This document shows, piece by piece, positions 1-64,000 of a stretch of 64,000 nucleotides of DNA. The DNA is from Dechloromonas hankyongensis (lineage in GTDB: Bacteria; Pseudomonadota; Gammaproteobacteria; Burkholderiales; Rhodocyclaceae): contig NZ_JAKLTN010000006.1 in NCBI RefSeq assembly GCF_022012295.1, positions 1 through 64,000 on the forward strand, given 5' to 3'. Position 1 is the first letter of the stretch; every line of letters starts with the position of its first letter. The notes below the pieces were generated by a model. That model was not told the DNA's origin. It worked only from the letters and a program-made list of their open reading frames with translations, and did not search any database. Position numbers and translations under genes: made by a program.

Positions 1-18
1 ACGCCAGACTCCCATACT

Positions 19-53
19 AAAAACCCCCTCCGAGAAATCGGTAGGGGGTTTTT
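19..53. terminator. Bidirectional rho-independent terminator
   Basis: An A-tract and five Cs pair with five Gs and a T-tract. The inner part CCGA-GAAA-TCGG closes on a GNRA tetraloop. A/T tracts on both sides let it work in either direction. It lies about 160 bp past the stop of the minus-strand crotonase gene and may end that operon or a gene left of the window. Confidence 0.8.
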
Positions 54-213
54 GCTTTGGATCTGTAAAATCTATCCGCTCTACCAACTGGGGCTTGAGG
101 CTTTAGAGCGTCCGTTTCGACTGCTGGCAAGCAAATCAATCGGGAATGCTGCTGAACAGCAGGCCGGCAAAGATACGGGTGGAAACGGCTGAAGTCGGGA
201 CAGACTACGATCC

Positions 214-1035
214 TCAGTCTTCAAAGCGCGGTGGGCAATTTTTCTTATGTGCTTGCATGCTTTCGGCAAGATCGACTGAGAGCAGCGCCATGGAGTTCCA
301 AGTGGCAACGTAAGTCAGCCCGTCGGCGATCGAGTGGTCGCGGCTGTAGTTGAGTATTTCTTTGCTACCCCGGATGGCAAGCGGAGATTTGGCTGCGATA
401 GTGACAGCAATTTTGCGAACTCCTGCATTCAGTTCCGAGATCGAGCCGAAAATACGGTTGGCGAGGCCGAGTCGCAGGGCTTCTTCGGCATCGACTTCGC
501 GCCCGGTATAGGCCAGTTCACGGGTGATTCCGTCGCCGATCAGGCGGGGTAGGCGTTGCAGGGTACCGACATCGGCCACCATGCCGACGTCAATTTCCTT
601 GATCGAGAAAAAGGAGTCAGCTGCGACGTAGCGCATGTCGCAGCAGGTGACCAGATCGAGTGCGCCGCCGACACAGGCCCCGTGGATGGCGGCAAGTACG
701 GGCTTGCGGCAGCGTTCGATGCTGCTCAGGCAATCCTGGAGGTTGAGGATCAGGCGGCGCAGGGTTTCGCGGCTGCGGGCGCCGTCGGTGTGGGCGATCC
801 GTTGCTGGATGCTGGCTAGCATACCGAGATCGATGCCAGCGCAAAAATTGTTGCCTTCGCCGCTCAGGATGGCGACGCGGATTTCGATTGTGCCATCCAC
901 CCACTCGAAAACCTGGCGGATTTCCTGCCACATGGCGTCGTTTATGGCATTGGATCGGTTCGGGCGGTTGAGCCGGATATCGGCAATGTGGTCGGCGACG
1001 GTGATGCTGATCGTGGCAAGCTGCGGAATGTTCAT
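214..1035 (-). CDS. Enoyl-CoA hydratase/isomerase family protein (dienoyl-CoA isomerase-like)
   Basis: A 273-residue crotonase-fold protein, the usual length for the family. The first oxyanion-hole segment is FCAGIDL (about residues 64-70) and the second is HGACVGGALDL (about 118-128). The stretch KEIDVGMVADVGTLQRLP closely resembles the acidic active-site region of delta3,5-delta2,4-dienoyl-CoA isomerases, so isomerisation of unsaturated fatty acyl-CoA intermediates in beta-oxidation is more likely than simple hydration. An AGGAGAC ribosome site lies a few bases before the ATG. It is the last gene of a minus-strand group with a small protein and a cobalamin adenosyltransferase. The family is certain; the exact substrate is inferred. 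Confidence 0.88.
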   Translation of the reverse strand: MNIPQLATISITVADHIADIRLNRPNRSNAINDAMWQEIRQVFEWVDGTIEIRVAILSGEGNNFCAGIDLGMLASIQQRIAHTDGARSRETLRRLILNLQDCLSSIERCRKPVLAAIHGACVGGALDLVTCCDMRYVAADSFFSIKEIDVGMVADVGTLQRLPRLIGDGITRELAYTGREVDAEEALRLGLANRIFGSISELNAGVRKIAVTIAAKSPLAIRGSKEILNYSRDHSIADGLTYVATWNSMALLSVDLAESMQAHKKNCPPRFED

Positions 1036-1106
1036 CGGGCTGTCTCCTGGTGGAATGCTTTTCCCCGATGTTACGCGTTTCGGTTCAGACTACCGATCTT
1101 TCATGC

Positions 1107-1316
1107 TCAAGCCATGCTGGCGAGGGCTGCGGCAAGGTCGGAGTGATCGCTGTTGGCCACGCCACCGCTGCCCTGACTTTCTATTTCGACGATATAACCG
1201 GCCTGTTGCAGCTGTTCCGCCCAGTATTCGGTGTGTTGGCGCGACGGATGCCAAGGCCCCTTTTCGACGATGGGGCGGGCAATTCCGTTGCGATAGGTGG
1301 TGATGACGCGGAACAC
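1107..1316 (-). CDS. Small conserved-looking hypothetical protein (69 aa)
   Basis: A 69-residue soluble protein starting MFRVITTYRNG, without signal peptide, membrane segment or cysteines. It has the balanced composition of a real short protein (mixed charged and aromatic residues, no arginine/proline-rich shadow-frame bias). It lies between the adenosyltransferase (34 bp upstream) and the crotonase (71 bp downstream) on the same strand, so it is probably co-transcribed with them. The fold and function are not recognised. Confidence 0.65.
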   Translation of the reverse strand: MFRVITTYRNGIARPIVEKGPWHPSRQHTEYWAEQLQQAGYIVEIESQGSGGVANSDHSDLAAALASMA

Positions 1317-1350
1317 GATTCAATGTACTGCTCAGGCCGGTGGTATCGTT

Positions 1351-1935
1351 TCAGACGGCGTTCTTGCCTTTTTGCCACAGCACGTCACCCCGGCCGCCGG
1401 CACGGTTGAGCAGGCGGCCAAGAATGAAGAGCAGATCCGACAGGCGGTTGATGTAACGACGCGCTGCGTCGGAGAGCGGTTCGGCGCCATGCAGACGTAC
1501 CATGGCACGCTCGGCACGGCGACATACGGTGCGGCAGAGATGGGCGACGGCAGCCGGGCGGGCGCCGCCGGGCAGGATGAATTCCTTGAGCATCGGCAGG
1601 TCGTGGTTGAACTCCTCGGCCAGTTCCTCGAGGCGGGCGACCTGGGCATCCTTCATGACGGCCATGCCGGGCAGGCACAGTTCGCCGCCGAGGTCGAATA
1701 GGTCGTGTTGGATGTCGAGCAGCGCGGCGCGGACGGGTTCAGGCAGTTCCTCACACAGCAGCAGGCCAATGCTGGAGTTCAGTTCGTCAACCTCGCCGAT
1801 GGCGTCGATGCGCAGGCTGTCCTTGGTCGTCCGGCTGCCATCGCCGAGCCCGGTGGTGCCGGCATCGCCGGTCCGAGTGACGATCTTGGACAGGCGGTTA
1901 CCCTTGCGTTCGGTGTCGTTGCGCTTCTCGGTCAC
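1351..1935 (-). CDS. Cob(I)alamin adenosyltransferase, PduO type
   Basis: ATP:cob(I)alamin adenosyltransferase that makes adenosylcobalamin from reduced corrinoid and ATP. The N-terminal nucleotide-binding signature TRTGDAGTTGLGDG is present (about residues 21-34), as is the later RRAERAMVRL helix carrying the conserved arginines of the PduO-type four-helix bundle. The 194-residue length is normal. Translation appears to start at GTG, 8 bases after AAGGAGAAAC, and a perfect TATAAT lies just upstream on the minus strand. The gene diverges from the glycolate operon and leads a group with a small protein and a crotonase. No cobalamin riboswitch was seen upstream. Confidence 0.92.
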   Translation of the reverse strand: MTEKRNDTERKGNRLSKIVTRTGDAGTTGLGDGSRTTKDSLRIDAIGEVDELNSSIGLLLCEELPEPVRAALLDIQHDLFDLGGELCLPGMAVMKDAQVARLEELAEEFNHDLPMLKEFILPGGARPAAVAHLCRTVCRRAERAMVRLHGAEPLSDAARRYINRLSDLLFILGRLLNRAGGRGDVLWQKGKNAV

Positions 1936-1958
1936 GATGTTTCTCCTTGTATGGCGAG

Positions 1959-1964
1959 ATTATA
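1959..1964 (-). promoter_or_regulatory. Putative -10 box of the adenosyltransferase gene
   Basis: A perfect TATAAT on the minus strand predicts transcription starting near 1952, giving a short leader that contains the AAGGAG site. The matching -35 region is poor, so this is a tentative promoter in the divergent intergenic region. Confidence 0.4.
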
Positions 1965-1995
1965 CTGACAGGCCGTGCTAGAGACTGTCGTGACC

Positions 1996-2769
1996 ATGCC
2001 AAAGTTCGCTGCCAACCTGAGTTTCCTGTTCACCGACCACATTTTCCGGGAGCGATTTCGACTGGCCGCCGCCGCTGGTTTCCAGGGCGTCGAGTACCTT
2101 TTTCCCTATGACTGGCCGGCGTCCGAGGTGGCCGAATGGCTGAAGGCGGCGGATGTCGAGCAGGTGCTGTTCAATCTGCCGCCGGGCGACTGGGCCAATG
2201 GCGAGCGCGGTCTGGCCTGCTTGCCGGACCGCCAGGGCGAGTTCGCCGAAGGTGTCGAACAGGCGTTGAATTACGCGATGGTGCTCGATTGCCAGCGTGT
2301 GCATTGCATGGCCGGCTTGCGGCCATGGGCCGTTGCGGAGGCCGAACTGGAGGCCGTCTATGTCGCCAACCTGCGCCATGCAGCCGATCGCTTCGCAACC
2401 ATAGGGGCGACGGTCATGGTTGAACCGATAAACAGCCGCATCGACATGCCGGGTTACTGGCTGGACGGTATCGACAAGGCGCTGCGCCTGATCGAAAGCA
2501 TCGACCGCAGCAACGTCAAGCTGCAACTCGATCTCTACCATGCGCAAATCATCCAGGGCGATCTGGCGCGGACGATAGAGGAAAACATCGCGCAGATCGG
2601 CCATGTCCAGATTGCCGACAATCCGGGGCGCCATGAACCGGGAACCGGGGAAATCAATTATCCCTTCCTGTTTTCAGTTCTCGACCGCCTAGGCTATGCC
2701 GGCTGGATCGGCTGTGAATACAAACCACTGGCGACAACCGAGGAGGGGCTGGGATGGATGCCGAAATGA
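1996..2769 (+). CDS. hyi: Hydroxypyruvate isomerase
   Basis: A 257-residue TIM-barrel protein of the xylose isomerase-like family, interconverting hydroxypyruvate and tartronate semialdehyde. The N-terminus MPKFAANLSFLF is typical of Hyi. Metal/catalytic glutamates are visible in MVEPINSRIDMPGYW and near the C-terminus in GCEYKPL. The ATG at 1996 fits family length better than the in-frame GTG at 1975. It is the first gene of a tight five-gene operon with glycerate kinase and glycolate oxidase subunits, which supports a role in glyoxylate/glycerate metabolism. Glyoxylate carboligase and tartronate semialdehyde reductase are not in the window. Confidence 0.9.
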   Translation: MPKFAANLSFLFTDHIFRERFRLAAAAGFQGVEYLFPYDWPASEVAEWLKAADVEQVLFNLPPGDWANGERGLACLPDRQGEFAEGVEQALNYAMVLDCQRVHCMAGLRPWAVAEAELEAVYVANLRHAADRFATIGATVMVEPINSRIDMPGYWLDGIDKALRLIESIDRSNVKLQLDLYHAQIIQGDLARTIEENIAQIGHVQIADNPGRHEPGTGEINYPFLFSVLDRLGYAGWIGCEYKPLATTEEGLGWMPK

Positions 2770-4022
2770 AGGGGTACGACATCCTGCGCCGCCTGTTTGA
2801 CGTCGCGCTCGCCGCTTCCGATCCGGCGCTGTGCGTGCCGCCGCATTTGCCGGCGGATGACGGCGGACGCCTGATCGTCATCGGCGCCGGCAAAGCGTCG
2901 GCGGCCATGGCGCGCGCTGTTGAGCAGCATTGGTCCGGGCCGCTGGAAGGACTGGTCGTGACGCGCTACGGCCATGGTGTGCCGTGCGACCGGATCGAAA
3001 TTGTCGAGGCCGCGCATCCGGTACCGGACGCTGCCGGTGAAGCGGCCGCCGCGCGCATCCTGCATAAGGTGTCGGGGCTGAATCCGGGCGACCGTGTGCT
3101 GGCGCTGATTTCGGGCGGCGGCTCGGCCTTGCTGGCGGCGCCGGCGGACGGCTTGTCGCTGCCCGATAAACGGGCGATCACGTCCGCCCTGTTGAAATCC
3201 GGGGCTTCGATAGGCGAAATCAATTGCGTGCGCAAGCATCTGTCAGCGATCAAGGGCGGCCGCCTGGCTGCTGCTGCATGGCCTGCCAGCGTACTGACCC
3301 TGGCCATTTCGGACGTGCCGGGCGACGATCCGGCGGTGATCGCTTCCGGGCCGACCGTGGCCGATCCGACGACGGCGGCCGAGGCGTTGGCGATTCTCGA
3401 TTTCTACGCCATCGACCTGTCGGGCGACCTGCGCCAGCGTCTGGCCTCGGCGGAACTGGAAACGCCGAAGCCGGGAGACCGGCGGCTGGCCAACAGCGAA
3501 TATCGGATGATCGCCAGCCCGCGCCAGATGCTCGAGGCGGCGGCCGGCGAGGCGCGCCGGTTGGGTATCACCCCGCTCATTCTCGGCGATGCGATCGAAG
3601 GCGAGGCGCGCGAAGTGGGCAAGGTACTGGCCGGCATCGCGCTGTCCTGCACGCGCAACGGTTTTCCCGCCAGCGGGCCGTGCGTTTTGCTCTCCGGGGG
3701 GGAAACCACCGTCACGGTCCGCGGCGAAGGGCGCGGTGGGCGCAATACGGAATTCCTGCTCGGCCTGGCGCTGGCCCTCGGCGGTGCGCCCGGTATCGAT
3801 GCCCTGGCGGCCGACACCGACGGGATCGACGGCAGCGAGGACAACGCCGGCGCCTTCGTCGGGCCGGATAGCCTGCAACGCGCCAAGGCGCTCGGTCTCG
3901 ACCTGCGGCAGCATCTGGCCGACAACGATGCATGGTATTGTTTTTCCCGGCTCGGCGATTTGCTGGTGACCGGGCCGACACGCACCAACGTCAACGATTT
4001 TCGCGCCATCCTGATCAGGTGA
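2754..4022 (+). CDS. ttuD: Glycerate 2-kinase, MOFRL family (annotated in some genomes as hydroxypyruvate reductase)
   Basis: A 422-residue protein of the GckA/TtuD family that phosphorylates D-glycerate to 2-phosphoglycerate. The N-terminal DUF4147 half contains IGAGKASAAMARA and ALISGGGSALLAAP. The C-terminal MOFRL half contains LLSGGETTVTVRGEGRGGRN and ends near VTGPTRTNVND. The ATG at 2754 lies 6 bases after GAGGAGGGG and overlaps hyi by 16 bp. An alternative ATG at 2766 would overlap the hyi stop as ATGA. In the operon it would send hydroxypyruvate/tartronate-semialdehyde-derived glycerate into central metabolism. Family members are sometimes annotated hydroxypyruvate reductase; kinase activity is the better-supported role. 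Confidence 0.88.
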   Translation: MDAEMKGYDILRRLFDVALAASDPALCVPPHLPADDGGRLIVIGAGKASAAMARAVEQHWSGPLEGLVVTRYGHGVPCDRIEIVEAAHPVPDAAGEAAAARILHKVSGLNPGDRVLALISGGGSALLAAPADGLSLPDKRAITSALLKSGASIGEINCVRKHLSAIKGGRLAAAAWPASVLTLAISDVPGDDPAVIASGPTVADPTTAAEALAILDFYAIDLSGDLRQRLASAELETPKPGDRRLANSEYRMIASPRQMLEAAAGEARRLGITPLILGDAIEGEAREVGKVLAGIALSCTRNGFPASGPCVLLSGGETTVTVRGEGRGGRNTEFLLGLALALGGAPGIDALAADTDGIDGSEDNAGAFVGPDSLQRAKALGLDLRQHLADNDAWYCFSRLGDLLVTGPTRTNVNDFRAILIR

Positions 4023-4032
4023 TACAGCCATC

Positions 4033-5517
4033 ATGACGACAACAGACGACGCTGCTTTTGCGGTAGATAAATCGGGCCTGGTTCGGCGTCTCCGGCTTTT
4101 TTTGCCGGAGCGCTGTCTGTTGGCCGAGGAAGAGGATCTGCGTCCCTATGAATGCGACGGGCTGACGGCCTATCGCGAACTGCCGCTGGTGGTCTGCCTG
4201 CCGGAGACCGAGGCGCAGGTCATCGACATCCTGCGCACTTGCCATCAGCTGGCCGTGCCGGTCGTCGCTCGTGGCGCCGGTACCGGCCTTTCCGGCGGCG
4301 CGATGCCGCATGCCCAAGGCGTTGTGCTGTCGCTGGCCCGCTTCAACAAGATCCTGCGCGTCGATCCGCTCGCTCGGCTGGCGGTGGTCCAACCCGGGGT
4401 GCGTAACCTGGCGGTATCCGAGGCGGCGGCGCCGCACGGCCTCTATTACGCGCCCGATCCCTCGTCGCAGATCGCCTGCACCCTGGGCGGCAACGTCGCC
4501 GAGAACTCGGGTGGTGTGCATTGCCTGAAGTACGGCCTGACTGTTCATAACGTGTTGCGCATCCGCGTCGTCAGCATCGAGGGCGAGGTGTTCGAAATCG
4601 GCAGCGAGGGGCCGGACGCGCCGGGCTACGATTTGCTCGCGCTGCTCATCGGCTCCGAGGGCATGCTCGGCGTAGTCACCGAAGTGACCGTCAAGCTGGT
4701 GCCCAAGCCCGAACTGGCGCAGGTTGTCATGGCCTCCTTCAACGACGTGGCAAAAGCCGGCGATGCGGTGGCCGCCATTATCGCCGCCGGCATCATCCCG
4801 GCCGGTCTGGAAATGATGGACAAGCCGGCGACGGCCGCTGTCGAACCCTTCGTCAAGGCCGGCTACGACCTGGAGGCCGAGGCCATCCTACTCTGCGAAG
4901 CGGACGGTACGCCGGAGGAGGTGGCCGACGAAATCGCCCGGGTGACCGCCGTTCTAACGCAAGCCGGAGCCGGCAACATCAAGGTGTCCGGCTCGGAAGC
5001 CGAACGCCTGCGCTTCTGGGCCGGGCGTAAGGCGGCCTTCCCGGCGGTCGGCCGCATCACGCCGGATTACTACTGCATGGACGGCACCATTCCGCGCAAG
5101 CGGCTGGCCGAGATGCTGTCGGCCATCGTCGCCATGGAGAAGAAATACGGCCTGCGCTGCGCCAACGTCTTCCATGCCGGCGACGGCAACCTGCATCCGT
5201 TGATCATGTACGACACCGCGCAGCCGGGCAGTTGGGAGCGAGCCGAGGCCTTTGGCGCGGAAATCCTCGAATTGTCGGTGGCGCTCGGCGGCTCGATCAC
5301 CGGCGAGCACGGCGTCGGCGTCGAGAAAATCAACCAGATGTGCGTGCAGTACACGACCCCCGAGTTGGACGCCTTCCGCCGCATCAAGTCGGCCTTCGAC
5401 GAGACCGGCCTGCTCAATCCCGGCAAGGCGGTGCCCAGCCTGCATCGCTGCGCCGAATACGGGCGCATGCATGTCCACCATGGCGACCTGAAATTTCCGG
5501 AACTGGAGCGCTTCTGA
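4033..5517 (+). CDS. glcD: Glycolate oxidase subunit GlcD (FAD-linked)
   Basis: A 494-residue FAD-linked oxidase that oxidises glycolate (or D-lactate-like 2-hydroxyacids) to glyoxylate and passes electrons to GlcF. The N-terminal FAD-binding domain contains VVARGAGTGLSGGAMP and GGNVAENSGGVHCLKYG. The C-terminal FAD-oxidase domain contains FHAGDGNLHPLI and GEHGVGVEKI. The length matches E. coli GlcD. It starts 10 bp after ttuD, and its stop overlaps the glcE start (TGATG), so it is the large subunit of the three-part GlcDEF enzyme. Confidence 0.95.
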   Translation: MTTTDDAAFAVDKSGLVRRLRLFLPERCLLAEEEDLRPYECDGLTAYRELPLVVCLPETEAQVIDILRTCHQLAVPVVARGAGTGLSGGAMPHAQGVVLSLARFNKILRVDPLARLAVVQPGVRNLAVSEAAAPHGLYYAPDPSSQIACTLGGNVAENSGGVHCLKYGLTVHNVLRIRVVSIEGEVFEIGSEGPDAPGYDLLALLIGSEGMLGVVTEVTVKLVPKPELAQVVMASFNDVAKAGDAVAAIIAAGIIPAGLEMMDKPATAAVEPFVKAGYDLEAEAILLCEADGTPEEVADEIARVTAVLTQAGAGNIKVSGSEAERLRFWAGRKAAFPAVGRITPDYYCMDGTIPRKRLAEMLSAIVAMEKKYGLRCANVFHAGDGNLHPLIMYDTAQPGSWERAEAFGAEILELSVALGGSITGEHGVGVEKINQMCVQYTTPELDAFRRIKSAFDETGLLNPGKAVPSLHRCAEYGRMHVHHGDLKFPELERF

Positions 5518-6566
5518 TGACCCTCGACCAGATCGTTCAGGCCGTCAAGGCGGCGCATGACGTACATAGCGCGCTGCGCATCCGCGGTGCTGGCAGCAAG
5601 GATTTTTACGGCGGCATGCTGTCCGGTGACGTGCTGGATGTCTCGGGCTATCGCGGCATCGTGGCCTATGAGCCGACCGAACTGTACGTCACGGCCAAAT
5701 GCGGCACGCCGCTGAGCGAAATCGAGGCGGCGTTGGATGAGAAAGGGCAGATGCTGGCTTTCGAGCCGCCGCACTTTGCCGGGGCCACGGTCGGTGGCTG
5801 CGTCGCGGCCGGCCTGTCCGGTCCGCGCCGGCAGCAGGCTGGAGCGGTGCGTGATTTCATGCTGGGAACCAAGCTGGTGGATGGTACCGGGCAGGTCTTG
5901 AATTTCGGCGGCCAGGTCATGAAGAATGTCGCTGGCTACGACGTGTCACGTCTGCTGGTCGGCAGCCTGGGCACCTTGGGCGTGCTGGCCGAGGTGACGC
6001 TGAAAGTGTTGCCCCGGGCAACGGCTGAGCAGACGCTGGTCTTCACAGTGGATGAACGGGAAGCCATCGCCCGGCTCAATCAATGGAGCGGCCACCCGCT
6101 GCCGATTTCAGCGTCGTTCTGGCATGACGGAAAGCTGTGGCTGCGCCTCTCCGGGGCACCGGCCGCAGTCGATGCCGCCCGCCGCAAGCTGGGCGGCGAT
6201 GTGCAAGGCGACATGGGGCAGCACTGGGAATCAGTGCGCGAACAGACGCATCCGGCTTTTTCCGGCGACATCCTGTGGCGTCTGGCCCTGCCGTCGACGG
6301 CCGGCGAACCGGGGTTGGCTGGCTTGCGCGCCATCGAATGGGGCGGGGCGCTGCGCTGGTATGCCGGCGAGCAGGAGGCGGTGCGCGGGGCGGCCAGCCG
6401 GCTTGGCGGCCACGCTGTGCTGTACCGCGCGCCGGAGTCCCTACGTTGCCGGGAGGGCGCTTTCGCGTCGCTGTCGCCGGCGCTGCTCGCCTTGCACCGC
6501 CGCCTGAAAGAGTCCTTCGATCCGAAGGGCATCCTGAATCCCGGTCGTTTGTACGCGGAGTTCTGA
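5517..6566 (+). CDS. glcE: Glycolate oxidase subunit GlcE (FAD-binding)
   Basis: A 349-residue second FAD-binding subunit of glycolate oxidase. It starts MTLDQIVQAVKAAHDVHSALRIRGAG at an ATG overlapping the glcD stop by one base, and ends one base into glcF. The FAD-binding half contains GATVGGCVAAGLSGPRR and GGQVMKNVAGYDVSRLLVG, typical of GlcE. The C-terminus KESFDPKGILNPGRLY is the common end of this oxidase family. The open frame extends further upstream inside glcD, but the overlapping ATG is the natural start. Confidence 0.95.
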   Translation: MTLDQIVQAVKAAHDVHSALRIRGAGSKDFYGGMLSGDVLDVSGYRGIVAYEPTELYVTAKCGTPLSEIEAALDEKGQMLAFEPPHFAGATVGGCVAAGLSGPRRQQAGAVRDFMLGTKLVDGTGQVLNFGGQVMKNVAGYDVSRLLVGSLGTLGVLAEVTLKVLPRATAEQTLVFTVDEREAIARLNQWSGHPLPISASFWHDGKLWLRLSGAPAAVDAARRKLGGDVQGDMGQHWESVREQTHPAFSGDILWRLALPSTAGEPGLAGLRAIEWGGALRWYAGEQEAVRGAASRLGGHAVLYRAPESLRCREGAFASLSPALLALHRRLKESFDPKGILNPGRLYAEF

Positions 6567-7801
6567 TGGAAACCAGAATCACTGACGAGTTGCGGGCCAC
6601 GCATGACGGCCAGGTGGCCGAGGAAATCCTGCGCAAATGCGTGCATTGCGGTTTCTGCACGGCAACCTGTCCGACTTACCAACTGCTCGGCGACGAACTC
6701 GACGGGCCGCGCGGCCGCATCTACCTGATCAAGCAGGTGCTCGAGGGCAAGCCGGTCACTGAGAAGACGCGCACCCATCTCGATCGCTGCCTGACCTGCC
6801 GTTCCTGCGAAACGACCTGCCCGTCGGGCGTCAAATACAGCCATCTCCTCGATGTCGGGCGGGCCGTGGTCGAAGAGAAACTGCCGCGGCGCCTGGGCGA
6901 TGCCGTGACGCGCGCCTTGCTCAGGACGGTGCTGCCCAATCCTGCCCTGTTTGGCCCTCTGGTAGCGGCGGCGCGGGTGGCCAAACCCTTGCTGCCCTCG
7001 TCGCTGGCCGACAAGCTGCCACCGGCGCCTGGCGCTGGCCGGCCGTGGCCGCCGGCAGCAGCGCATGCCCGGCGCATGCTGGTGCTAGCCGGTTGCGTCC
7101 AGCCGTCGCTGGCCCCCAATATCAATGGGGCGACGGCCCGTATCCTCGATCGTCTCGGCATCGCCTTGTTCGAGGAAGCCAAGGCGGGCTGTTGCGGTGC
7201 CTTGCGCTTTCATCTGAACGACCAGGCGGCCGGCAAGGATGATATGCGCCGCAATATCGACGCCTGGTGGCCGCATATCGAAGCCGGGATCGAAGCCATA
7301 GTCGTGACCGCTTCCGGCTGTGGCGTCCAAGTCAAGGATTACGGCCACGTCCTAGCCGACGATGCGGCCTATGCCCAGAAGGCGGCACGGATCAGCGCGC
7401 TCTGCCGCGACCCTTCCGAGATTCTAGTGGCCGAGAAGGACCGGCTGCTTCCCCTGGTGCAACATGCGCCCGGGGCGCAGGTCAAGCTGGCCTTCCATTC
7501 ACCCTGCACGCTGCAGCATGGTTTGAAGATACGAGGGGTGATCGAAGAGCTGCTCCAGGCGGCCGGCTATGCGCTGACCCCAGTGGCCGACAGCCATCTG
7601 TGCTGCGGTTCGGCCGGTACCTATTCGGTACTGCAGCCGGAACTGGCCGATCGCCTGCGCAGCAACAAGCTGGCGGCGCTCAATGCCGGCGGGCCGGCCC
7701 TGGTGGCCACCGCCAACATCGGTTGCCTGACCCATCTGCAAGCGGGCGGCGGATTGCCGGTGCGCCACTGGGTAGAGGTCATCGACGAAGCCTTGTCCTG
7801 A
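6566..7801 (+). CDS. glcF: Glycolate oxidase iron-sulfur subunit GlcF
   Basis: A 411-residue iron-sulfur subunit that accepts electrons from GlcD/GlcE. Two [4Fe-4S] motifs lie near the N-terminus, CVHCGFCTATCP (about residues 22-33) and CLTCRSCETTCP (about 74-85). Two cysteine-rich CCG domains follow, with GCCGALRFH and CCGSAGTY. The start overlaps the glcE stop, so glcDEF are translationally coupled. It ends the operon; after the stop only a short hairpin (CCGCG-CAA-CGCGG) without a T-tract is seen. Confidence 0.95.
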   Translation: METRITDELRATHDGQVAEEILRKCVHCGFCTATCPTYQLLGDELDGPRGRIYLIKQVLEGKPVTEKTRTHLDRCLTCRSCETTCPSGVKYSHLLDVGRAVVEEKLPRRLGDAVTRALLRTVLPNPALFGPLVAAARVAKPLLPSSLADKLPPAPGAGRPWPPAAAHARRMLVLAGCVQPSLAPNINGATARILDRLGIALFEEAKAGCCGALRFHLNDQAAGKDDMRRNIDAWWPHIEAGIEAIVVTASGCGVQVKDYGHVLADDAAYAQKAARISALCRDPSEILVAEKDRLLPLVQHAPGAQVKLAFHSPCTLQHGLKIRGVIEELLQAAGYALTPVADSHLCCGSAGTYSVLQPELADRLRSNKLAALNAGGPALVATANIGCLTHLQAGGGLPVRHWVEVIDEALS

Positions 7802-7860
7802 TTCGATATTTTGCCGCGCAACGCGGTTAAGCGACCGCTTTCCGTTTCGTGATAACCTTC

Positions 7861-7877
7861 CCTCCCAAAAAAGGAGG
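7861..7877 (+). promoter_or_regulatory. Hairpin covering the ribosome-binding site of the PP2C gene
   Basis: CCTCC (7861-7865) can pair with GGAGG (7873-7877), the Shine-Dalgarno core of the phosphatase gene, across a CAAAAAA loop. The stem is five G/C-rich pairs. It could limit translation; that effect is inferred. Confidence 0.35.
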
Positions 7878-7881
7878 ATGG

Positions 7882-8682
7882 ATGTCGATAGCAATCGATG
7901 CCTGCGCAGCACAGCATCAGGGAGATCGGAAAGAACAGCAGGATCGCGTCGCGATCCTGCCGCATGCCCGCCGCAAGGGGGTAGCGCTGGCGGTGGTCGC
8001 CGACGGCATGGGCGGGCACACCGGCGGCGCGCTGGCGGCCGAACAGGTGGTGCATACCGCCAAAACCAACCTCGACCATTTCATCGGCACTGACGAATCA
8101 CCGCAGCACATGCTCCAAAACAGCATGCAGGAGGCGCACACCATGATCAAGGCGTCGCGCTTCATGAACGAAATGGACCCGCACAGTACGGCGGTCATGC
8201 TGCTTCTGCAACCCGGGCGCGTGACCTGGGGGCACTGCGGCGACAGCCGTCTGTATCATTTCCGCGGCAAGCAACTGGTGCGCCGGACCATCGACCACTC
8301 CTACGTCGAACATCTCATCGCCACGGGGAAAATTACCCCGGCCGAGGCGCTGAACCACCCCAACCGTAACGTGCTGCTCGCGTCGCTGGGCGGTCAGGAA
8401 GATCCCAAGATCACCCTCGACGAGGTGAGCGAACTGGTGGCGGGCGATTCTTTCGTTCTCTGCTCCGACGGCTTGTGGGCCTATTTCGACGATCTCGAGC
8501 TGGGCACGCTGATCGCCGACAATTCCGCTCGCCAGGCTTGCGAAATCCTGATCGACAAGGCGCGGCAACGGGGCAAGGGCGGCGGCGACAACCTGTCGCT
8601 GGCGATCATCAAGCTGATCGATGCCTTGCCACCGAAGAAGCCGGCCCCGCCGCCGGGTTTTGTGCCGCGCCCCCGGGGCTGA
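7882..8682 (+). CDS. PP2C-family serine/threonine protein phosphatase
   Basis: A 266-residue metal-dependent protein phosphatase. PP2C motifs appear in order: QDRVAILP, VADGMGGHTGG (metal-binding aspartate and glycine), WGHCGDSRLYHF, LCSDGLW and GGGDNLSLAIIK (C-terminal metal-binding aspartate). No membrane segment or extra sensor domain is present. The start at 7882 follows an AAGGAGG site at very close spacing; the in-frame GTG at 7849 would add 11 residues with no ribosome site. No cognate kinase lies nearby, so the target is unknown. A strong terminator separates it from the convergent rhlE. Confidence 0.9.
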   Translation: MSIAIDACAAQHQGDRKEQQDRVAILPHARRKGVALAVVADGMGGHTGGALAAEQVVHTAKTNLDHFIGTDESPQHMLQNSMQEAHTMIKASRFMNEMDPHSTAVMLLLQPGRVTWGHCGDSRLYHFRGKQLVRRTIDHSYVEHLIATGKITPAEALNHPNRNVLLASLGGQEDPKITLDEVSELVAGDSFVLCSDGLWAYFDDLELGTLIADNSARQACEILIDKARQRGKGGGDNLSLAIIKLIDALPPKKPAPPPGFVPRPRG

Positions 8683-8696
8683 GACGGGCCAGACGC

Positions 8697-8726
8697 AAAA
8701 ACGGCGCCTTCGCGGCGCCGTTTTTT
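8697..8726. terminator. Bidirectional terminator between PP2C gene and rhlE
   Basis: CGGCGCC and GGCGCCG pair around TTCGC, flanked by five As on one side and six Ts on the other. It sits between the convergent stops at 8682 and 8741 and serves both genes. Confidence 0.9.
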
Positions 8727-8740
8727 CTTTGTCAGCCCTG

Positions 8741-10252
8741 TTATTTGCGGCCGAGTCCGCCGAGAAGGGCGGCGACGACCCGTTTCGGCTTGTGCGGGTC
8801 GGCTTTGGGCGGCGCCGTGGGCGAATCCGGGACATCGCCGCGCGGAGTGGTTTCTTCGTACGGCTTGCTGAAGTCGAAGCCGTCAGCGGCGATCATCGGG
8901 TTGCGGCGCGGGCGGCGCTCCTGGCGGTCGCTGCGTTCCGGACGGCCGGTGCGGTCGCCACGCTCGGGGCGCTGGGCGACCGGGGCGACGACTGGCGGGG
9001 CATGGCGCTTGCGTTTGTTGCCCGGGGGGTATTCGTATTCCGGTTCCGGTTCGAAGCCGGCTACTTCGATCTGCTCGATCGGCCGCTTGATCAGCTTTTC
9101 GATATCGACCAGATAGCCGACTTCGTGCGCGCTGACCAGCGAAATGGCATTACCCATCTTGCCGGCGCGACCGGTGCGGCCAATGCGGTGCACGTAGTCT
9201 TCCGGCGTGTGCGGCAGTTCGTAGTTGATGACATAGGGCAGGTCATCGACGTCGAGGCCGCGGGCGGCGACGTCGGTGGCGATCAGCGCGTGCGTTTCAC
9301 CGGCCTTGAAGGCGTCGAGTGCCTTGATGCGGTCGAGCTGGCTCTTGTCGCCGTGGATGGCGTCGGCCTGGATGCCGGAGCGCTGCAGTTCGCGGGTCAG
9401 GCGCGAGCAACCCTGCTTGGTGCGCATGAAGACGATGCACTGACGGATTTCGCCGGACTTGAGCAGCTTGGTCAGCAGGCCGCGCTTGCCGTATTCGGAA
9501 ACCGGATGGACGCGGTGGGTGATGGTGTCCGACACCTGGTTGCGGCGCGCGACTTCGACCAGCACCGGCGACTGCAGCATGGTGTCGGCCAGCTTCTTGA
9601 TCTCTTCCGAGAAGGTGGCCGAGAAGAGCAAGCTCTGGCGTTGGGCCGGCAGCATCTTGAGGATGCGCGTGACGTCGGGGATGAAGCCCATGTCGAGCAT
9701 GCGGTCGGCTTCGTCGAGGACCAGGGCCTGCACCGAGTTGAAGCTGACGCTCTTGTTCTCGACGTGGTCGAGCAGGCGGCCCGGCGTGGCGACGAGGATT
9801 TCGACGCCCTTTTTCAGTTCGGCGATCTGCGGCTTGATGTCGACGCCGCCGAAGGCGCACATGGCGCGGATCGGTGTGTGCTTGCTGTAGGCCTTGACCG
9901 ACTCGAAGACTTGCAGCGCCAGTTCGCGGGTCGGCGCGAGGATCAGGGCGCGCACCGGGTGCTTGGCCGGCGACGGGCTGCTGCTGGCGAAGGGCAGGAT
10001 GCGCTGCAGGATGGGCAGCGTGAAGGCGGCCGTCTTGCCGGTGCCGGTCTGCGCGCCGCCCATGATGTCCTTGCCGCTGATGACGAGCGGAATGGCCTTG
10101 GCCTGGATCGGCGTCGGCTTGGTGTAGCCCTCGTCGGTGACGGCACGCAGCAGTTCGGGCGCGAGGCCGAGGTCGGCAAAGGTGATTTCGGGGGCTGCTT
10201 CGGCAGCCGGGGCGTCGGCGGAGACGCCGGCTAAGGTATTGATTTCAGACAT
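8741..10252 (-). CDS. rhlE: DEAD-box ATP-dependent RNA helicase RhlE
   Basis: A 503-residue cytoplasmic RNA helicase involved in ribosome assembly and RNA turnover. All helicase motifs are present: the Q motif (GYTKPTPIQ), motif I AQTGTGKT, Ia PTRELA, II DEAD (VLDEADRMLD), III SAT, and VI HRIGRTGRAG. A basic low-complexity tail of about 110 residues, rich in Arg, Pro and Lys, follows the helicase core, as in RhlE proteins. The 22 residues before ITFADLGL are poorly conserved-looking and alanine-rich. A TATAAT ends only 8 bases before the ATG and no Shine-Dalgarno sequence is visible, so the transcript may be leaderless. Confidence 0.94.
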   Translation of the reverse strand: MSEINTLAGVSADAPAAEAAPEITFADLGLAPELLRAVTDEGYTKPTPIQAKAIPLVISGKDIMGGAQTGTGKTAAFTLPILQRILPFASSSPSPAKHPVRALILAPTRELALQVFESVKAYSKHTPIRAMCAFGGVDIKPQIAELKKGVEILVATPGRLLDHVENKSVSFNSVQALVLDEADRMLDMGFIPDVTRILKMLPAQRQSLLFSATFSEEIKKLADTMLQSPVLVEVARRNQVSDTITHRVHPVSEYGKRGLLTKLLKSGEIRQCIVFMRTKQGCSRLTRELQRSGIQADAIHGDKSQLDRIKALDAFKAGETHALIATDVAARGLDVDDLPYVINYELPHTPEDYVHRIGRTGRAGKMGNAISLVSAHEVGYLVDIEKLIKRPIEQIEVAGFEPEPEYEYPPGNKRKRHAPPVVAPVAQRPERGDRTGRPERSDRQERRPRRNPMIAADGFDFSKPYEETTPRGDVPDSPTAPPKADPHKPKRVVAALLGGLGRK

Positions 10253-10260
10253 GGGGCCGG

Positions 10261-10266
10261 ATTATA
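10261..10266 (-). promoter_or_regulatory. -10 box of rhlE, very close to the start codon
   Basis: A perfect TATAAT on the minus strand lies 8 bases before the rhlE ATG. An 18-base spacer upstream gives CTGACC, matching the -35 consensus at 4 of 6 positions. Initiation would fall on or next to the ATG. Confidence 0.5.
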
Positions 10267-10345
10267 CGCCTACCGGCAACTGTCGGTCAGATTACCTAAG
10301 CAGTCTGTCGGATGACGAGAGAAATGTGCTTCCGGCCAGGTCCGG

Positions 10346-10711
10346 CTACAGGTCGCCGACCAGGTTTTCCAACTGTTGTCGGGTGATCGGCTTGACCAGT
10401 ACTTCGTCGAAGCCGCCAGCCAGCAGGCGTTGCCGGTCCTCGGCAAAGGCATGCGCGGTATAGGCGATGATTTTGAGCGGGCTGCCGTCATGGGCGGCAC
10501 GCAGCTGGCGGCAGGTTTCCTCGCCGGACAGGCCGGGCATGCTGATATCGAGCAGGATCAGGCGCAAGTCGTTTTCCCGGCTCAGGGCCAGGGCGGACAG
10601 GCCGTCCGACGCTTCCAGCACGCTCCATCTCAGGCGTTTGAGCAGGGTCGCGGCGAGCAGGCGGTTGGTGTAATGGTCGTCGACGACGAGGGCCAGGCGT
10701 TGTTCATTCAT
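10346..10711 (-). CDS. Stand-alone response regulator receiver protein
   Basis: A 121-residue single REC domain without an output domain. Phosphorylation-site residues are visible: acidic pair D11-D12, phospho-acceptor D55 in LILLDISMPG, T85 in IIAYTAHA and K107 in VKPIT. The start ATG at 10711 lies 1 bp after the stop of the upstream histidine kinase gene. The frame is open for 20 more codons upstream inside the kinase gene, but the MNEQRLALVVDDH start fits the REC family. It probably receives phosphate from that kinase and signals by protein-protein contact or onward relay. Confidence 0.92.
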   Translation of the reverse strand: MNEQRLALVVDDHYTNRLLAATLLKRLRWSVLEASDGLSALALSRENDLRLILLDISMPGLSGEETCRQLRAAHDGSPLKIIAYTAHAFAEDRQRLLAGGFDEVLVKPITRQQLENLVGDL

Positions 10712-10712
10712 G

Positions 10713-13241
10713 TCAGCCCTCCACGGGCAGATAGACGGTAAAGGTCGAACCGATGCCCGGCGCGGAATCAACCGCGATGCGACCGTGCAGGTGGTCGACC
10801 AGTTGTTTGACCAGGGCCAGACCCAGACCGGTCCCTCCGTGTTCCCGGGTCAGGAAATGTTCGAGCTGCTTGAATTTCTCGAAGATGGTGTCCAGGCTTT
10901 CGGCCGGGATGCCGACACCGGTGTCGCGCACGGCAAAGGCGATGTGGCCGTCCACCAAGCTTACCTTGAGGCTGACTTCGCCGTACGCTGTAAATTTGAC
11001 GGCATTGCTCAACAAATTGTTCAGAATCTGGCGCAGCCGGGTCGGGTCGGTCAGGAACTCCGCGGGCAGATTTTCCGCCATGTCCAGCGTGAACTGCAGG
11101 GCTTTCTTCTCGGCCGCGACCCGATGCCCGGCGACGCATTCGTCCACGATGCCGGCGATGGAGACCGGGGCATACTTGAAGATCATTTCGCCGGATTCGA
11201 TCTTGGCCAGATCGAGAATTTCGTTGACCAGATTGAGCAGGTGTTCGCCGCTGCGCCGGATGATGGAGGCGTATTCCCGGTGCTCCGGCTTTTCCACGTC
11301 GTACTGCAGCAGATCGGCGAAACCGAGGATACCGTTGAGCGGGGTGCGCAGTTCATGTGACATGGTGGCCAGGAAGGCCGATTTCTGGCGGCTGGCCTCT
11401 TCGGCCTCTTCCCGTGCCTCGTCGAGCCGGCGGAAGGACTCTTCGACCGAGTCGGCCATGTGGTTGAAGGAACTGGCCAGTTCGCCCATTTCGTCTGTCG
11501 ACCGGGCATCCAGGCGGCGGCTCAGGTCGCCGTTCTGGAAAGCGTGGATGCCGTCGATCATGCCGGTGATGCGCCCGGTCAAGACACCGGCCATCCACAC
11601 GGCAATGCCGATGACGACGACGACCATGAGTAGGGTCGAGCCCCACAGACCAAGCGCCGTCGAGGCCAGGCTGCTGGCGATGTGCTCGAGCAGCGCACCA
11701 CGCTGCGCCTTGAAATCGCGATCCTTTTCTTCGACCAGGGTGTTGATCCGGGATGCAGTGTCGGTCGCTGCCTTGTGAAATTCATCGACGTTGGCGCCGA
11801 TGGTTACGAAGCCGAAACCCTGCGGCGTCTTGCCGTACTGGCCGGTGTAATAGGGAATGGCGGCGGCGGTGGTCAGTTTCCACAGGCCGGAGAAGAAGAT
11901 GACGAAGGAACCCGAGCCGCCGTGTTCGGTCACTGCGTTCCAGCCGTCGCACTGCGGCGAGAAATTCAGGTAGCGGCAGTCGAGGCCGACCGTGCCGGCC
12001 TTGGCCAGCGCCTTGGCCGGCTTGCGCTTGAGGTTCTGGTCGCGGAAGGGCGGAATGCCGGCCAGGAATTCGTCGGACGGTTTGCCGCTGGCCTGCCACT
12101 CGGCATACAGGTCTTCATCCATCCAGGGTGTCGCCGGGTGTCCGGTTTGCGGGTCGTAGCCGACGATCATGTAGTCGCGCGGATGGGAAATGGCGCGGCT
12201 GTTGTGGTCCCACAGGAAGGCGTAGTTGCCCTTGATGGCGTCGGCGATCGGCGTGTAGCGCTCCGCAGTCGGCATCAGGCGGTCGGAATATTGGCGGATA
12301 TGGTCGTGGTCCAGGGCCAGCGTCACGTAACCCTCGATCCGGCCTCCCTTGAGCACCGGCATGGCCCAGCGGACGATGCCGCGGAAGCGCCTGCCGAGAG
12401 GGTTTTCTGTCCCGGCATAGGCCGATTCCTGCGGCGTGAACGGCTTGCCGGCCTTGTCCAGCGTCGCCGGCAGGTAGGGGCCGATGACCTGGGTTGGCAC
12501 ATAGGCGCCGATGACGTCGGAGACGTAGATTTCTCCTGGATTCAGCTTCTTCAGTTCGGCGAAATAGCTTTCCGCCTTGACGAAGGTGTTCGCCGGGTTG
12601 GTGATGTTGCGCAGTGTTTTGTCGGTCAGGTCGCCGCGGGTCACCTTGATCTTTTCGTTGCCGGCCAGGTCGATGTAGGTCATTTCGACGAATAGCGGGC
12701 GCCGTTCGGCTTCCCCGAGATATTCCGCCGGCCGGGCATGGAAATCTTTGGCGTTGTCGGCCAGGATGGGGCGGGTAACCTTGGCGTCGCGGACGACCGG
12801 GGTTTCCGGAACCCACGACTTGCCGTCGGCGGCCAGTTGCCACGGGCCGTGCCGGTAAAGCTCGCGCTGGCGTTCGGCCAGGAAGCGGGCAAACGCCGCG
12901 GCGGATGGTTCGAGCGCCGCCGCCTGCCGGATGTCGGCGTCCCGGTCGTACAGGAAGCTGGCGATTTCCCGGGCGGTATGGGTGGTCATCGCCTCGATGG
13001 CCTCCCGGGAGCGCAGGTCGAGGGCTCGAATCGAATCGTCAGTGACCGTCTGGCCGATAGACTTCATGGTCGCCAGCATGCTGTCGGCCATGCCGGCGGC
13101 CTTGCCCGATACGTCGTCGCCCAGCTGATTCGTCGCCAGCCAGGCAAATCCAGCGAGCAGCAGCAGCGGAACCACCTTGATCGCCACGAAGATGGCGATC
13201 AGCTTGCCGCGAATCCCCGTCATGTAGGCTGGCGGGCGCAT
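10713..13241 (-). CDS. Membrane sensor histidine kinase with large periplasmic domain
   Basis: An 842-residue transmembrane kinase. One membrane helix lies near residues 12-32, followed by roughly 480 periplasmic residues that look like an extended double-Cache-type sensor, and a second helix (STLLMVVVVIGIAVWMAGVL) near 525-545. HAMP follows, then a short coiled coil, HisKA with the phosphorylated histidine in SHELRTPLNG (about 628) and HATPase_c with DTGVGIP and GGTGLGLAL. It carries no receiver of its own; the stand-alone receiver gene follows by 1 bp. A small lipoprotein gene lies 45 bp upstream. The ligand is unknown. The start at 13241 could instead be the ATG six codons later. Confidence 0.92.
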   Translation of the reverse strand: MRPPAYMTGIRGKLIAIFVAIKVVPLLLLAGFAWLATNQLGDDVSGKAAGMADSMLATMKSIGQTVTDDSIRALDLRSREAIEAMTTHTAREIASFLYDRDADIRQAAALEPSAAAFARFLAERQRELYRHGPWQLAADGKSWVPETPVVRDAKVTRPILADNAKDFHARPAEYLGEAERRPLFVEMTYIDLAGNEKIKVTRGDLTDKTLRNITNPANTFVKAESYFAELKKLNPGEIYVSDVIGAYVPTQVIGPYLPATLDKAGKPFTPQESAYAGTENPLGRRFRGIVRWAMPVLKGGRIEGYVTLALDHDHIRQYSDRLMPTAERYTPIADAIKGNYAFLWDHNSRAISHPRDYMIVGYDPQTGHPATPWMDEDLYAEWQASGKPSDEFLAGIPPFRDQNLKRKPAKALAKAGTVGLDCRYLNFSPQCDGWNAVTEHGGSGSFVIFFSGLWKLTTAAAIPYYTGQYGKTPQGFGFVTIGANVDEFHKAATDTASRINTLVEEKDRDFKAQRGALLEHIASSLASTALGLWGSTLLMVVVVIGIAVWMAGVLTGRITGMIDGIHAFQNGDLSRRLDARSTDEMGELASSFNHMADSVEESFRRLDEAREEAEEASRQKSAFLATMSHELRTPLNGILGFADLLQYDVEKPEHREYASIIRRSGEHLLNLVNEILDLAKIESGEMIFKYAPVSIAGIVDECVAGHRVAAEKKALQFTLDMAENLPAEFLTDPTRLRQILNNLLSNAVKFTAYGEVSLKVSLVDGHIAFAVRDTGVGIPAESLDTIFEKFKQLEHFLTREHGGTGLGLALVKQLVDHLHGRIAVDSAPGIGSTFTVYLPVEG

Positions 13242-13286
13242 CAGTATCCTCCCTCGGCGGCGCTAATCCGCCCCGGCAATCGCCAT

Positions 13287-13718
13287 TTAGTGTTTGTCCG
13301 CTTTTTTCTCGCTGTCGGCCCTGGCTTCCGCCTTGGCCTCGGACTTCACTTCCGCCTTGGTTTCGGCCTTCGCTTCGCCTACTGGTGCGTCCTCGGTGGT
13401 TTTCCTGGCTTTCTTCTTGGTGCCCGGCGGTTCGGGGGGCGGCAGTTGCGGGGCAACGGTTTCCAGCTTGTTTTCCCGCATGTATTCGTCCATCTCGCGC
13501 CAGCCGGCGTAGATGCCGGCCTTGGGCAGCCAGCCGTAGATGGCGTAGCAGTCCTCGATGGCGCGTCCCGATTGCCGGCATGCGCTGCCGACGGCCTTGG
13601 CCTCGGGTTCCATGCGGGCTTCTTTCTTGGCCGGATCTTCCAGGCCCAGCTTCTGTTCGATCTGGTCGCAGGCCGTCAGGGCAAGGGCGGCAATGAGGGC
13701 AGGAATGAGCTTGTACAT
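13287..13718 (-). CDS. Hypothetical lipoprotein with charged repeat tail
   Basis: A 143-residue protein with a signal peptide ending in the lipobox LALTAC, so C17 would be lipidated. Positions 45-90 hold two cysteines (ACRQSGRAIEDCY), possibly a disulfide. The last 45 residues are a Lys/Ala/Glu-rich tail of degenerate AKAE/KSEA units, likely extended or coiled. It precedes the sensor kinase gene by 45 bp on the same strand, which suggests an accessory periplasmic role for that kinase, but this is inference. The family is not recognised. Confidence 0.78.
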   Translation of the reverse strand: MYKLIPALIAALALTACDQIEQKLGLEDPAKKEARMEPEAKAVGSACRQSGRAIEDCYAIYGWLPKAGIYAGWREMDEYMRENKLETVAPQLPPPEPPGTKKKARKTTEDAPVGEAKAETKAEVKSEAKAEARADSEKKADKH

Positions 13719-13825
13719 GGCCGCGATTCTCGCATATTTGCGAAAAATGTGGGGCCGCGTAGCCCCTCGTGGTCCCTTGTTCGGCGGGTATAATGGCCCA
13801 CTTTTCGCCCCCCTTTGGAGTACCC

Positions 13826-15127
13826 ATGCAGCATCGCATTCTCCCTTCCGTCATCGCCGTTGCCCTGGCTTGCGCAGGTTCGTCGGCAATGGCCGCCAAG
13901 CCCGCCAAAGCAGTCGCCAAGCCGGCACCGGTAGCCCAGGCCGCGGCCGATTTCGAACTCGCGCACAACCTGGGGCCGGTGGGCGAGGAGCAGTTGCAGG
14001 CGGTGGTCGATCGCTTCAACAAGGAGACCGGTGGCAATCTGAAACTGACTCGCCTGGAAAAGGGCGAGAAGCCGGCTGGCCTGAATCTGGTGCGCCGTTA
14101 CGACATGACCGAGGTGCTGACGCAGCCGAAGAATTTCGTGCCGCTCCACGAAATGATGGCCAAGGCCGGGCAGCCGCTGAAGCTGACCGACCTGTCGGCC
14201 GACCTGAAGTCCGGCGTGGTTGATGGCAAGGGGCGCCTGGTCGCCCTACCGCTGGTCTATTCGACCCCGGTGCTGTTCTACAACAAGAACGCTTTCCGCA
14301 AGGCCAAGCTGGATCCCGAGCAGCCGCCGAAGACCTGGTTCGAAATGCAAGGCGTGCTCGACAAGCTTCAGGATGCCGGCTATGCCTGCCCGTACACCTC
14401 GTCGTGGCCGGTTTGGGTGCATATCGACAACGTCAGCGCCGTATCCGGCGTGCCGGCGGTCAATGAAAAAGGCGTGCTGACCTTCAATGGTCTGCCGCAG
14501 GTCAAGCACATCGCGATGATGGCGACGTGGACCAAGGCCAACTACTTCAAGCTGTTCGGCCGCCGCAATGAAGCCAGCGCCAAGTTCCATGACGGCGAAT
14601 GCGCGATGATCACCACCGATTCGCGCGAACATATCGATTTCCGCGACGCCAAGGGGGTAGAGCTGGGCGTGGCGCCCATGCCGTACCACGATGACGTTTA
14701 TGGCGGGCGGCAGAGTTCGCTGGCCGACGGCGCGTCGCTGTGGGCTGGCGCCGGCAAGTCGGCCGCCGAGTACAAGCAGGCGGCGAAGTTCGTTTCCTTC
14801 CTGCTGTCGCCGGAAATGCAGGTCGAGCTGGTCCGCGTCTATGGCGGCCTGCCGCTGACCACTGCGGCCCGCTCGGCGGCGCGCAGCAAGTTGCTGCAGG
14901 ATGGCGACAAGACCCTGGAAGTGGCCTATGCCTCGATGAAGGGGCGCGGCACCTCGCACGTGCCGCACGTCGCCGACGCCGACCCGGTGCGCATCATCGC
15001 CAACGAGGAGCTGGAGGCGGTGTGGGCCGACAAGAAGCCGGCCAAGGCGGCGCTCGATACGGCGGTGACGCGCGGCAATGCGGTGCTCGCCGCCAAGGCG
15101 GTGCTGAAGAAGGCGCAGCCCTTCTGA
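13826..15127 (+). CDS. Extracellular solute-binding protein, UgpB-like
   Basis: A 433-residue family 1 ABC-type binding protein resembling the glycerol-3-phosphate-binding protein UgpB. The signal peptide is about 23 residues (cleavage near SAMA-AKP), followed by an Ala/Lys/Pro linker. UgpB-like features include LPLVYSTPVLFYNKNAFRKA and AWSVWVH-like TSSWPVWVHIDN. Start chosen: the ATG at 13826, after GGAG; a TATAAT is at 13789. Its stop overlaps the start of a glycerophosphodiesterase gene, so glycerophosphodiester or glycerol-3-phosphate capture is likely. Permease and ATPase genes (ugpA, ugpE, ugpC) are absent nearby, which is odd. Confidence 0.85.
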   Translation: MQHRILPSVIAVALACAGSSAMAAKPAKAVAKPAPVAQAAADFELAHNLGPVGEEQLQAVVDRFNKETGGNLKLTRLEKGEKPAGLNLVRRYDMTEVLTQPKNFVPLHEMMAKAGQPLKLTDLSADLKSGVVDGKGRLVALPLVYSTPVLFYNKNAFRKAKLDPEQPPKTWFEMQGVLDKLQDAGYACPYTSSWPVWVHIDNVSAVSGVPAVNEKGVLTFNGLPQVKHIAMMATWTKANYFKLFGRRNEASAKFHDGECAMITTDSREHIDFRDAKGVELGVAPMPYHDDVYGGRQSSLADGASLWAGAGKSAAEYKQAAKFVSFLLSPEMQVELVRVYGGLPLTTAARSAARSKLLQDGDKTLEVAYASMKGRGTSHVPHVADADPVRIIANEELEAVWADKKPAKAALDTAVTRGNAVLAAKAVLKKAQPF

Positions 15128-15870
15128 TGCAACTGCCGCTGCCGCGCTGGTTTGCCCATCGCGGCGGCGGTTCGCTCGCCCCGGAAAACACGCTGGCCGG
15201 CATCCGGCTGGCGGCCCGGCTTGGCTATCGGGCCGTCGAATTCGACGTCATGCTGTCGGCTGAGGGCACGCCGGTGGTCATTCACGATGAAACGCTGGAG
15301 CGGACGACCAACGGTGTCGGCCGCGTCTGCGACACGCCGGATATCGTGCTTTTTGCCCTCGATGCCGGCGGCGGCGAGCGTATTCCGCGCTTTGCCGAGG
15401 CGGCCGCGCTGTGCCGGGAATATGGCCTGCTGGCCAATGTCGAGATCAAGCCGGCGGCAGGCTACGAACGCCAGACAGCCGAGGTGGTTGCCCGCCAGAC
15501 TTCCGCCCTGTGGCATGGGGCGGCAGTAATGCCGCTGATTTCGTCCTTTTCACTCGAGGCAGTCGCCATCGCCCGCAACCTGGCGCCGGAAATCCCGCGC
15601 GGCCTGTTGTTCGAACGGGTGCCTGCGGACTGGCAGCAGGAAATGCAGCGGGTGCAGGCGTTGACGCTGCATTGCAACGCCAGGCATCTGGAGGATGGAG
15701 CGCTGGCCGAAGCGCATGCCAAAGGAATTCCGGTTCTCTGCTACACCGTCAATACGCCGGAGCAGGCCCAGGACCTGTTCGGGCGGGGTGTCAGCGCGGT
15801 ATTTACCGATAGATTGGACCTATTCGCAGCGGAAACAAGTGCTTACAAAGGCTTGCAATTGGGCGGCTGA
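15127..15870 (+). CDS. ugpQ: Glycerophosphodiester phosphodiesterase
   Basis: A 247-residue GDPD-family TIM barrel that hydrolyses glycerophosphodiesters to glycerol-3-phosphate and an alcohol. The signature FAHRGGGSLAPENTLAG is at residues 9-25 and the metal-binding/catalytic EFDV...PVVIHDETLERTTNG follows. No signal peptide is present, so it acts in the cytoplasm as UgpQ does. The ATG overlaps the stop of the UgpB-like gene by one base. The symbol ugpQ is used by similarity and context. Confidence 0.9.
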   Translation: MQLPLPRWFAHRGGGSLAPENTLAGIRLAARLGYRAVEFDVMLSAEGTPVVIHDETLERTTNGVGRVCDTPDIVLFALDAGGGERIPRFAEAAALCREYGLLANVEIKPAAGYERQTAEVVARQTSALWHGAAVMPLISSFSLEAVAIARNLAPEIPRGLLFERVPADWQQEMQRVQALTLHCNARHLEDGALAEAHAKGIPVLCYTVNTPEQAQDLFGRGVSAVFTDRLDLFAAETSAYKGLQLGG

Positions 15871-15936
15871 TTTTTAACCCGGTTTAACTTCTAATGCGGC
15901 TCAGGGAGTTCGCCCTACACCACAGGAGGAAAAATC

Positions 15937-16290
15937 ATGAAAACCGTCAAAGCACTTGCCGCCATCGCCATCGTTCTGCCGACCCTCGCATTCGCGCAGG
16001 CCAACACGCCGGGCATCGATCAGCGCCAGGCCAATCAGGAACGCCGCATCGAGCAGGGCGTCGCTTCGGGCAGCCTTACCCCGCGCGAAGCCAATCGCCT
16101 GGAGCGCGGCCAGCAGCACGTCGCCAACATGGAAAGCCGCGCCAAGGCGGATGGCGTGGTGACCCGCCAGGAACGGGCGCGCATTAACCATGCCCAGAAC
16201 GCCCAGAGCGAGCGCATCTATGAGCAGAAACACGATCGCCAGCACGATTACAACCACAACGGCCGTGTCGATCGTCCGCACCGCCGCTGA
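15937..16290 (+). CDS. Small periplasmic hypothetical protein
   Basis: A 117-residue exported protein: MKTVKALAAIAIVLPTLAFAQ is a clear signal peptide (cleavage near residue 20-22). The mature part is highly charged, Gln/Arg/Asn/His-rich and helical. It contains two related segments, ASGSLTPREANRLERGQQ and ADGVVTRQERARINHAQN, suggesting an internal duplication. The C-terminus is His/Asp/Arg-rich (HDYNHNGRVDRPHRR) and could bind metal. An AGGAGG ribosome site lies just upstream and a terminator just downstream, so it is a single-gene unit. Function unknown. Confidence 0.82.
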   Translation: MKTVKALAAIAIVLPTLAFAQANTPGIDQRQANQERRIEQGVASGSLTPREANRLERGQQHVANMESRAKADGVVTRQERARINHAQNAQSERIYEQKHDRQHDYNHNGRVDRPHRR

Positions 16291-16310
16291 ACGCCGATTG
16301 CTGTTTGCCG

Positions 16311-16335
16311 AAAACCCGCCGTTGGGCGGGTTTTT
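16311..16335 (+). terminator. Rho-independent terminator of the small periplasmic protein gene
   Basis: ACCCGCC pairs with GGCGGGT around a GTT loop, followed by TTTTTCTTTTT. It starts 21 bases after the upstream stop codon. Confidence 0.88.
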
Positions 16336-16402
16336 CTTTTTGGGCAGGGCCTTGCCGTGCTTTTCCCGTCATCGGCCTGCACTGAAGGCGGGCACTTTCA
16401 TT

Positions 16403-16408
16403 TAAAAT
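16403..16408 (+). promoter_or_regulatory. alaS: Putative -10 box of alaS
   Basis: TAAAAT followed by CGACGG lies 41 bases before the alaS ATG. Very similar TAAAAT-plus-CGG elements precede the Nudix gene (26184) and purB (29714), which supports a shared promoter form. Confidence 0.4.
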
Positions 16409-16448
16409 CGACGGTTTCGAATTCCAACGCCGCAAAGGCCGCCAGCTT

Positions 16449-19066
<2,618 letters not shown>

Positions 19067-19070
<4 letters not shown>

Positions 19071-19369
19071 AAGCCGCTTGCGCGCTGATGCTGCTATTGG
19101 CGGCGGGCTCCGGCCTGGCCGCCGAGCTTGATCGCACGCCGCTCGACGCGACGACGGCGGATGGCCAGAAGGTTCGCCTGTTCCCCAATGGACGCTGGGA
19201 GTTCGCCGATACGGCGAAAGCCGCCGCGGCACAGAAGGTCGCCGCTGAATACCCGGAAAACAAGACCCGCCCGGTCGAAGCGCAGGGCGGGCTGTTCGGC
19301 GTCGGGCGCACCCTGATGCCCGGCGACAAGGACTACAACCGGGGTTCGCTTAATCCCAAGCTACGCTGA
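19067..19369 (+). CDS. Small exported hypothetical protein
   Basis: A 100-residue protein starting at GTG that overlaps the alaS stop (GTGA). The N-terminus [20 protein letters not shown] is a signal peptide with cleavage near residue 18-19. The mature part contains [17 protein letters not shown], a short motif seen in small secreted proteins that carry a strand-rich fold. It is most likely translationally coupled to alaS. Function is not recognised. Confidence 0.75.
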
Positions 19370-19392
19370 GCGGGCGGCGCCCGCCAGGGGCG

Positions 19393-19767
19393 TTACTCGA
19401 CCCGGTGCAGCGGAGCAGCGGCCGGTTCGTCGGTCATGCGGACCGCTTCGCCTTCGATGATGGTTGCCGACCGGCGCGGCGAGGACGGCGGCTCGTAAGC
19501 CGGACCATTTGCCGATGTGCCGGCATCGGTCGGGTGCTGGCTCGACCATGAACGATTGATTTCCCGGCGCAACTGCCGGGTGCGCCACCACAGCCAGCCG
19601 CCCAGGATCAGCCCGGCCACCGCGACGATAACCAGGGCGACCAGCGAAAACATGAAGGCGAGGATCAGGAAGGCCGCGCTCAGCACGAAGGCGAGCAGTT
19701 TGGCCAGTGGGCCTCGCGGCGGCTGGGCCAGGGCGTTGGGTCCGAATTGCTGATATGGGCTGTTCAT
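19393..19767 (-). CDS. Small membrane protein, hypothetical
   Basis: A 124-residue protein with a short N-terminal tail, one long or two closely spaced hydrophobic helices (about residues 24-60: LLAFVLSAAFLILAFMFS and VALVIVAVAGLILGGWLWW), a basic segment, and a Pro/Ser-rich, probably disordered C-terminus. Basic residues after the helices suggest a cytoplasmic tail. It is convergent with the alaS-linked gene and 103 bp from the EAL-HDOD gene. Function not recognised. Confidence 0.7.
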   Translation of the reverse strand: MNSPYQQFGPNALAQPPRGPLAKLLAFVLSAAFLILAFMFSLVALVIVAVAGLILGGWLWWRTRQLRREINRSWSSQHPTDAGTSANGPAYEPPSSPRRSATIIEGEAVRMTDEPAAAPLHRVE

Positions 19768-19870
19768 GCGTCGTGGCGAAGTTAGGTGACGAGGCGATTA
19801 TAGGCGGCGGCCGCGGCGCGATTTGTGGTCCGGCTGTGGCGGTTTTGTAACGACTTGCTTTTGCAACGCT

Positions 19871-21121
19871 TTACGCCTGCCGTTCCTGGTCGATTTCGTT
19901 GGTCCAGCGCAGTGCCTGGGTTTGTGCGCGATTGACCGCCTTCGGGCCGAGTCCCGGCAGCTCGGCGAGGGCCGCGGCCAATTGGGTCAGGTCGCCGTTC
20001 TCGCTGCTTTCGCTGATGCGCAGCAAGGCGCCCAGCGGGCCGCTGCCTTCGCACAGGGCGGCGCGGACATCTTCGGCCAGGCCGAGGGGCGTCACGATGT
20101 CGGCGATGGTCTGGCCGACCAGGGCCGGCATCAGCGACATGATGCCGGCCATGAAGGCGCGGTCGGCCAGCGCGCCGTCGCCTGGGCTCAATTCACCGGC
20201 CAGCAGTTCCATCAGGCGGCCGCGGGTGGCGGCCATGTGCAGCAGCGGATTGCTGCTGGCATTCTGGTTGCCGGCGGCGAAGATCAGCAACTGCAGCCAG
20301 CGCTGCAGTTGGCGCCGGCCGAGGACCGTGATGGCGTGACCCACCGAGGTGATGTACTCGGCACAGCCGGCGCCGACCGAGTTGGTCATGCGCAGCAGGT
20401 TGATGGTCAGGCCGGGCTCCGGCTTCAGGACAGCTTCCAGTTCGCCGGTGTCGGCATCGCTGACCAGCAGGCTCATCAGTTTCATCATGGACAACTGCGA
20501 GTGGTCCAGCTTTTTGCCGGCGATGACGGTCGGTCTGGCGAAGTAATAGCCCTGGAACAGCGAGAAGCCGAGTTCCAGGCAGTGCTCCATCTGCTCGCGG
20601 GAATCGACCTTCTCGGCCAGCAACTGCTTGCCCATCGGCTGGAGCTTCATGGTCAGCTGCATCAGCTGGTCACGCGACAGTCGCTGGATATCGACCTTGA
20701 CGATTTCGACCAGGGCGAGCAATTCGGCGAATTCGGGTTCGAGCTGGATGACGTCGTCGAGGGCCAGCGTGAATCCGGCGGCCTTCAGCGCATGGCAGCG
20801 CTCGATCACGGCCGGGGTCGGGCGAACGGTTTCGAGAATTTCCAGCACGACGGCATGGTGCGGCAGCAGTTCGACCATGTCGCTGAACAGGAACTGCTCG
20901 TCGACATTGATGAAGCCGCGGTGCTGGCCGAGCGCCGCTTCGACCCCCAGTTCGGTAAAGGCGTTGGCGATGACGGTCGCCGTCGCCTGCACGTCATCGG
21001 TTACTTCGGCGAAGTTGCGGTGGCCGTTGCGGAATAGCAGTTCGTAAGCGAACAGCCGCTGTTCACGATCCAGGATCGGTTGGCGTCCGAGAAAAAGCTG
21101 GTCGGCGGCTGCTTCACTCAC
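19871..21121 (-). CDS. EAL-HDOD signalling protein (YuxH family)
   Basis: A 416-residue cytoplasmic protein with an N-terminal EAL-like domain (about 10-200) and a C-terminal HDOD domain (about 205-400). The EAL motif is degenerate (AYELLFR in place of EALLR) and other catalytic acids are partly missing, although LALDDV and EKVD remnants are visible. It therefore probably binds partners or c-di-GMP rather than hydrolysing it, as is usual for YuxH-type proteins. It ends a tight minus-strand operon, 9 bp after the phosphomannomutase gene. Confidence 0.9.
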   Translation of the reverse strand: MSEAAADQLFLGRQPILDREQRLFAYELLFRNGHRNFAEVTDDVQATATVIANAFTELGVEAALGQHRGFINVDEQFLFSDMVELLPHHAVVLEILETVRPTPAVIERCHALKAAGFTLALDDVIQLEPEFAELLALVEIVKVDIQRLSRDQLMQLTMKLQPMGKQLLAEKVDSREQMEHCLELGFSLFQGYYFARPTVIAGKKLDHSQLSMMKLMSLLVSDADTGELEAVLKPEPGLTINLLRMTNSVGAGCAEYITSVGHAITVLGRRQLQRWLQLLIFAAGNQNASSNPLLHMAATRGRLMELLAGELSPGDGALADRAFMAGIMSLMPALVGQTIADIVTPLGLAEDVRAALCEGSGPLGALLRISESSENGDLTQLAAALAELPGLGPKAVNRAQTQALRWTNEIDQERQA

Positions 21122-21130
21122 GAAAATTCC

Positions 21131-22507
21131 TTAAAACGGTAGCTGAATTCCTGGCCACACGGCATTGAGCGCCTGCCGGAAGCCGCTCTGGATACGTTCC
21201 AGGGCAGCCGCATTGTCGGCTTCAAAACGCAGCACGACGACCGGCGTGGTGTTCGACGGGCGGGCCAGCCCGAAGCCGTCAGCGTACTCGACCCGGACGC
21301 CGTCGATTGTGATGATTTCCTCGGCGCCGGCGAATTTCCCGTCGGCCTTCAGCTTGTCGATCAGCGTGAAGGGTTCGCCTTCGGCCATCTTGATGTTCAG
21401 TTCCGGGGTGGACGGTGCGTTGGGCAGGTTCTTCAGCACCGGGTTGGCGTCGGCCGCCTTGCTCAGGATTTCCAGCAGGCGGGCGCCGGTGTACAGGCCG
21501 TCGTCGAAGCCGTACCAGCGTTCCTTGAAGAAGGTGTGGCCGGACATTTCGCCGGCCAGCGGGGCGCCGGTTTCCTTGAGCTTGGCCTTGACCAGCGCGT
21601 GGCCGGTATTCCACATCAGCGGCACGCCGCCGTGCTGCTTGATCCACGGGGCGAGGAGCCGCGTGCATTTGACGTCGTAGATGACCTGGCCGCCCGGCAC
21701 GCGCGACAGCACGTCGGCGGCGAACAGCATCAGCTGGCGATCCGGGAAGATGATTTCGCCGTCCTTGGTCACCACGCCGAGGCGGTCGCCGTCGCCGTCG
21801 AAGGCGATGCCGATTTCGGCGTCGGTTTCCTTCAGCGCCTTGATCACATCGGCCAGGTTTTCCGGCTTGGACGGGTCCGGGTGGTGGTTCGGGAAATTGC
21901 CGTCGACTTCACAGTAGAGCGGCACGATGTCGCAGCCGAGGCGCTTGAACAGTTCGGGGGCGATGGCGCCGGCGACGCCGTTGCCGCAGTCCATGACGAT
22001 CTTCATCGGGCGGGCCAGCTTGACGTCGCCGACGATCTTCTCGACATAGGCGGCGGTGATGTCGGCGCTGCGCCGTTGGCCCTGGCCGTGCTTCAGGTTG
22101 CCGGCCTCGATGCGCTTCTTGAGGTCCTGGATGGCATCCAGCGCCAGCGTCGTGCCGCCGATGACCATCTTCAGGCCGTTGTAGTCCGGCGGATTGTGGC
22201 TACCGGTGACCGAGACGCAGGAGTGGCAGCCCAGTTCATAGGCGGCGAAGTAGGTGAGCGGGGTCGGCACGCAGCCGACATCGATGGCGTCAACGCCGGC
22301 GGCACAGATGCCGTCCATCAGCGCGCCGGCCAACTCGGGGCCGGACAGGCGGCCGTCACGGCCGACGGCGATGGCTTTCTGGCCTTGTTCGACGGCCAGC
22401 GAACCGAGCGCGTGGCCCACCTGGCGCACCACATCGGCGGTCAGCGATTTATTGACGATGCCCCGGATGTCGTAGGCCTTGAATATTTCGGCAGGGAGTT
22501 GGCTCAT
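21131..22507 (-). CDS. Phosphomannomutase/phosphoglucomutase
   Basis: A 458-residue alpha-D-phosphohexomutase of the AlgC/ManB type, interconverting mannose (or glucose) 6- and 1-phosphates for surface polysaccharide precursors. The phosphoserine loop is VTGSHNPPDYNGLK (about residues 100-113), the metal loop is FDGDGDRLG (about 240) and the sugar-binding GEMSGHTFFKE and C-terminal phosphate-binding RPSNTTP are present. It is co-oriented with waaF and the hydrolase genes (9 bp gaps), consistent with lipopolysaccharide or exopolysaccharide synthesis. Both manB and algC would be acceptable names. Confidence 0.94.
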   Translation of the reverse strand: MSQLPAEIFKAYDIRGIVNKSLTADVVRQVGHALGSLAVEQGQKAIAVGRDGRLSGPELAGALMDGICAAGVDAIDVGCVPTPLTYFAAYELGCHSCVSVTGSHNPPDYNGLKMVIGGTTLALDAIQDLKKRIEAGNLKHGQGQRRSADITAAYVEKIVGDVKLARPMKIVMDCGNGVAGAIAPELFKRLGCDIVPLYCEVDGNFPNHHPDPSKPENLADVIKALKETDAEIGIAFDGDGDRLGVVTKDGEIIFPDRQLMLFAADVLSRVPGGQVIYDVKCTRLLAPWIKQHGGVPLMWNTGHALVKAKLKETGAPLAGEMSGHTFFKERWYGFDDGLYTGARLLEILSKAADANPVLKNLPNAPSTPELNIKMAEGEPFTLIDKLKADGKFAGAEEIITIDGVRVEYADGFGLARPSNTTPVVVLRFEADNAAALERIQSGFRQALNAVWPGIQLPF

Positions 22508-22516
22508 GATGTGTGA

Positions 22517-23473
22517 TTATGACGTTTCGGAAATGAAGAAGTGTAAGAGCCTTTGCGGCAGCCAGTCCAGATTTCCCGGGAAGGCGCCGCTGACGAAGCC
22601 GACGTGGCCACCGGTGGCGGGCTGCTCGAGGCGGACTGTGCGGCTGATGTCGGCCGCGCCGGGGAGCGCGGCGGCGGGCAGAAAGGGATCGTTTTTCGGA
22701 TTGACCACCAGGGCGGGAACGGCGATGGCCTTCAGCCACGGCTTGGCCGACGAGCGCGCCCAGTAGTCGTCGGCGCCGGCAAAGCCATGCACCGGCCCGG
22801 TGACGGCATCGTCGAATTCCCACAGGTTGCTGGCCCGGTGCATGCGTTCGGGATCGAAGAGGCCGGGAAAGCGCTGCAGGCGGGCGGCCGAGCGGGCCTT
22901 CAGGGTGTCGAGGAAATGCCGGGTGTAGAGGCGGTTGAAGCCGCGGGCCAGATGGTGGCCGCAGGCGGCGAGGTCGAGCGGGGCGCAGATGCCGGCGACG
23001 CCGCTGACCAGCTCGCCGGCTTTCTGGCCTTGTTCGCCGGCCCATTTGAGCAGTGCGTTGCCGCCCAGCGAAATGCCCGCCACGTGCAGGTGCCGGCCGC
23101 CATTGCCGCCGTGCAGGCGGCGCAGGATCCAGTCGATTTCCGCCGTATCGCCCGAATGATAGGCGCGCGGCCGGTGATTCAGCTCGCCGGAGCAGCCGCG
23201 GAAGTGCGGCACGGCCAGGCGCCAGCCGATCTGCCGGCAGGCATGGGCGGTGGACAGCGCGTAGTGGCTGCGGGCGCTGCCCTCGAGGCCATGGAAAAGC
23301 ACCAGTAGCGGTGCTTCGGCCGAGCCGTCGAGGTGATCGACATCGATGAAGTCGCCGTCCGGGGTGGTCCACCGCTCGCGCCGCAAGGGGATGTGCCGGG
23401 GCTTGATGAGGAGCGGCCACAGGGTCTGGGCCTGGCCGCCGGGGAGCCAGCCGGGGGCGCTATAGGGTCTCAA
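22517..23473 (-). CDS. Alpha/beta hydrolase, YheT family
   Basis: A 318-residue serine hydrolase of the YheT/ABHD family. The oxyanion segment is FHGLEGSARSHYA, the nucleophile elbow GISLGGNALLKW, the acid region lies near VVNPKNDPF, and the catalytic histidine is in TGGHVGFV. The frame is open 152 codons further upstream, but that part overlaps another real gene. A TTG at 23473 overlapping the upstream stop (TTGA) gives RPYSAPGWLPGGQAQTLWP, the usual N-terminus of the family, so a TTG start is proposed. Substrate unknown; family members act on esters or lipids. Confidence 0.85.
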   Translation of the reverse strand: MRPYSAPGWLPGGQAQTLWPLLIKPRHIPLRRERWTTPDGDFIDVDHLDGSAEAPLLVLFHGLEGSARSHYALSTAHACRQIGWRLAVPHFRGCSGELNHRPRAYHSGDTAEIDWILRRLHGGNGGRHLHVAGISLGGNALLKWAGEQGQKAGELVSGVAGICAPLDLAACGHHLARGFNRLYTRHFLDTLKARSAARLQRFPGLFDPERMHRASNLWEFDDAVTGPVHGFAGADDYWARSSAKPWLKAIAVPALVVNPKNDPFLPAAALPGAADISRTVRLEQPATGGHVGFVSGAFPGNLDWLPQRLLHFFISETS

Positions 23474-23901
23474 TGCAGGGTGTGCGGCACGGCGTCGGCC
23501 ATGGCCTGATGGCCGTCGTCGGCGGCCGAGGCGTGCCGGCTGACCAGGCGCCAGCCATGGGCGCCGCGGACATAGACATGGGTGACGTGGAGCGGCCCGT
23601 GCGGGCTGGGGTCGTCGCCGACGAACAGGACTTCGGTCAGGTGGTGGATGGCCATCACCGTGCCGTGCCAGTGGGCGACCGATTCCGGCTGGACCTTGAT
23701 CTTGGCGCTGGCGAAGATGCTGCGCCAGCTTTCGCGGATCGGCGCTTCGCCGAGTAGGCGGACGCCGGTCGGATGGACGCAGACGGTTTCCTCGTCCTCG
23801 GCCCACACCAGCATCAGCAGGTCGGCATCGCCGTGGGCGATGGCGTCGTAGAAGGCGTGCTCGACATCGTCCGGCGACGCGAAGTGGCCCGGTTTGCTCA
23901 T
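23470..23901 (-). CDS. SnoaL/DUF4440-like NTF2-fold protein
   Basis: A 143-residue NTF2-fold protein. It begins MSKPGHFASPDDVEHAFYDAI and contains AWEDEETVCVHPTGVRLLG-type strands and a histidine-rich C-terminal half (HVTHVYVRGAHGWRLVSRHA), typical of SnoaL-like proteins associated with ketosteroid-isomerase folds. The ATG at 23901 overlaps the waaF stop as ATGA, so translation is coupled; an in-frame ATG four codons upstream is less likely. Its own stop overlaps the TTG of the hydrolase gene. Biochemical role unknown. Confidence 0.85.
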   Translation of the reverse strand: MSKPGHFASPDDVEHAFYDAIAHGDADLLMLVWAEDEETVCVHPTGVRLLGEAPIRESWRSIFASAKIKVQPESVAHWHGTVMAIHHLTEVLFVGDDPSPHGPLHVTHVYVRGAHGWRLVSRHASAADDGHQAMADAVPHTLH

Positions 23902-24908
23902 GGCGAGATCCATTTCCGGCAGTGTTCAAAAACCAGCCCGGGAGTCATTTTGTTCAGGCAGTCGAGGTGGCCGAGCGGGCATTCGCGCTTGAAGCAGGGG
24001 CTGCACTCGAGATTCAGGCTGACGATGTCGGCCCGCTCGGACAGCGGCGGCGTGAAGCCGGGCGACGACGAGCCGTACAGCGCGACGATGGGGCGGTCGA
24101 GGGCGGCGGCGACGTGCATCAGGCCGGAGTCATTGCATACCACCAGATCGGCCAGTGCCAGCAGGTCGACCGCCTGGCCGAGCGTGGTGGCGCCGCACAG
24201 GTTGCGGCACAGGCCGGGGGCGAGCTGCGATATTTCTTCGGCAACGGCATGATCCTTGGGCGAACCGAACAGCCAGATGGCGCAGCCCTGTTCGGCCAAA
24301 GCCTTGGCCAGCGTGGCGAAATGGGCAGCCGGCCAGCGCTTGGCCGGGCCGTATTCGGCACCGGGGCAGAAGGCGACGATGCGCGCGGGTTTTTCGAGGC
24401 CGAGTTCGGCCAGGGTACGCTGCTGGTCGGCCTGGCTGGAGCGGATGCGCGGGTGGGCGATCGGCTGGGCCGGCGGCGTGCCCGGCATTTCGGCCAGTTG
24501 CATGAAGCGCTCGACCATCATCGGCAGGGCCTGCTTGTCGAGGGTGTGGCGGATGTTGATCAGGCCGTAACGCGATTCGCCGGTAAAGCCGACGCGTTGC
24601 GGAATGCCGGCCAGCCACGGCACGAGAGCCGATTTGAGCGAATTGGGCAGGACGTAGACCGCGTCATAGCCGCGCGCGGCCAGCTGGCGGGCCAGGCGCC
24701 AGCGCGCCTTCAGCGACAACTGGCCGTGCCCGAACGGGCTGTCGATCACGTCGCGGATTTCCGGCATGCGCTGCAGAACCGGAACCACCCAGCGCGGCGC
24801 CAGGGCATCGAGCTGCAGACCGGGATGGCGGGCGGCCAACCGCGCGAACAGCGGTTGCGCCATGATGGTGTCGCCGATCCACGAGGGGGCGACGATGAGA
24901 GCTTTCAT
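23898..24908 (-). CDS. waaF: Lipopolysaccharide heptosyltransferase II
   Basis: A 336-residue GT9-family glycosyltransferase that adds the second heptose to the lipopolysaccharide inner core, at the cytoplasmic face of the inner membrane. It begins MKALIVAPSWIGDTIMAQPLF, the typical WaaF start. The donor-binding half contains FCPGAEYGPAKRWP and the late NDSGLMHVAAALDRPIVALYG motif. It belongs to a coupled minus-strand series with the SnoaL-like, hydrolase and phosphomannomutase genes. ilvE and a zinc-finger gene lie upstream, a common betaproteobacterial order. Confidence 0.95.
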   Translation of the reverse strand: MKALIVAPSWIGDTIMAQPLFARLAARHPGLQLDALAPRWVVPVLQRMPEIRDVIDSPFGHGQLSLKARWRLARQLAARGYDAVYVLPNSLKSALVPWLAGIPQRVGFTGESRYGLINIRHTLDKQALPMMVERFMQLAEMPGTPPAQPIAHPRIRSSQADQQRTLAELGLEKPARIVAFCPGAEYGPAKRWPAAHFATLAKALAEQGCAIWLFGSPKDHAVAEEISQLAPGLCRNLCGATTLGQAVDLLALADLVVCNDSGLMHVAAALDRPIVALYGSSSPGFTPPLSERADIVSLNLECSPCFKRECPLGHLDCLNKMTPGLVFEHCRKWISP

Positions 24909-24909
24909 T

Positions 24910-24987
24910 TAGCTATTAGGATCGAGTTGCCGAGGATCGAGTAAGCAAGCGCGGGGCGCTTTTGCCTTTACCCGATCCTAACAGCTA
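24910..24987. repeat. Intergenic inverted repeat enclosing a smaller hairpin
   Basis: TAGCTATTAGGATCG (24910-24924) and CGATCCTAACAGCTA (24973-24987) are inverted copies with one mismatch. The spacer holds a GC-rich hairpin (AAGCGC...GCGCTT). It sits between waaF and the upstream zinc-finger gene, both on the minus strand. Confidence 0.6.
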
Positions 24988-25001
24988 GGCAACCAAGTTG
25001 C

Positions 25002-25190
25002 TCAGTGGTGTCCCTTCGGAGCTTCGCCCGTCAGGACGTACTTGGCGCTGCAGTACGGGCAGGTCACTTCGCCGGTCTTCACCACGTCGAGGAAAACGCG
25101 CGGGTGCTGGCTCCACAGCGGCGCATTCGGCGTCGGACAGTGCAGCGGCAGGTCGTGGGCGGTGACTTCAATGGTCTTTTGGTCGGACAT
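25002..25190 (-). CDS. Zinc-finger domain protein, zf-CHCC family
   Basis: A 62-residue protein of the zf-CHCC family, related to the zinc-binding end of the mitochondrial complex I subunit NDUFS6. Zinc ligands are visible in LHCPTPN, the histidine of SQHPRVFLD, and CPYC (VTCPYCSAKYVL). It lies 15 bp after ilvE. The ilvE-zf-CHCC-waaF order is common in Betaproteobacteria. The precise role in bacteria is not established. Confidence 0.9.
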   Translation of the reverse strand: MSDQKTIEVTAHDLPLHCPTPNAPLWSQHPRVFLDVVKTGEVTCPYCSAKYVLTGEAPKGHH

Positions 25191-25205
25191 GGTGTTCTCC
25201 CTGGA

Positions 25206-26126
25206 TTAGACGGTGGCCAGCCAGTCGGCATGGGCAGCGGAGCGGCCATAGACCACGTCGAAATACTTTTCCTGCAGCGCCTTGGTGATCGGGCCGCGGT
25301 GGCCGACACCGATCTGGCGGTTGTCGAGTTCGCGGATCGGCGTCACTTCGGCGGCGGTGCCGGTGAAGAAGGCTTCGTCGGCGCAATAGACTTCGTCGCG
25401 GGTGATGCGCTTTTCGATGACTTCGATGCCCAGTTCGCCGGCCAGTTGCATGACCGTGGCGCGGGTGATGCCTTCGAGGCAGGCGGTCAGGTCCGGCGTG
25501 TACAGCTTGCCGTTCTTGACGATGAACAGGTTCTCGCCGGCGCCTTCGCAAGCGTAGCCTTCCGGATCCAGCAGCAGGGCTTCGTCGTAGCCGTCAGTGG
25601 TCGCCTCGTTGTTGGCGAGGATGGAGTTCATGTAATTGCCCGACGCCTTGGCGCGCACCATGGTGATGTTCACATGGTGGCGGGTGTAGGACGAGGTCTT
25701 GATGCGGATGCCGCGCTGCATGCCTTCCTCGCCGAGGTAGGCGCCCCACGGCCAGGCGGCGATGATGACGTGCACCTTGGCGCCCTTGGGCGAAACGCCC
25801 ATCTTTTCCGAGCCGTAGAAGGCGAGCGGGCGGAGATAGCCGGACTCGAGCTTGTTGGCGCGGATGACTTCCTTCTGCGCCTCGTTCAGTTCCTCGGCGG
25901 TGTAGGGCATCTGCATCTGGAAGATGTGGGCCGAGCGGAACAGGCGCTCGGTGTGCTCCTTCAAACGGAAAATCGCGGTGCCGCGTTCGGTCTTGTAGGC
26001 ACGGACGCCCTCGAATACACCCATACCGTAGTGCAGGGAGTGGGTGAGGACGTGGGTGGTCGCTTCGCGCCAGGGCACGAGCTTGCCATCCTGCCAAATA
26101 AAACCGTCGCGATCCGACATGGACAT
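25206..26126 (-). CDS. ilvE: Branched-chain amino acid aminotransferase
   Basis: A 306-residue class IV PLP-dependent aminotransferase for the last step of leucine, isoleucine and valine synthesis. It begins MSMSDRDGFIWQDGKLVPWREA. The PLP lysine is in RAKASGNYMNS (about residue 160), followed by GYACEGAGENLFIVKNG and the phosphate-binding ITRATVMQLA. The length is normal. It diverges from the Nudix gene and is followed by the zinc-finger gene. Confidence 0.97.
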   Translation of the reverse strand: MSMSDRDGFIWQDGKLVPWREATTHVLTHSLHYGMGVFEGVRAYKTERGTAIFRLKEHTERLFRSAHIFQMQMPYTAEELNEAQKEVIRANKLESGYLRPLAFYGSEKMGVSPKGAKVHVIIAAWPWGAYLGEEGMQRGIRIKTSSYTRHHVNITMVRAKASGNYMNSILANNEATTDGYDEALLLDPEGYACEGAGENLFIVKNGKLYTPDLTACLEGITRATVMQLAGELGIEVIEKRITRDEVYCADEAFFTGTAAEVTPIRELDNRQIGVGHRGPITKALQEKYFDVVYGRSAAHADWLATV

Positions 26127-26183
26127 GGTGATTCTCCGTGTTGCCGTATGTAAAAGCCCATAATTCTAGCCCAATTCAGACGG

Positions 26184-26189
26184 TAAAAT
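26184..26189 (+). promoter_or_regulatory. Putative -10 box of the Nudix-mnmA transcript
   Basis: TAAAAT followed by AACGG lies 27 bases before the Nudix gene ATG. The same arrangement is seen before alaS and purB. Confidence 0.4.
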
Positions 26190-26215
26190 AACGGTTTTGC
26201 CGTTTGAGCACTGCC

Positions 26216-26665
26216 ATGGTTTGGAAGCCCCACGTTACCGTCGCCGCCGTCGTCTATCGCGACGGCAAGTTCCTGTTGGTCGAGGAAGAAACCGAGGCCG
26301 GCCTGGCCTTCAACCAGCCGGCCGGCCACCTCGAGGAAGACGAGCCGCTGGTCGATGCCGTGGTCCGCGAAGCGCTGGAAGAGACCGCTTACCATTTCAA
26401 GCCGACGCATCTGGTCGGTATTTATCACTGGAAGCATCCGACCAAGGAAGACACGACCTACCTGCGCTTCGCCTTTGCCGGCGAACTGCGCGGCTTCGAG
26501 GCCGACCGCAAGCTGGACGACGGTATCGTCGCCGCTCGCTGGCTGACGCTGGACGAGGTCAAGGCGACGCAGGAACGCCATCGCAGCCCGCTGATCCTGC
26601 GTTGTTGCGAGGATTTGCTGGCCGGCAAGCGTTACCCGCTCGATCTGCTGGTGCACTACGGCTGA
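26216..26665 (+). CDS. Nudix hydrolase, NudJ-like
   Basis: A 149-residue Nudix pyrophosphatase. The Nudix box is complete as GHLEEDEPLVDAVVREALEE (about residues 38-57), with the REXXEE metal-binding helix. It resembles NudJ/phosphatase NudJ, which hydrolyses thiamine and nucleoside pyrophosphates and lies next to mnmA in many proteobacteria. Here one small gene separates them. The ATG at 26216 gives MVWKPHVTVAAVVYRDGK, the family start. Its stop overlaps the next gene. Confidence 0.9.
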   Translation: MVWKPHVTVAAVVYRDGKFLLVEEETEAGLAFNQPAGHLEEDEPLVDAVVREALEETAYHFKPTHLVGIYHWKHPTKEDTTYLRFAFAGELRGFEADRKLDDGIVAARWLTLDEVKATQERHRSPLILRCCEDLLAGKRYPLDLLVHYG

Positions 26666-27219
26666 TGCTGCGCTGGGGGTGGCTGCTCCTCGCCGGCCTG
26701 TCCGGCGGCCTGTGGGCCGACGAGTCGGTGCGCGTCTGCCACGGCTACGGCTGCAACTTTCAGGTGGCGGTCCGCTACACCGAGGGGCAACTCGGCCAGA
26801 TCCGCCGGATGCTGCTGGCAGCGACCGATGCGGCGACGGAACGCAGCGTGCTGGCGGTGGCGATCGGCCGTCTGTATGGCTGGGCGGGCGAACAGTCGGA
26901 CATTCATAACGACCGTGGCGGCAATTACGCGGACGACAACGTCTCGGGCAAAATGGATTGCATCGACCACTCGACGTCGACCACCCGTCTGCTGCATTTG
27001 CTGGCGCGGCGCGGTTATCTGCGCTGGCACCGGGTCCTCGAGACGGATAGCCGCAATTTTGCCGGCATCGTGCCGGTGCATTGGTCGGCGGTGATTGAAG
27101 AAAAACGTGATGATGAACACCGACGCTTCGTGATCGATAGCTGGTTCGTCGATAATGGTCAGCCGGCGGTGATTCTGCCGCTGGACGAATGGAAGAAAGG
27201 GGCTGGGCCCGATGTCTAA
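26665..27219 (+). CDS. Hypothetical exported protein
   Basis: A 184-residue protein with a signal peptide ([20 protein letters not shown], cleavage near residue 18). The mature part has cysteines in VCHGYGCNF and a central [19 protein letters not shown] motif reminiscent of small cysteine-protease-like or NlpC-like cores (Cys then later His VPVHWSAV and Asp/Asn), but this is only a suggestion. The ATG overlaps the Nudix stop, and its 3' end overlaps mnmA by 8 bp, so the three genes form one coupled operon. Family not recognised. Confidence 0.82.
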
Positions 27220-28309
27220 GAAAACGGTGGTCGTCGGCTTGTCCGGCGGCGTGGATTCCTCGGTTGCCGCGCTGTTGCTGAAGCAGCAGGGCTGGAACGT
27301 GATCGGCCTTTTCATGAAGAACTGGGAGGACGACGATACCGAAGAGTATTGCTCGTCGCGCCAGGATTTGATCGACGTGATGAGCGTCGCCGACCGTATC
27401 GGCATCGACGTCGAGGTGGTCAATTTCGCTGCCGAATACCGGGAGCGCGTGTTTGCCGAATTCCTGCGCGAATACCAGGCCGGGCGGACGCCGAATCCGG
27501 ACATCCTGTGCAATTCCGAAATCAAGTTCAAGGCCTTCCTCGATCATGCGCTGAAGCTCGGCGCCGACAAGATCGCCACCGGCCACTATGCCGGGGTGCG
27601 CGAATTCAACGGCGAATTCCAGTTGCTCAAGGCCGAGGACGGCACCAAGGACCAGAGCTATTTCCTCTATCGCCTGAACCAGGCGCAGCTGTCGAAGACC
27701 TTGTTCCCGCTGGCCGATCTCTACAAGCGCGACGTGCGCAAGATGGCCGAGGCCGAGGGCCTGCACGTCGCCGCCAAGAAGGATTCGACCGGCATCTGCT
27801 TCATCGGCGAGCGGCCGTTCAAGGATTTTCTGTCGCGCTACCTGCCGCCGAAGAAGGGCGAAATCCGCCGTCTCGACGACGGCAAGGTGCTCGGCGAGCA
27901 CGACGGCCTGATGTACCACACGCTGGGCCAGCGCAAGGGCTTGCAGATCGGCGGCGTCAAGGAAAAGGGGCTGCCCGGCGGCGGCGATCACGACGCCTGG
28001 TTCGTCGCCGGCAAGGACATGGACAAGAACGTGCTCTACGTCGTGCAGGGCCACGATCATCCGGCGCTACTTCGCGGCGACCTGGTGGCCGAGCAACTGA
28101 GCTGGGTGTCGCACAAGGCGCCGCATACGCACTGGGTGTATACCGCCAAGCCGCGCTACCGGACGGCCGACCAGCCGTGCGAAGTCGAGCGCGTCGATGC
28201 CGAAACCTGCCAAATCAATTTCGCCGAGCCGCAGTGGGCGCTCACCCCGGGGCAGTCGGTCGTGCTCTACGAGAGCCGCGTCTGCCTGGGCGGCGGCATC
28301 ATTCGCTGA
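27212..28309 (+). CDS. mnmA: tRNA-specific 2-thiouridylase
   Basis: A 365-residue enzyme that installs the 2-thio group of wobble uridine-34 in tRNA-Glu, -Gln and -Lys. The PP-loop [19 protein letters not shown] is at residues 9-27. The catalytic cysteines lie in [12 protein letters not shown] (about 105) and [11 protein letters not shown] (about 203). The length matches E. coli MnmA. It is the third gene of an operon and converges with the HD-GYP gene, overlapping its 3' end by 11 bp. Confidence 0.97.
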
Positions 28310-28925
28310 AGGGTTTGTCCTGGCCGGCCCGCATGGCCGATTTTTCGATGACGGCGCCGAAGGCGTGGATCAGGTCGGGGTCGTGCTTGGTCCCCGATTC
28401 GCTGGCCAGGATGTCCATCACTTCCTGATGGTCGCGGGCGTTGTGGTACGGGCGGCGGGCGATCATCGCGTCGTAGCTGTCGGCGATCGAGATGATGCGC
28501 GAATCGAGCGGGATGGCGCTGCCCTTCAGGCGATCCGGGTAGCCTGAGCCGTCGTAGTGTTCATGGTGGTGACGCACGGTGCGGGCAATGCCGCTGGCAC
28601 GGCCGCCGTTGATGGCGAGGACGATCTGTTCGCCGATCAGCACGTGCTGCTTCATGCACTCCCATTCGGCCGCTTCGAAGGCGGCCGGTTTGCGCAGTAT
28701 GGTGTCGGGTATGCCGATTTTCCCCAGGTCATGGAAGCGGGCGCTCAAGGCCAGCTCTTCGAGTTCCGCGGTAGTCAGCCCGATGTGCATACCCAGTTCA
28801 GCGGCTAGCTGGACGACGCGGTCGCAGTGGATGCGGGTGTAATGGTCGCGGGCGCCGAGCGCCACACTCAGTGCATGGGCAATCTTGTCGACCGGGGAGC
28901 TGTCGTCGGCGGGCGGGTTCAGCAT
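28299..28925 (-). CDS. HD-GYP domain cyclic-di-GMP phosphodiesterase (compact)
   Basis: A 208-residue protein that is almost entirely an HD-GYP domain. The signature is present: H in [41 protein letters not shown] and [14 protein letters not shown]. The GYP triad is intact, so hydrolysis of c-di-GMP is plausible. No sensor or receiver domain is fused, only about 25 disordered N-terminal residues. It converges on mnmA with an 11-bp overlap. Confidence 0.9.
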
Positions 28926-28999
28926 GCCGGAGGTCCTTTTCTCGTGAAGGATACGTTAGACAGACCACAGAACGGGACTAAGGTTCATGTCCCGGTAAT

Positions 29000-29026
29000 A
29001 AAAAAGGCGCCAGCGGCGCCTTGTTT
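29000..29026 (-). terminator. Terminator of the glutathione S-transferase gene
   Basis: AAGGCGCC and GGCGCCTT pair around a 3-base loop. Read on the minus strand it ends in TTTTTT, 18 bases after the GST stop codon. Confidence 0.85.
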
Positions 29027-29043
29027 GCAGCAGCAAGCCCGGT

Positions 29044-29652
29044 TTATTCGTGTGGAACGGTGTCGGCAAAGGCAGGGCGCTGCATCAGCTTGTCGTACAG
29101 CTTGGCCAGGTTGGGGTGGGCGGCCTGCCATTCGATGGCCGGGAAGCGGAAGCACAGGTAACCGAGCGCCGTGCCGACCGCGATGTCGGCCATCGAGATA
29201 TGGGTGCCCATGCAGAAGGCGGTGTCGCCCAGTTCTTTCGCCATGAATTCGAGGCTGCGGGCGATCTTGGCGTGCTGGCGTTCGATCCAGCTGGCGCTGC
29301 GTTCCTTGGCCGGGCGCTTGCCCTCGAGCAGGGCGGCGACGGCGGCGTCGCACAGGCCGTCGGCCAGGGCTTCCCAGCGCTTCACTTCGATCCGCTCGCG
29401 GTTGGGGGCTGGGAACAGCTTGTTGTTCGGGGTGACGTTGTCGATGTATTCGACGATGACACGCGAATCGAACAGCGGCGTTTCGTCGTCGAGCATCAGG
29501 ACGGGGACCTTGCCCAGCGGATTGATGTCCGGCACCTTGCTGCCCTCGGCCCAGGGCGAGTCGATCACGAACTCGTATTCAATCTTCTTTTCGGCCAGCA
29601 CGACACGCACTTTGCGCGTGTAGGGGCTGGTGTGGGAGCCGATCAGCTTCAT
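29044..29652 (-). CDS. Glutathione S-transferase family protein
   Basis: A 202-residue GST. The thioredoxin-like N-terminal half (MKLIGSHTSPYTRKVRVVLAEKKIEYEF) has the active-site Ser/Tyr region, followed by the glutathione-contacting VPVLMLDDETPLFDSRVIVEY. The all-helical C-terminal half contains MADIAVGTALGYLCFRF. It is a typical bacterial detoxification GST, possibly YfcF/YibF-like; the substrate is unknown. TATAAT on the minus strand at 29680-29685 gives a plausible own promoter, and a terminator follows the stop. Confidence 0.93.
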   Translation of the reverse strand: MKLIGSHTSPYTRKVRVVLAEKKIEYEFVIDSPWAEGSKVPDINPLGKVPVLMLDDETPLFDSRVIVEYIDNVTPNNKLFPAPNRERIEVKRWEALADGLCDAAVAALLEGKRPAKERSASWIERQHAKIARSLEFMAKELGDTAFCMGTHISMADIAVGTALGYLCFRFPAIEWQAAHPNLAKLYDKLMQRPAFADTVPHE

Positions 29653-29713
29653 CGCAAGCTCTCTGGTTTGGGGACTTCGATTATAGCGTATGGGCAGTAC
29701 CGGACGGGGAAGG

Positions 29714-31114
<1,401 letters not shown>

Positions 31115-31117
31115 GCC

Positions 31118-31393
31118 ATGCAGTGCGCCAAATGCGGCCAGGAAGTGCCGGCCGACGCCATCTACTGTCCGCATTGCACCGGCGACCGGAAAACCACGGA
31201 TCGCGAAGTGATCCGTGGCGGTATCCGGGGTGGCGCGATCGGCCTGTTCCTCGGCATGTTGCCGACGGTCTGGCTGCTCTTCCAGTTCGGCGCCGAGCGC
31301 GGCATCAAGGCCATCGCCTTTGCCGTGCCGATCGCCACCTTCACCACCGGGCTGATCATCGGCCTGGTCAAGGCCAAGCGCGATTGGAAATGA
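31118..31393 (+). CDS. Zinc-ribbon membrane protein, hypothetical
   Basis: A 91-residue protein with an N-terminal zinc ribbon (CAKC at residues 3-6 and CPHC at 18-21) followed by two hydrophobic helices (about 40-57 and 66-84, GGAIGLFLGMLPTVWLLF and AIAFAVPIATFTTGLIIGLV). It starts 3 bp after purB, so it is probably co-transcribed. The role is unknown; zinc-ribbon plus two helices is a common design for small membrane proteins of unassigned function. Confidence 0.82.
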   Translation: MQCAKCGQEVPADAIYCPHCTGDRKTTDREVIRGGIRGGAIGLFLGMLPTVWLLFQFGAERGIKAIAFAVPIATFTTGLIIGLVKAKRDWK

Positions 31394-31400
31394 GGGGCTG

Positions 31401-31510
31401 GTTGCTAGTGGTTAGTTGCTAGCTACTAGCAAAACCAAACGCCAACGACGCCCAGCCGACTCATTTCCATACCAGGCACACTAATAACCAACGACCAACT
31501 ATTAGCAACT
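31401..31510. repeat. AT-rich intergenic inverted-repeat region
   Basis: GTTGCTAG/GGTTAG units on the left (31401-31432, including the 7-bp hairpin TTGCTAG-CTA-CTAGCAA) are partly mirrored on the right (31481-31510, ACTATTAGCAAC). Base composition is well below the surrounding GC level. It separates the zinc-ribbon gene from the DUF2322 gene. Confidence 0.45.
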
Positions 31511-31516
31511 ATCAAC

Positions 31517-31834
31517 ATGTCTTTCGCTGAAAATCTGAAGAAACTGCCGGGCATCTCGCATCTGGCCGCCATCAACCTTCTCGACGCCGACGGCAACGTC
31601 GCGGCCACCATCGAGAACAAGGCCGGTAGCCAGGGTTCCCTGGCCGTCTACAACCACCTGGCGCAGACCTACGGGTCGATCAACGCCGAAGCGGCCAAAA
31701 AGGGCCTGGAAATCTTCGCCGAACATACCGAGGACGAGCGCGCCAATCCGGGCAAACATCCGAACATCGCCCGCCTGCTGGCCATCGAATCCGGCGCCCC
31801 GGCGCTGCGCGTCAAGCACGTTTTCGCGGTGTGA
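31517..31834 (+). CDS. DUF2322 family protein
   Basis: A 105-residue soluble protein matching my recollection of the DUF2322 family: MSFAENLKKLPGISHLAAINL at the start, AAKKGLEIFAEHTEDER in the middle and HPNIARLLAIESG near the end. No signal peptide, membrane segment or cysteine is present. It stands alone between an AT-rich repeat region and a perfect 20-bp palindrome. Function unknown. Confidence 0.82.
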   Translation: MSFAENLKKLPGISHLAAINLLDADGNVAATIENKAGSQGSLAVYNHLAQTYGSINAEAAKKGLEIFAEHTEDERANPGKHPNIARLLAIESGAPALRVKHVFAV

Positions 31835-31841
31835 CACCCGC

Positions 31842-31861
31842 TCGGTGACCGCGGTCACCGA
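31842..31861. promoter_or_regulatory. Perfect 20-bp palindrome
   Basis: TCGGTGACCGCGGTCACCGA is identical to its reverse complement. It begins 8 bases after the DUF2322 stop and lies 117 bases before the cytochrome c' ATG. There is no T-tract, so it reads more like an operator than a terminator. Confidence 0.5.
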
Positions 31862-31915
31862 CGTGCCGCGAGGGGCTGATAGAGTGCCATCCTCGGCCGC
31901 GGGCAAAAGTATTTT

Positions 31916-31943
31916 GGAATAATTCCCGGTCGACCCGCGTATA
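31916..31943 (+). promoter_or_regulatory. Putative ECF-sigma-type promoter of the cytochrome c' gene
   Basis: GGAATAA (31916-31922), a 15-base spacer and CGTATA (31938-31943) resemble extracytoplasmic-function sigma promoters. The distance to the ATG at 31979 allows a short leader with the AACGGAG ribosome site. The call rests on motif likeness only. Confidence 0.35.
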
Positions 31944-31978
31944 CCCCTCGTGTCCAACCCAATAACGGAGAAAAATCG

Positions 31979-32434
31979 ATGAAATCCAAGCTCTTGCTGT
32001 CCCTGCTCGCCCTGACCCTGGCCGGCACCGCGGCCGCCCAGGTCAAGCCGGAAGACGCCATCAAGTTCCGCCAGTCCGGCTACGCCTTCATGTCCTGGAA
32101 CATGCAGCGCATCAAGGCCAACGTCGAAGGCCAGTACAACAAGGACGAAGTGATCAAGGCGGCCACTGCCATCCAGGCTATCGCCAACTCCGGCATGGGC
32201 GCCCTCTACCTGCCAGGCACCGACCACGGCAAGGGCTGGGAAGAAACCCGCGTCAAGCCGGAGCTGTTCACCAACAAGGAAGGCGTCGGCAAGGTGGCGG
32301 GCGCCTTCGTCAAGGAAGCCAACGAAATGGCCAAGGTCGCCGCTGCCGGCGATGCGGCTGCCAGCAAGGAGCAGTTCGGCAAGCTGAGCGGCACCTGCAA
32401 GGGCTGTCACGACGATTTCAAGATCAAGAAATAA
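31979..32434 (+). CDS. Cytochrome c' (class II c-type cytochrome)
   Basis: A 151-residue periplasmic cytochrome c'. The signal peptide is MKSKLLLSLLALTLAGTAAA, and the mature four-helix bundle begins near QVKPEDAIKFRQSGYAFMSWN. The haem-binding motif CKGCH sits at the extreme C-terminus (C140, C143, H144), as class II cytochromes require. Such proteins bind NO and protect against nitrosative stress, which suits a denitrifier. A terminator and a cytochrome b561 gene follow. Confidence 0.95.
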   Translation: MKSKLLLSLLALTLAGTAAAQVKPEDAIKFRQSGYAFMSWNMQRIKANVEGQYNKDEVIKAATAIQAIANSGMGALYLPGTDHGKGWEETRVKPELFTNKEGVGKVAGAFVKEANEMAKVAAAGDAAASKEQFGKLSGTCKGCHDDFKIKK

Positions 32435-32460
32435 GCTACCATCTCCCGGCAGCAAATCGA

Positions 32461-32488
32461 CAGGCGCCGCAAGGTGCCTGTTTTGTTT
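32461..32488 (+). terminator. Terminator after the cytochrome c' gene
   Basis: CAGGCGCC and GGTGCCTG pair (one G-T pair) around GCAA, followed by TTTTGTTT. It separates the cytochrome c' gene from the cytochrome b561 gene, perhaps incompletely. Confidence 0.8.
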
Positions 32489-32508
32489 CAACGATACGAA
32501 GGATATCC

Positions 32509-33204
32509 ATGAACGGCAAACAGGTCCGGGTCCTGGTCTGGGACTGGCCGACCCGGCTTTTTCACTGGCTGTTGGCGGTCAGCGTCGTCGCCGCCATCGT
32601 CAGCGGCGAAGTGGGCGGTTCGCTGATCGAATGCCACGGCCGCATCGGCCTGTTCATCGTCGGCCTGCTGGCCTTCCGCCTGGCTTGGGGCGTGGTCGGC
32701 TCGACCTATGCCCGGTTCGGCCATTTCTTCCCGACGCCGGCTAAAATTCGGGCCTACCTGCAGGGCGACTGGCGCGGCCATGGCCACAATCCGCTCGGCG
32801 CCTTTTCGGTCTTCGCGCTGCTCGGGGTGCTCGTCATCCAGGTCGGCACCGGCCTGTTCGCCAACGATGACATCGCCTTCTCCGGTCCGCTGTCCAGCCT
32901 GGTCGAACTGGCTGTCAGCAACCGGCTGACCGGCCTGCATCACCTGTCCGGCAAGGTCTTGCTGCTGCTCATCGGACTGCACGTCGGGGCCATTGCCTTC
33001 TATTTCCGGATCAAGAAAGACAATCTGGTCAAGCCGATGCTGACCGGCTGGAAGGACGCCGACCACGGCGTATCGGCCACTGGCGGCGGCCTGCCGGCAC
33101 TGCTGCTGGCGCTGGCCGTGGCGCTCGGCGCCGTCTATGGCGCCAGCGGCCTGTGGCTGCCCGAACCGCCGCCCGCACCGGCGGCCGAAACGCCAAACTG
33201 GTAA
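32509..33204 (+). CDS. Cytochrome b561 family integral membrane protein
   Basis: A 231-residue four-helix di-haem b cytochrome of the prokaryotic b561/Ni-Fe-hydrogenase b-subunit type. It begins VRVLVWDWPTRLFHWLLAVS, the family signature with the first haem-ligand histidine; others are ECHGRIGL, LTGLHHLSGK and LIGLHVGAI. A fifth hydrophobic stretch near the C-terminus (ALLLALAVALGAVYGASG) is followed by a Pro-rich tail. Next to cytochrome c', it probably links the quinone pool to periplasmic cytochromes. Confidence 0.92.
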   Translation: MNGKQVRVLVWDWPTRLFHWLLAVSVVAAIVSGEVGGSLIECHGRIGLFIVGLLAFRLAWGVVGSTYARFGHFFPTPAKIRAYLQGDWRGHGHNPLGAFSVFALLGVLVIQVGTGLFANDDIAFSGPLSSLVELAVSNRLTGLHHLSGKVLLLLIGLHVGAIAFYFRIKKDNLVKPMLTGWKDADHGVSATGGGLPALLLALAVALGAVYGASGLWLPEPPPAPAAETPNW

Positions 33205-33243
33205 GGGAAAGGAAACCTCCTTCGCCAGAAACGATGCAGTATC

Positions 33244-36231
33244 ATGCGCGGACTCGTTCGCCCTCCGCAGATCGGTAATTCGCGCATGTCCCCTCACAAA
33301 CCCAAGGCATCGGCAGGAAGCACCGCTCCGTCCGGTCGGAAAACCACACCGACGAAAGAAGGTGTGACGCCGTCATTTCCCGTCGTCGGCATGGGGGCTT
33401 CGGCCGGTGGCCTGGATGCCTTCGAACAATTCTTCCAGCACCTGTGCGCCGACAGCGGCATGGCTTTTGTGGTGGTTCAGCATCTTGATCCCGCCCACGC
33501 CAGCCTGTTGGTCGAAATCCTGCAACGGAGCACGCCGATGCTGGTGCTGGAAGCGGTGGACCAGTTGCCGGTGGTGCCCAACCGGGTCTACGTCATACCG
33601 CCCAACCGCGACATGATCATCGCCAACGGGGTGCTGCAGCTGAGCATTCCAGACCTGCCGCACGGACAGCGCATGCCAGTCGACACCTTCCTGTGCTCGT
33701 TGGCCGAGGAGTGCGGTAACCAGGCCATCGGCATCGTGCTGTCCGGTACCGGTACCGACGGCACCCATGGCTTGCAGAAGATCCGTGATGCCGGCGGCAT
33801 GTCACTGGTGCAGGAGCCGGACACGGCCAAATTCGGCGGCATGCCGAGCCGGGCCATTCAGGCCGGCTCGGCCAGCCATGTGCTGCCGGTCGAACAGATG
33901 CCGGCGCTGTTGCTGGCCAGCCGGGGCGCCGCGGGCCCCGTTCCGGAAATGCCGCCGCGGCCGGACAGGGCGGGCAATATCAACCGCATTCTGCAGTTAT
34001 TGAGCGCGGCCAGCGGCCATGACTTTTCGCTGTACAAGAAAAGCACCATCGGCCGCCGTATCGAGCGCCGCATGGCGCAGCACGACATTCACGACATCGA
34101 GGCGTATGCCCGCTACCTGAAGGAACAGCCGGGCGAACTGCAAGCGCTGTTCAAGGAATTGCTGATCAACGTCACCAGCTTCTTCCGCGATGCCGAGGCC
34201 TTCGACGTGCTGAAGCAGGAAATCCTGCCCCAGCTGTTCGCCGACAAGCCGGAGGATTATGTGTTCCGGGCATGGGTGGCGGGCTGCGCGACCGGCGAGG
34301 AAGCCTATTCGCTGGCCATCCTGCTGCACGAATATATGGACGAGTCGCAGCGCAGCTTCAAGGTCCAGCTCTACGCCACCGATCTCGACGACGAAGCGAT
34401 CAACCATGCCCGGGCCGGCGTCTATCCGCTCAATGTCGCGCAGGACGTGACGGCGGAGCGGCTGCGCCGCTTCTTCGTCAAGGAAGACGGGCGCTACCGG
34501 ATCCGCAAGGAAATCCGCGAGATGGTGGTGTTCGCAGTCCAGAACGTGATCAAGGACCCGCCGTTTACCCGCCTCGATCTGCTTTGCTGCCGCAACCTGA
34601 TGATTTATCTGGAAACGGAATTGCAGAACCGGCTGATTCCGGCCTTCCACTACGCACTGCGGCCGGGCGGCGTGCTGTTCCTTTCCCCGTCGGAAAGCAT
34701 AGGCAACCATCCGGAACTGTTCGAGGCGCAAAACCGCAAATGGAAGTTCTACCGCGCCACCCATTTCCCCCCCGCCAGCCAGGCGGTCATGACGCAAGGC
34801 CGGGCCTGGTCCGTCGACTACAGCCGGCATGCCACAGAGGACACAATGAAACGAGCCAAGGAAACCAATTTCGCTGAAATGGCCCGGCGAACCTTGCTGC
34901 AATCCTATGCGCCCGCTTCCGTAGTCACCGACCGCAAGGGCAATATCCTCTATGTGCACGGCGATACCGGCCCCTATCTGCGTCCGGCCCCCGGCCAGGC
35001 CTCGCTGAGCGTCATCGACATGGCGCGCGACGGATTGCAGCTGGAACTGCGCGGGGCATTGCAGACGGCGGCCTCGGGCGGCGCCACGCTCGACCGGATG
35101 GCTTCGATCAAGAACAAGGACAGCTTGCAGAATGTCAGGTTCAGCGTCCGGCCACTGGTCGATCCGGTGGCCGGCGAGGACTTCCTGCTGGTCAGCTTTC
35201 AGGAAGTGGCGGATGACGCGCCGAAAAAGACCGGCCGGGGCAAAGGAGCGGCCTTGCCCGCCGAGTTGCAACGGATCGGCGAGCTGGAGCGCCAGCTGGC
35301 CTACACCCGGGAGGGGCTGCAGGCCACCATCGAGGAACAGCAGGCGTCCAACGAAGAGCTGAAATCGTCCAACGAGGAACTGCAGTCCACCAACGAGGAG
35401 CTGCAATCGACCAACGAGGAACTGGAAACCTCCAAGGAAGAGCTGCATTCGCTCAATGAAGAGCTGATCACGGTCAACAACGAATTGCAGAGCAAGATCG
35501 AGCAGTTGGCCGACATGCAGAACGACATGAAGAATCTGCTCGACAACATCAGCGTTGGCACCGTTTTCCTCGACCAGCACCTGGTGATCCGGCGCTTTAC
35601 CCGCGAGGCGCAGCGCGTCTATCGCCTGGTCGCGTCCGACGTCGGCCGGCCGCTGGGCGACATCAAGTCCGACCTGGTGGTCGACGACCTGCTGGCCGAG
35701 GCGCAAACCGTGCTCGATTCGCTGGTTCCCTGCGAACGCGAGGTGCGCACGCTGGGCGATGCCACCTATCTGGTGCGTATCCAGCCTTACCGGACGCTGG
35801 ACAATGTCATCGAGGGCGTCGTCCTGACCTTCACCGACATCAGCCGGCGCATCGAGGCGGAAGAGGCGGGGCGCGCCGCCCGCGACCTCGCCGAGGCCAT
35901 CGTCGACACCGCGCGCGAGCCGCTGCTGGTGCTCAATGGCAAATTGGAGGTGATCAGTGCCAGCCGCTCGTTCTACCGCCATTTCAAGGTTGTTCCGCAG
36001 GAAACCGTCGGGCGTTCGGTCTACGCTCTGGGCAACGGCAAATGGGCCATTCCGGCACTCGCCGAGTTGCTGGAAACGGTGCTGCCGCGCGACCGCAGTG
36101 TCGAGGGCTATGTCGTCGACCACGATTTCCCCGGCATCGGGCATCAAAAAATGCTGCTCAATGCCCGCCGCCTTGCCGGGGAAGCGGGACAGCCGTCGAT
36201 GATCCTATTGGCCATGGAAAGCATCGACTGA
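33244..36231 (+). CDS. CheB-CheR fusion with coiled coil and PAS domains
   Basis: A 995-residue cytoplasmic protein. The CheB methylesterase domain (about 40-225) has the serine in GASAGGLDAF, the histidine in VVQHLDPAH and the aspartate in GTGTDGTHG. The CheR methyltransferase follows (about 245-500), with the SAM-binding GCATGEEAYSLA and DLLCCRNLMIYL. A long coiled coil of SNEEL/TNEEL heptads (about 690-755) and two PAS domains (about 760-870 and 880-985) complete it. No histidine kinase domain is present; the next gene supplies one. Such fusions are thought to modify or sense outside the flagellar array. The start could be the ATG at 33286. Confidence 0.92.
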   Translation: MRGLVRPPQIGNSRMSPHKPKASAGSTAPSGRKTTPTKEGVTPSFPVVGMGASAGGLDAFEQFFQHLCADSGMAFVVVQHLDPAHASLLVEILQRSTPMLVLEAVDQLPVVPNRVYVIPPNRDMIIANGVLQLSIPDLPHGQRMPVDTFLCSLAEECGNQAIGIVLSGTGTDGTHGLQKIRDAGGMSLVQEPDTAKFGGMPSRAIQAGSASHVLPVEQMPALLLASRGAAGPVPEMPPRPDRAGNINRILQLLSAASGHDFSLYKKSTIGRRIERRMAQHDIHDIEAYARYLKEQPGELQALFKELLINVTSFFRDAEAFDVLKQEILPQLFADKPEDYVFRAWVAGCATGEEAYSLAILLHEYMDESQRSFKVQLYATDLDDEAINHARAGVYPLNVAQDVTAERLRRFFVKEDGRYRIRKEIREMVVFAVQNVIKDPPFTRLDLLCCRNLMIYLETELQNRLIPAFHYALRPGGVLFLSPSESIGNHPELFEAQNRKWKFYRATHFPPASQAVMTQGRAWSVDYSRHATEDTMKRAKETNFAEMARRTLLQSYAPASVVTDRKGNILYVHGDTGPYLRPAPGQASLSVIDMARDGLQLELRGALQTAASGGATLDRMASIKNKDSLQNVRFSVRPLVDPVAGEDFLLVSFQEVADDAPKKTGRGKGAALPAELQRIGELERQLAYTREGLQATIEEQQASNEELKSSNEELQSTNEELQSTNEELETSKEELHSLNEELITVNNELQSKIEQLADMQNDMKNLLDNISVGTVFLDQHLVIRRFTREAQRVYRLVASDVGRPLGDIKSDLVVDDLLAEAQTVLDSLVPCEREVRTLGDATYLVRIQPYRTLDNVIEGVVLTFTDISRRIEAEEAGRAARDLAEAIVDTAREPLLVLNGKLEVISASRSFYRHFKVVPQETVGRSVYALGNGKWAIPALAELLETVLPRDRSVEGYVVDHDFPGIGHQKMLLNARRLAGEAGQPSMILLAMESID
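35347..35460 (+). repeat. Tandem coding repeat of the SNEEL/TNEEL coiled coil
   Basis: About five 21-base units encoding (S/T)NEELxS heptads run in tandem inside the CheB-CheR-PAS gene. Units differ mainly at third positions, so the repeat is maintained at protein level. Confidence 0.7.
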
Positions 36232-36347
36232 GAATTTTTTTTGGAATGTTTTCATGGGGAACGGGGTGCCTGTTTGCCATCTCCTGTCATGTCAAGGCAA
36301 TTCTGGACAACATGGCCCCGGTTTCCTTGTAAATAGCGAGCGAACCC

Positions 36348-39300
36348 ATGGCTGACGAACCGTCATTGCGATCCGAAGCGGAAGCCCGGTTGGGCGGCTT
36401 GCCGGCGGACCCCGCGTCGCCGGACGGTGATGCCCGTCTGGTGCACGAACTGCAGGTGTACCAGATCGAACTGGAGATGCAGAACGAGGCGCTGCGCCAG
36501 ACGCAAATCACCCTCGAAGAGTCGCGCGACCGCTATGTCGATCTGTACGAGTTCGCCCCGGTCGGCTACGTCACGCTCGGCGCTGGCGGGATGATCGCCC
36601 GGATCAACCTGACGGGCGCCGCCTTGCTTGGGGTCGAGCGTCAAAAGCTGTTGCACAAGCGTTTCCAGGCATTGGTCGATACGGCCGATCGCGATTCCTG
36701 GCAGCAGCATTTCGTCCAGGCGATGAGAACCATGGACCACGGCAGCGTCGAAGTGCTCATCCGGCGCGGCGATGGCAGCGCCTTCGATGCCCTGGTCGAG
36801 TATCGGTGGGAAAGCGGCCGGGCCGGCATTGGCGAGTCCGGTCTGCGCCTGGCCATCAGCGATATCAGCCGGCGCAAGGCAGCCGAACGCGAGTTGCGGT
36901 ACAGCAAGGAACGGCTGGAGCAGCAGGTGACCGAGCGCACGGCGGAACTGGTGCAGGTGGCCGAGAACATGCGCCAGTTCATCAAGCAGGCGCCGACGGG
37001 TATCGCCATGTTCGATACCGACATGAACTACCTGGCGACCAGCGATCGCTGGCTGGCCGACTACGGCGGCGGCCATGCCGAACTGGTCGGCAACAACCAC
37101 TACGCCCTGTTCCCCGATTTGCCGCCGTCCTGGCGCAGCACCTGCGAGCGGGGGCTGGCCGGCGAAACCATCAAGAACGACGAAGACCTCTGGTATCAGC
37201 CGGACGGCCGCAAGCGCTGGTCGCGCTGGGCCGTGCTGCCGTGGCGCCAGCACAATGGCGCGATCGGCGGCATCATCATTTCGGCCGAGGACATCAGCCA
37301 GCGCAAACAGGCCGAGGAAGACCTGCGCGAGAGCGAGGCGCGCTTCCGGGCCACTGCCGATGCGGCGCCGGTGTTGATCTGGGTGACGGGTACCGACCAG
37401 TCATGCACCTGGGTCAACCAGCGCTGGCTGGAATTCACCGGCCGCCAGATGGGGCAGGAATTGGGTCCGGGTTGGCTCGATGGCGTGCATCCCGACGATG
37501 TGGCGCGCTACCTGTCCGGTTTCGACGACGCCTTCAACCGGCGCGAGGTGTTCGAAATGGAATACCGCCTGCGCAACGGGCAGGGCGAATACCGTTGGCT
37601 GATCGACCGCGGGGTGCCCCATTACGGGCCGGGCGGCGAGTTCGTCGGCTATATCGGCTGCTGCATCGACAATACGACGCGCAAACTGGCCGAGCAGGAT
37701 CTCGCCGTGGCCAAGGAAGCCGCCGAGCAGGCCAACCAGGCGAAGTCGATTTTCCTGGCCAACATGAGCCACGAAATACGCACGCCGCTCAACGCCATCA
37801 TCGGCCTCGGCCACCTGCTCCGCCGCCATATCGCCGATCCGGCCCAGCGCCAGCGGCTCGAGCAGTTGTGCGCCAGTTCCGACCATCTGCTGGCCATCAT
37901 CAACGACATCTTCGATTTGTCGAAAATCGAGGCGCATACGCAGTTGATCGATCTAGCCGATTTCCGGCTTGCCGATGTGCTCGGCAAGGTCGAGCGCATC
38001 GTCGCCGAGCAGGCGCAGGAAAAGGGGCTGGCCTTCGTCATCGACGTCGAGCCGCCGCTGCGGACCGTCGCGCTGCGCGGCGATGTGCTGCGCCTGACCC
38101 AGGTGCTGGTCAATCTGTGCGGCAACGCCGCCAAATTTACCGACCAGGGCCAGGTTCGCCTGAGCATTGCCAGTCAGGCCGAGGACGAAGCCGCAGTCAC
38201 GCTGCGTTTCGCCGTCGAGGACACCGGTATCGGGATTGCGCCGGCTGACCTGCAGCAGTTGTTTCAGCCGTTCACTCAGGTCGACAGCTCGTTCACCCGC
38301 GAACGCGGCGGCACCGGCCTCGGCCTGGCGATCAGCCAGCATTTGGTCGGCATGATGGGCGGAGCGATCAAGGTCGATAGCGAACTCGGTGCCGGCAGCT
38401 GTTTTTCCTTCGCGCTGACCTTGCCGCGTGCGGCCGCCGAGATGGCCGAAGCCGACCGGCCGGCGGGCAGTGTCGAGCGTCTGGATTTCCAGGGACGGCG
38501 CATCCTGTTCGCCGAGGACCATCCCTTGAGCCAGGAAATCCTGTTCGACATGCTCGAAGAGCTTGGTTGCGAGGTCGATGTCGCTTCGGACGGGGTCGAA
38601 GCGGTCGATTCCGCGCAGGCGCGCCCCTATGACCTGATCCTGCTCGACATGCAGATGCCGCGCCTGAACGGCCTGGCCGCCACCCGGGCCATCCGGGCGC
38701 TGCCGGCGCACCAGGCGACGCCGATCATCGCGCTGACCGCCAACGCCTTTGCCGAAGACAAGAAACGCTGCCTGGAGGCCGGCATGAACGGCCACCTCAG
38801 CAAACCGGTGACGCCGGCCGCCCTGGCCACGGCGCTGAGCCAATGGCTGCCTTTTCAGCGCCTGCCCGGCGAGGAGCCATCCGCCGGCGACAACGAATTG
38901 AGCCGTGCCCTGGCCGGCATTGCCGGGCTGGAGGCGCCCGCGGCCTTGGCCGACGCGGCGTCGCAACTCGACTACTGCGCCTTGCTCAAGCGCTTCATCA
39001 CCCTCCACCGGCAGGATTTCGCGCCCTTGCGCCAGCATCTGGCCGACGGCGACCACGAGGCCGCGCATGGCGTGGCCCATCAGATGAAAGGGATCGCCGG
39101 GCTGCTCGGCGCCAAGCGCATCGAATCGCTGGCTACCGAAATCGTCATCGGCTTGCGTACCGAAGTCGATGCCGACACCCTGGCCGGCCTGGTTGATACC
39201 TGCGAAAGCGAATTCGCCAGGCTGGCCGAAGCTGTCCTGACCCTGCCGGCTCCCCCCCCCGGCCGGCACCCTAGGCGCGCTGGGCAGCGGGGCCGGCAGG

Positions 39301-39365
39301 CGCAAAAAAGCCGGCACATGGGCCGGCTTTGCTCGGCGTTGAGGCCGCTTACTGGACCGGCGTAA
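36348..39365 (+). CDS. Multi-PAS hybrid sensor histidine kinase with REC and Hpt domains
   Basis: A 1005-residue cytoplasmic hybrid kinase. Three PAS domains (about 62-180, 200-320 and 325-450) precede HisKA with [13 protein letters not shown] (H near 475), HATPase_c ([18 protein letters not shown]), REC with the phospho-aspartate in LILLDMQMP (about 766) and Hpt with the histidine in [13 protein letters not shown] (about 910). It probably works with the preceding CheB-CheR-PAS gene. The last 35 codons are suspicious: after nine Cs (39252-39260) the frame runs through a terminator and into the convergent gene. With ten Cs it would stop at TAG 39272. Confidence 0.9.
39304..39330. terminator. 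Bidirectional terminator between hybrid kinase and OB-fold gene
   Basis: AAAGCCGGC pairs with GCCGGCTTT, with an A-tract before it. It lies inside the present reading frame of the hybrid kinase, which is a sign that the true stop is upstream. Confidence 0.8.
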
Positions 39366-39714
39366 TGACCGCTTCCTCGATCAGCAGCGGGTAGCTGTAG
39401 CCCATGCCGAAGTCGCGGTTCAGCGTCACCTTGCCGACGATCTTGACGGTCTGCCCGACGGCAGCGGTCTGCTTGCTGGTGACGATCAGGTTGTTGGTGG
39501 TGGCGTCGCCGGTGCCGTCCTGCACATGCACGAAATTGCGCTGCATGATGCCGTTGTTGACCTTGACGACCTTGCCCTGGGCGGCGATTTCCTTGCCCGC
39601 CAATGCGGCCTTTTCCTTGTTGATCGATTCGACCGACTTGACGGCGGGATCGGCGGCAAAGGCGCTGCCGGCCATCAGGAAACCGGCAAAGGCGAGGGCG
39701 ATGATTTTGTTCAT
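39349..39714 (-). CDS. Periplasmic OB-fold protein, hypothetical
   Basis: A 121-residue exported protein. [20 protein letters not shown] is a signal peptide, cleaved before ADPAVKS. The mature part ([59 protein letters not shown]) has the strand pattern of an OB-fold, as in NrfJ-like or BOF-family periplasmic proteins. The ATG at 39714 is chosen because it gives the signal peptide; the frame is open 20 codons further. Role unknown, possibly linked to redox proteins. Confidence 0.82.
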
Positions 39715-39823
39715 CGGGTGAAGCTCCAGTGGGTGAAAGGTATTGAGTATCCGCCCCGCCTGCTGGCGCGTCAATCGTGCTTCCGCCCTAGCTTGCCCGG
39801 TCGCCCTTGCCGCTCACAAGCAT

Positions 39824-39852
39824 AAAAAAGGAGCCGTATCGGCTCCTTTTTT
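39824..39852. terminator. Terminator downstream of secF
   Basis: AAAAAAGGAGCC and GGCTCCTTTTTT pair across a 5-base loop. It is 21 bases past the secF stop (minus strand) and symmetric enough to work both ways. Confidence 0.9.
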
Positions 39853-39872
39853 GGGTGACGGGCGGCGCTCGC

Positions 39873-40817
39873 TTAAACGACAGCGCCTTCCTCGTTGGCG
39901 CCTTCGACGACCTTCTTCTGCTTGATGAACTGCTCGCGCGAGACGCCCAGCCACATGACCAGCGGGCTGGCGACCAGTACCGACGAATAGATGCCGAAGC
40001 AGATGCCGATGGTCAGCGCCATGGCGAAGTAGTGCAGGGTTTCGCCGCCGAAGATCAGCATCGACAGCACCATCAGCTGCGTACAGCCGTGGGTGATGAT
40101 CGTCCGGCTGATGGTGCTGGTGATGGCGTGGTCGAGGACTTCCGGCGTGCTCAGGCCGCGCACCTTCTTGAAGGTTTCGCGGACGCGGTCGAAGACGACG
40201 ACCGACTCGTTGACCGAGTAGCCGAGCACGGCGAGTACCGCAGCCAGCACCGATAGCGAGAATTCCCACTGGAAGAAGGCGAAGAAGCCGAGGATGATCA
40301 CCACGTCGTGCAGGTTGGCGATGATGGCCGACACCGAAAAACGCCATTCGAAGCGGAAGGCGAGGTAGATGACGATGCCGATGACGACCAGCAGCAGCGC
40401 CATGGCGCCGTTCTCGGCCAGTTCCTTGCCGACCTGCGGGCCGACGAACTCGACGCGCGACAGGGCGGCGCCCGGGGCGTCGGCTTCCAGCGCCTTCATG
40501 ACCGTTTCGCCGAGTTGCGAGGTGTTCTGGTCGCCCTTGAGCGGCAGGCGGATCATGACGTCCTGCGACGAGCCGAAGTTCTGCACCGAGTAGTCGGAAA
40601 AGCCCGATTTGCCCAGTGCGCCGCGGATCTTCTCGAGGTCGGCCGCCTGCTGGTACTTGACCTCGACCAGCGTGCCGCCGGTGAATTCGACCGACAGGTG
40701 CAGGCCCTTGGTGAACAGGAAGACGACGGCGAGGACGAAGGTGACGAGCGAGATGACATTGAACGTCAGCGCATGGCGCATGAACGGAATGTCTTTTTTG
40801 ATACGGAAAAATTCCAT
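39873..40817 (-). CDS. secF: Protein translocase subunit SecF
   Basis: A 314-residue six-helix inner-membrane protein that, with SecD, uses the proton gradient to pull proteins through the Sec channel. It begins MEFFRIKKDIPFMRHALTFN. The first periplasmic loop contains GLHLSVEFTGGTLVEV, and the later YSVNESVVVFDRVRE and TSTISRTIITHGCTQLMVLS are SecF/RND signatures. It lies 12 bp after secD, and a terminator follows. Confidence 0.97.
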   Translation of the reverse strand: MEFFRIKKDIPFMRHALTFNVISLVTFVLAVVFLFTKGLHLSVEFTGGTLVEVKYQQAADLEKIRGALGKSGFSDYSVQNFGSSQDVMIRLPLKGDQNTSQLGETVMKALEADAPGAALSRVEFVGPQVGKELAENGAMALLLVVIGIVIYLAFRFEWRFSVSAIIANLHDVVIILGFFAFFQWEFSLSVLAAVLAVLGYSVNESVVVFDRVRETFKKVRGLSTPEVLDHAITSTISRTIITHGCTQLMVLSMLIFGGETLHYFAMALTIGICFGIYSSVLVASPLVMWLGVSREQFIKQKKVVEGANEEGAVV

Positions 40818-40829
40818 GTCGGTGTTTCC

Positions 40830-42704
40830 TTATTTCTGGGCGCCGGCGGTGACGCCGGGCTTCCATACTTGGCCGATGGCGACCTTGGTCAGCTTCTTCT
40901 GGCGGCCGTAGATCAGGTTGACCAGGGCGCGCGAGACGACGACCGACGAGAAGATCGAGGTCAGGATGCCCAGGCAGTGCACCACGGCGAAGCCGCGCAC
41001 CGGGCCGGAGCCGAAGATGAGCAGGGCGAGGCCGGCGATCAGCGTGGTGATGTTGGAGTCCAGGATGGTGCCGAAAGCGCGCTCGTAACCTTCCGAAATG
41101 GCCGCCTGCGGCGGCATGCCGGCACGCAGTTCCTCACGGACCCGCTCGTTGATCAGCACGTTGGCGTCGATGGCCATACCGAGCGTCAGTGCGATGGCGG
41201 CGATGCCGGGCAGAGTCAGCGTGGCCTGCAGCAGCGACAGGATGGCGACCAGGAACAGCAGGTTGGAGGCCAGGGCGAGCACCGAGACGACGCCGAACAT
41301 CTGGTAGTAGAGGATCATGAACACGGCGATGGCGGCGAAGCCCCACATCGTCGAGTGGAAACCCTTCTGGATGTTCTCGGCGCCGAGCGACGGGCCGATG
41401 GTGCGTTCCTCGATGATGTCCATCGGTGCGGCCAGCGAACCGGCGCGCAGCAGCAGGGCGGTGTCGTTGGCTTCGGAGGTCGTCATGCGGCCGGAAATCT
41501 GCACGCGGCCGCCGCCGATTTCGGTCCGGATGACCGGCGCGGTGATGACTTCGCCCTTGCCCTTCTCGATGAGCAGGATGGCCATGCGCTTGCCGACGTT
41601 TTCGCGGGTGATGTCCTTGAAGATGCGGGCGCCGGCCGAGTCGAGGTTGAGGTGGACGGCCGGTTCCTGCGTCTGGTTGTCGAAGCCGGGCTGGGCGTCG
41701 TTGAGGCGGTCGCCGGTCAGCACGACCTGCTTCTTGACGAGCAGCGGCTGGCCGCCGCGTTCGCTATAGACTTCGGTGCCGAACGGCGGGTTGCCGGCCA
41801 GTGCGGCGTCCAGCGCGCCCGGCGTGTCGTCGACCATGCGGATTTCCAGGGTCGCGGTGCGGCCGAGGATGTCCTTTGCCTTGGCGGTGTCCTGAACGCC
41901 CGGCAGCTGGACGACGATACGGTCCTGGCCCTGCTGCTGGATCACCGGCTCGGCGACGCCGAGTTCGTTGATCCGGTTGTGCAGGGTGGTGATGTTCTGC
42001 TTCAGCGCGAATTCGCCGATCTTCTGCTGGGCTTGGGGCTTCAGCGTGGCGACCAAGCGTGGTTCGCTGGCGTCGCCGGATTCGACCACCAGCAGATCGG
42101 GCTGGCTGTCGGAAATGGCGATGCGCGCCTTGCCTTGCGTGTCGGCGTCGCGGAACTTGATGACGATGCGGTCGCCTTCGCGATTGACGCCGCCATGGCG
42201 CAGGTTCTTGTCGCGCAGGATGGTGCGCAGGTCGGCCGAGGTCGAATCGAGGCGCTTGGTCAGCGCGCCCTTCATGTCGACCTGGAGCAGGAAGTGCACG
42301 CCGCCGCGCAGGTCGAGGCCGAGGTACATCGGCAGCGCGTGCAGCGAGGTCAGCCATTGCGGCGAGGCGGCCAGCAGGTTGAGGGCGACGACGTATTGCG
42401 GGTCGGCGGCATCCGGGTTGAAGGTCTTTTCCAGGATATCCTTGGCCTTCAACTGGGTGTCGGTGTCCTTGAAGCGGGTTTTGACGCCGTTGAAGTCGAG
42501 CTGGATGCCGTCATGGGCGATGCTCGCCGACTTGAGGGCTTCTTCGACGCGGCTTTGCGTCTTCTGATCGACCTTGAGCGTGGCTTTGGCGCTCGAAACC
42601 TGCACCGCCGGCGATTCGCCGAAGAAGTTGGGCAGGGTGTAGACGAAGCCGAGCACCAGCGCGATGGCGACGGTGATGTACTTCCAGAGGGGGTAGCGAT
42701 TCAT
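40830..42704 (-). CDS. secD: Protein translocase subunit SecD
   Basis: A 624-residue inner-membrane protein, partner of SecF. It begins MNRYPLWKYITVAIALVLGFVYTLPN. The periplasmic P1 domain contains MYLGLDLRGGVHFLLQVDM, and the membrane half has the conserved GMAIDANVLINERVREEL. The aspartate of that last motif lies in the proton-translocating region. The order yajC-secD-secF behind queA-tgt is normal for proteobacteria. Confidence 0.97.
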   Translation of the reverse strand: MNRYPLWKYITVAIALVLGFVYTLPNFFGESPAVQVSSAKATLKVDQKTQSRVEEALKSASIAHDGIQLDFNGVKTRFKDTDTQLKAKDILEKTFNPDAADPQYVVALNLLAASPQWLTSLHALPMYLGLDLRGGVHFLLQVDMKGALTKRLDSTSADLRTILRDKNLRHGGVNREGDRIVIKFRDADTQGKARIAISDSQPDLLVVESGDASEPRLVATLKPQAQQKIGEFALKQNITTLHNRINELGVAEPVIQQQGQDRIVVQLPGVQDTAKAKDILGRTATLEIRMVDDTPGALDAALAGNPPFGTEVYSERGGQPLLVKKQVVLTGDRLNDAQPGFDNQTQEPAVHLNLDSAGARIFKDITRENVGKRMAILLIEKGKGEVITAPVIRTEIGGGRVQISGRMTTSEANDTALLLRAGSLAAPMDIIEERTIGPSLGAENIQKGFHSTMWGFAAIAVFMILYYQMFGVVSVLALASNLLFLVAILSLLQATLTLPGIAAIALTLGMAIDANVLINERVREELRAGMPPQAAISEGYERAFGTILDSNITTLIAGLALLIFGSGPVRGFAVVHCLGILTSIFSSVVVSRALVNLIYGRQKKLTKVAIGQVWKPGVTAGAQK

Positions 42705-42720
42705 GGTGGCTTTAATGCGA

Positions 42721-42743
42721 AAAAGGCGGCCAGCGGCCGCCTT
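42721..42743 (-). terminator. Terminator-like hairpin between yajC and secD
   Basis: AAGGCGGCC and GGCCGCCTT pair around a short loop. On the minus strand a TTTTT run follows. Lying between two genes of one operon, it may reduce secDF expression relative to yajC. Confidence 0.6.
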
Positions 42744-42752
42744 CTGGGGTGA

Positions 42753-43079
42753 TTACAGCGACTTCAGCGTGCCCTTGGGCAGAACCAGGCCGATCGACGG
42801 CTTTTGCACGACGACTTCGGTGCCTTCGGAAATTTCCACGTTGACGTAGTTTTCGCCAACCTTGGTCACCTTGCCGACGATGCCACCCTGGGTGACGACT
42901 TCATCGCCCTTGGCCAGGCCGGAGAGCAGGGCCTTGTGTTCCTTGGCCTTCTTCATCTGCGGGCGGATCATCAGGAACCACAGCACGACGAACATCAGGA
43001 TCATCGGCAGCAGCTGCATGAAGCCGCTGGTCGGGTCGGCAGCGGCGCCAGCGGTTTGGGCGTGGGCAAGACTGATCAT
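42753..43079 (-). CDS. yajC: Preprotein translocase accessory subunit YajC
   Basis: A 108-residue single-span protein that joins the SecDF complex. The helix FMQLLPMILMFVVLWFLMIRPQMKK (about residues 20-44) is followed by the cytoplasmic domain GLAKGDEVVTQGGIVGKVTKVGENYVNVEI, both typical of YajC. It sits between tgt and secD on the minus strand. Confidence 0.96.
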   Translation of the reverse strand: MISLAHAQTAGAAADPTSGFMQLLPMILMFVVLWFLMIRPQMKKAKEHKALLSGLAKGDEVVTQGGIVGKVTKVGENYVNVEISEGTEVVVQKPSIGLVLPKGTLKSL

Positions 43080-43124
43080 TGTTGTAACTCCGGATTTGCT
43101 TGTAAGTCGAAACGACGGATTCTA

Positions 43125-45270
<2,146 letters not shown>

Positions 45271-45292
45271 GGCCGTTTTTGTGCGTACCAAC

Positions 45293-45327
45293 AAAAACGG
45301 CCTTCCCTACGGAAAGCCGTTTTATTT
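45293..45327 (-). terminator. Terminator of tRNA-Leu
   Basis: On the minus strand AAAACGGC and GCCGTTTT pair, with an inner TTCC/GGAA extension, followed by TTTTTG. It starts about 10 bases after the tRNA 3' end. Confidence 0.8.
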
Positions 45328-45334
45328 TTATAAC

Positions 45335-45419
45335 TGGTGCCCCGGGCCGGACTCGAACCGGCACACCTTTCGGCGGCGGATTTTGAATCCGCTGCGTCTA
45401 CCGATTCCGCCACCGGGGC
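45335..45419 (-). tRNA. tRNA-Leu (anticodon CAA)
   Basis: An 85-base tRNA with encoded CCA. The acceptor stem GCCCCGG pairs with CCGGGGC. The D-arm contains GGCGGAATCGGTAGACGC, the anticodon stem GCGGA/TCCGC closes the loop TTCAAAA giving CAA, a long variable arm follows (class II tRNA) and the T-loop is GGTTCGAGTCC. CAA decodes UUG. A promoter is visible upstream and a terminator downstream. Confidence 0.97.
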
Positions 45420-45432
45420 AATCGGAGGCCGG

Positions 45433-45461
45433 ATTATCCCTGAATCACTTCTTCGGTTCAA
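45433..45461 (-). promoter_or_regulatory. Promoter of tRNA-Leu
   Basis: On the minus strand TTGAAC, a 17-base spacer and GATAAT lie 13 bases before the tRNA 5' end. The -35 box falls inside the 3' end of the upstream coding gene. Confidence 0.55.
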
Positions 45462-45843
45462 GCGCTTCGCTACATGGAAAGGCTTTGGCCAGCGCGCCGG
45501 CGACAAGGGTAGCGGTACTCATGGTGGTGTTCGGCGGTACCCGCTCGACGTGGATGGTCACGGCGCGCACCAGGCGCATCGACAGATCCGGATCGTTGGG
45601 CAGGCAGAAGGCGTTGAGCTTGACCGCGACCTTTTCGGCCAGATAGTCGCTGACCGCGTAACCATCGGCGAAGCCGGCGACGTAGGCGATGCAGCGGGCA
45701 CTGCGGATCGAGTGGATAGGATCGCTGCTCTTTTGCTTGGCGTACATTTCTTCAGCCGCCTGGCAGTCGCCGCGCAGTTCGTCCGGGGAATAGGCGTGGG
45801 CGTGCGCGGCAAAGAGGGCGGCGATGAGCCACAGGTATTTCAT
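45445..45843 (-). CDS. Exported Rap1a/Tai-like immunity-fold protein
   Basis: A 132-residue protein with signal peptide MKYLWLIAALFAAHAHA. The mature region has the four-cysteine pattern and motifs of the Rap1a/Tai family: LRGDCQAAE, ARCIAYVAGFADGY, AFCLPND and ATLVAGALAKAFPC. That family includes periplasmic immunity proteins against type VI secreted amidases, but many members stand alone with no effector. The ATG overlaps the cobA stop (ATGA). No effector gene is nearby, so an immunity role is uncertain. Confidence 0.75.
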   Translation of the reverse strand: MKYLWLIAALFAAHAHAYSPDELRGDCQAAEEMYAKQKSSDPIHSIRSARCIAYVAGFADGYAVSDYLAEKVAVKLNAFCLPNDPDLSMRLVRAVTIHVERVPPNTTMSTATLVAGALAKAFPCSEALEPKK

Positions 45844-46604
45844 TGCTTTTCGAACCAACTGAGCTTTTCGTGCAAGCCGACGACGCTGCCGACCACGATC
45901 AAAGCCGGCGGCTTGATGCCTGATTCGGCGATACGATGCGGTAAGGTGCCCAGCGTGCCGAGCACGGTCTGCTGGTCAGCCTGGGTGCCGTTGCGGACCA
46001 CGGCGGCCGGCGTGAGCGACGGCAGTCCGTGATTGATCATCTGCCGGCAGATTTCGGCGGCGGCACCGATGCCCATGTAGAACACGACCGTCTGGTTGGG
46101 GCGGGCGAGGCCGGGCCAGTCCAGATTGACCGTGCCGTCCTTGAGGTGACCGGTAACGAAGGTGACTGCCTGGGCGTGTTCGCGATGGGTCAGCGGAAAG
46201 CCGGAATAGGCGGCGCAGCCCGCCGCTGCGGTCACGCCGGGGACGACTTCGAAGGGTACGCCGGAGGCGGCCAGGGTTTCGAGTTCTTCGCCGCCGCGCC
46301 CGAAAATGAAGGGGTCGCCCCCCTTGAGGCGAACGACGGACAAGCCTTCACGGGCCAGTTCGACCAGCAACTGGTTGATGTCGCCCTGCGGCATGGTGTG
46401 CTTGGACGATTCCTTGCCAGCGTAGATGACGTGTGCGTCGGCACGGGCCAGATCCATGATGCCGCTACCGACAAGATGGTCGTACACGAGGGCGTCGGCT
46501 TGCGAAATCAGGCGGGCCGCCTTGATGGTCAGAAGCTCGGGGTCACCAGGGCCGGCGCCGACCAGCCAGACCTTTCCGCCTTGCAGTTTCGATGGATTGT
46601 TCAT
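45840..46604 (-). CDS. cobA: Uroporphyrinogen-III C-methyltransferase (SUMT; CobA/NirE type)
   Basis: A 254-residue SAM-dependent methyltransferase converting uroporphyrinogen III to precorrin-2, the branch point to sirohaem, cobalamin and haem d1. Signature segments are VWLVGAGPGDPELLTIKAARLI (near residue 12), VRLKGGDPFIFGRGGEE (about 96) and PGVTAAAGCAAYSGFPLTHR. No sirohaem-synthase (CysG N-terminal) domain is fused. It diverges from nirS, so it may serve as the NirE of the haem d1 pathway; nirE would be an equally fair name. Confidence 0.93.
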   Translation of the reverse strand: MNNPSKLQGGKVWLVGAGPGDPELLTIKAARLISQADALVYDHLVGSGIMDLARADAHVIYAGKESSKHTMPQGDINQLLVELAREGLSVVRLKGGDPFIFGRGGEELETLAASGVPFEVVPGVTAAAGCAAYSGFPLTHREHAQAVTFVTGHLKDGTVNLDWPGLARPNQTVVFYMGIGAAAEICRQMINHGLPSLTPAAVVRNGTQADQQTVLGTLGTLPHRIAESGIKPPALIVVGSVVGLHEKLSWFEKQ

Positions 46605-46666
46605 GGATTCTCTCTGCCTTTGGGCGGCCATCCTAATGCGGTAAGCCGCCCCTGCCAATAGCGGAC

Positions 46667-46680
46667 ATCAACGATTTGAT
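46667..46680. promoter_or_regulatory. Everted FNR-like palindrome upstream of cobA
   Basis: ATCAACGATTTGAT carries the two FNR half-sites in reversed order (ATCAA-N4-TTGAT). It lies 62 bases before the cobA ATG. It is a palindrome but not a canonical FNR/DNR box. Confidence 0.3.
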
Positions 46681-46763
46681 GGTTGGTAGTTAAAAAGTAT
46701 TAGTAGCATAGTTATATGTGTCTATATCTCGTTGAATGCAAAGAAATTCGCATGGAGAAAAGA

Positions 46764-46777
46764 TTGATGAGTATCAA
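46764..46777. promoter_or_regulatory. FNR/DNR box upstream of nirS
   Basis: TTGATGAGTATCAA matches the FNR-family consensus TTGAT-N4-ATCAA perfectly. It ends 85 bases before the nirS ATG in the cobA-nirS divergent region, so anaerobic or NO-responsive activation of nirS is expected. No strong -10 box was seen at the usual distance. Confidence 0.85.
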
Positions 46778-46862
46778 GGATGGTAAAGGCGCTCCGGCGC
46801 AACCTAGCGGACATCGCGTCAGGGGGTTATGGCGCGAACTATTTCGTTCTAGGAGAGGAAAG

Positions 46863-48548
46863 ATGAAAAGATCTGTAGTGGGAATGATCGCCTTGACCGC
46901 CATGGCTGCCGCCATGGGTTCCGCCTTTGCCCAGGAAGCTGCCAAGGCCGCTCCCTCGATGACGGCAGCCGAGAAGGAACAGGCCAAGAAGATTTATTTC
47001 GAGCGTTGCGCCGGCTGTCACGGCGTGCTGCGCAAGGGCGCCACCGGCAAGAACCTCGAGCCGCACTGGACCAAGAAGGACAAGGACGGCAACGTCACCG
47101 AAGGCGGTACCCTCAAGCTCGGCCAGCAGCGTCTGGAAAAGATCATCGGCTACGGCACCGACGGCGGCATGGTGAACTTCGACGACATCCTGACCAAGGA
47201 AGAGTTGACGCTGATGGCCAAGTACATCCAGAACACCCCGGATGTGCCGCCGGAATACAGCTTCAAGGACACAATGGATTCCTGGAAGATCATCGTTCCG
47301 GTCGATCAGCGTCCGAAGCAGCAGATGAACAAGATCAACCTGAAGAACGTCTTCTCGGTCACCCTGCGTGACACCGGCGAAGTCGCTCTGATCGACGGCG
47401 ACACCAAGGAAATCGTCAGCATCGTCAAGACCGGCTATGCCGTGCATATCTCGCGCCTGTCCGCTTCCGGCCGCTATGTGTACGTGATCGGCCGTGACGG
47501 CCGCCTGTCGCTGATCGACCTGTGGATGGAAAAGCCGGCAGTCGTGGCTGAAGTCAAGATCGGCTTCGATGCACGTTCCGTCGATACCTCCAAGTTCAAG
47601 GGCTTCGAAGACAAGTACGCCGTGGCCGGCTCCTACTGGCCGCCCCAGTACGTGATCATGGACGGCGACACCTTGAAGCCGCTGAAGGTCGTTTCCACCC
47701 GCGGCATGACCGTCGATGGCGAATACCATCCGGAACCGCGCGTCGCCTCCATCGTCGCTTCCTTCACCAAGCCGGAATGGGTCATCAACATCAAGGAAAC
47801 CGGCCAGATCCTGTTGGTCGATTATTCCGACATCAAGAACCTGAAGACCACCACTATCGGTTCCGCCAAGTTCCTGCATGACGGCGGCTGGGATGCTTCC
47901 AAGCGTTACTTCCTGGTGGCGGCCAACGCCTCCAACAAGATCGCCGCGGTCGATACCAAGACCGGCAAGCTGGCTGCCCTGGTCGATGTCGCCAAGATCC
48001 CGCACCCGGGCCGTGGCGCCAACTTCGTCCATCCGAAGTTCGGTCCCGTCTGGGCCACCGGCCACCTCGGTGCCGACGTGGTGACCCTGATCTCGACGCC
48101 GTCCGACGACAAGAAGAACGCCAAGTTCAAGGAATACAACTGGAAGGTCGTCCAGGAAGTGAAGCACGTGCCGGGCAACCTGTTCGTCAAGACCCATCCG
48201 AAGTCCAAGAACCTGTGGGCCGACTCGCCGCAGAACCCGGACAAGGATCTGGCCGAATCGGTCTCCGTCTGGGATATGTCCGACCTGTCCAAGCCGAAGG
48301 CCATCCTGAACGTGGCCAAGGATTCCGGCCTCCCGGCAACCAAGGCGACCAAGCGCGCCGTGCATCCGGAATACTCGGCTGACGGCAAGGAAGTCTGGAT
48401 CTCGCTGTGGGGTGGCAAGACCGACCAGTCCGCCATCGTGGTTTATGACGACGCCACGCTCAAGCTGAAGAAGGTGATCACCGATCCGAAGATGATCACG
48501 CCGACCGGCAAGTTCAACGTCTACAACACCCAGCACGATATCTACTGA
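46863..48548 (+). CDS. nirS: Cytochrome cd1 nitrite reductase
   Basis: A 561-residue periplasmic enzyme that reduces nitrite to nitric oxide. The signal peptide MKRSVVGMIALTAMAAAMGSAFA is followed by a cytochrome c domain with CAGCH (C49, C52, H53). The eight-bladed haem d1 beta-propeller runs from about 150 to the end, with typical segments GYAVHISRLSASGRYVYVIG and HPGRGANFVHPKFGPVWATG. The frame extends 49 codons upstream, but the start after AGGAGAGGAAAG gives the signal peptide. It leads the denitrification cluster. Confidence 0.98.
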   Translation: MKRSVVGMIALTAMAAAMGSAFAQEAAKAAPSMTAAEKEQAKKIYFERCAGCHGVLRKGATGKNLEPHWTKKDKDGNVTEGGTLKLGQQRLEKIIGYGTDGGMVNFDDILTKEELTLMAKYIQNTPDVPPEYSFKDTMDSWKIIVPVDQRPKQQMNKINLKNVFSVTLRDTGEVALIDGDTKEIVSIVKTGYAVHISRLSASGRYVYVIGRDGRLSLIDLWMEKPAVVAEVKIGFDARSVDTSKFKGFEDKYAVAGSYWPPQYVIMDGDTLKPLKVVSTRGMTVDGEYHPEPRVASIVASFTKPEWVINIKETGQILLVDYSDIKNLKTTTIGSAKFLHDGGWDASKRYFLVAANASNKIAAVDTKTGKLAALVDVAKIPHPGRGANFVHPKFGPVWATGHLGADVVTLISTPSDDKKNAKFKEYNWKVVQEVKHVPGNLFVKTHPKSKNLWADSPQNPDKDLAESVSVWDMSDLSKPKAILNVAKDSGLPATKATKRAVHPEYSADGKEVWISLWGGKTDQSAIVVYDDATLKLKKVITDPKMITPTGKFNVYNTQHDIY

Positions 48549-48578
48549 TCGACTGTTGATTGTTTGATGTGACTTAAA

Positions 48579-48604
48579 GCTACGGGGGCGCAAGCCCCCG
48601 TAGC
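48579..48604 (+). terminator. Perfect GC-rich hairpin after nirS, without T-tract
   Basis: GCTACGGGGGC and GCCCCCGTAGC pair perfectly (11 bp) around GCAA. The absence of Ts argues for an RNA-stabilising or processing structure rather than full termination. Confidence 0.5.
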
Positions 48605-48664
48605 ATATGTAACGGCAATAATCTTCCAGTTAAGTTACGTATCAATTTTGTGGAGACAACCACG

Positions 48665-49498
48665 ATGAGCAAGAATTTCGTTTCACTGGCTGTGGCAGGC
48701 GCCTTCCTGGCTTTGGGCGCGCAGTCCGCCATGGCGGCTCCGGACTGGGCCAAGGTCGGCAAGAGCAATATTCACGTATTCCATCCGGGCGCATCGCCGA
48801 TCGAGTGGCTGCAGGGCAAGGGCGAGCACAGCGGGGCGAGCGGCCTGAAGAAGGGCGAAGCCTGTGCCGGTTGCCACATCGAGGACGGCAAGCTGAGCCT
48901 CGATACCAAGCGCCTAGCCAGCAAGGAAATGGAGCCCAAGGGCGCCCCGAAGACCCTGACCTACCCGGTCACGGTGCAGGCTGCCTACGACGCCACCAAT
49001 CTCTACGTGCGTCTGACCTTCAAGGCACCGACGGGTGGTTTCGACCATTCCGACAAGGACAACGAAGTCAAGGCCACCATCATGTTCCCGAACGACAAGG
49101 TGCCGCTGGGTGACCAGGCCGGTTGCTGGTCGGCCTGTCACGAAGATGCCAAGGGCATGCCGAAGGGCAAGGAAAAGACCAAGTATGTCTCGGCCGGTGC
49201 GCTGGACCTGATCCAGTGGAAGAGCAGCGGCAAGTCGGTCGACGGCTTCGTCGCCGACAAGCGCAACATGGAAGGCGGCAAGGCCGGCGCCTCGGCCGAA
49301 GGCGCCAAGGCGGGCGATACCTACACCGTCACCTTCACGCGCAAGCTGGCCGGTAACGCCGTGCTGGCCCCGGGCAAGGCCGTGCCGTTCGGCATCGCCA
49401 TCCACGCCGACAACGCCGCCGGCCGTTTCCATCACGTCTCCTTCGGCCAGACCATCGGCCTGGGTACTGACGGCGACGTGAAGGCTGCCAAGCAGTAA
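48665..49498 (+). CDS. Periplasmic dihaem cytochrome c with ethylbenzene-dehydrogenase-like domain
   Basis: A 277-residue exported protein (signal peptide ending near SAMA-APDW). The first haem motif is CAGCH (C67, C70, H71). A second, CWSACH (C154, C158, H159), has three residues between the cysteines. The region PVTVQAAYDATNLYVRLTF through HHVSFGQTIGLG resembles the beta-sandwich haem-binding domain of ethylbenzene dehydrogenase gamma-type subunits and related cytochrome c-552 proteins. Lying directly behind nirS, it probably shuttles electrons to nitrite reduction or another nitrogen-oxide step. No established gene symbol is known to me. Confidence 0.85.
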   Translation: MSKNFVSLAVAGAFLALGAQSAMAAPDWAKVGKSNIHVFHPGASPIEWLQGKGEHSGASGLKKGEACAGCHIEDGKLSLDTKRLASKEMEPKGAPKTLTYPVTVQAAYDATNLYVRLTFKAPTGGFDHSDKDNEVKATIMFPNDKVPLGDQAGCWSACHEDAKGMPKGKEKTKYVSAGALDLIQWKSSGKSVDGFVADKRNMEGGKAGASAEGAKAGDTYTVTFTRKLAGNAVLAPGKAVPFGIAIHADNAAGRFHHVSFGQTIGLGTDGDVKAAKQ

Positions 49499-49505
49499 AT
49501 CCCGC

Positions 49506-49856
49506 ATGCCCTCCGGAATCACGATGCAGTCCGGTTGGCCAGTGCTGAAAGGAGCGCCGCTGTTGCTGGCGCTCCTTTCTTTTTCTGCCGCGGCGCAGAC
49601 GGTTGCCGAGGTGACCATCGCCGGCTACCAGTTTCAGCCGGCCGAGGTCAGCATCAAGGTCGGCGATAGCGTGCGGTGGACCAATCGCGAAAAGCGGACC
49701 AGCCATTCGGTGCTCTTCCCGGCCGAAGGCGGGCTGGAGTCCGAACGGATGTTTCCCGACGAAAGCTGGGAGCGCCGCTTCGAGCAGGCCGGACGTTACG
49801 ACTATCATTGCGGTCCGCATCCGGAAATGAAAGGTGTTGTCGTTGTCGGCGAGTAA
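49506..49856 (+). CDS. Amicyanin/plastocyanin-like cupredoxin
   Basis: A 116-residue blue copper protein with a signal peptide (GAPLLLALLSFSAAA, cleavage near residue 31). Type 1 copper ligands are visible: H67 in RTSHSVLF, and C102, H105, M108 in YHCGPHPEMKG. The C-x2-H-x2-M spacing is that of amicyanin rather than azurin. It is a likely periplasmic electron donor to NirS. The start could be the ATG at 49524. A terminator-shaped hairpin lies inside the signal-peptide coding region. Confidence 0.85.
   Translation: MPSGITMQSGWPVLKGAPLLLALLSFSAAAQTVAEVTIAGYQFQPAEVSIKVGDSVRWTNREKRTSHSVLFPAEGGLESERMFPDESWERRFEQAGRYDYHCGPHPEMKGVVVVGE
49548..49585 (+). terminator. Terminator-like hairpin inside the cupredoxin signal-peptide region
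   Basis: AAAGGAGCGCC and GGCGCTCCTTT pair perfectly (11 bp) around a 9-base loop and are followed by CTTTTTCT. It is placed 50 bases after the cytochrome stop, as a normal terminator would be, yet it is within coding sequence. Confidence 0.65.
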
Positions 49857-50160
49857 GGTCGTATGGGGTTTGTTGTTGCTGGCGACGGCCGCGTGGGCCG
49901 CGGAGCCCGATGCGCAGCGACAGAAGGAACTGGTCCATCTGGTGCGCCAGGATTGCGGCTCCTGTCACGGCATGACGCTGAAAGGCGGGCTGGGGCCGGC
50001 ACTGTTGCCGGAAACCTTGCGCGACAAGCCGGTCGAAGGACTGGTGGCGACCATTTATTATGGCCGCCCGGGAACGCCGATGCCGCCCTGGAAGCAATTC
50101 ATGTCCGAAGCCGAGGCGGCCTGGATAGTCGATAAACTGATGACGAAATTCCCCGAGTGA
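49834..50160 (+). CDS. nirC: NirC-like c-type cytochrome
   Basis: A 108-residue periplasmic cytochrome with a signal peptide (VVWGLLLLATAAWA) and a single haem motif CGSCH (C41, C44, H45). The C-terminal methionine ligand is probably in GTPMPPWKQF. Size and position between the electron donors and nirF match NirC, which is implicated in haem d1 maturation or electron donation to NirS. The start is taken as GTG 49834, overlapping the cupredoxin gene by 23 bp; nearby TTG codons are alternatives. Confidence 0.82.
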   Translation: MLSLSASKVVWGLLLLATAAWAAEPDAQRQKELVHLVRQDCGSCHGMTLKGGLGPALLPETLRDKPVEGLVATIYYGRPGTPMPPWKQFMSEAEAAWIVDKLMTKFPE

Positions 50161-50167
50161 GAATCCG

Positions 50168-51331
50168 ATGCGCCTGCTGCTGAGTCTGTTCCTCGCCCTG
50201 TTGCTCAATGCCTGTGCCGGCCCACAAGTGCGGGGTACGGGCGATCTTGGCCTGATCATCGAACGCTCGTCGGGCTACGTCACGCTGGTCAATACCACAT
50301 CGCGCCAGCCGTATGCCCGCATCGGCGGCCTGGGCGATCTGTCGCACGCCTCCGCCGTCTATTCGCGTGATGGCCGCTATGCCTTCATCTTCGGCCGCGA
50401 CGGCGGGCTGACCAAGATCGATCTGCTCGAAGCGAAAATCGTCAAGCGCGTCATCCAGTCCGGCAACGCTATCGGCGGCTCGATTTCGCAGGATGGCCGC
50501 ATCGTCGTCGCCCAGAACTACACACCGGGCGGCATCAAGGCCTTCGATGCCGAAACCCTGGAACTGCTCTCCGAAGTACCGGCCGAACATGCGCCGGGGC
50601 AATTCTCCAAGGTGGTCGGCCTGGCCGATACGGCCGGCAACAAGTTCGCCTATGCGCTGTTCGAGGGCGGCGAAATCCGCATCACCGATTTCAGCGATCC
50701 GAAACAGCCGAAGACCCAGCGCTTCCCGGCCGGCAGCCAGCCCTACGATGGCCTGGTGACGCCGGATGGGCGCTATTTCATGGCCGGCCTGTTCGGCGAG
50801 GACGGCATCGCCCTGCTCGACCTGTGGCAGCCGGAAAAGGGCGCCCGCAAGATTCTCGAAAAATACGGCCGCGGCGAGGAAAAGCTGCCGGTGTTCAAGA
50901 TGCCGCACCTGCGCGGCTGGTCGGTGGCGCAGGGCAAGGCCTACCTGCCGGCGATCGGCCGCCACGAGGTGCTGGTCGTTGATGTCGCGACCTGGAAGGA
51001 AGTCGGCCGCATTCCGGTGCGCGGCCAGCCGGTATTCGTCATGGCTCGCCCCGACGGGCGCCAGATCTGGGTCAATTTCGCCTTCCCCGACAATGGCAAG
51101 GTTGATGTCATTGATACCCTGGCCGGCCAGGTGGTGCATCGCATGGAGCCGGGAAAGGGCATCCTGCACATGGAATTCGCGCCGCGCGGCGAGAACGTCT
51201 GGCTCTCCGCGCGCGACGACAACAAGGTGGTGATCTACAACACCGAAAACTTCGCCAAGCTGGGCGAAATCCCGGCCGACAGCCCGTCCGGCATCTTCTT
51301 CACTTCGCGCGCCGCGCGCATCGGCTTCTGA
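50168..51331 (+). CDS. nirF: Haem d1 biosynthesis protein NirF
   Basis: A 387-residue periplasmic beta-propeller protein. A lipobox (LLLNAC, C16) suggests membrane anchoring, as in other NirF proteins. The body resembles the d1 domain of NirS, with SHASAVYSRDGRYAFIFGRDG and repeated propeller strands. NirF is reported to act late in haem d1 synthesis, oxidising 12,18-didecarboxysirohaem-derived intermediates. It starts 7 bp after nirC, and its stop overlaps nirDL. Confidence 0.95.
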   Translation: MRLLLSLFLALLLNACAGPQVRGTGDLGLIIERSSGYVTLVNTTSRQPYARIGGLGDLSHASAVYSRDGRYAFIFGRDGGLTKIDLLEAKIVKRVIQSGNAIGGSISQDGRIVVAQNYTPGGIKAFDAETLELLSEVPAEHAPGQFSKVVGLADTAGNKFAYALFEGGEIRITDFSDPKQPKTQRFPAGSQPYDGLVTPDGRYFMAGLFGEDGIALLDLWQPEKGARKILEKYGRGEEKLPVFKMPHLRGWSVAQGKAYLPAIGRHEVLVVDVATWKEVGRIPVRGQPVFVMARPDGRQIWVNFAFPDNGKVDVIDTLAGQVVHRMEPGKGILHMEFAPRGENVWLSARDDNKVVIYNTENFAKLGEIPADSPSGIFFTSRAARIGF

Positions 51332-52299
51332 TGGACGACACCTTAGACTTTCACCTGCTGAACGACTTTCAGCGCGATTTTCCGCTCTGCCCGGCGCCGT
51401 TTGCCGAATTGGCCTCGCGCCTGGGGGTGGCCGAAAAGCTGGTGCTCGGCCGCCTCGACAACCTGCGCCGCGAAGGCAAGATCTCGCGGGTCGGCGCCGT
51501 CTTCGCCCCCAAGCGCATCGGCGCCTCGACCCTGGCCGCCATGGCGGTGCCGCCGGAAAAACTGGAAGCGGTGGCCGCAGCGGTCAATCGCTTTCCCGAG
51601 GTCAATCACAACTACGAGCGGGAGCACCGCTACAACCTGTGGTTCGTCGTCACCGCCGCCAGCGAAGGCCGTCTGCAGGCAACGCTGGGCGCCATCGCGC
51701 AGGCCGCCGGTTATCCGCTGATGCCCTTGCCGCTGCTCGAGGAATTCCATATCGATCTCGGTTTCTCGCTGGCCGGCGAAGCGAAGAAGAATGTCGCCGC
51801 CGCCCGGCCGGTGGCGCCGGCCCAGCCCATCGGCGAGATCGAACGACGGCTGATTTCCGTGCTGCAGGAAGGCCTGCCCATGTTCATCCGGCCTTTCCAG
51901 CTGATTGCCAGCCGCGTCGGCAGTTCGGAGAGCGAAGTGCTCGGCCGTATCCGCCGGTGGCTGGAAGAGGGGGCGATCAAGCGTTTCGGCGTCGTCGTCC
52001 GCCATCACGAACTGGGCTACCGGGCCAATGCCATGCTGGTGCACGACATTCCCGACGACCGGGTCAGCGACATGGGCCGCGCCCTGGCCGAAGAGCCGGC
52101 CGTGACCCTGTGCTACCGCCGGCCGCGCTGCCTGCCGGAGTGGCCGTACAACCTGTTCTGCATGATCCATGGCCGCGAGCGCGGCGAGGTCGAGGCGACC
52201 ATCGCCGACCTGCGCCGCCGCCACGGCCTGGAAAGCTGCGCCCATGAAACCCTCTTTTCGCTGACGCGCTTCAAGCAGAACGGGGCGCGTTATGCCTGA
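51331..52299 (+). CDS. nirDL: Fused sirohaem decarboxylase subunits NirD-NirL
   Basis: A 322-residue cytoplasmic protein made of two AsnC/Lrp-like halves. The first (1-150) has a winged-helix start (DFQRDFPLCPAPFAELASRLGV) and NHNYEREHRYNLWFVV. The second (about 165-322) repeats it (LISVLQEGLPMFIRPFQLIASRVG) and ends its core with CYRRPRCLPEWPYNLFCMIHG. Together with NirG and NirH it decarboxylates sirohaem to 12,18-didecarboxysirohaem. The NirDL fusion is known in several Beta- and Gammaproteobacteria. It is coupled to nirF and overlaps nirG by 8 bp. Confidence 0.93.
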   Translation: MDDTLDFHLLNDFQRDFPLCPAPFAELASRLGVAEKLVLGRLDNLRREGKISRVGAVFAPKRIGASTLAAMAVPPEKLEAVAAAVNRFPEVNHNYEREHRYNLWFVVTAASEGRLQATLGAIAQAAGYPLMPLPLLEEFHIDLGFSLAGEAKKNVAAARPVAPAQPIGEIERRLISVLQEGLPMFIRPFQLIASRVGSSESEVLGRIRRWLEEGAIKRFGVVVRHHELGYRANAMLVHDIPDDRVSDMGRALAEEPAVTLCYRRPRCLPEWPYNLFCMIHGRERGEVEATIADLRRRHGLESCAHETLFSLTRFKQNGARYA

Positions 52300-52750
52300 A
52301 TTGTCAGCGTTGGATCGCCGGATACTGGCCACCTTGCAGGGCGATTTCCCGATTTGCGAGCAGCCCTACGCCGCGGCGGCCGCCCAGCTCGGCATCGGCG
52401 AAAGCGAGTTGCTCGAGCGCCTGCAGCAGTTGTTGGCCGACAAGGTGCTGACCCGTTTCGGGCCGATGTTCCAGATCGAGGAAATGGGCGGCGCCTTCGT
52501 GCTGGCGGCGCTGGCCGCACCGGAGGAGCGCTACGAAGAGGTGGCGAGCCAGGTTAATGCCCTGCCGCAGGTGGCCCACAACTATCGGCGCGAACACGCC
52601 TTGAACATGTGGTTCGTGCTGGCCACGGAAAGCAAAGCGGGGATAGCCGAAGCCATCGCCCGTATCGAACACGACACCGGCTTGCCGGTCTATGCCTTCC
52701 CGAAGGAACGGGAATATTTCGTCGAAATGAAGCTGGAGGCCAGGCTGTGA
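52292..52750 (+). CDS. nirG: Sirohaem decarboxylase subunit NirG
   Basis: A 152-residue AsnC/Lrp-like protein: an N-terminal winged helix (LDRRILATLQGDFPICEQPYAAAAAQLG) and a C-terminal domain with AHNYRREHALNMWFVLATE. It resembles the NirD half of the upstream fusion, which distinguishes it from NirH. It overlaps nirDL by 8 bp and nirH by 4 bp, so it is coupled on both sides. Confidence 0.9.
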   Translation: MPELSALDRRILATLQGDFPICEQPYAAAAAQLGIGESELLERLQQLLADKVLTRFGPMFQIEEMGGAFVLAALAAPEERYEEVASQVNALPQVAHNYRREHALNMWFVLATESKAGIAEAIARIEHDTGLPVYAFPKEREYFVEMKLEARL

Positions 52751-53223
52751 TCGATCAAACCGACCGCGCCCTGATTGTCGCCACCCAGGGCGGCCTGCCG
52801 CTGGTACCGCGGCCTTATGCGGCCATTGCCGAGCAGCTGGGGATCGGTGCCGACGAAGTCATGCAGCGTTTGCGCAACATGGTCGAATCCGGAGTGATAC
52901 GCCGTATCGGCGCAGTGCCCAACCACTACGCCATCGGCTGGACGGCCAATGGCATGACGGTATGGGACGTCGCCGACGAACAGGTGGACGCACTCGGCGC
53001 CGTGGTCGGCGGGCTCGATTTCGTCACTCATTGCTACCGCCGGCCGCGCGCCATGCCGGCTTGGCCGTACAACCTGTTCGCCATGGTGCATGGGGCTTCG
53101 CGTGACGAATGCGCCGCCAAGGCAGCCGAAATCCGCGCACTGCTCGGTGCTGCCTGTGGGGGCAGCGATATCTTGTATTCGACCCGTATTCTGAAGAAGT
53201 CCGGGCTACGCATCGGCAGCTAG
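52747..53223 (+). CDS. nirH: Sirohaem decarboxylase subunit NirH
   Basis: A 158-residue AsnC/Lrp-like protein beginning at GTG overlapping the nirG stop (GTGA). It has IDQTDRALIVATQGGLPLVPRP at the start and CYRRPRAMPAWPYNLFAMVHG, matching the NirL half of the fusion. It is the last gene of the cluster in this window. The expected radical-SAM haem d1 gene nirJ does not follow; a cold-shock gene does. Confidence 0.9.
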   Translation: MIDQTDRALIVATQGGLPLVPRPYAAIAEQLGIGADEVMQRLRNMVESGVIRRIGAVPNHYAIGWTANGMTVWDVADEQVDALGAVVGGLDFVTHCYRRPRAMPAWPYNLFAMVHGASRDECAAKAAEIRALLGAACGGSDILYSTRILKKSGLRIGS

Positions 53224-53316
53224 TGGTCGCGGCTATGGCCGGAAGGTGCGTGAACGCGGTTTCCGGGCACTGGCCGGTTCGGTTCGGGAAATTTTCCGGC
53301 GGGACGCGGAATTCGT

Positions 53317-53345
53317 TTGCTATCTGGGGCAATAGTGCGTATTGT
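53317..53345 (+). promoter_or_regulatory. Putative promoter of the cold-shock gene
   Basis: TTGCTA, 17 bases and TATTGT resemble a sigma-70 promoter. Initiation near 53352 would give a leader of about 140 bases, typical of cspA-type mRNAs. The rest of the 53224-53492 gap shows no other gene. Confidence 0.4.
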
Positions 53346-53492
53346 GCACTGCAGCGAATTTCAAGTAGTGTAGTCGTCTTGTTGGTTTAGTTCCCGTAGT
53401 TCTGCGGCGCCATTCCCCCCATTCTTACCTCGCCGTCTTGATCTCGCCCCACCCAGGGGCTATGCCCCGTAACTGTTTCGGAGATTCAAGAT

Positions 53493-53696
53493 ATGGCACA
53501 AGGTACCGTCAAGTGGTTTAACGATTCCAAAGGTTTTGGCTTCATCACCCCCGATGGTGGTGGCGAAGACCTGTTCGCGCATTTTTCGGCCATTCAGTCG
53601 CAAGGTTTCAAGACCCTGGCCGAAGGTCAGCGCGTCAGCTTTGAAGTGACCACCGGCCCGAAGGGCAAGCAAGCCAGCAACATCCAGGCTGCTTAA
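53493..53696 (+). CDS. Cold-shock protein, CspA family
   Basis: A 67-residue single-stranded nucleic-acid-binding OB-fold. RNP1 is KGFGFITP and RNP2 is DLFAHF; the start [11 protein letters not shown] is canonical. It follows a long non-coding leader of up to 269 bases, as expected of cold-shock mRNAs that fold into thermosensors. A terminator-like hairpin and infA follow. Confidence 0.97.
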
Positions 53697-53705
53697 GTTT
53701 TTGAA

Positions 53706-53729
53706 GCGGGCCCGTTCGGCGCCCGTTTT
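53706..53729 (+). terminator. Terminator after the cold-shock gene
   Basis: CGGGC and GCCCG pair across an imperfect inner stem, followed by TTTTC. It begins about 10 bases after the stop codon. Confidence 0.6.
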
Positions 53730-53733
53730 CCTC

Positions 53734-53757
53734 GTGGTCTGACGCCTGTCAGACCAC
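53734..53757 (+). promoter_or_regulatory. Perfect stem-loop in the infA leader
   Basis: GTGGTCTGAC and GTCAGACCAC pair perfectly (10 bp) around GCCT. It ends 24 bases before the infA ATG. No T-tract follows, so it may control translation or stability rather than terminate. Confidence 0.5.
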
Positions 53758-53781
53758 CTCATCCCCTGAATGGAGGCCGCC

Positions 53782-54039
53782 ATGGCCAAAGAAGAATTGC
53801 TCGAGATGCAAGGCGTCGTTTCGGACGTAATGCCCGACTCACGCTTTCTCGTCACCCTGGAAAATGGTCATTCGCTCGTTGCCTACACTGCCGGCAAGAT
53901 GCGCAAGCACCACATCCGCATTCTGGCCGGTGACAAGGTGACGCTCGAACTGTCACCGTATGACCTGAGCAAGGGGCGTATCACCTTCCGGCACATTGAG
54001 GGACGTACTCCCGTAGCACCTCGGGTCAAGCGTTTTTGA
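53782..54039 (+). CDS. infA: Translation initiation factor IF-1, second extended copy
   Basis: An 85-residue IF-1 that occupies the ribosomal A site during initiation. The core [20 protein letters not shown] through [13 protein letters not shown] aligns with the 72-residue E. coli protein. A 13-residue basic extension ([15 protein letters not shown] region) follows. Betaproteobacteria often carry such a second IF-1 away from the ribosomal-protein operon. Its position next to a cold-shock gene suggests a cold or stress role. The start at 53782 is the family start; four extra codons upstream are open. Confidence 0.93.
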
Positions 54040-54062
54040 CCAAGGTGAAAATTGAATACTGA

Positions 54063-54239
54063 ATGAATATAGAACAAGAAAGAGCGCAGGCTCGCAAACT
54101 GTGCAAGGATTTGAGCATTACCGTATTGCCGTATGGAAATGCCTGGTGGTTGCTTGGCAATGGCATCAATCAGGTAGTTGGAGAGCTGGCAGGATTATCG
54201 CCAGACCGTCTGGGTCGATTTCTCGTAACCCAACGTTAA
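54063..54239 (+). CDS. Small hypothetical protein (58 aa)
   Basis: ATG at 54063 to TAA at 54237-54239 encodes 58 residues beginning MNIEQERAQARKLCKDLSIT and containing YGNAWWLLGNG. The hydrophobic and charged pattern looks like a small folded protein. Codon and base use are clearly less GC-rich than the neighbours, suggesting acquisition or rapid change. It follows infA by 23 bp with only a weak, distant AAGGTGA ribosome site. A terminator lies about 115 bp downstream. Family not recognised. Confidence 0.55.
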   Translation: MNIEQERAQARKLCKDLSITVLPYGNAWWLLGNGINQVVGELAGLSPDRLGRFLVTQR

Positions 54240-54353
54240 GCGTGAACTGGCACAAGCCGGAAATTCCGCCGATGTGGAGTTGTTAGCGAGCGGTCTGCGA
54301 GGTCGGTGTAGAGGCATCGCTTGCCAGATACCTTCATACCGATGAAACGAATT

Positions 54354-54381
54354 AAAAGCCCGGCACAAGCCGGGCTTTTTC
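54354..54381. terminator. Bidirectional terminator
   Basis: AAAGCCCGGC and GCCGGGCTTT pair around ACAA, with A and T tracts on the two sides. It separates the plus-strand infA group from the minus-strand GGDEF-EAL gene. Confidence 0.9.
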
Positions 54382-54446
54382 GTTGGGGGATAGTACTGAG
54401 CAGTAACCATCGGGTGGTTAGGTTACTGCGATGCGTTGAGCAAGAT

Positions 54447-57400
54447 TCAGGTATGGACCAGCGGCTGGGCGCTGCTCTCGATCTGCAACTGGTGCAGGAT
54501 GGCCAATACCTCGTCGCGGGTGGCAAGCAGCCCGGGAAGCAGGGCGCGCGCCTCGCCGGTCTTGCCGTCGCGCCAGCAGATGTCGATGGCGTCGGCAATC
54601 CGGTGCAGGCGGCGGTGCGGCGCCTCGATCGCCTGAAAGGCCGGCAGGCGTTTGCAGAAGCCGGCGCCTTCGCTGGCCAGCCATTGGCCGAACTGGCACT
54701 GGCGATAATCATGCACGCGCCGGTGCGGCGGCGCCTGATCGTGCTCGAGCGCGAAGGCTAGCTGCTCGACCCAGCTGCGATGCGCGACTTCGGCGATCAG
54801 CAAGGGATAGACCGTTTCGTCCCACTTGATGTCGCTGATCGTCCGCCATTCCGCCGGCGCTTGCCACTGCCTGGCCCAGTCGGCGAAGGCGTCGCCCGGC
54901 ATCGGTTTGGCGATGCCGAACCCCTGGGCACGGTCGCACCCGAGCTGGATCAGGAAGCGGCCGTGTTCGACGGTTTCCACGCCTTCGGCGATGACTTCGC
55001 GCTGGAAAGAGCGGGCCAGGCCGATCACGCTGCGCACGATCACCAGGTTGTGGCTGTCGTTGAGGATTTCCCGGACAAAGCTCTGGTCGATCTTGATGGT
55101 CTCGGCGGGCAGACGCTTCAAGTAAGTCAGCGACGAATAGCCGGTGCCGAAGTCGTCGAGCGCGAAGCGGATGCCCAGCTGGCGGCACTCATCGATAACG
55201 CGCGAACTCTTGACCACGTCTTCGAGGGCGGCCGTTTCGAGAATTTCCAGCTCGAGGCGATGGGCGACTTCGGGGTGCAGGTAGAGGATGGCTTTCAGCT
55301 TCTCTATAAATTCCGGCGCCTGCAACTGCCGGGCCGCGATATTGACGCTGACCGGGATGGCGAAGCCGGCCGCCTGCCACGTTTCCATCTGCTGAAGGGC
55401 GGATTCGATGACCCAGTCGCCGATCAGCTTGATCAGGTCGTCGTCCTCGATCAGCGGCAGGAAATCGACCGGCGGCAGCAGGCCGCGTTCCGGGTGCTGC
55501 CAGCGGATCAGCGCTTCGGCACCGATCACCGTGCCCTGCCGGAGATCGACCTTGGGCTGGTAGTAGAGACGGAATTCCTGGTTGTCCAGCGCCTGTTCGA
55601 TACGCAGGTAACGATCCTGGCGGCTGCGCTTGAACTTGTCCTGTTCGGTATCGAACAGGTGGCAGGAATTCTTGCCCGCCTCCTTGGCGTGGTACATCGC
55701 CTGGTCGGCGTGGCGCAACAAGGTGTCGGGGTCGGCGTCGTCGTTGGGGAACAGGGTGATGCCCATGCTGGCCGAGATGGAGATATTGCCCGGCACCTGG
55801 GTCAGTGGCGTGGAGATCAGCTGCAGGATGCGCAGCGCCGCCTCGCGGGCTTCGGCATGGCCGTCGATATCGTGCAGGAGCAGGACGAATTCGTCGCCGC
55901 CCAGGCGGGCCACGGTGTCGCCGCCACGCAGGGCACCCTGCAGGCGGCGGGCGATCTCGATCAGCACCTTGTCGCCGGTCAGGTGGCCCCAGGTATCGTT
56001 GATCGGCTTGAAACCGTCGAGATCGAGATAGCAGATGGCAATCGACGTGCCGGTGCGCCGCGCCTGGGCGATGCCCTGGCCGAGGCGGTCGGCGAGCAGG
56101 ACGCGGTTGGGCAGTTCGGTCAGGGCGTCGTAATAGGCGAGTTGGGTGAGCTGCTGTTCCTGCGCCTTGATGCGGCGGATGTCGGCGAAGACGGCGACGT
56201 AGTTGCTCAATTTGCCTTCCGCGTTACGGACGGCGGAAATCGACAGCAGTTCGGGATAGATGTCGCCGAACTTGTTGCGGTTCCAGATTTCGCCGCGCCA
56301 ACTGCCGGTTTCGCGGATGCTCTGCCACATCGCCTGGTAGAAGGCCTCGTCGTGGCGGCCGGATTTGAACATGCGCGGGCTGCGGCCGATGACTTCGTCG
56401 CGCTCCCAGCCGGTGATGCGGGTGAAGGCCGGGTTGACGTCGAGAATCATGCCGTCGGCGTCGGTCAGCGTGATGCCGTCGTGCGCGCTGCGGAAGGCGG
56501 TGGCGTGCAGCGACAGCTGCTTTTCGACGGCCAGTTGCGCGGCATAGCGGGCACTGAGTTCGCGGTGGGCGCGGCTCAGCGACTGGCGGGTGCGCTCGAG
56601 GCGGAAGATGAACCAGGCGAGAAAGGCAGCGAGCAGGATGGCCTCGGCGTAGAGCAGGCTACGGTAGCGGCCGGCCCGGGCCGATGCCTGGTCATGGGCG
56701 CGGGCGTAGTCGAGGAACAGCTTTTCCATTTGCTGGCGGCTGCCCAAGGCGACGATTTCCTGCGTCAGGCGATCAAGGTCGAGCAGGTGCTGGGTGATCT
56801 GCTCGCCGTGTACCAGCAGGTTGGCGATCGCCTCGCCGGCCGCCGCGGCCTGCGGTTGGGCGCGCAACTGCTGGACATGCCGGGCGACGCGCAGGCTGCC
56901 TTCGATGCTGGGCGTGCGTGTGAAGGCGAGCATGGCGCGGACGTAGTGCTCCGTCTGCTGGCGCAGAGCAGGCCGCAGGGTCAAGGCCGGGCGTTCGAGC
57001 AGCTCTTCGGCGGCCACCGGGAAATAGGCCTGCGAATTGCGCAATACGGCGTTCTCGCGCTTGAAGCGGTCGATCAGTTCGGCTTTGCGGCCGACGGTGC
57101 GGGCGAGATCGGCAGCCTCGCGGCCGATCGACTCGCGCGCCGCCGGATCGAGAAAGGCCGGCGGGTGCTGGATGGTGCGCACGATACTTTCGGCTTGGCC
57201 GATCCGCTCGGTCAGGGCGTCGTAGTTGCGCACCAGCTCCAGGCGGTTGGCCAGCAGTTCGCCATCGACCAGAGTGTCGATCTCGCGCAAATCGCGTAGC
57301 CGGCGGGTGTAATCGGCATGGCTCTCCGGGGAGACGGCGGCGGAGTTGACGAAGGTCCAGGTCAGCAAGGCGATGCAGAGCAGCGCGCCGAGCACGGTCC

Positions 57401-57467
57401 ACGGTCCGCTGATCCCGATATGCCATGGATTGCGGTCTTCCGGCTGGTTCAGGTCGGGCGCGTTCAT
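54447..57467 (-). CDS. Membrane DAHL-PAS-GGDEF-EAL-CZB cyclic-di-GMP signalling protein
   Basis: A 1006-residue inner-membrane protein. A first helix (about 28-46) leads into a helical periplasmic DAHL-type sensor (about 50-275, with RNYDAL and FKRENAVLRNSQAYFP), and a second helix lies near 278-296. PAS (about 320-430), GGDEF (GGDEF intact near 523) and EAL (EALIRW near 650; DDFGTGYSS, EGVET intact) follow. The C-terminus (about 890-1000) looks like a CZB zinc-binding domain: HRSW, CQFGQWL and PHRRLH. Both c-di-GMP active sites look usable. The ATG overlaps the stop of the cytochrome peroxidase gene (ATGA). Confidence 0.9.
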   Translation of the reverse strand: MNAPDLNQPEDRNPWHIGISGPWTVLGALLCIALLTWTFVNSAAVSPESHADYTRRLRDLREIDTLVDGELLANRLELVRNYDALTERIGQAESIVRTIQHPPAFLDPAARESIGREAADLARTVGRKAELIDRFKRENAVLRNSQAYFPVAAEELLERPALTLRPALRQQTEHYVRAMLAFTRTPSIEGSLRVARHVQQLRAQPQAAAAGEAIANLLVHGEQITQHLLDLDRLTQEIVALGSRQQMEKLFLDYARAHDQASARAGRYRSLLYAEAILLAAFLAWFIFRLERTRQSLSRAHRELSARYAAQLAVEKQLSLHATAFRSAHDGITLTDADGMILDVNPAFTRITGWERDEVIGRSPRMFKSGRHDEAFYQAMWQSIRETGSWRGEIWNRNKFGDIYPELLSISAVRNAEGKLSNYVAVFADIRRIKAQEQQLTQLAYYDALTELPNRVLLADRLGQGIAQARRTGTSIAICYLDLDGFKPINDTWGHLTGDKVLIEIARRLQGALRGGDTVARLGGDEFVLLLHDIDGHAEAREAALRILQLISTPLTQVPGNISISASMGITLFPNDDADPDTLLRHADQAMYHAKEAGKNSCHLFDTEQDKFKRSRQDRYLRIEQALDNQEFRLYYQPKVDLRQGTVIGAEALIRWQHPERGLLPPVDFLPLIEDDDLIKLIGDWVIESALQQMETWQAAGFAIPVSVNIAARQLQAPEFIEKLKAILYLHPEVAHRLELEILETAALEDVVKSSRVIDECRQLGIRFALDDFGTGYSSLTYLKRLPAETIKIDQSFVREILNDSHNLVIVRSVIGLARSFQREVIAEGVETVEHGRFLIQLGCDRAQGFGIAKPMPGDAFADWARQWQAPAEWRTISDIKWDETVYPLLIAEVAHRSWVEQLAFALEHDQAPPHRRVHDYRQCQFGQWLASEGAGFCKRLPAFQAIEAPHRRLHRIADAIDICWRDGKTGEARALLPGLLATRDEVLAILHQLQIESSAQPLVHT

Positions 57468-58483
57468 TCGAGAACCTTGCCTTGCCATTCGCCGGTCAGC
57501 GTACCGAGGAAGGCGACGATGGCATGCACGTCGTCGTTCGACAACTGGCGCCCAAGCTGGTAACGGCCCATGACCATGACCGCTTCTTCCAGGGTTTTGG
57601 CCGAGGCATCGTGGAAGTAAGGGGCGGTCAGCGCGACGTTGCGCAGCCCCGGCACCTTGAAGACATGGCGGTCCTCCGCCTTGCCGGTGACGTTGAAGCG
57701 GCCGAGGTCGGCTGTGTTCTCGGGGCGTCCGCGAAAATAGTCGGCCATCACGCCGAAGCGCTGGTACATATTGCCGCCGATGCCGACCCCCTGGTGGCAG
57801 CTGGCGCAGCCGAGTTCGAGGAAGCGCCGGTAGCCGTGCTGTTCCTGGTCATTCAGCGCATTGCCGTCGCCGAGCAGGAAGCGGTCGAAACGGCTGTTCG
57901 GCGTGGTCAGCGTCCGTTCGAAAGCGGCGATGGCATCGGTGATCGCTTCGCTGCTGATGCCAGCCGGGTAGAGTCTGGCGAAGGCGCTGCGATAGCTATC
58001 GTCCTGCAGCAGCTTGGCGATGACTTGCGGCCAGCTGGAGTCCATTTCGAGTGGGTTGTGCACCGGGCCGGCGGCCTGCTCTTCCAGCGTGGCGGCACGG
58101 CCATCCCAGAACTGGACGAAATTGAGGCTGGCGTTGAATACGGTCGGCGCATTGATCGGCCCGAGCTGGCCGCCGACGCCGATGGAGACCGGCTTGCGGT
58201 CGATGCCGCCGTGGCTCAGGTCATGGCAAGTAGAGCAGGAAAGGGTGTCGTCCCGCGACAGGCGAGGTTCGAAAAAGAGGCGCTGGCCGAGTTCTGCCTT
58301 GGCCGACAGCGGGGCGGCAGCGGCGAGCAGCGGGCGCAAGGCCTGATGTTCCCATTTTACCGGGATGGCCGGCAGGGCAGCCTCGGGTGCTTCGGCGACG
58401 TCGTGGGGCGATAGGGCCCATCCGAAAACGAGCAGAAGAAGCACGGCAAGCAACAGGGAAGCGAGAATGCGGACCGCTTTCAT
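57464..58483 (-). CDS. Cytochrome c peroxidase/MauG-family dihaem protein, membrane-anchored
   Basis: A 339-residue protein with an N-terminal hydrophobic helix (residues 4-24, uncleaved anchor or signal) and two haem c motifs, CSTCH (C83, C86, H87) and CASCH (about 227-231). GPINAPTVFNASLN, QFWDGRAATLEEQA and HVFKVPGLRNVALTAPYFHD are hallmarks of the bacterial cytochrome c peroxidase/MauG family. It probably handles periplasmic peroxide or oxidises a partner. The open frame continues far upstream antisense to cphA, but the start MKAVRILASLL is supported by the membrane helix. The downstream GGDEF-EAL-CZB gene overlaps it. Confidence 0.92.
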   Translation of the reverse strand: MKAVRILASLLLAVLLLLVFGWALSPHDVAEAPEAALPAIPVKWEHQALRPLLAAAAPLSAKAELGQRLFFEPRLSRDDTLSCSTCHDLSHGGIDRKPVSIGVGGQLGPINAPTVFNASLNFVQFWDGRAATLEEQAAGPVHNPLEMDSSWPQVIAKLLQDDSYRSAFARLYPAGISSEAITDAIAAFERTLTTPNSRFDRFLLGDGNALNDQEQHGYRRFLELGCASCHQGVGIGGNMYQRFGVMADYFRGRPENTADLGRFNVTGKAEDRHVFKVPGLRNVALTAPYFHDASAKTLEEAVMVMGRYQLGRQLSNDDVHAIVAFLGTLTGEWQGKVLE

Positions 58484-58597
58484 ATCCACATTATATCGGC
58501 CGGCTATGACTTTCAGCATATGACGAGCGGTATTCCCGGCGTCAAAGCGTGAATTTCCAGACAATTTGTAGGGTTTTTCCGTTTCCGGGTCGTCAAA

Positions 58598-58630
58598 GCA
58601 AAAAGCCCGGCGTGTGCCGGGCTTTTTGTC
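58598..58630. terminator. Bidirectional terminator between cphA and the peroxidase gene
   Basis: AAAAAGCCCGGC and GCCGGGCTTTTT pair around a GTGT loop. The stem is nearly the same as that of the terminator at 54354. It begins just past the cphA stop on the minus strand. Confidence 0.9.
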
Positions 58631-58641
58631 GGGGTGCCGGA

Positions 58642-61230
58642 TCAGGCTGCTTCCGCGATGCGCCGCGTGATATGGGCCAGCGCCTCCTCGACCTGGTCGA
58701 TCAGGATCAGGCACAGGTCCCCCGGTTGCAGGCGTTCCAGCGCCAGATCGATGGCCTTGAATTCGCCGGTGATCTGGTCGATGCGCTTGGTGCGCTTGGC
58801 GTGCTTCAGTCCGTCGCGGAGCAGGGCGACGACTTCGCCGTCTTCCCGGCCGCGCTGGCAGGCGTCCTGGTAGAGGATGGCATCGTCGAAGGCTTGGCCG
58901 AGGATTTCGGTCTGCTGGCGGATGTCGTCGTCGCGCCGGTCGCCGGCACCGCTGATGACCACCGAGCGGCGCACCGACTTCATGCCTTCGACGGCCTGGA
59001 CCAGGGCCTGCATGGCATCCGGGTTGTGGCCGTAGTCGGCGATCAGCGTCGCACCCTTGTAGTCGAAGACGTTGAAGCGGCCGGGGGCGGTGGCGGCGTC
59101 GCTGACGAAGCCGGCCAGCGCCTTTTCGATCACCGCCCAGTCGAGGCCCAGGGCCCAGCCGGTGGCCGTGGCGGCCATGGCGTTCTCGACCTGGAAGCCG
59201 ATGCTGCCGTTGCGGGTCAGCGGAATGGCGGAGAACGGAATGCGGTAGCTCTTGCGGCCTTCCTGGCAGACGATGCCTTCGTCGTTGGCATAGACGACGC
59301 GCTTGTTCTGGGCGCGGTGGGTGGCGAGCACCGGGTTGGCCTTGTCGCGGGCGAAGAAGGTGACGTTGCCGGGGCAGTGCGCCGCCATGCGGGTGACCTG
59401 CGGGTCGGCCGCATTGAGCACGGCCATGCCCTTGGGCGAAACGTTCTCGACGATGACGCGCTTGACCACGGCCAGCTCGTCCACCGTCGTGATGTAGTTG
59501 AGGCCGAGGTGGTCGCCGATGCCGATATTGGTCACCACGGCGACATCGCACATGTCGAAGCCGAGGCCTTCGCGCAGCACGCCGCCGCGGGCGGTCTCGA
59601 ACACCGCGGCATCGACGTCCGGATGCATCAGCACGTTGCGCGCGCTGCGCGGGCCGGAGCAGTCGCCGTTGTCGATCTGCCGGCCTTCGATATAGACGCC
59701 GTCGGTGCTGGTCATGCCGACGCGTTGGCCGTTGGCCTCGAAAATGCGGCCGATCAGGCGGCTGGTGGTCGTCTTGCCGTTGGTGCCGGCGATGGCGACG
59801 ACCGGGATGCGGGCGTTTTCGGGTTTTCCGTTGGGGCCATTGGGGAACATCATGCCGACGATGGCTTCGCCGACGGCGCGGCCCTTGCCGAAGGACGGGT
59901 CGAGGTGCATGCGCAGGCCGGGGGCGGCATTGACTTCGACGATGCCGCCGCCCTGGTCTTCCAGCGGCTTCAGGATGGTGTCGCACACCACGTCGATGCC
60001 GGCGATGTCGAGGCCGACCGTCTGGGCGGCAGCGACTGCGGCGGCGGCGAGGTCGGGATGGACGTCGTCGGTGACGTCGGTGGCGGTGCCGCCGGTGGAC
60101 AGGTTGGCGTTGTTGCGCAGGATGACGCGCACGCCGCGGCCGGGCACGGTGTCGGCGGTGAAGCCTTGCTGGGCCAGGCGGGCGACGGCGATATCGTCGA
60201 AGCGGATCTTGGTCAGCGAGGTGGCGTGGCCGTCGGAGCGGCGCGGATCGCTATTGACGATATCGACCAGCTGGCGGACGGTGTGCGTGCCGTCGCCGAT
60301 GACCAGCGGCGGATCGCGGCGGGCGGCGGCGATCAGCTTGTCGCCGATGACCAGCAGGCGCCAGTCGTGGCCGGGCAGGTATTTCTCGACCATGATGTCG
60401 TCGCGGAACTCGATGGCGACGCGGTAGGCCTTGCGCACCTGTTCCTCGGTGGTCAGATTGACCGAAATGCCCTTGCCCTGGTTGCCGTCCTGCGGCTTGA
60501 CGACGACCGGCAGGCCGACTTCCTGGGCGGCGACCCAGGCGTCGTCCTCGTCATCGACCGGGCGGCCGTAGGGCACGGCGACGCCGGAGGCATGCAGCAG
60601 CTTCTTGGTCAGTTCCTTGTCCTGCGCGATCGATTCGGCGATGGCGCTGGTGAAGCTGGTTTCGGCGGCCTGGATGCGCTTCTGCTTGCTGCCCCAGCCG
60701 AACTGGACCAGGCTGCCCTGGGTCAGGCGACGGAAGGGAATGCCGCGGGCCTGGGCAGCCGCCACGATGGCGCCGGTGGACGGGCCGAGGCGGATGTCTT
60801 CGTCGAGGTCGCGCAATTCCTTCAGCGTGCCGTCGAGGTCGAACGGTGTGTCGTTGAGGGCGGCCAGGCAGAGCTTTTCGGCGTATTCGAAAGCCAGGCG
60901 GCCGACATCCTCTTCCGAGTATTCGACGACGACCTGGTAGATGCCGGCCTCGACCGTCTGCGTCGTCCGGCTGAAGGTCACCGGGCAGCCGGCTTGGGCC
61001 TGCAGGCCGAGGGCGCAGAATTCGAGGGCGTGAGCCATCGACACGGTATCGAGGTGATCGGACGGGATCAGGTCGCCCAACTCCGGAAAGCGCTCGCGCA
61101 GGCGGGTTTCGAAGCCGGGCAGGTTGGCGATGGCCACTTCGTCGCCATTGCAGCTGACGATGGCCTGGATGGCGGTGTGGCGGCTCCACAGGTTGGGGCC
61201 GCGCAGGGCACGAATGCGGGAAACGTCCAT
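58642..61230 (-). CDS. cphA: Cyanophycin synthetase
   Basis: An 862-residue enzyme that builds the storage polymer multi-arginyl-poly-aspartate from Asp, Arg and ATP. It begins MDVSRIRALRGPNLWSRHT. An N-terminal domain is followed by an ATP-grasp domain (about 220-470; VVVKPQDGNQGKGISVNL, IVEVNAAPGLRMH). The Mur-ligase-like domain carries the P-loop VVAIAGTNGKTTTSRLIG (about 485), IGIGDHLGLNYI and the C-terminal lobe with LIADYGHNPDAMQALV. Length and domains match active CphA1. It lies 16 bp after a paralogue. Confidence 0.96.
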   Translation of the reverse strand: MDVSRIRALRGPNLWSRHTAIQAIVSCNGDEVAIANLPGFETRLRERFPELGDLIPSDHLDTVSMAHALEFCALGLQAQAGCPVTFSRTTQTVEAGIYQVVVEYSEEDVGRLAFEYAEKLCLAALNDTPFDLDGTLKELRDLDEDIRLGPSTGAIVAAAQARGIPFRRLTQGSLVQFGWGSKQKRIQAAETSFTSAIAESIAQDKELTKKLLHASGVAVPYGRPVDDEDDAWVAAQEVGLPVVVKPQDGNQGKGISVNLTTEEQVRKAYRVAIEFRDDIMVEKYLPGHDWRLLVIGDKLIAAARRDPPLVIGDGTHTVRQLVDIVNSDPRRSDGHATSLTKIRFDDIAVARLAQQGFTADTVPGRGVRVILRNNANLSTGGTATDVTDDVHPDLAAAAVAAAQTVGLDIAGIDVVCDTILKPLEDQGGGIVEVNAAPGLRMHLDPSFGKGRAVGEAIVGMMFPNGPNGKPENARIPVVAIAGTNGKTTTSRLIGRIFEANGQRVGMTSTDGVYIEGRQIDNGDCSGPRSARNVLMHPDVDAAVFETARGGVLREGLGFDMCDVAVVTNIGIGDHLGLNYITTVDELAVVKRVIVENVSPKGMAVLNAADPQVTRMAAHCPGNVTFFARDKANPVLATHRAQNKRVVYANDEGIVCQEGRKSYRIPFSAIPLTRNGSIGFQVENAMAATATGWALGLDWAVIEKALAGFVSDAATAPGRFNVFDYKGATLIADYGHNPDAMQALVQAVEGMKSVRRSVVISGAGDRRDDDIRQQTEILGQAFDDAILYQDACQRGREDGEVVALLRDGLKHAKRTKRIDQITGEFKAIDLALERLQPGDLCLILIDQVEEALAHITRRIAEAA

Positions 61231-61246
61231 GACGCGATGTTCCTTG

Positions 61247-63490
61247 TTATTTTTGCAGTACCGCGCGCAGCGGCTTCTTGGCCTGGATCGGCAACAGGAT
61301 CTCGGGGTCCGGCAGGTCGAGGCCGATCGTCTTGACGCCGGTGGCGATGACTTCCAGGGTCAGGCCCAGCGCCCAGCCGGCGGCGACGGCGGCCAGCACG
61401 TTCGCGATGTCGTCCGGATTCTTGCCCTTGCCGATCAGTGGTACGTCACCGAGGCGGCAAATGCGCGTTTCGTCGTTCCCTGTACGCAGGATGATGCGAC
61501 CGTCGGCGACGGTAACGCCGCGCTTGCCGGCGGCGAAATGCTCGGCCAGCTTCAGGCAGGACGGATCGCCGGTGAAGAAGATGACCTCGCCGTCGCACAG
61601 CTCGGCCATGTCGGCGACCATCGGGTCGGAGGCGTTGAGCACGGCGTAGCCGGACGGCAGTACGACGTCGACCTGGGTGCGATAGGTCGAGCGGTGGGTG
61701 GTGTAGTACTCGCCGCCGGTCGGCTGGACGTCCCAGCGCGACAGTTCTTCATCGGCGGGTACGATGTTGGTGATGATGCCGACCGAGCAGCGGTCGTAGG
61801 CCAGGCCTTCGCCGAGGATGACCTTGGCGCCGTTTTCGATCACCGCAGCCTCGACGGCGCGGTTGAGGAGCAGGCGATGGCCGGCCGCCCAGTTCTCGGC
61901 GTCGGTCTTCTGCACCTGGCGGCGGTCGAGGAACAGGCCGTCGCTGCAGGCCAGGCCGGTCTTGCTGCCGGACAGGTAGAGCAGGTGGGCGACCAGCTTG
62001 GCGACGGCAGTCTTGCCGTGCGTGCCGGTGACGCCGACCAGCGGGATACGGCCGGTCTGGTTGGCGGAGAACAGGTTGTCCACGATGGCCTGGCCGACCG
62101 GGCGCGGCTTGCCGACGCCGGGCTTGATGTGCATGAGCAGGCTGGGGCCGGCATTGACTTCGACGATGGCGCCGCCCTGGGCGGCCAGCGGCTTCGAGAT
62201 GTCCTGGCAGACCAGGTCGATGCCGGCGATGTCGAGACCGACGACGCGGGCGGCCAGCGAAGCGATGGCGGCGGTATCGGGATGGACTTCGTCGGTGCAG
62301 TCGAAGGCGTGGTTGGCGTTGCGCTGGATCAGCACTTCGCGGTCGGTTTCCGGCACGCTGTCGGCGGTCAGCTTCTGGCGGTCGAGTTCCATCTGGGCCG
62401 CGGTGTCGATGCGGATGATGGACAGCGGATGCAGTTCGGTCGTGCCGCGGCGCGGGTCGATGTTGATCTGGCTGTCGATCAATTCCTGTACGGTCGATTT
62501 GCCGTCGCCGGTCACGGTAATCAGGTCGCTGCGGTTGGCGGCGACCAGCTTGCCGCCGATAACCAGCAGGCGGTGCTCGATGCCCTGGATCGAGCGTTCG
62601 ACCAGCACGCCGGAGCCTTCCTCGACGGCGATGGCGTAGGCCTTGCGTACGTCGTCGGCGCTCTTCAGGTCGATGAACACGCCACGGCCATGGTTGCCGT
62701 CGGTCGGCTTGACGACCACCGGGAAGCCGATGTCGTCGGCGGCTTCGCAGGCGTCGTCGGCATTGTCGACCTCGCGGCCTTCCGGCACCGGCACGCCGAC
62801 CGAGGAAATCAGTTCCTTGGTCAGGTCCTTGTCGCGCGAAATGGTTTCGGCGATGGCGCTGGTGCTGTCGGTTTCGGCCGTCCAGATGCGGCGCATGGCG
62901 GCGCCGTAACCGAGTTGGACCAGGTTGCCGTCATCGAGCAGGCGGATGTGCGGAATCTTGCGCGCTTCGGCGGCATTGACGATGGCGGCGGTGGACGGGC
63001 CGAGGTACTTGCGGTCGACCTTGCGGCGCAGCGGCTTGATCGCTTCGGCGACGTCGAAGGACTCGTCGTGGATGGCGGCAAGCAGCAGTTCGCGGCCGAT
63101 TTGCAGCGCCAGGCGGGTGCATTCCTCGTGGAAGTTGCTGACTACCAGCTTGTAGACGCCGCGCGTCGTCGTTTCGCGGGTGCGGCCGAAGCCGTCGGGC
63201 AGCCCGGCCAGGGTCATCAGTTCGAGCGTCACGTGCTCAAGGATGTGGCCGGCCCAGGTGCCTTCCTGCAGGCGGCGCAGGAAACCGCCGCGCTCGTCGT
63301 AGTTGCAGCGGTGCTCGACCAGCGACGGCAGCCAGGCCGTCAGGCGCTCGTAGAGGCCGGGAATCTTGTTGGAGGGGTAGTCTTCGAGTTCCCCGATGTC
63401 GATCCAGCTTTCGATGGACGGCGGATAGGTCCAGATGCTCGGGCCACGCAGTGAAATCATGTCCCGAAAGATGATGTCCTTTTTCTTCAT
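61247..63490 (-). CDS. Cyanophycin synthetase paralogue (CphA'), C-terminally reduced
   Basis: A 747-residue homologue of CphA. The N-terminal domain (MISLRGPSIWTYPPSIESWI), the ATP-grasp domain (VVVKPTDGNHGRGVFIDL, IVEVNAGPSLLMH) and the Mur P-loop GVTGTHGKTAVAKLV are kept. The conserved GDHLG loop is replaced by VPADEELSRWDVQP, and the protein ends (IQAKKPLRAVLQK) before the C-terminal ligase lobe that CphA has. Betaproteobacteria often carry such a pair, and reduced synthetases (CphA2) of cyanobacteria can use beta-Asp-Arg dipeptides. Whether this one does so is inference. The start could be ten codons later (MISLRGP). Confidence 0.9.
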   Translation of the reverse strand: MKKKDIIFRDMISLRGPSIWTYPPSIESWIDIGELEDYPSNKIPGLYERLTAWLPSLVEHRCNYDERGGFLRRLQEGTWAGHILEHVTLELMTLAGLPDGFGRTRETTTRGVYKLVVSNFHEECTRLALQIGRELLLAAIHDESFDVAEAIKPLRRKVDRKYLGPSTAAIVNAAEARKIPHIRLLDDGNLVQLGYGAAMRRIWTAETDSTSAIAETISRDKDLTKELISSVGVPVPEGREVDNADDACEAADDIGFPVVVKPTDGNHGRGVFIDLKSADDVRKAYAIAVEEGSGVLVERSIQGIEHRLLVIGGKLVAANRSDLITVTGDGKSTVQELIDSQINIDPRRGTTELHPLSIIRIDTAAQMELDRQKLTADSVPETDREVLIQRNANHAFDCTDEVHPDTAAIASLAARVVGLDIAGIDLVCQDISKPLAAQGGAIVEVNAGPSLLMHIKPGVGKPRPVGQAIVDNLFSANQTGRIPLVGVTGTHGKTAVAKLVAHLLYLSGSKTGLACSDGLFLDRRQVQKTDAENWAAGHRLLLNRAVEAAVIENGAKVILGEGLAYDRCSVGIITNIVPADEELSRWDVQPTGGEYYTTHRSTYRTQVDVVLPSGYAVLNASDPMVADMAELCDGEVIFFTGDPSCLKLAEHFAAGKRGVTVADGRIILRTGNDETRICRLGDVPLIGKGKNPDDIANVLAAVAAGWALGLTLEVIATGVKTIGLDLPDPEILLPIQAKKPLRAVLQK

Positions 63491-63631
63491 GCTCTTGGCT
63501 TATGCTCCGTTGGCCGGCAGTGATGAATGTCTAATTTCAGCATTATTAACGTTTTCACGCCGTTTGCGGCTGACGGCTGTGCAAAATTGTCACACTCCCG
63601 TACAGGCCGTTACACGGCGGGAAGCGGACCG

Positions 63632-64000
63632 CTACAGGAAGCGGTCGAGCAGCTTGCGACTTTGCTTGTCCAGCTTGCTCAGGTCGCGGACCAGGAACTG
63701 AATGCCGTTGGCGTCGGCGATCAGCAGGCGGGTCTGTGACAGGCGGCGGATGTCTTCTTCGCCCTTGAGGCGCAGTTCGGCTGCGCCGCGGTCGGTTTCC
63801 ACCTGCCAGGTACTCGGGCAGGCGAAGCTCGATACTTCGCTGATGCGGGCGATTTCCGGCACGAAATCGCGGCTGCGCAGGTCGCTTTCGATCACGTCGC
63901 GGATGGCCGGCGGCAGGTCGGCGATGCGCTCGACCCAGCCCACTTCATGGCCTTCGAAATTGATCAGCGACAGGCCTTCGTCGGGGGCGGCGATGGGAAA
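63632..64000 (-). CDS. DUF1854 family protein, partial (N-terminus outside window)
   Basis: The last 122 residues of a protein whose start lies beyond the right edge. The visible part contains LINFEGHEVGWVERIADLPP, ARISEVSSFACPSTWQVETD and LLIADANGIQFLVRDLSKLD, matching the DUF1854 family. DUF1854 proteins, often with an ABC transporter, are found next to cyanophycin genes in Betaproteobacteria. The gap of 141 bp to the cphA paralogue holds no recognised gene and probably includes its promoter. Confidence 0.85.
   Translation of the reverse strand, partial: FPIAAPDEGLSLINFEGHEVGWVERIADLPPAIRDVIESDLRSRDFVPEIARISEVSSFACPSTWQVETDRGAAELRLKGEEDIRRLSQTRLLIADANGIQFLVRDLSKLDKQSRKLLDRFL

Follow-up and report, generated by a model that had tools for sequence, protein, structure and literature searches.

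A peroxidase gene overlapping a receptor gene

The window, a 64,000-nucleotide stretch of Dechloromonas hankyongensis DNA, carries two genes on its minus strand at the positions given by the first-pass annotation, and their ATGA overlap at 57467-57464 was verified. The upstream gene encodes a di-haem cytochrome c peroxidase (CCP) and the downstream gene a membrane protein with a DAHL domain.

57464..58483, minus: di-haem CCP, 339 aa, with a hydrophobic N-terminus (Pfam CCP_MauG, E 4.5e-60)
57464..57467, minus: ATGA overlap of the CCP and DAHL genes, 4 nt
54447..57467, minus: DAHL-PAS-GGDEF-EAL-CZB membrane protein, 1006 aa (Pfam domains)
56661..57332, minus: DAHL periplasmic sensor domain (PF19443, E 3.3e-45, 154.9 against a cut-off of 38 bits)
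56175..56495, minus: PAS domain (Pfam, above gathering cut-off)
55668..56138, minus: GGDEF domain (Pfam, E 4.2e-48)
54903..55601, minus: EAL domain (Pfam, E 2.3e-74)
54585..54782, minus: CZB domain (PF13682, E 1.5e-12, 48.2 against a cut-off of 29.4 bits), with H896, C924, H951 and H955
54354..54379, minus: possible intrinsic terminator after the pair, 11-pair stem

The CCP start corresponds to the ATG at 58483, and longer in-frame starts are possible further upstream. A sigma-70 scan of the window returned no promoter-like site, and the terminator candidate is weak because the window contains three such sites where 3.4 are expected.

The window CCP scored 203 bits against Pfam CCP_MauG (cut-off 25.6), and the solved structures nearest to it are bacterial CCPs (E 1e-90 to 1e-69), with MauG chains at about 1e-28. 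The distal haem ligand of MauG is a tyrosine. The window enzyme features Met305 at this position and reached 142 bits with the NCBIfam MauG model, whose cut-off is 443.85 bits; of the earlier “MauG/CCP-type” assignment, we therefore retained CCP and rejected MauG. The membrane anchor ascribed to this protein is plausible given its hydrophobic N-terminus, but does not extend to DAHL-linked CCPs in general, as some of their N-termini resemble ordinary signal peptides by eye.

In the second protein, both the DAHL and the CZB domain were confirmed by profile searches above the gathering cut-offs. The GGDEF motif with an upstream RGGD (I-site type) and the EAL and DDFGTG motifs are intact and fall in conserved alignment columns, and on these motif criteria (GGDEF, RxxD, EAL, DDFGTG) both catalytic domains are predicted to be active. 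Assignment as the DibA phosphodiesterase was rejected, the NCBIfam DibA equivalog model giving 601.5 bits against a cut-off of 980.

The DAHL domain is the sole DAHL match in its genome. A search by sequence for a solved DAHL structure gave none, the best match being to myosin (E 0.006), and Foldseek with the predicted structure (pLDDT 97) returned no match at E 0.001 or better. The fold nearest to this model was the helical bimodular ligand-binding domain of McpS, which has two stacked bundles and whose structures contain succinate or malate (Z 17.2, rmsd 2.5 over 199 residues), followed by TorS and PcaY_PP (Z 14.4), on a scale where unrelated helical bundles in the same list reach 12 to 14. 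We know of no enzyme partner for McpS. The TorS sensor domain was solved in complex with its periplasmic partner TorT, which is a binding protein and not a haem enzyme as CCP is; the identity of TorS to DAHL is 7 to 9%.

Conservation of the CCP-DAHL pair and exchange of its outputs

Across the survey, a CCP gene lay directly upstream of 124 of the 150 DAHL genes with a readable upstream side, and the linked rows span 15 families as counted from their labels. The 150 exclude two DAHL genes that lie at contig ends and include a sequence just below the DAHL cut-off (G191), counted as lacking CCP; for a match split into two pieces, the first was used. One profile search contributed 70 DAHL places above cut-off, with 60 added, two already in the set and eight left out. 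For the DAHL-GGDEF-EAL architecture of the window, CCP was directly upstream of 66 of the 67 assessable genes, so that absence of the peroxidase gene beside orthologues, which would have counted against the first-pass annotation, does not occur. The remaining 26 of the 150 DAHL genes have no adjacent CCP, which indicates that DAHL is not strictly dependent on it.

The four-nucleotide overlap, in the form (A/G)TGA, recurred in 176 of 202 distinct pairs (177 of 204 before doubles were removed, L184 and L185 duplicating L168 and L169). No CCP-DAHL fusion protein was seen among the surveyed loci. The pair is a conserved operon with a fixed gene order and overlap.

Two further collections gave the same picture within their own scope. 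Across 23 diverse DAHL domains, aligned, conservation was nowhere high enough to support a collection scan; the named-genome scan used five close DAHL domains, which biased its matches to Pseudomonas. CCP was directly upstream in all 80 loci listed, of 153 confirmed, and 78 of the 80 were new and mostly from Pseudomonas; adjacency was judged by domain position, and in 6 of the 80 the stop-to-stop frames share over 300 nt. Among 11 plasmid regions picked for their CCP, 8 contained the pair, one of them cyanobacterial; these regions were taken from records (30 in one listing, 25 in another), partly for promising annotation.

Survey counts are not phylogenetically independent, about half of the survey being one genus. 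Chance pairing was rejected on the survey counts and on comparison with unlinked CCP loci, where any of six signalling domains occurred within 1.5 kb in 4 of 42, and a one-genus peculiarity was rejected on the 15 families and the cyanobacterium. When partners were re-paired by distance patterns in ten genomes with several pairs, 19 of 23 were assigned correctly against 10 expected, with failures in two of the ten genomes.

The outputs behind DAHL vary between GGDEF-EAL, GGDEF and histidine kinases, while CCP and DAHL remain together. Parsimony places 9 switches of output between c-di-GMP and kinase types on the CCP tree and 6 on the DAHL tree, the pair being kept throughout; output domains were assigned with profiles derived from domains of the window or of L084, and 10 proteins plus 5 and 5 more were checked with Pfam. 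The kinases include proteins named “VirA-like” by NCBI, an annotation by likeness to VirA only, encoded directly after CCP in Sinorhizobium, Rhizobium johnstonii, Indioceanicola and Skermanella. Recurrence of the pairing across many bacteria with different outputs suggests that CCP acts as the receptor's sensing partner.

The CZB domain, in contrast, is a side issue, an optional add-on in this system. The window copy has all four ligands of the 3His/1Cys set (HCHH). CZB was found in only 19 of the 68 DAHL-GGDEF-EAL members, with 3 of the 49 others running off a contig end, and all four ligands were present in 6 of 18 aligned CZB domains, the window included (7 of 19 with L171 read by eye). Ligand conservation in homologues therefore largely failed, and CZB was rejected as the core of the system. 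DAHL members differ in this respect from DgcZ and GGDEF-EAL-CZB proteins, a class of c-di-GMP enzymes described as already surveyed (PMC8262984), since their CZB is a minor add-on with mostly incomplete ligands.

Residues that distinguish the paired proteins

The residues of both proteins that bear on the pairing are located in the window as follows.

58223..58237, minus: haem 1 motif C83-S-T-C-H87 of CCP
58175..58177, minus: V103 of CCP, aligned with the distal His (His71) that classical CCPs have
58046..58078, minus: Q136 to E146 of CCP, catalytic Gln/Glu region (alignment)
57794..57808, minus: haem 2 motif C226-A-S-C-H230 of CCP (alignment)
57569..57571, minus: M305 of CCP, distal ligand position of the electron-transfer haem
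57219..57221, minus: D83 of DAHL
57033..57038, minus: N144-S145 of DAHL
56808..56810, minus: H220 of DAHL

The window CCP keeps both CXXCH motifs along with Q136, E146, M305 and the inter-haem tryptophan W126, residues whose roles we assume to be those known from classical CCPs. It is also the sole CCP_MauG match in its genome and, with all catalytic residues kept, may simply be the genome's peroxidase. It departs from classical reductively activated CCPs in lacking the distal histidine, for which we take the His71 numbering to be that of classical CCPs, and carries V103 instead. This departure is general: of the distinct linked CCPs, 198 have a residue at the His71 place and in none of them is it histidine, compared with 7 of 21 unlinked CCPs that do have histidine, although hydrophobic residues occur there in unlinked CCPs too.

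Other positions are strongly retained among distinct linked CCPs, namely C83 and H87 (198 of 198 with a residue there) and the methionine corresponding to M305 (202 of 202). The catalytic glutamine is present in 193 and the catalytic glutamate in 184 of the 199 with a residue there. The glutamate is absent from the other 15, some of these being conservative changes (Asp, 3) or lying within gapped alignment stretches, and from 6 of 7 linked plasmid CCPs examined; it is absent from none of the 43 unlinked CCPs.

In the CCP tree, a branch with support 0.99 parts all linked CCPs from 41 of the 43 unlinked ones, the two exceptions being three-haem YhjA-type proteins. The linked CCPs, entered as 211 rows (seven genes twice, hence 204, or 202 distinct), are a specialised set, shown as one side of a split and not as a rooted clade. 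E. coli YhjA (ccp) and quinol peroxidases fall at long distance on the linked side of this best-supported split and share a hydrophobic residue at the His71 place, but YhjA has three haem motifs and no DAHL neighbour.

On the DAHL side, three residues go with the presence of CCP: D83 (124 of 124 with CCP, 3 of 26 without), N144 (119 of 124 and 1 of 26) and H220 (117 of 124 and 2 of 26). The full set occurs in 112 of 124 DAHL domains with CCP and in a single one of the 26 without (L158), and both DAHL genes whose upstream side is missing keep it. Because 20 of the 26 CCP-less DAHL genes form one clade, this association rests on few independent losses.

A proposed co-receptor role for the peroxidase

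On balance, we consider it somewhat more likely than not that CCP and DAHL constitute one two-part periplasmic receptor in which the peroxidase serves as co-receptor, in the manner of TorT-TorS; an adjacent gene for the periplasmic partner, as in that system, is present in the CCP-DAHL pairs. The di-haem CCP would meet an oxidant, for which H2O2, acting as a toxin or as an electron acceptor, is the likeliest candidate, and contact between the two proteins would convey its ligand-bound or redox state to DAHL, a helical domain. From there, the signal would run through the second transmembrane helix to the output of the lineage. For the window, whose output is PAS-GGDEF-EAL, cellular c-di-GMP would change, and CZB may add a second, optional cytoplasmic input. 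The contact between CCP and DAHL, H2O2 as the signal and the direction of the c-di-GMP change are parts of this model that we infer. More tentatively, and with somewhat less than even confidence, we propose that DAHL-linked CCPs are devoted to a haem co-receptor role: their peroxidatic haem would be pre-opened, several lineages would have lost proper enzyme function, and D83, N144 and H220 would be the route by which peroxide in the periplasm (or else a different haem ligand or the electron supply) is reported to exchangeable outputs.

Precedents exist for parts of this arrangement. In YfiR-YfiN, a periplasmic protein controls a membrane diguanylate cyclase. The same was described for HmsC-HmsD (PMC8846402); in neither system is the partner a haem peroxidase. 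The closest case is Campylobacter jejuni, where docA (Cj0020c), encoding a CCP, lies immediately upstream of docB, which encodes Tlp10 (PMC3156733), a protein carrying a DAHL domain (PMC9796306). Gene order is the same as in the window, whereas the output is a chemoreceptor and not c-di-GMP, and the published descriptions through which we compared the systems contain no sensor role of DocA. By its published description, DocA resembles three-haem quinol peroxidases more than it does Cj0358, a typical CCP, in line with the three-haem types on the linked side of our tree. The docA-docB pair fits a two-part CCP-DAHL receptor and means that the gene pair itself is not without a described example, as had been supposed; as a general module, no description was recognised in the literature searched, a scope that did not take in the primary Tlp10 and DocA peroxidase papers.

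A different, rather unlikely explanation is direct binding of a small molecule, such as a carboxylate, by DAHL, while the co-expressed CCP removes or respires H2O2 under the same conditions. The McpS fold with its succinate or malate, the report that Tlp10 detects several ligand classes including malate (PMC9796306) and the D/N/H set, which could form a polar ligand pocket, all speak for it. It leaves unexplained why DAHL domains that lack a CCP neighbour have mostly lost these residues, why the pair persists when its output is exchanged and why some linked CCPs have no catalytic glutamate. This last observation also bears on the unlikelier proposal that DAHL senses, without contact, a compound produced or consumed by CCP (H2O2, oxidised quinone or cytochrome, or an oxidised product): CCPs without the glutamate should be poor enzymes, yet remain paired, and the conserved DAHL columns show no evident redox-active metal site. 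In favour of this proposal, the window CCP keeps its haems, Gln, Glu, Trp and Met, and those unlinked CCPs that fall with the linked ones in the tree are peroxidases of the three-haem YhjA type.

The first-pass annotation had envisaged a redox-to-biofilm pair with the cytoplasmic zinc-CZB domain as oxidant sensor. Its pairing of a peroxidase with a signalling protein is strongly upheld by gene context. The CZB/HOCl part fared poorly, and we regard CZB as the sensor as very improbable: DgcZ is reported to sense HOCl through its CZB (PMC8262984) and the window domain has all its ligands, but 49 of the 68 GGDEF-EAL members have no CZB that we could find (3 of them cut by a contig end) and the ligands are incomplete in 12 of 18 CZB domains.

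The pairing merges the question of the DAHL signal with that of the two C. jejuni CCPs, which were reported not to contribute to H2O2 resistance (PMC3156733), into a single testable one, namely whether the enzyme is the sensor. If linked CCPs are haem co-receptors, they would define a class of peroxidase-gated transmembrane receptors that is widespread and includes docA-docB, and this would solve the puzzle of a CCP needed for colonisation and not for peroxide resistance. One input module would then be common to Pseudomonas, rhizobia, iron oxidisers such as Mariprofundus, a cyanobacterium and Campylobacter, with c-di-GMP, kinases or chemotaxis connected behind it, and a likely class of stimulus could be assigned to the sensor kinases that now carry a VirA-like annotation.

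The gene pair and its distribution

The two overlapping genes reported by the first-pass annotation are present in the window and share an ATGA overlap:

57464–58483, minus strand: di-haem cytochrome c peroxidase (CCP) gene, matching Pfam CCP_MauG above the cut-off
54447–57467, minus strand: signalling gene of 1006 residues, matching Pfam DAHL, PAS, GGDEF, EAL and CZB, all above the cut-off

The profile search thus bears out the DAHL and CZB domains read from the sequence. Translation and alignment columns show intact GGDEF, EAL and DDFGTG motifs, as well as an intact RGGD upstream of GGDEF, and the pair holds the only DAHL match and the only CCP_MauG match in the genome. Convergent to the pair on the plus strand (49834–53223) lies a haem d1 type cluster. 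It comprises genes for a cytochrome c and a NirF-like protein with a cytochrome-D1 domain, together with three siroheme-decarboxylase-like (Nir/Ahb) genes, of which one is a fusion. Directly upstream on the minus strand (58642–63490) is a tandem of two cyanophycin-synthetase-like ligases with ATP-grasp and Mur ligase domains.

The pairing of CCP and DAHL genes is general. Of 299 relatives, 93 contained DAHL, as did 62 of 398 genomes sampled from the phylum. We inspected the neighbourhoods of 152 DAHL genes, two of which lay at contig ends; among the 150 assessable, a same-strand CCP gene was located directly upstream in 124 (linked) and none was found in 26 (unlinked). By a hand count of family labels the linked rows span 15 families, with a large share being close relatives of the window. 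In a scan of named genomes, 80 loci were recovered, most of them from Pseudomonas but some from Polaromonas, Mariprofundus and others, and all 80 had an adjacent CCP; two were genes already in the survey. The pair also occurred in eight of 11 plasmid regions examined (Sinorhizobium, two Rhizobium species, Agrobacterium fabrum, Indioceanicola, Skermanella, Pseudoalteromonas and the cyanobacterium Gloeocapsa PCC 7428) and was absent from those of Cupriavidus, Persicobacter and Methylotuvimicrobium. As background, any of six signalling domains lay within 1.5 kb in 4 of 42 unlinked CCP loci. A 4-nt (A/G)TGA overlap joined 176 of 202 distinct pairs; counted with doubles, it joined 177 of 204, and in a further 25 the start lay no more than 30 nt away. 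On a Rhizobium leguminosarum plasmid (L331) the receptor gene appears split: behind the CCP, the DAHL part and the kinase part are each annotated as a hypothetical protein, in different frames.

The linked peroxidases

The window enzyme is, by sequence, a bacterial CCP. Its solved relatives are 9qdt, 1iqc, 3o5c and other CCPs (E 1e-90 to 1e-69), whereas MauG chains matched far more weakly (E near 1e-28) and the MauG model cut-off was missed; of the initial “MauG/cytochrome c peroxidase-type” label, we retain the second part and reject MauG. Both haem motifs are kept in linked CCPs, and Met305 (window numbering, as for Glu146 below) is found in all 202 distinct rows. At the position of the distal histidine of classical CCPs (His71), distinct linked CCPs carry F, I, V, A or L in 194 of 198 cases (T 2, D 1, Y 1, H 0). 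The same position holds D 9, H 7, M 2, I 1, A 1 and S 1 in 21 unlinked CCPs and H 18, V 3 and I 1 in 22 further ones, so hydrophobicity there is not exclusive to linked enzymes. We infer that the peroxidatic haem of linked CCPs would be open without reductive activation.

The catalytic Glu146 is retained in the window CCP but absent from 15 of 199 distinct linked CCPs (Asp in three of the 15, and some in gapped stretches) and from six of seven linked plasmid CCPs examined, versus none of 43 unlinked CCPs. In some lineages, the linked CCP may therefore no longer be an efficient peroxidase while still adjoining DAHL. In the CCP tree, a branch with support of 0.99 splits all linked CCPs from 41 of 43 unlinked ones; as the rooting is at the midpoint only, this places linked CCPs on one side of a split and does not make them a rooted clade. 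The two unlinked CCPs on the linked side, E. coli YhjA and L319, have three haem motifs each and lie at long distance.

DAHL residues, outputs and co-inheritance

Three DAHL residues (window numbering) are associated with the CCP neighbour: D83 (124/124 linked versus 3/26 unlinked domains), N144 (119/124 versus 1/26) and H220 (117/124 versus 2/26). The full set occurs in 112 of 124 linked domains, leaving 12 exceptions, and in one of 26 unlinked (L158). Both DAHL genes whose upstream DNA is missing carry the full set, and we therefore predict a CCP upstream of each. Since 20 of the 26 unlinked DAHL genes form a single clade of kinase type, the association rests on few events, though more than one. 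Outside this clade, the unlinked loci comprise L119, whose domain is truncated, L140, L157 with L159, and L162, as well as L158, where the residues are kept. In the listed loci of the 20-member clade, the next gene mostly begins like a Ser/Thr kinase. At L097, L099, L111–L113, L115, L116 and L120–L122, a second kind of DAHL kinase has no CCP and is followed by a Ser/Thr-protein-kinase-like gene start, this kinase/STK unit being present twice at L120. In genome G424, L140 is a second DAHL kinase with neither adjacent CCP nor D83/N144/H220, and L166 of the same genome is paired.

Outputs of the 124 linked DAHL genes are modular, comprising GGDEF-EAL (47), GGDEF-EAL-CZB (19), GGDEF alone (2), kinases carrying PAS plus a receiver (38), kinases carrying PAS (11) and plain kinases (6); one gene is cut short. 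Parsimony on single trees with no support filter gives nine switches between c-di-GMP and kinase outputs on the CCP tree and six on the DAHL tree. In the small genome G337 there are five DAHL genes (L124, L160, L168, L173, L180), every one paired with a separate CCP; their outputs are all kinases, which differ in make-up. Distances of CCP and DAHL correlate at 0.73 over 124 pairs, which common descent alone could produce. With species signal removed, 19 of 23 pairs in ten multi-pair genomes were re-paired correctly versus 10 expected; two genomes failed. In most Pseudomonas loci of the named-genome scan (L192–L263, CCP–DAHL kinase genes), one or two REC-GGDEF-EAL genes lie upstream in the same direction, and a divergent receiver gene is frequent. 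In P. simiae the divergent gene is REC-HD (Pfam). With these neighbours, c-di-GMP again appears behind a kinase.

The CZB domain is not a defining feature of the system. The window CZB has all four ligands and may contribute an input for zinc or oxidant, as first suggested, but the domain is found in only 19 of 68 GGDEF-EAL members (three of those lacking it end at a contig end), and the ligands are complete in six of 18 aligned, window included. Of the 12 with incomplete ligands, 11 have Leu at the first His position, and three are left with a single ligand. Proteins that combine CZB with GGDEF and EAL form an architecture class known already (PMC8262984).

The peroxidase as a putative co-receptor

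The general pairing was not found described in the literature searched, and the word “peroxidase” is absent from the examined text of a c-di-GMP sensing review (PMC8846402). The earlier statement that no described example is known is not quite right, given published descriptions of docA–docB of C. jejuni. There docA is reported to lie immediately upstream of docB (Tlp10), docA mutation to reduce colonisation, and the two CCPs to make no contribution to H2O2 resistance (PMC3156733); Cj0020 (DocA) is described as closer to three-haem quinol peroxidases (PMC5656828), and Tlp10 as a DAHL chemoreceptor sensing ligands of several classes, malate among them (PMC9796306). By our own synthesis of these descriptions, docA–docB would be a CCP–DAHL pair with chemotaxis output.

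The main rival to a co-receptor role is that the receptor senses a small molecule directly and the CCP is a co-expressed enzyme. The window DAHL model (97 sequences; pLDDT 97, pTM 0.89) gave no Foldseek match at E 0.001 or better. In a second structure aligner McpS ranked top (Z 17.2, rmsd 2.5, 199 residues), followed by TorS and PcaY_PP (Z 14.4); unrelated or designed helical bundles also scored 12 to 14, and such scores are only moderately telling for helical bundles. The mechanisms of the two closest full-length precedents are not alike: succinate or malate is the ligand of McpS, whereas TorS acts together with the periplasmic protein TorT. The CCP is best read as a co-receptor of DAHL. The analysis shows the linkage of the two genes, their order and overlap, the modular outputs, the residue association and the split in the CCP tree; contact between the proteins, the signal and its direction are inferred. 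The CCP would encounter peroxide in the periplasm, and its state would alter its seating on DAHL. The membrane protein would then convert this change to c-di-GMP in the window organism, and to phosphorylation or chemotaxis elsewhere.
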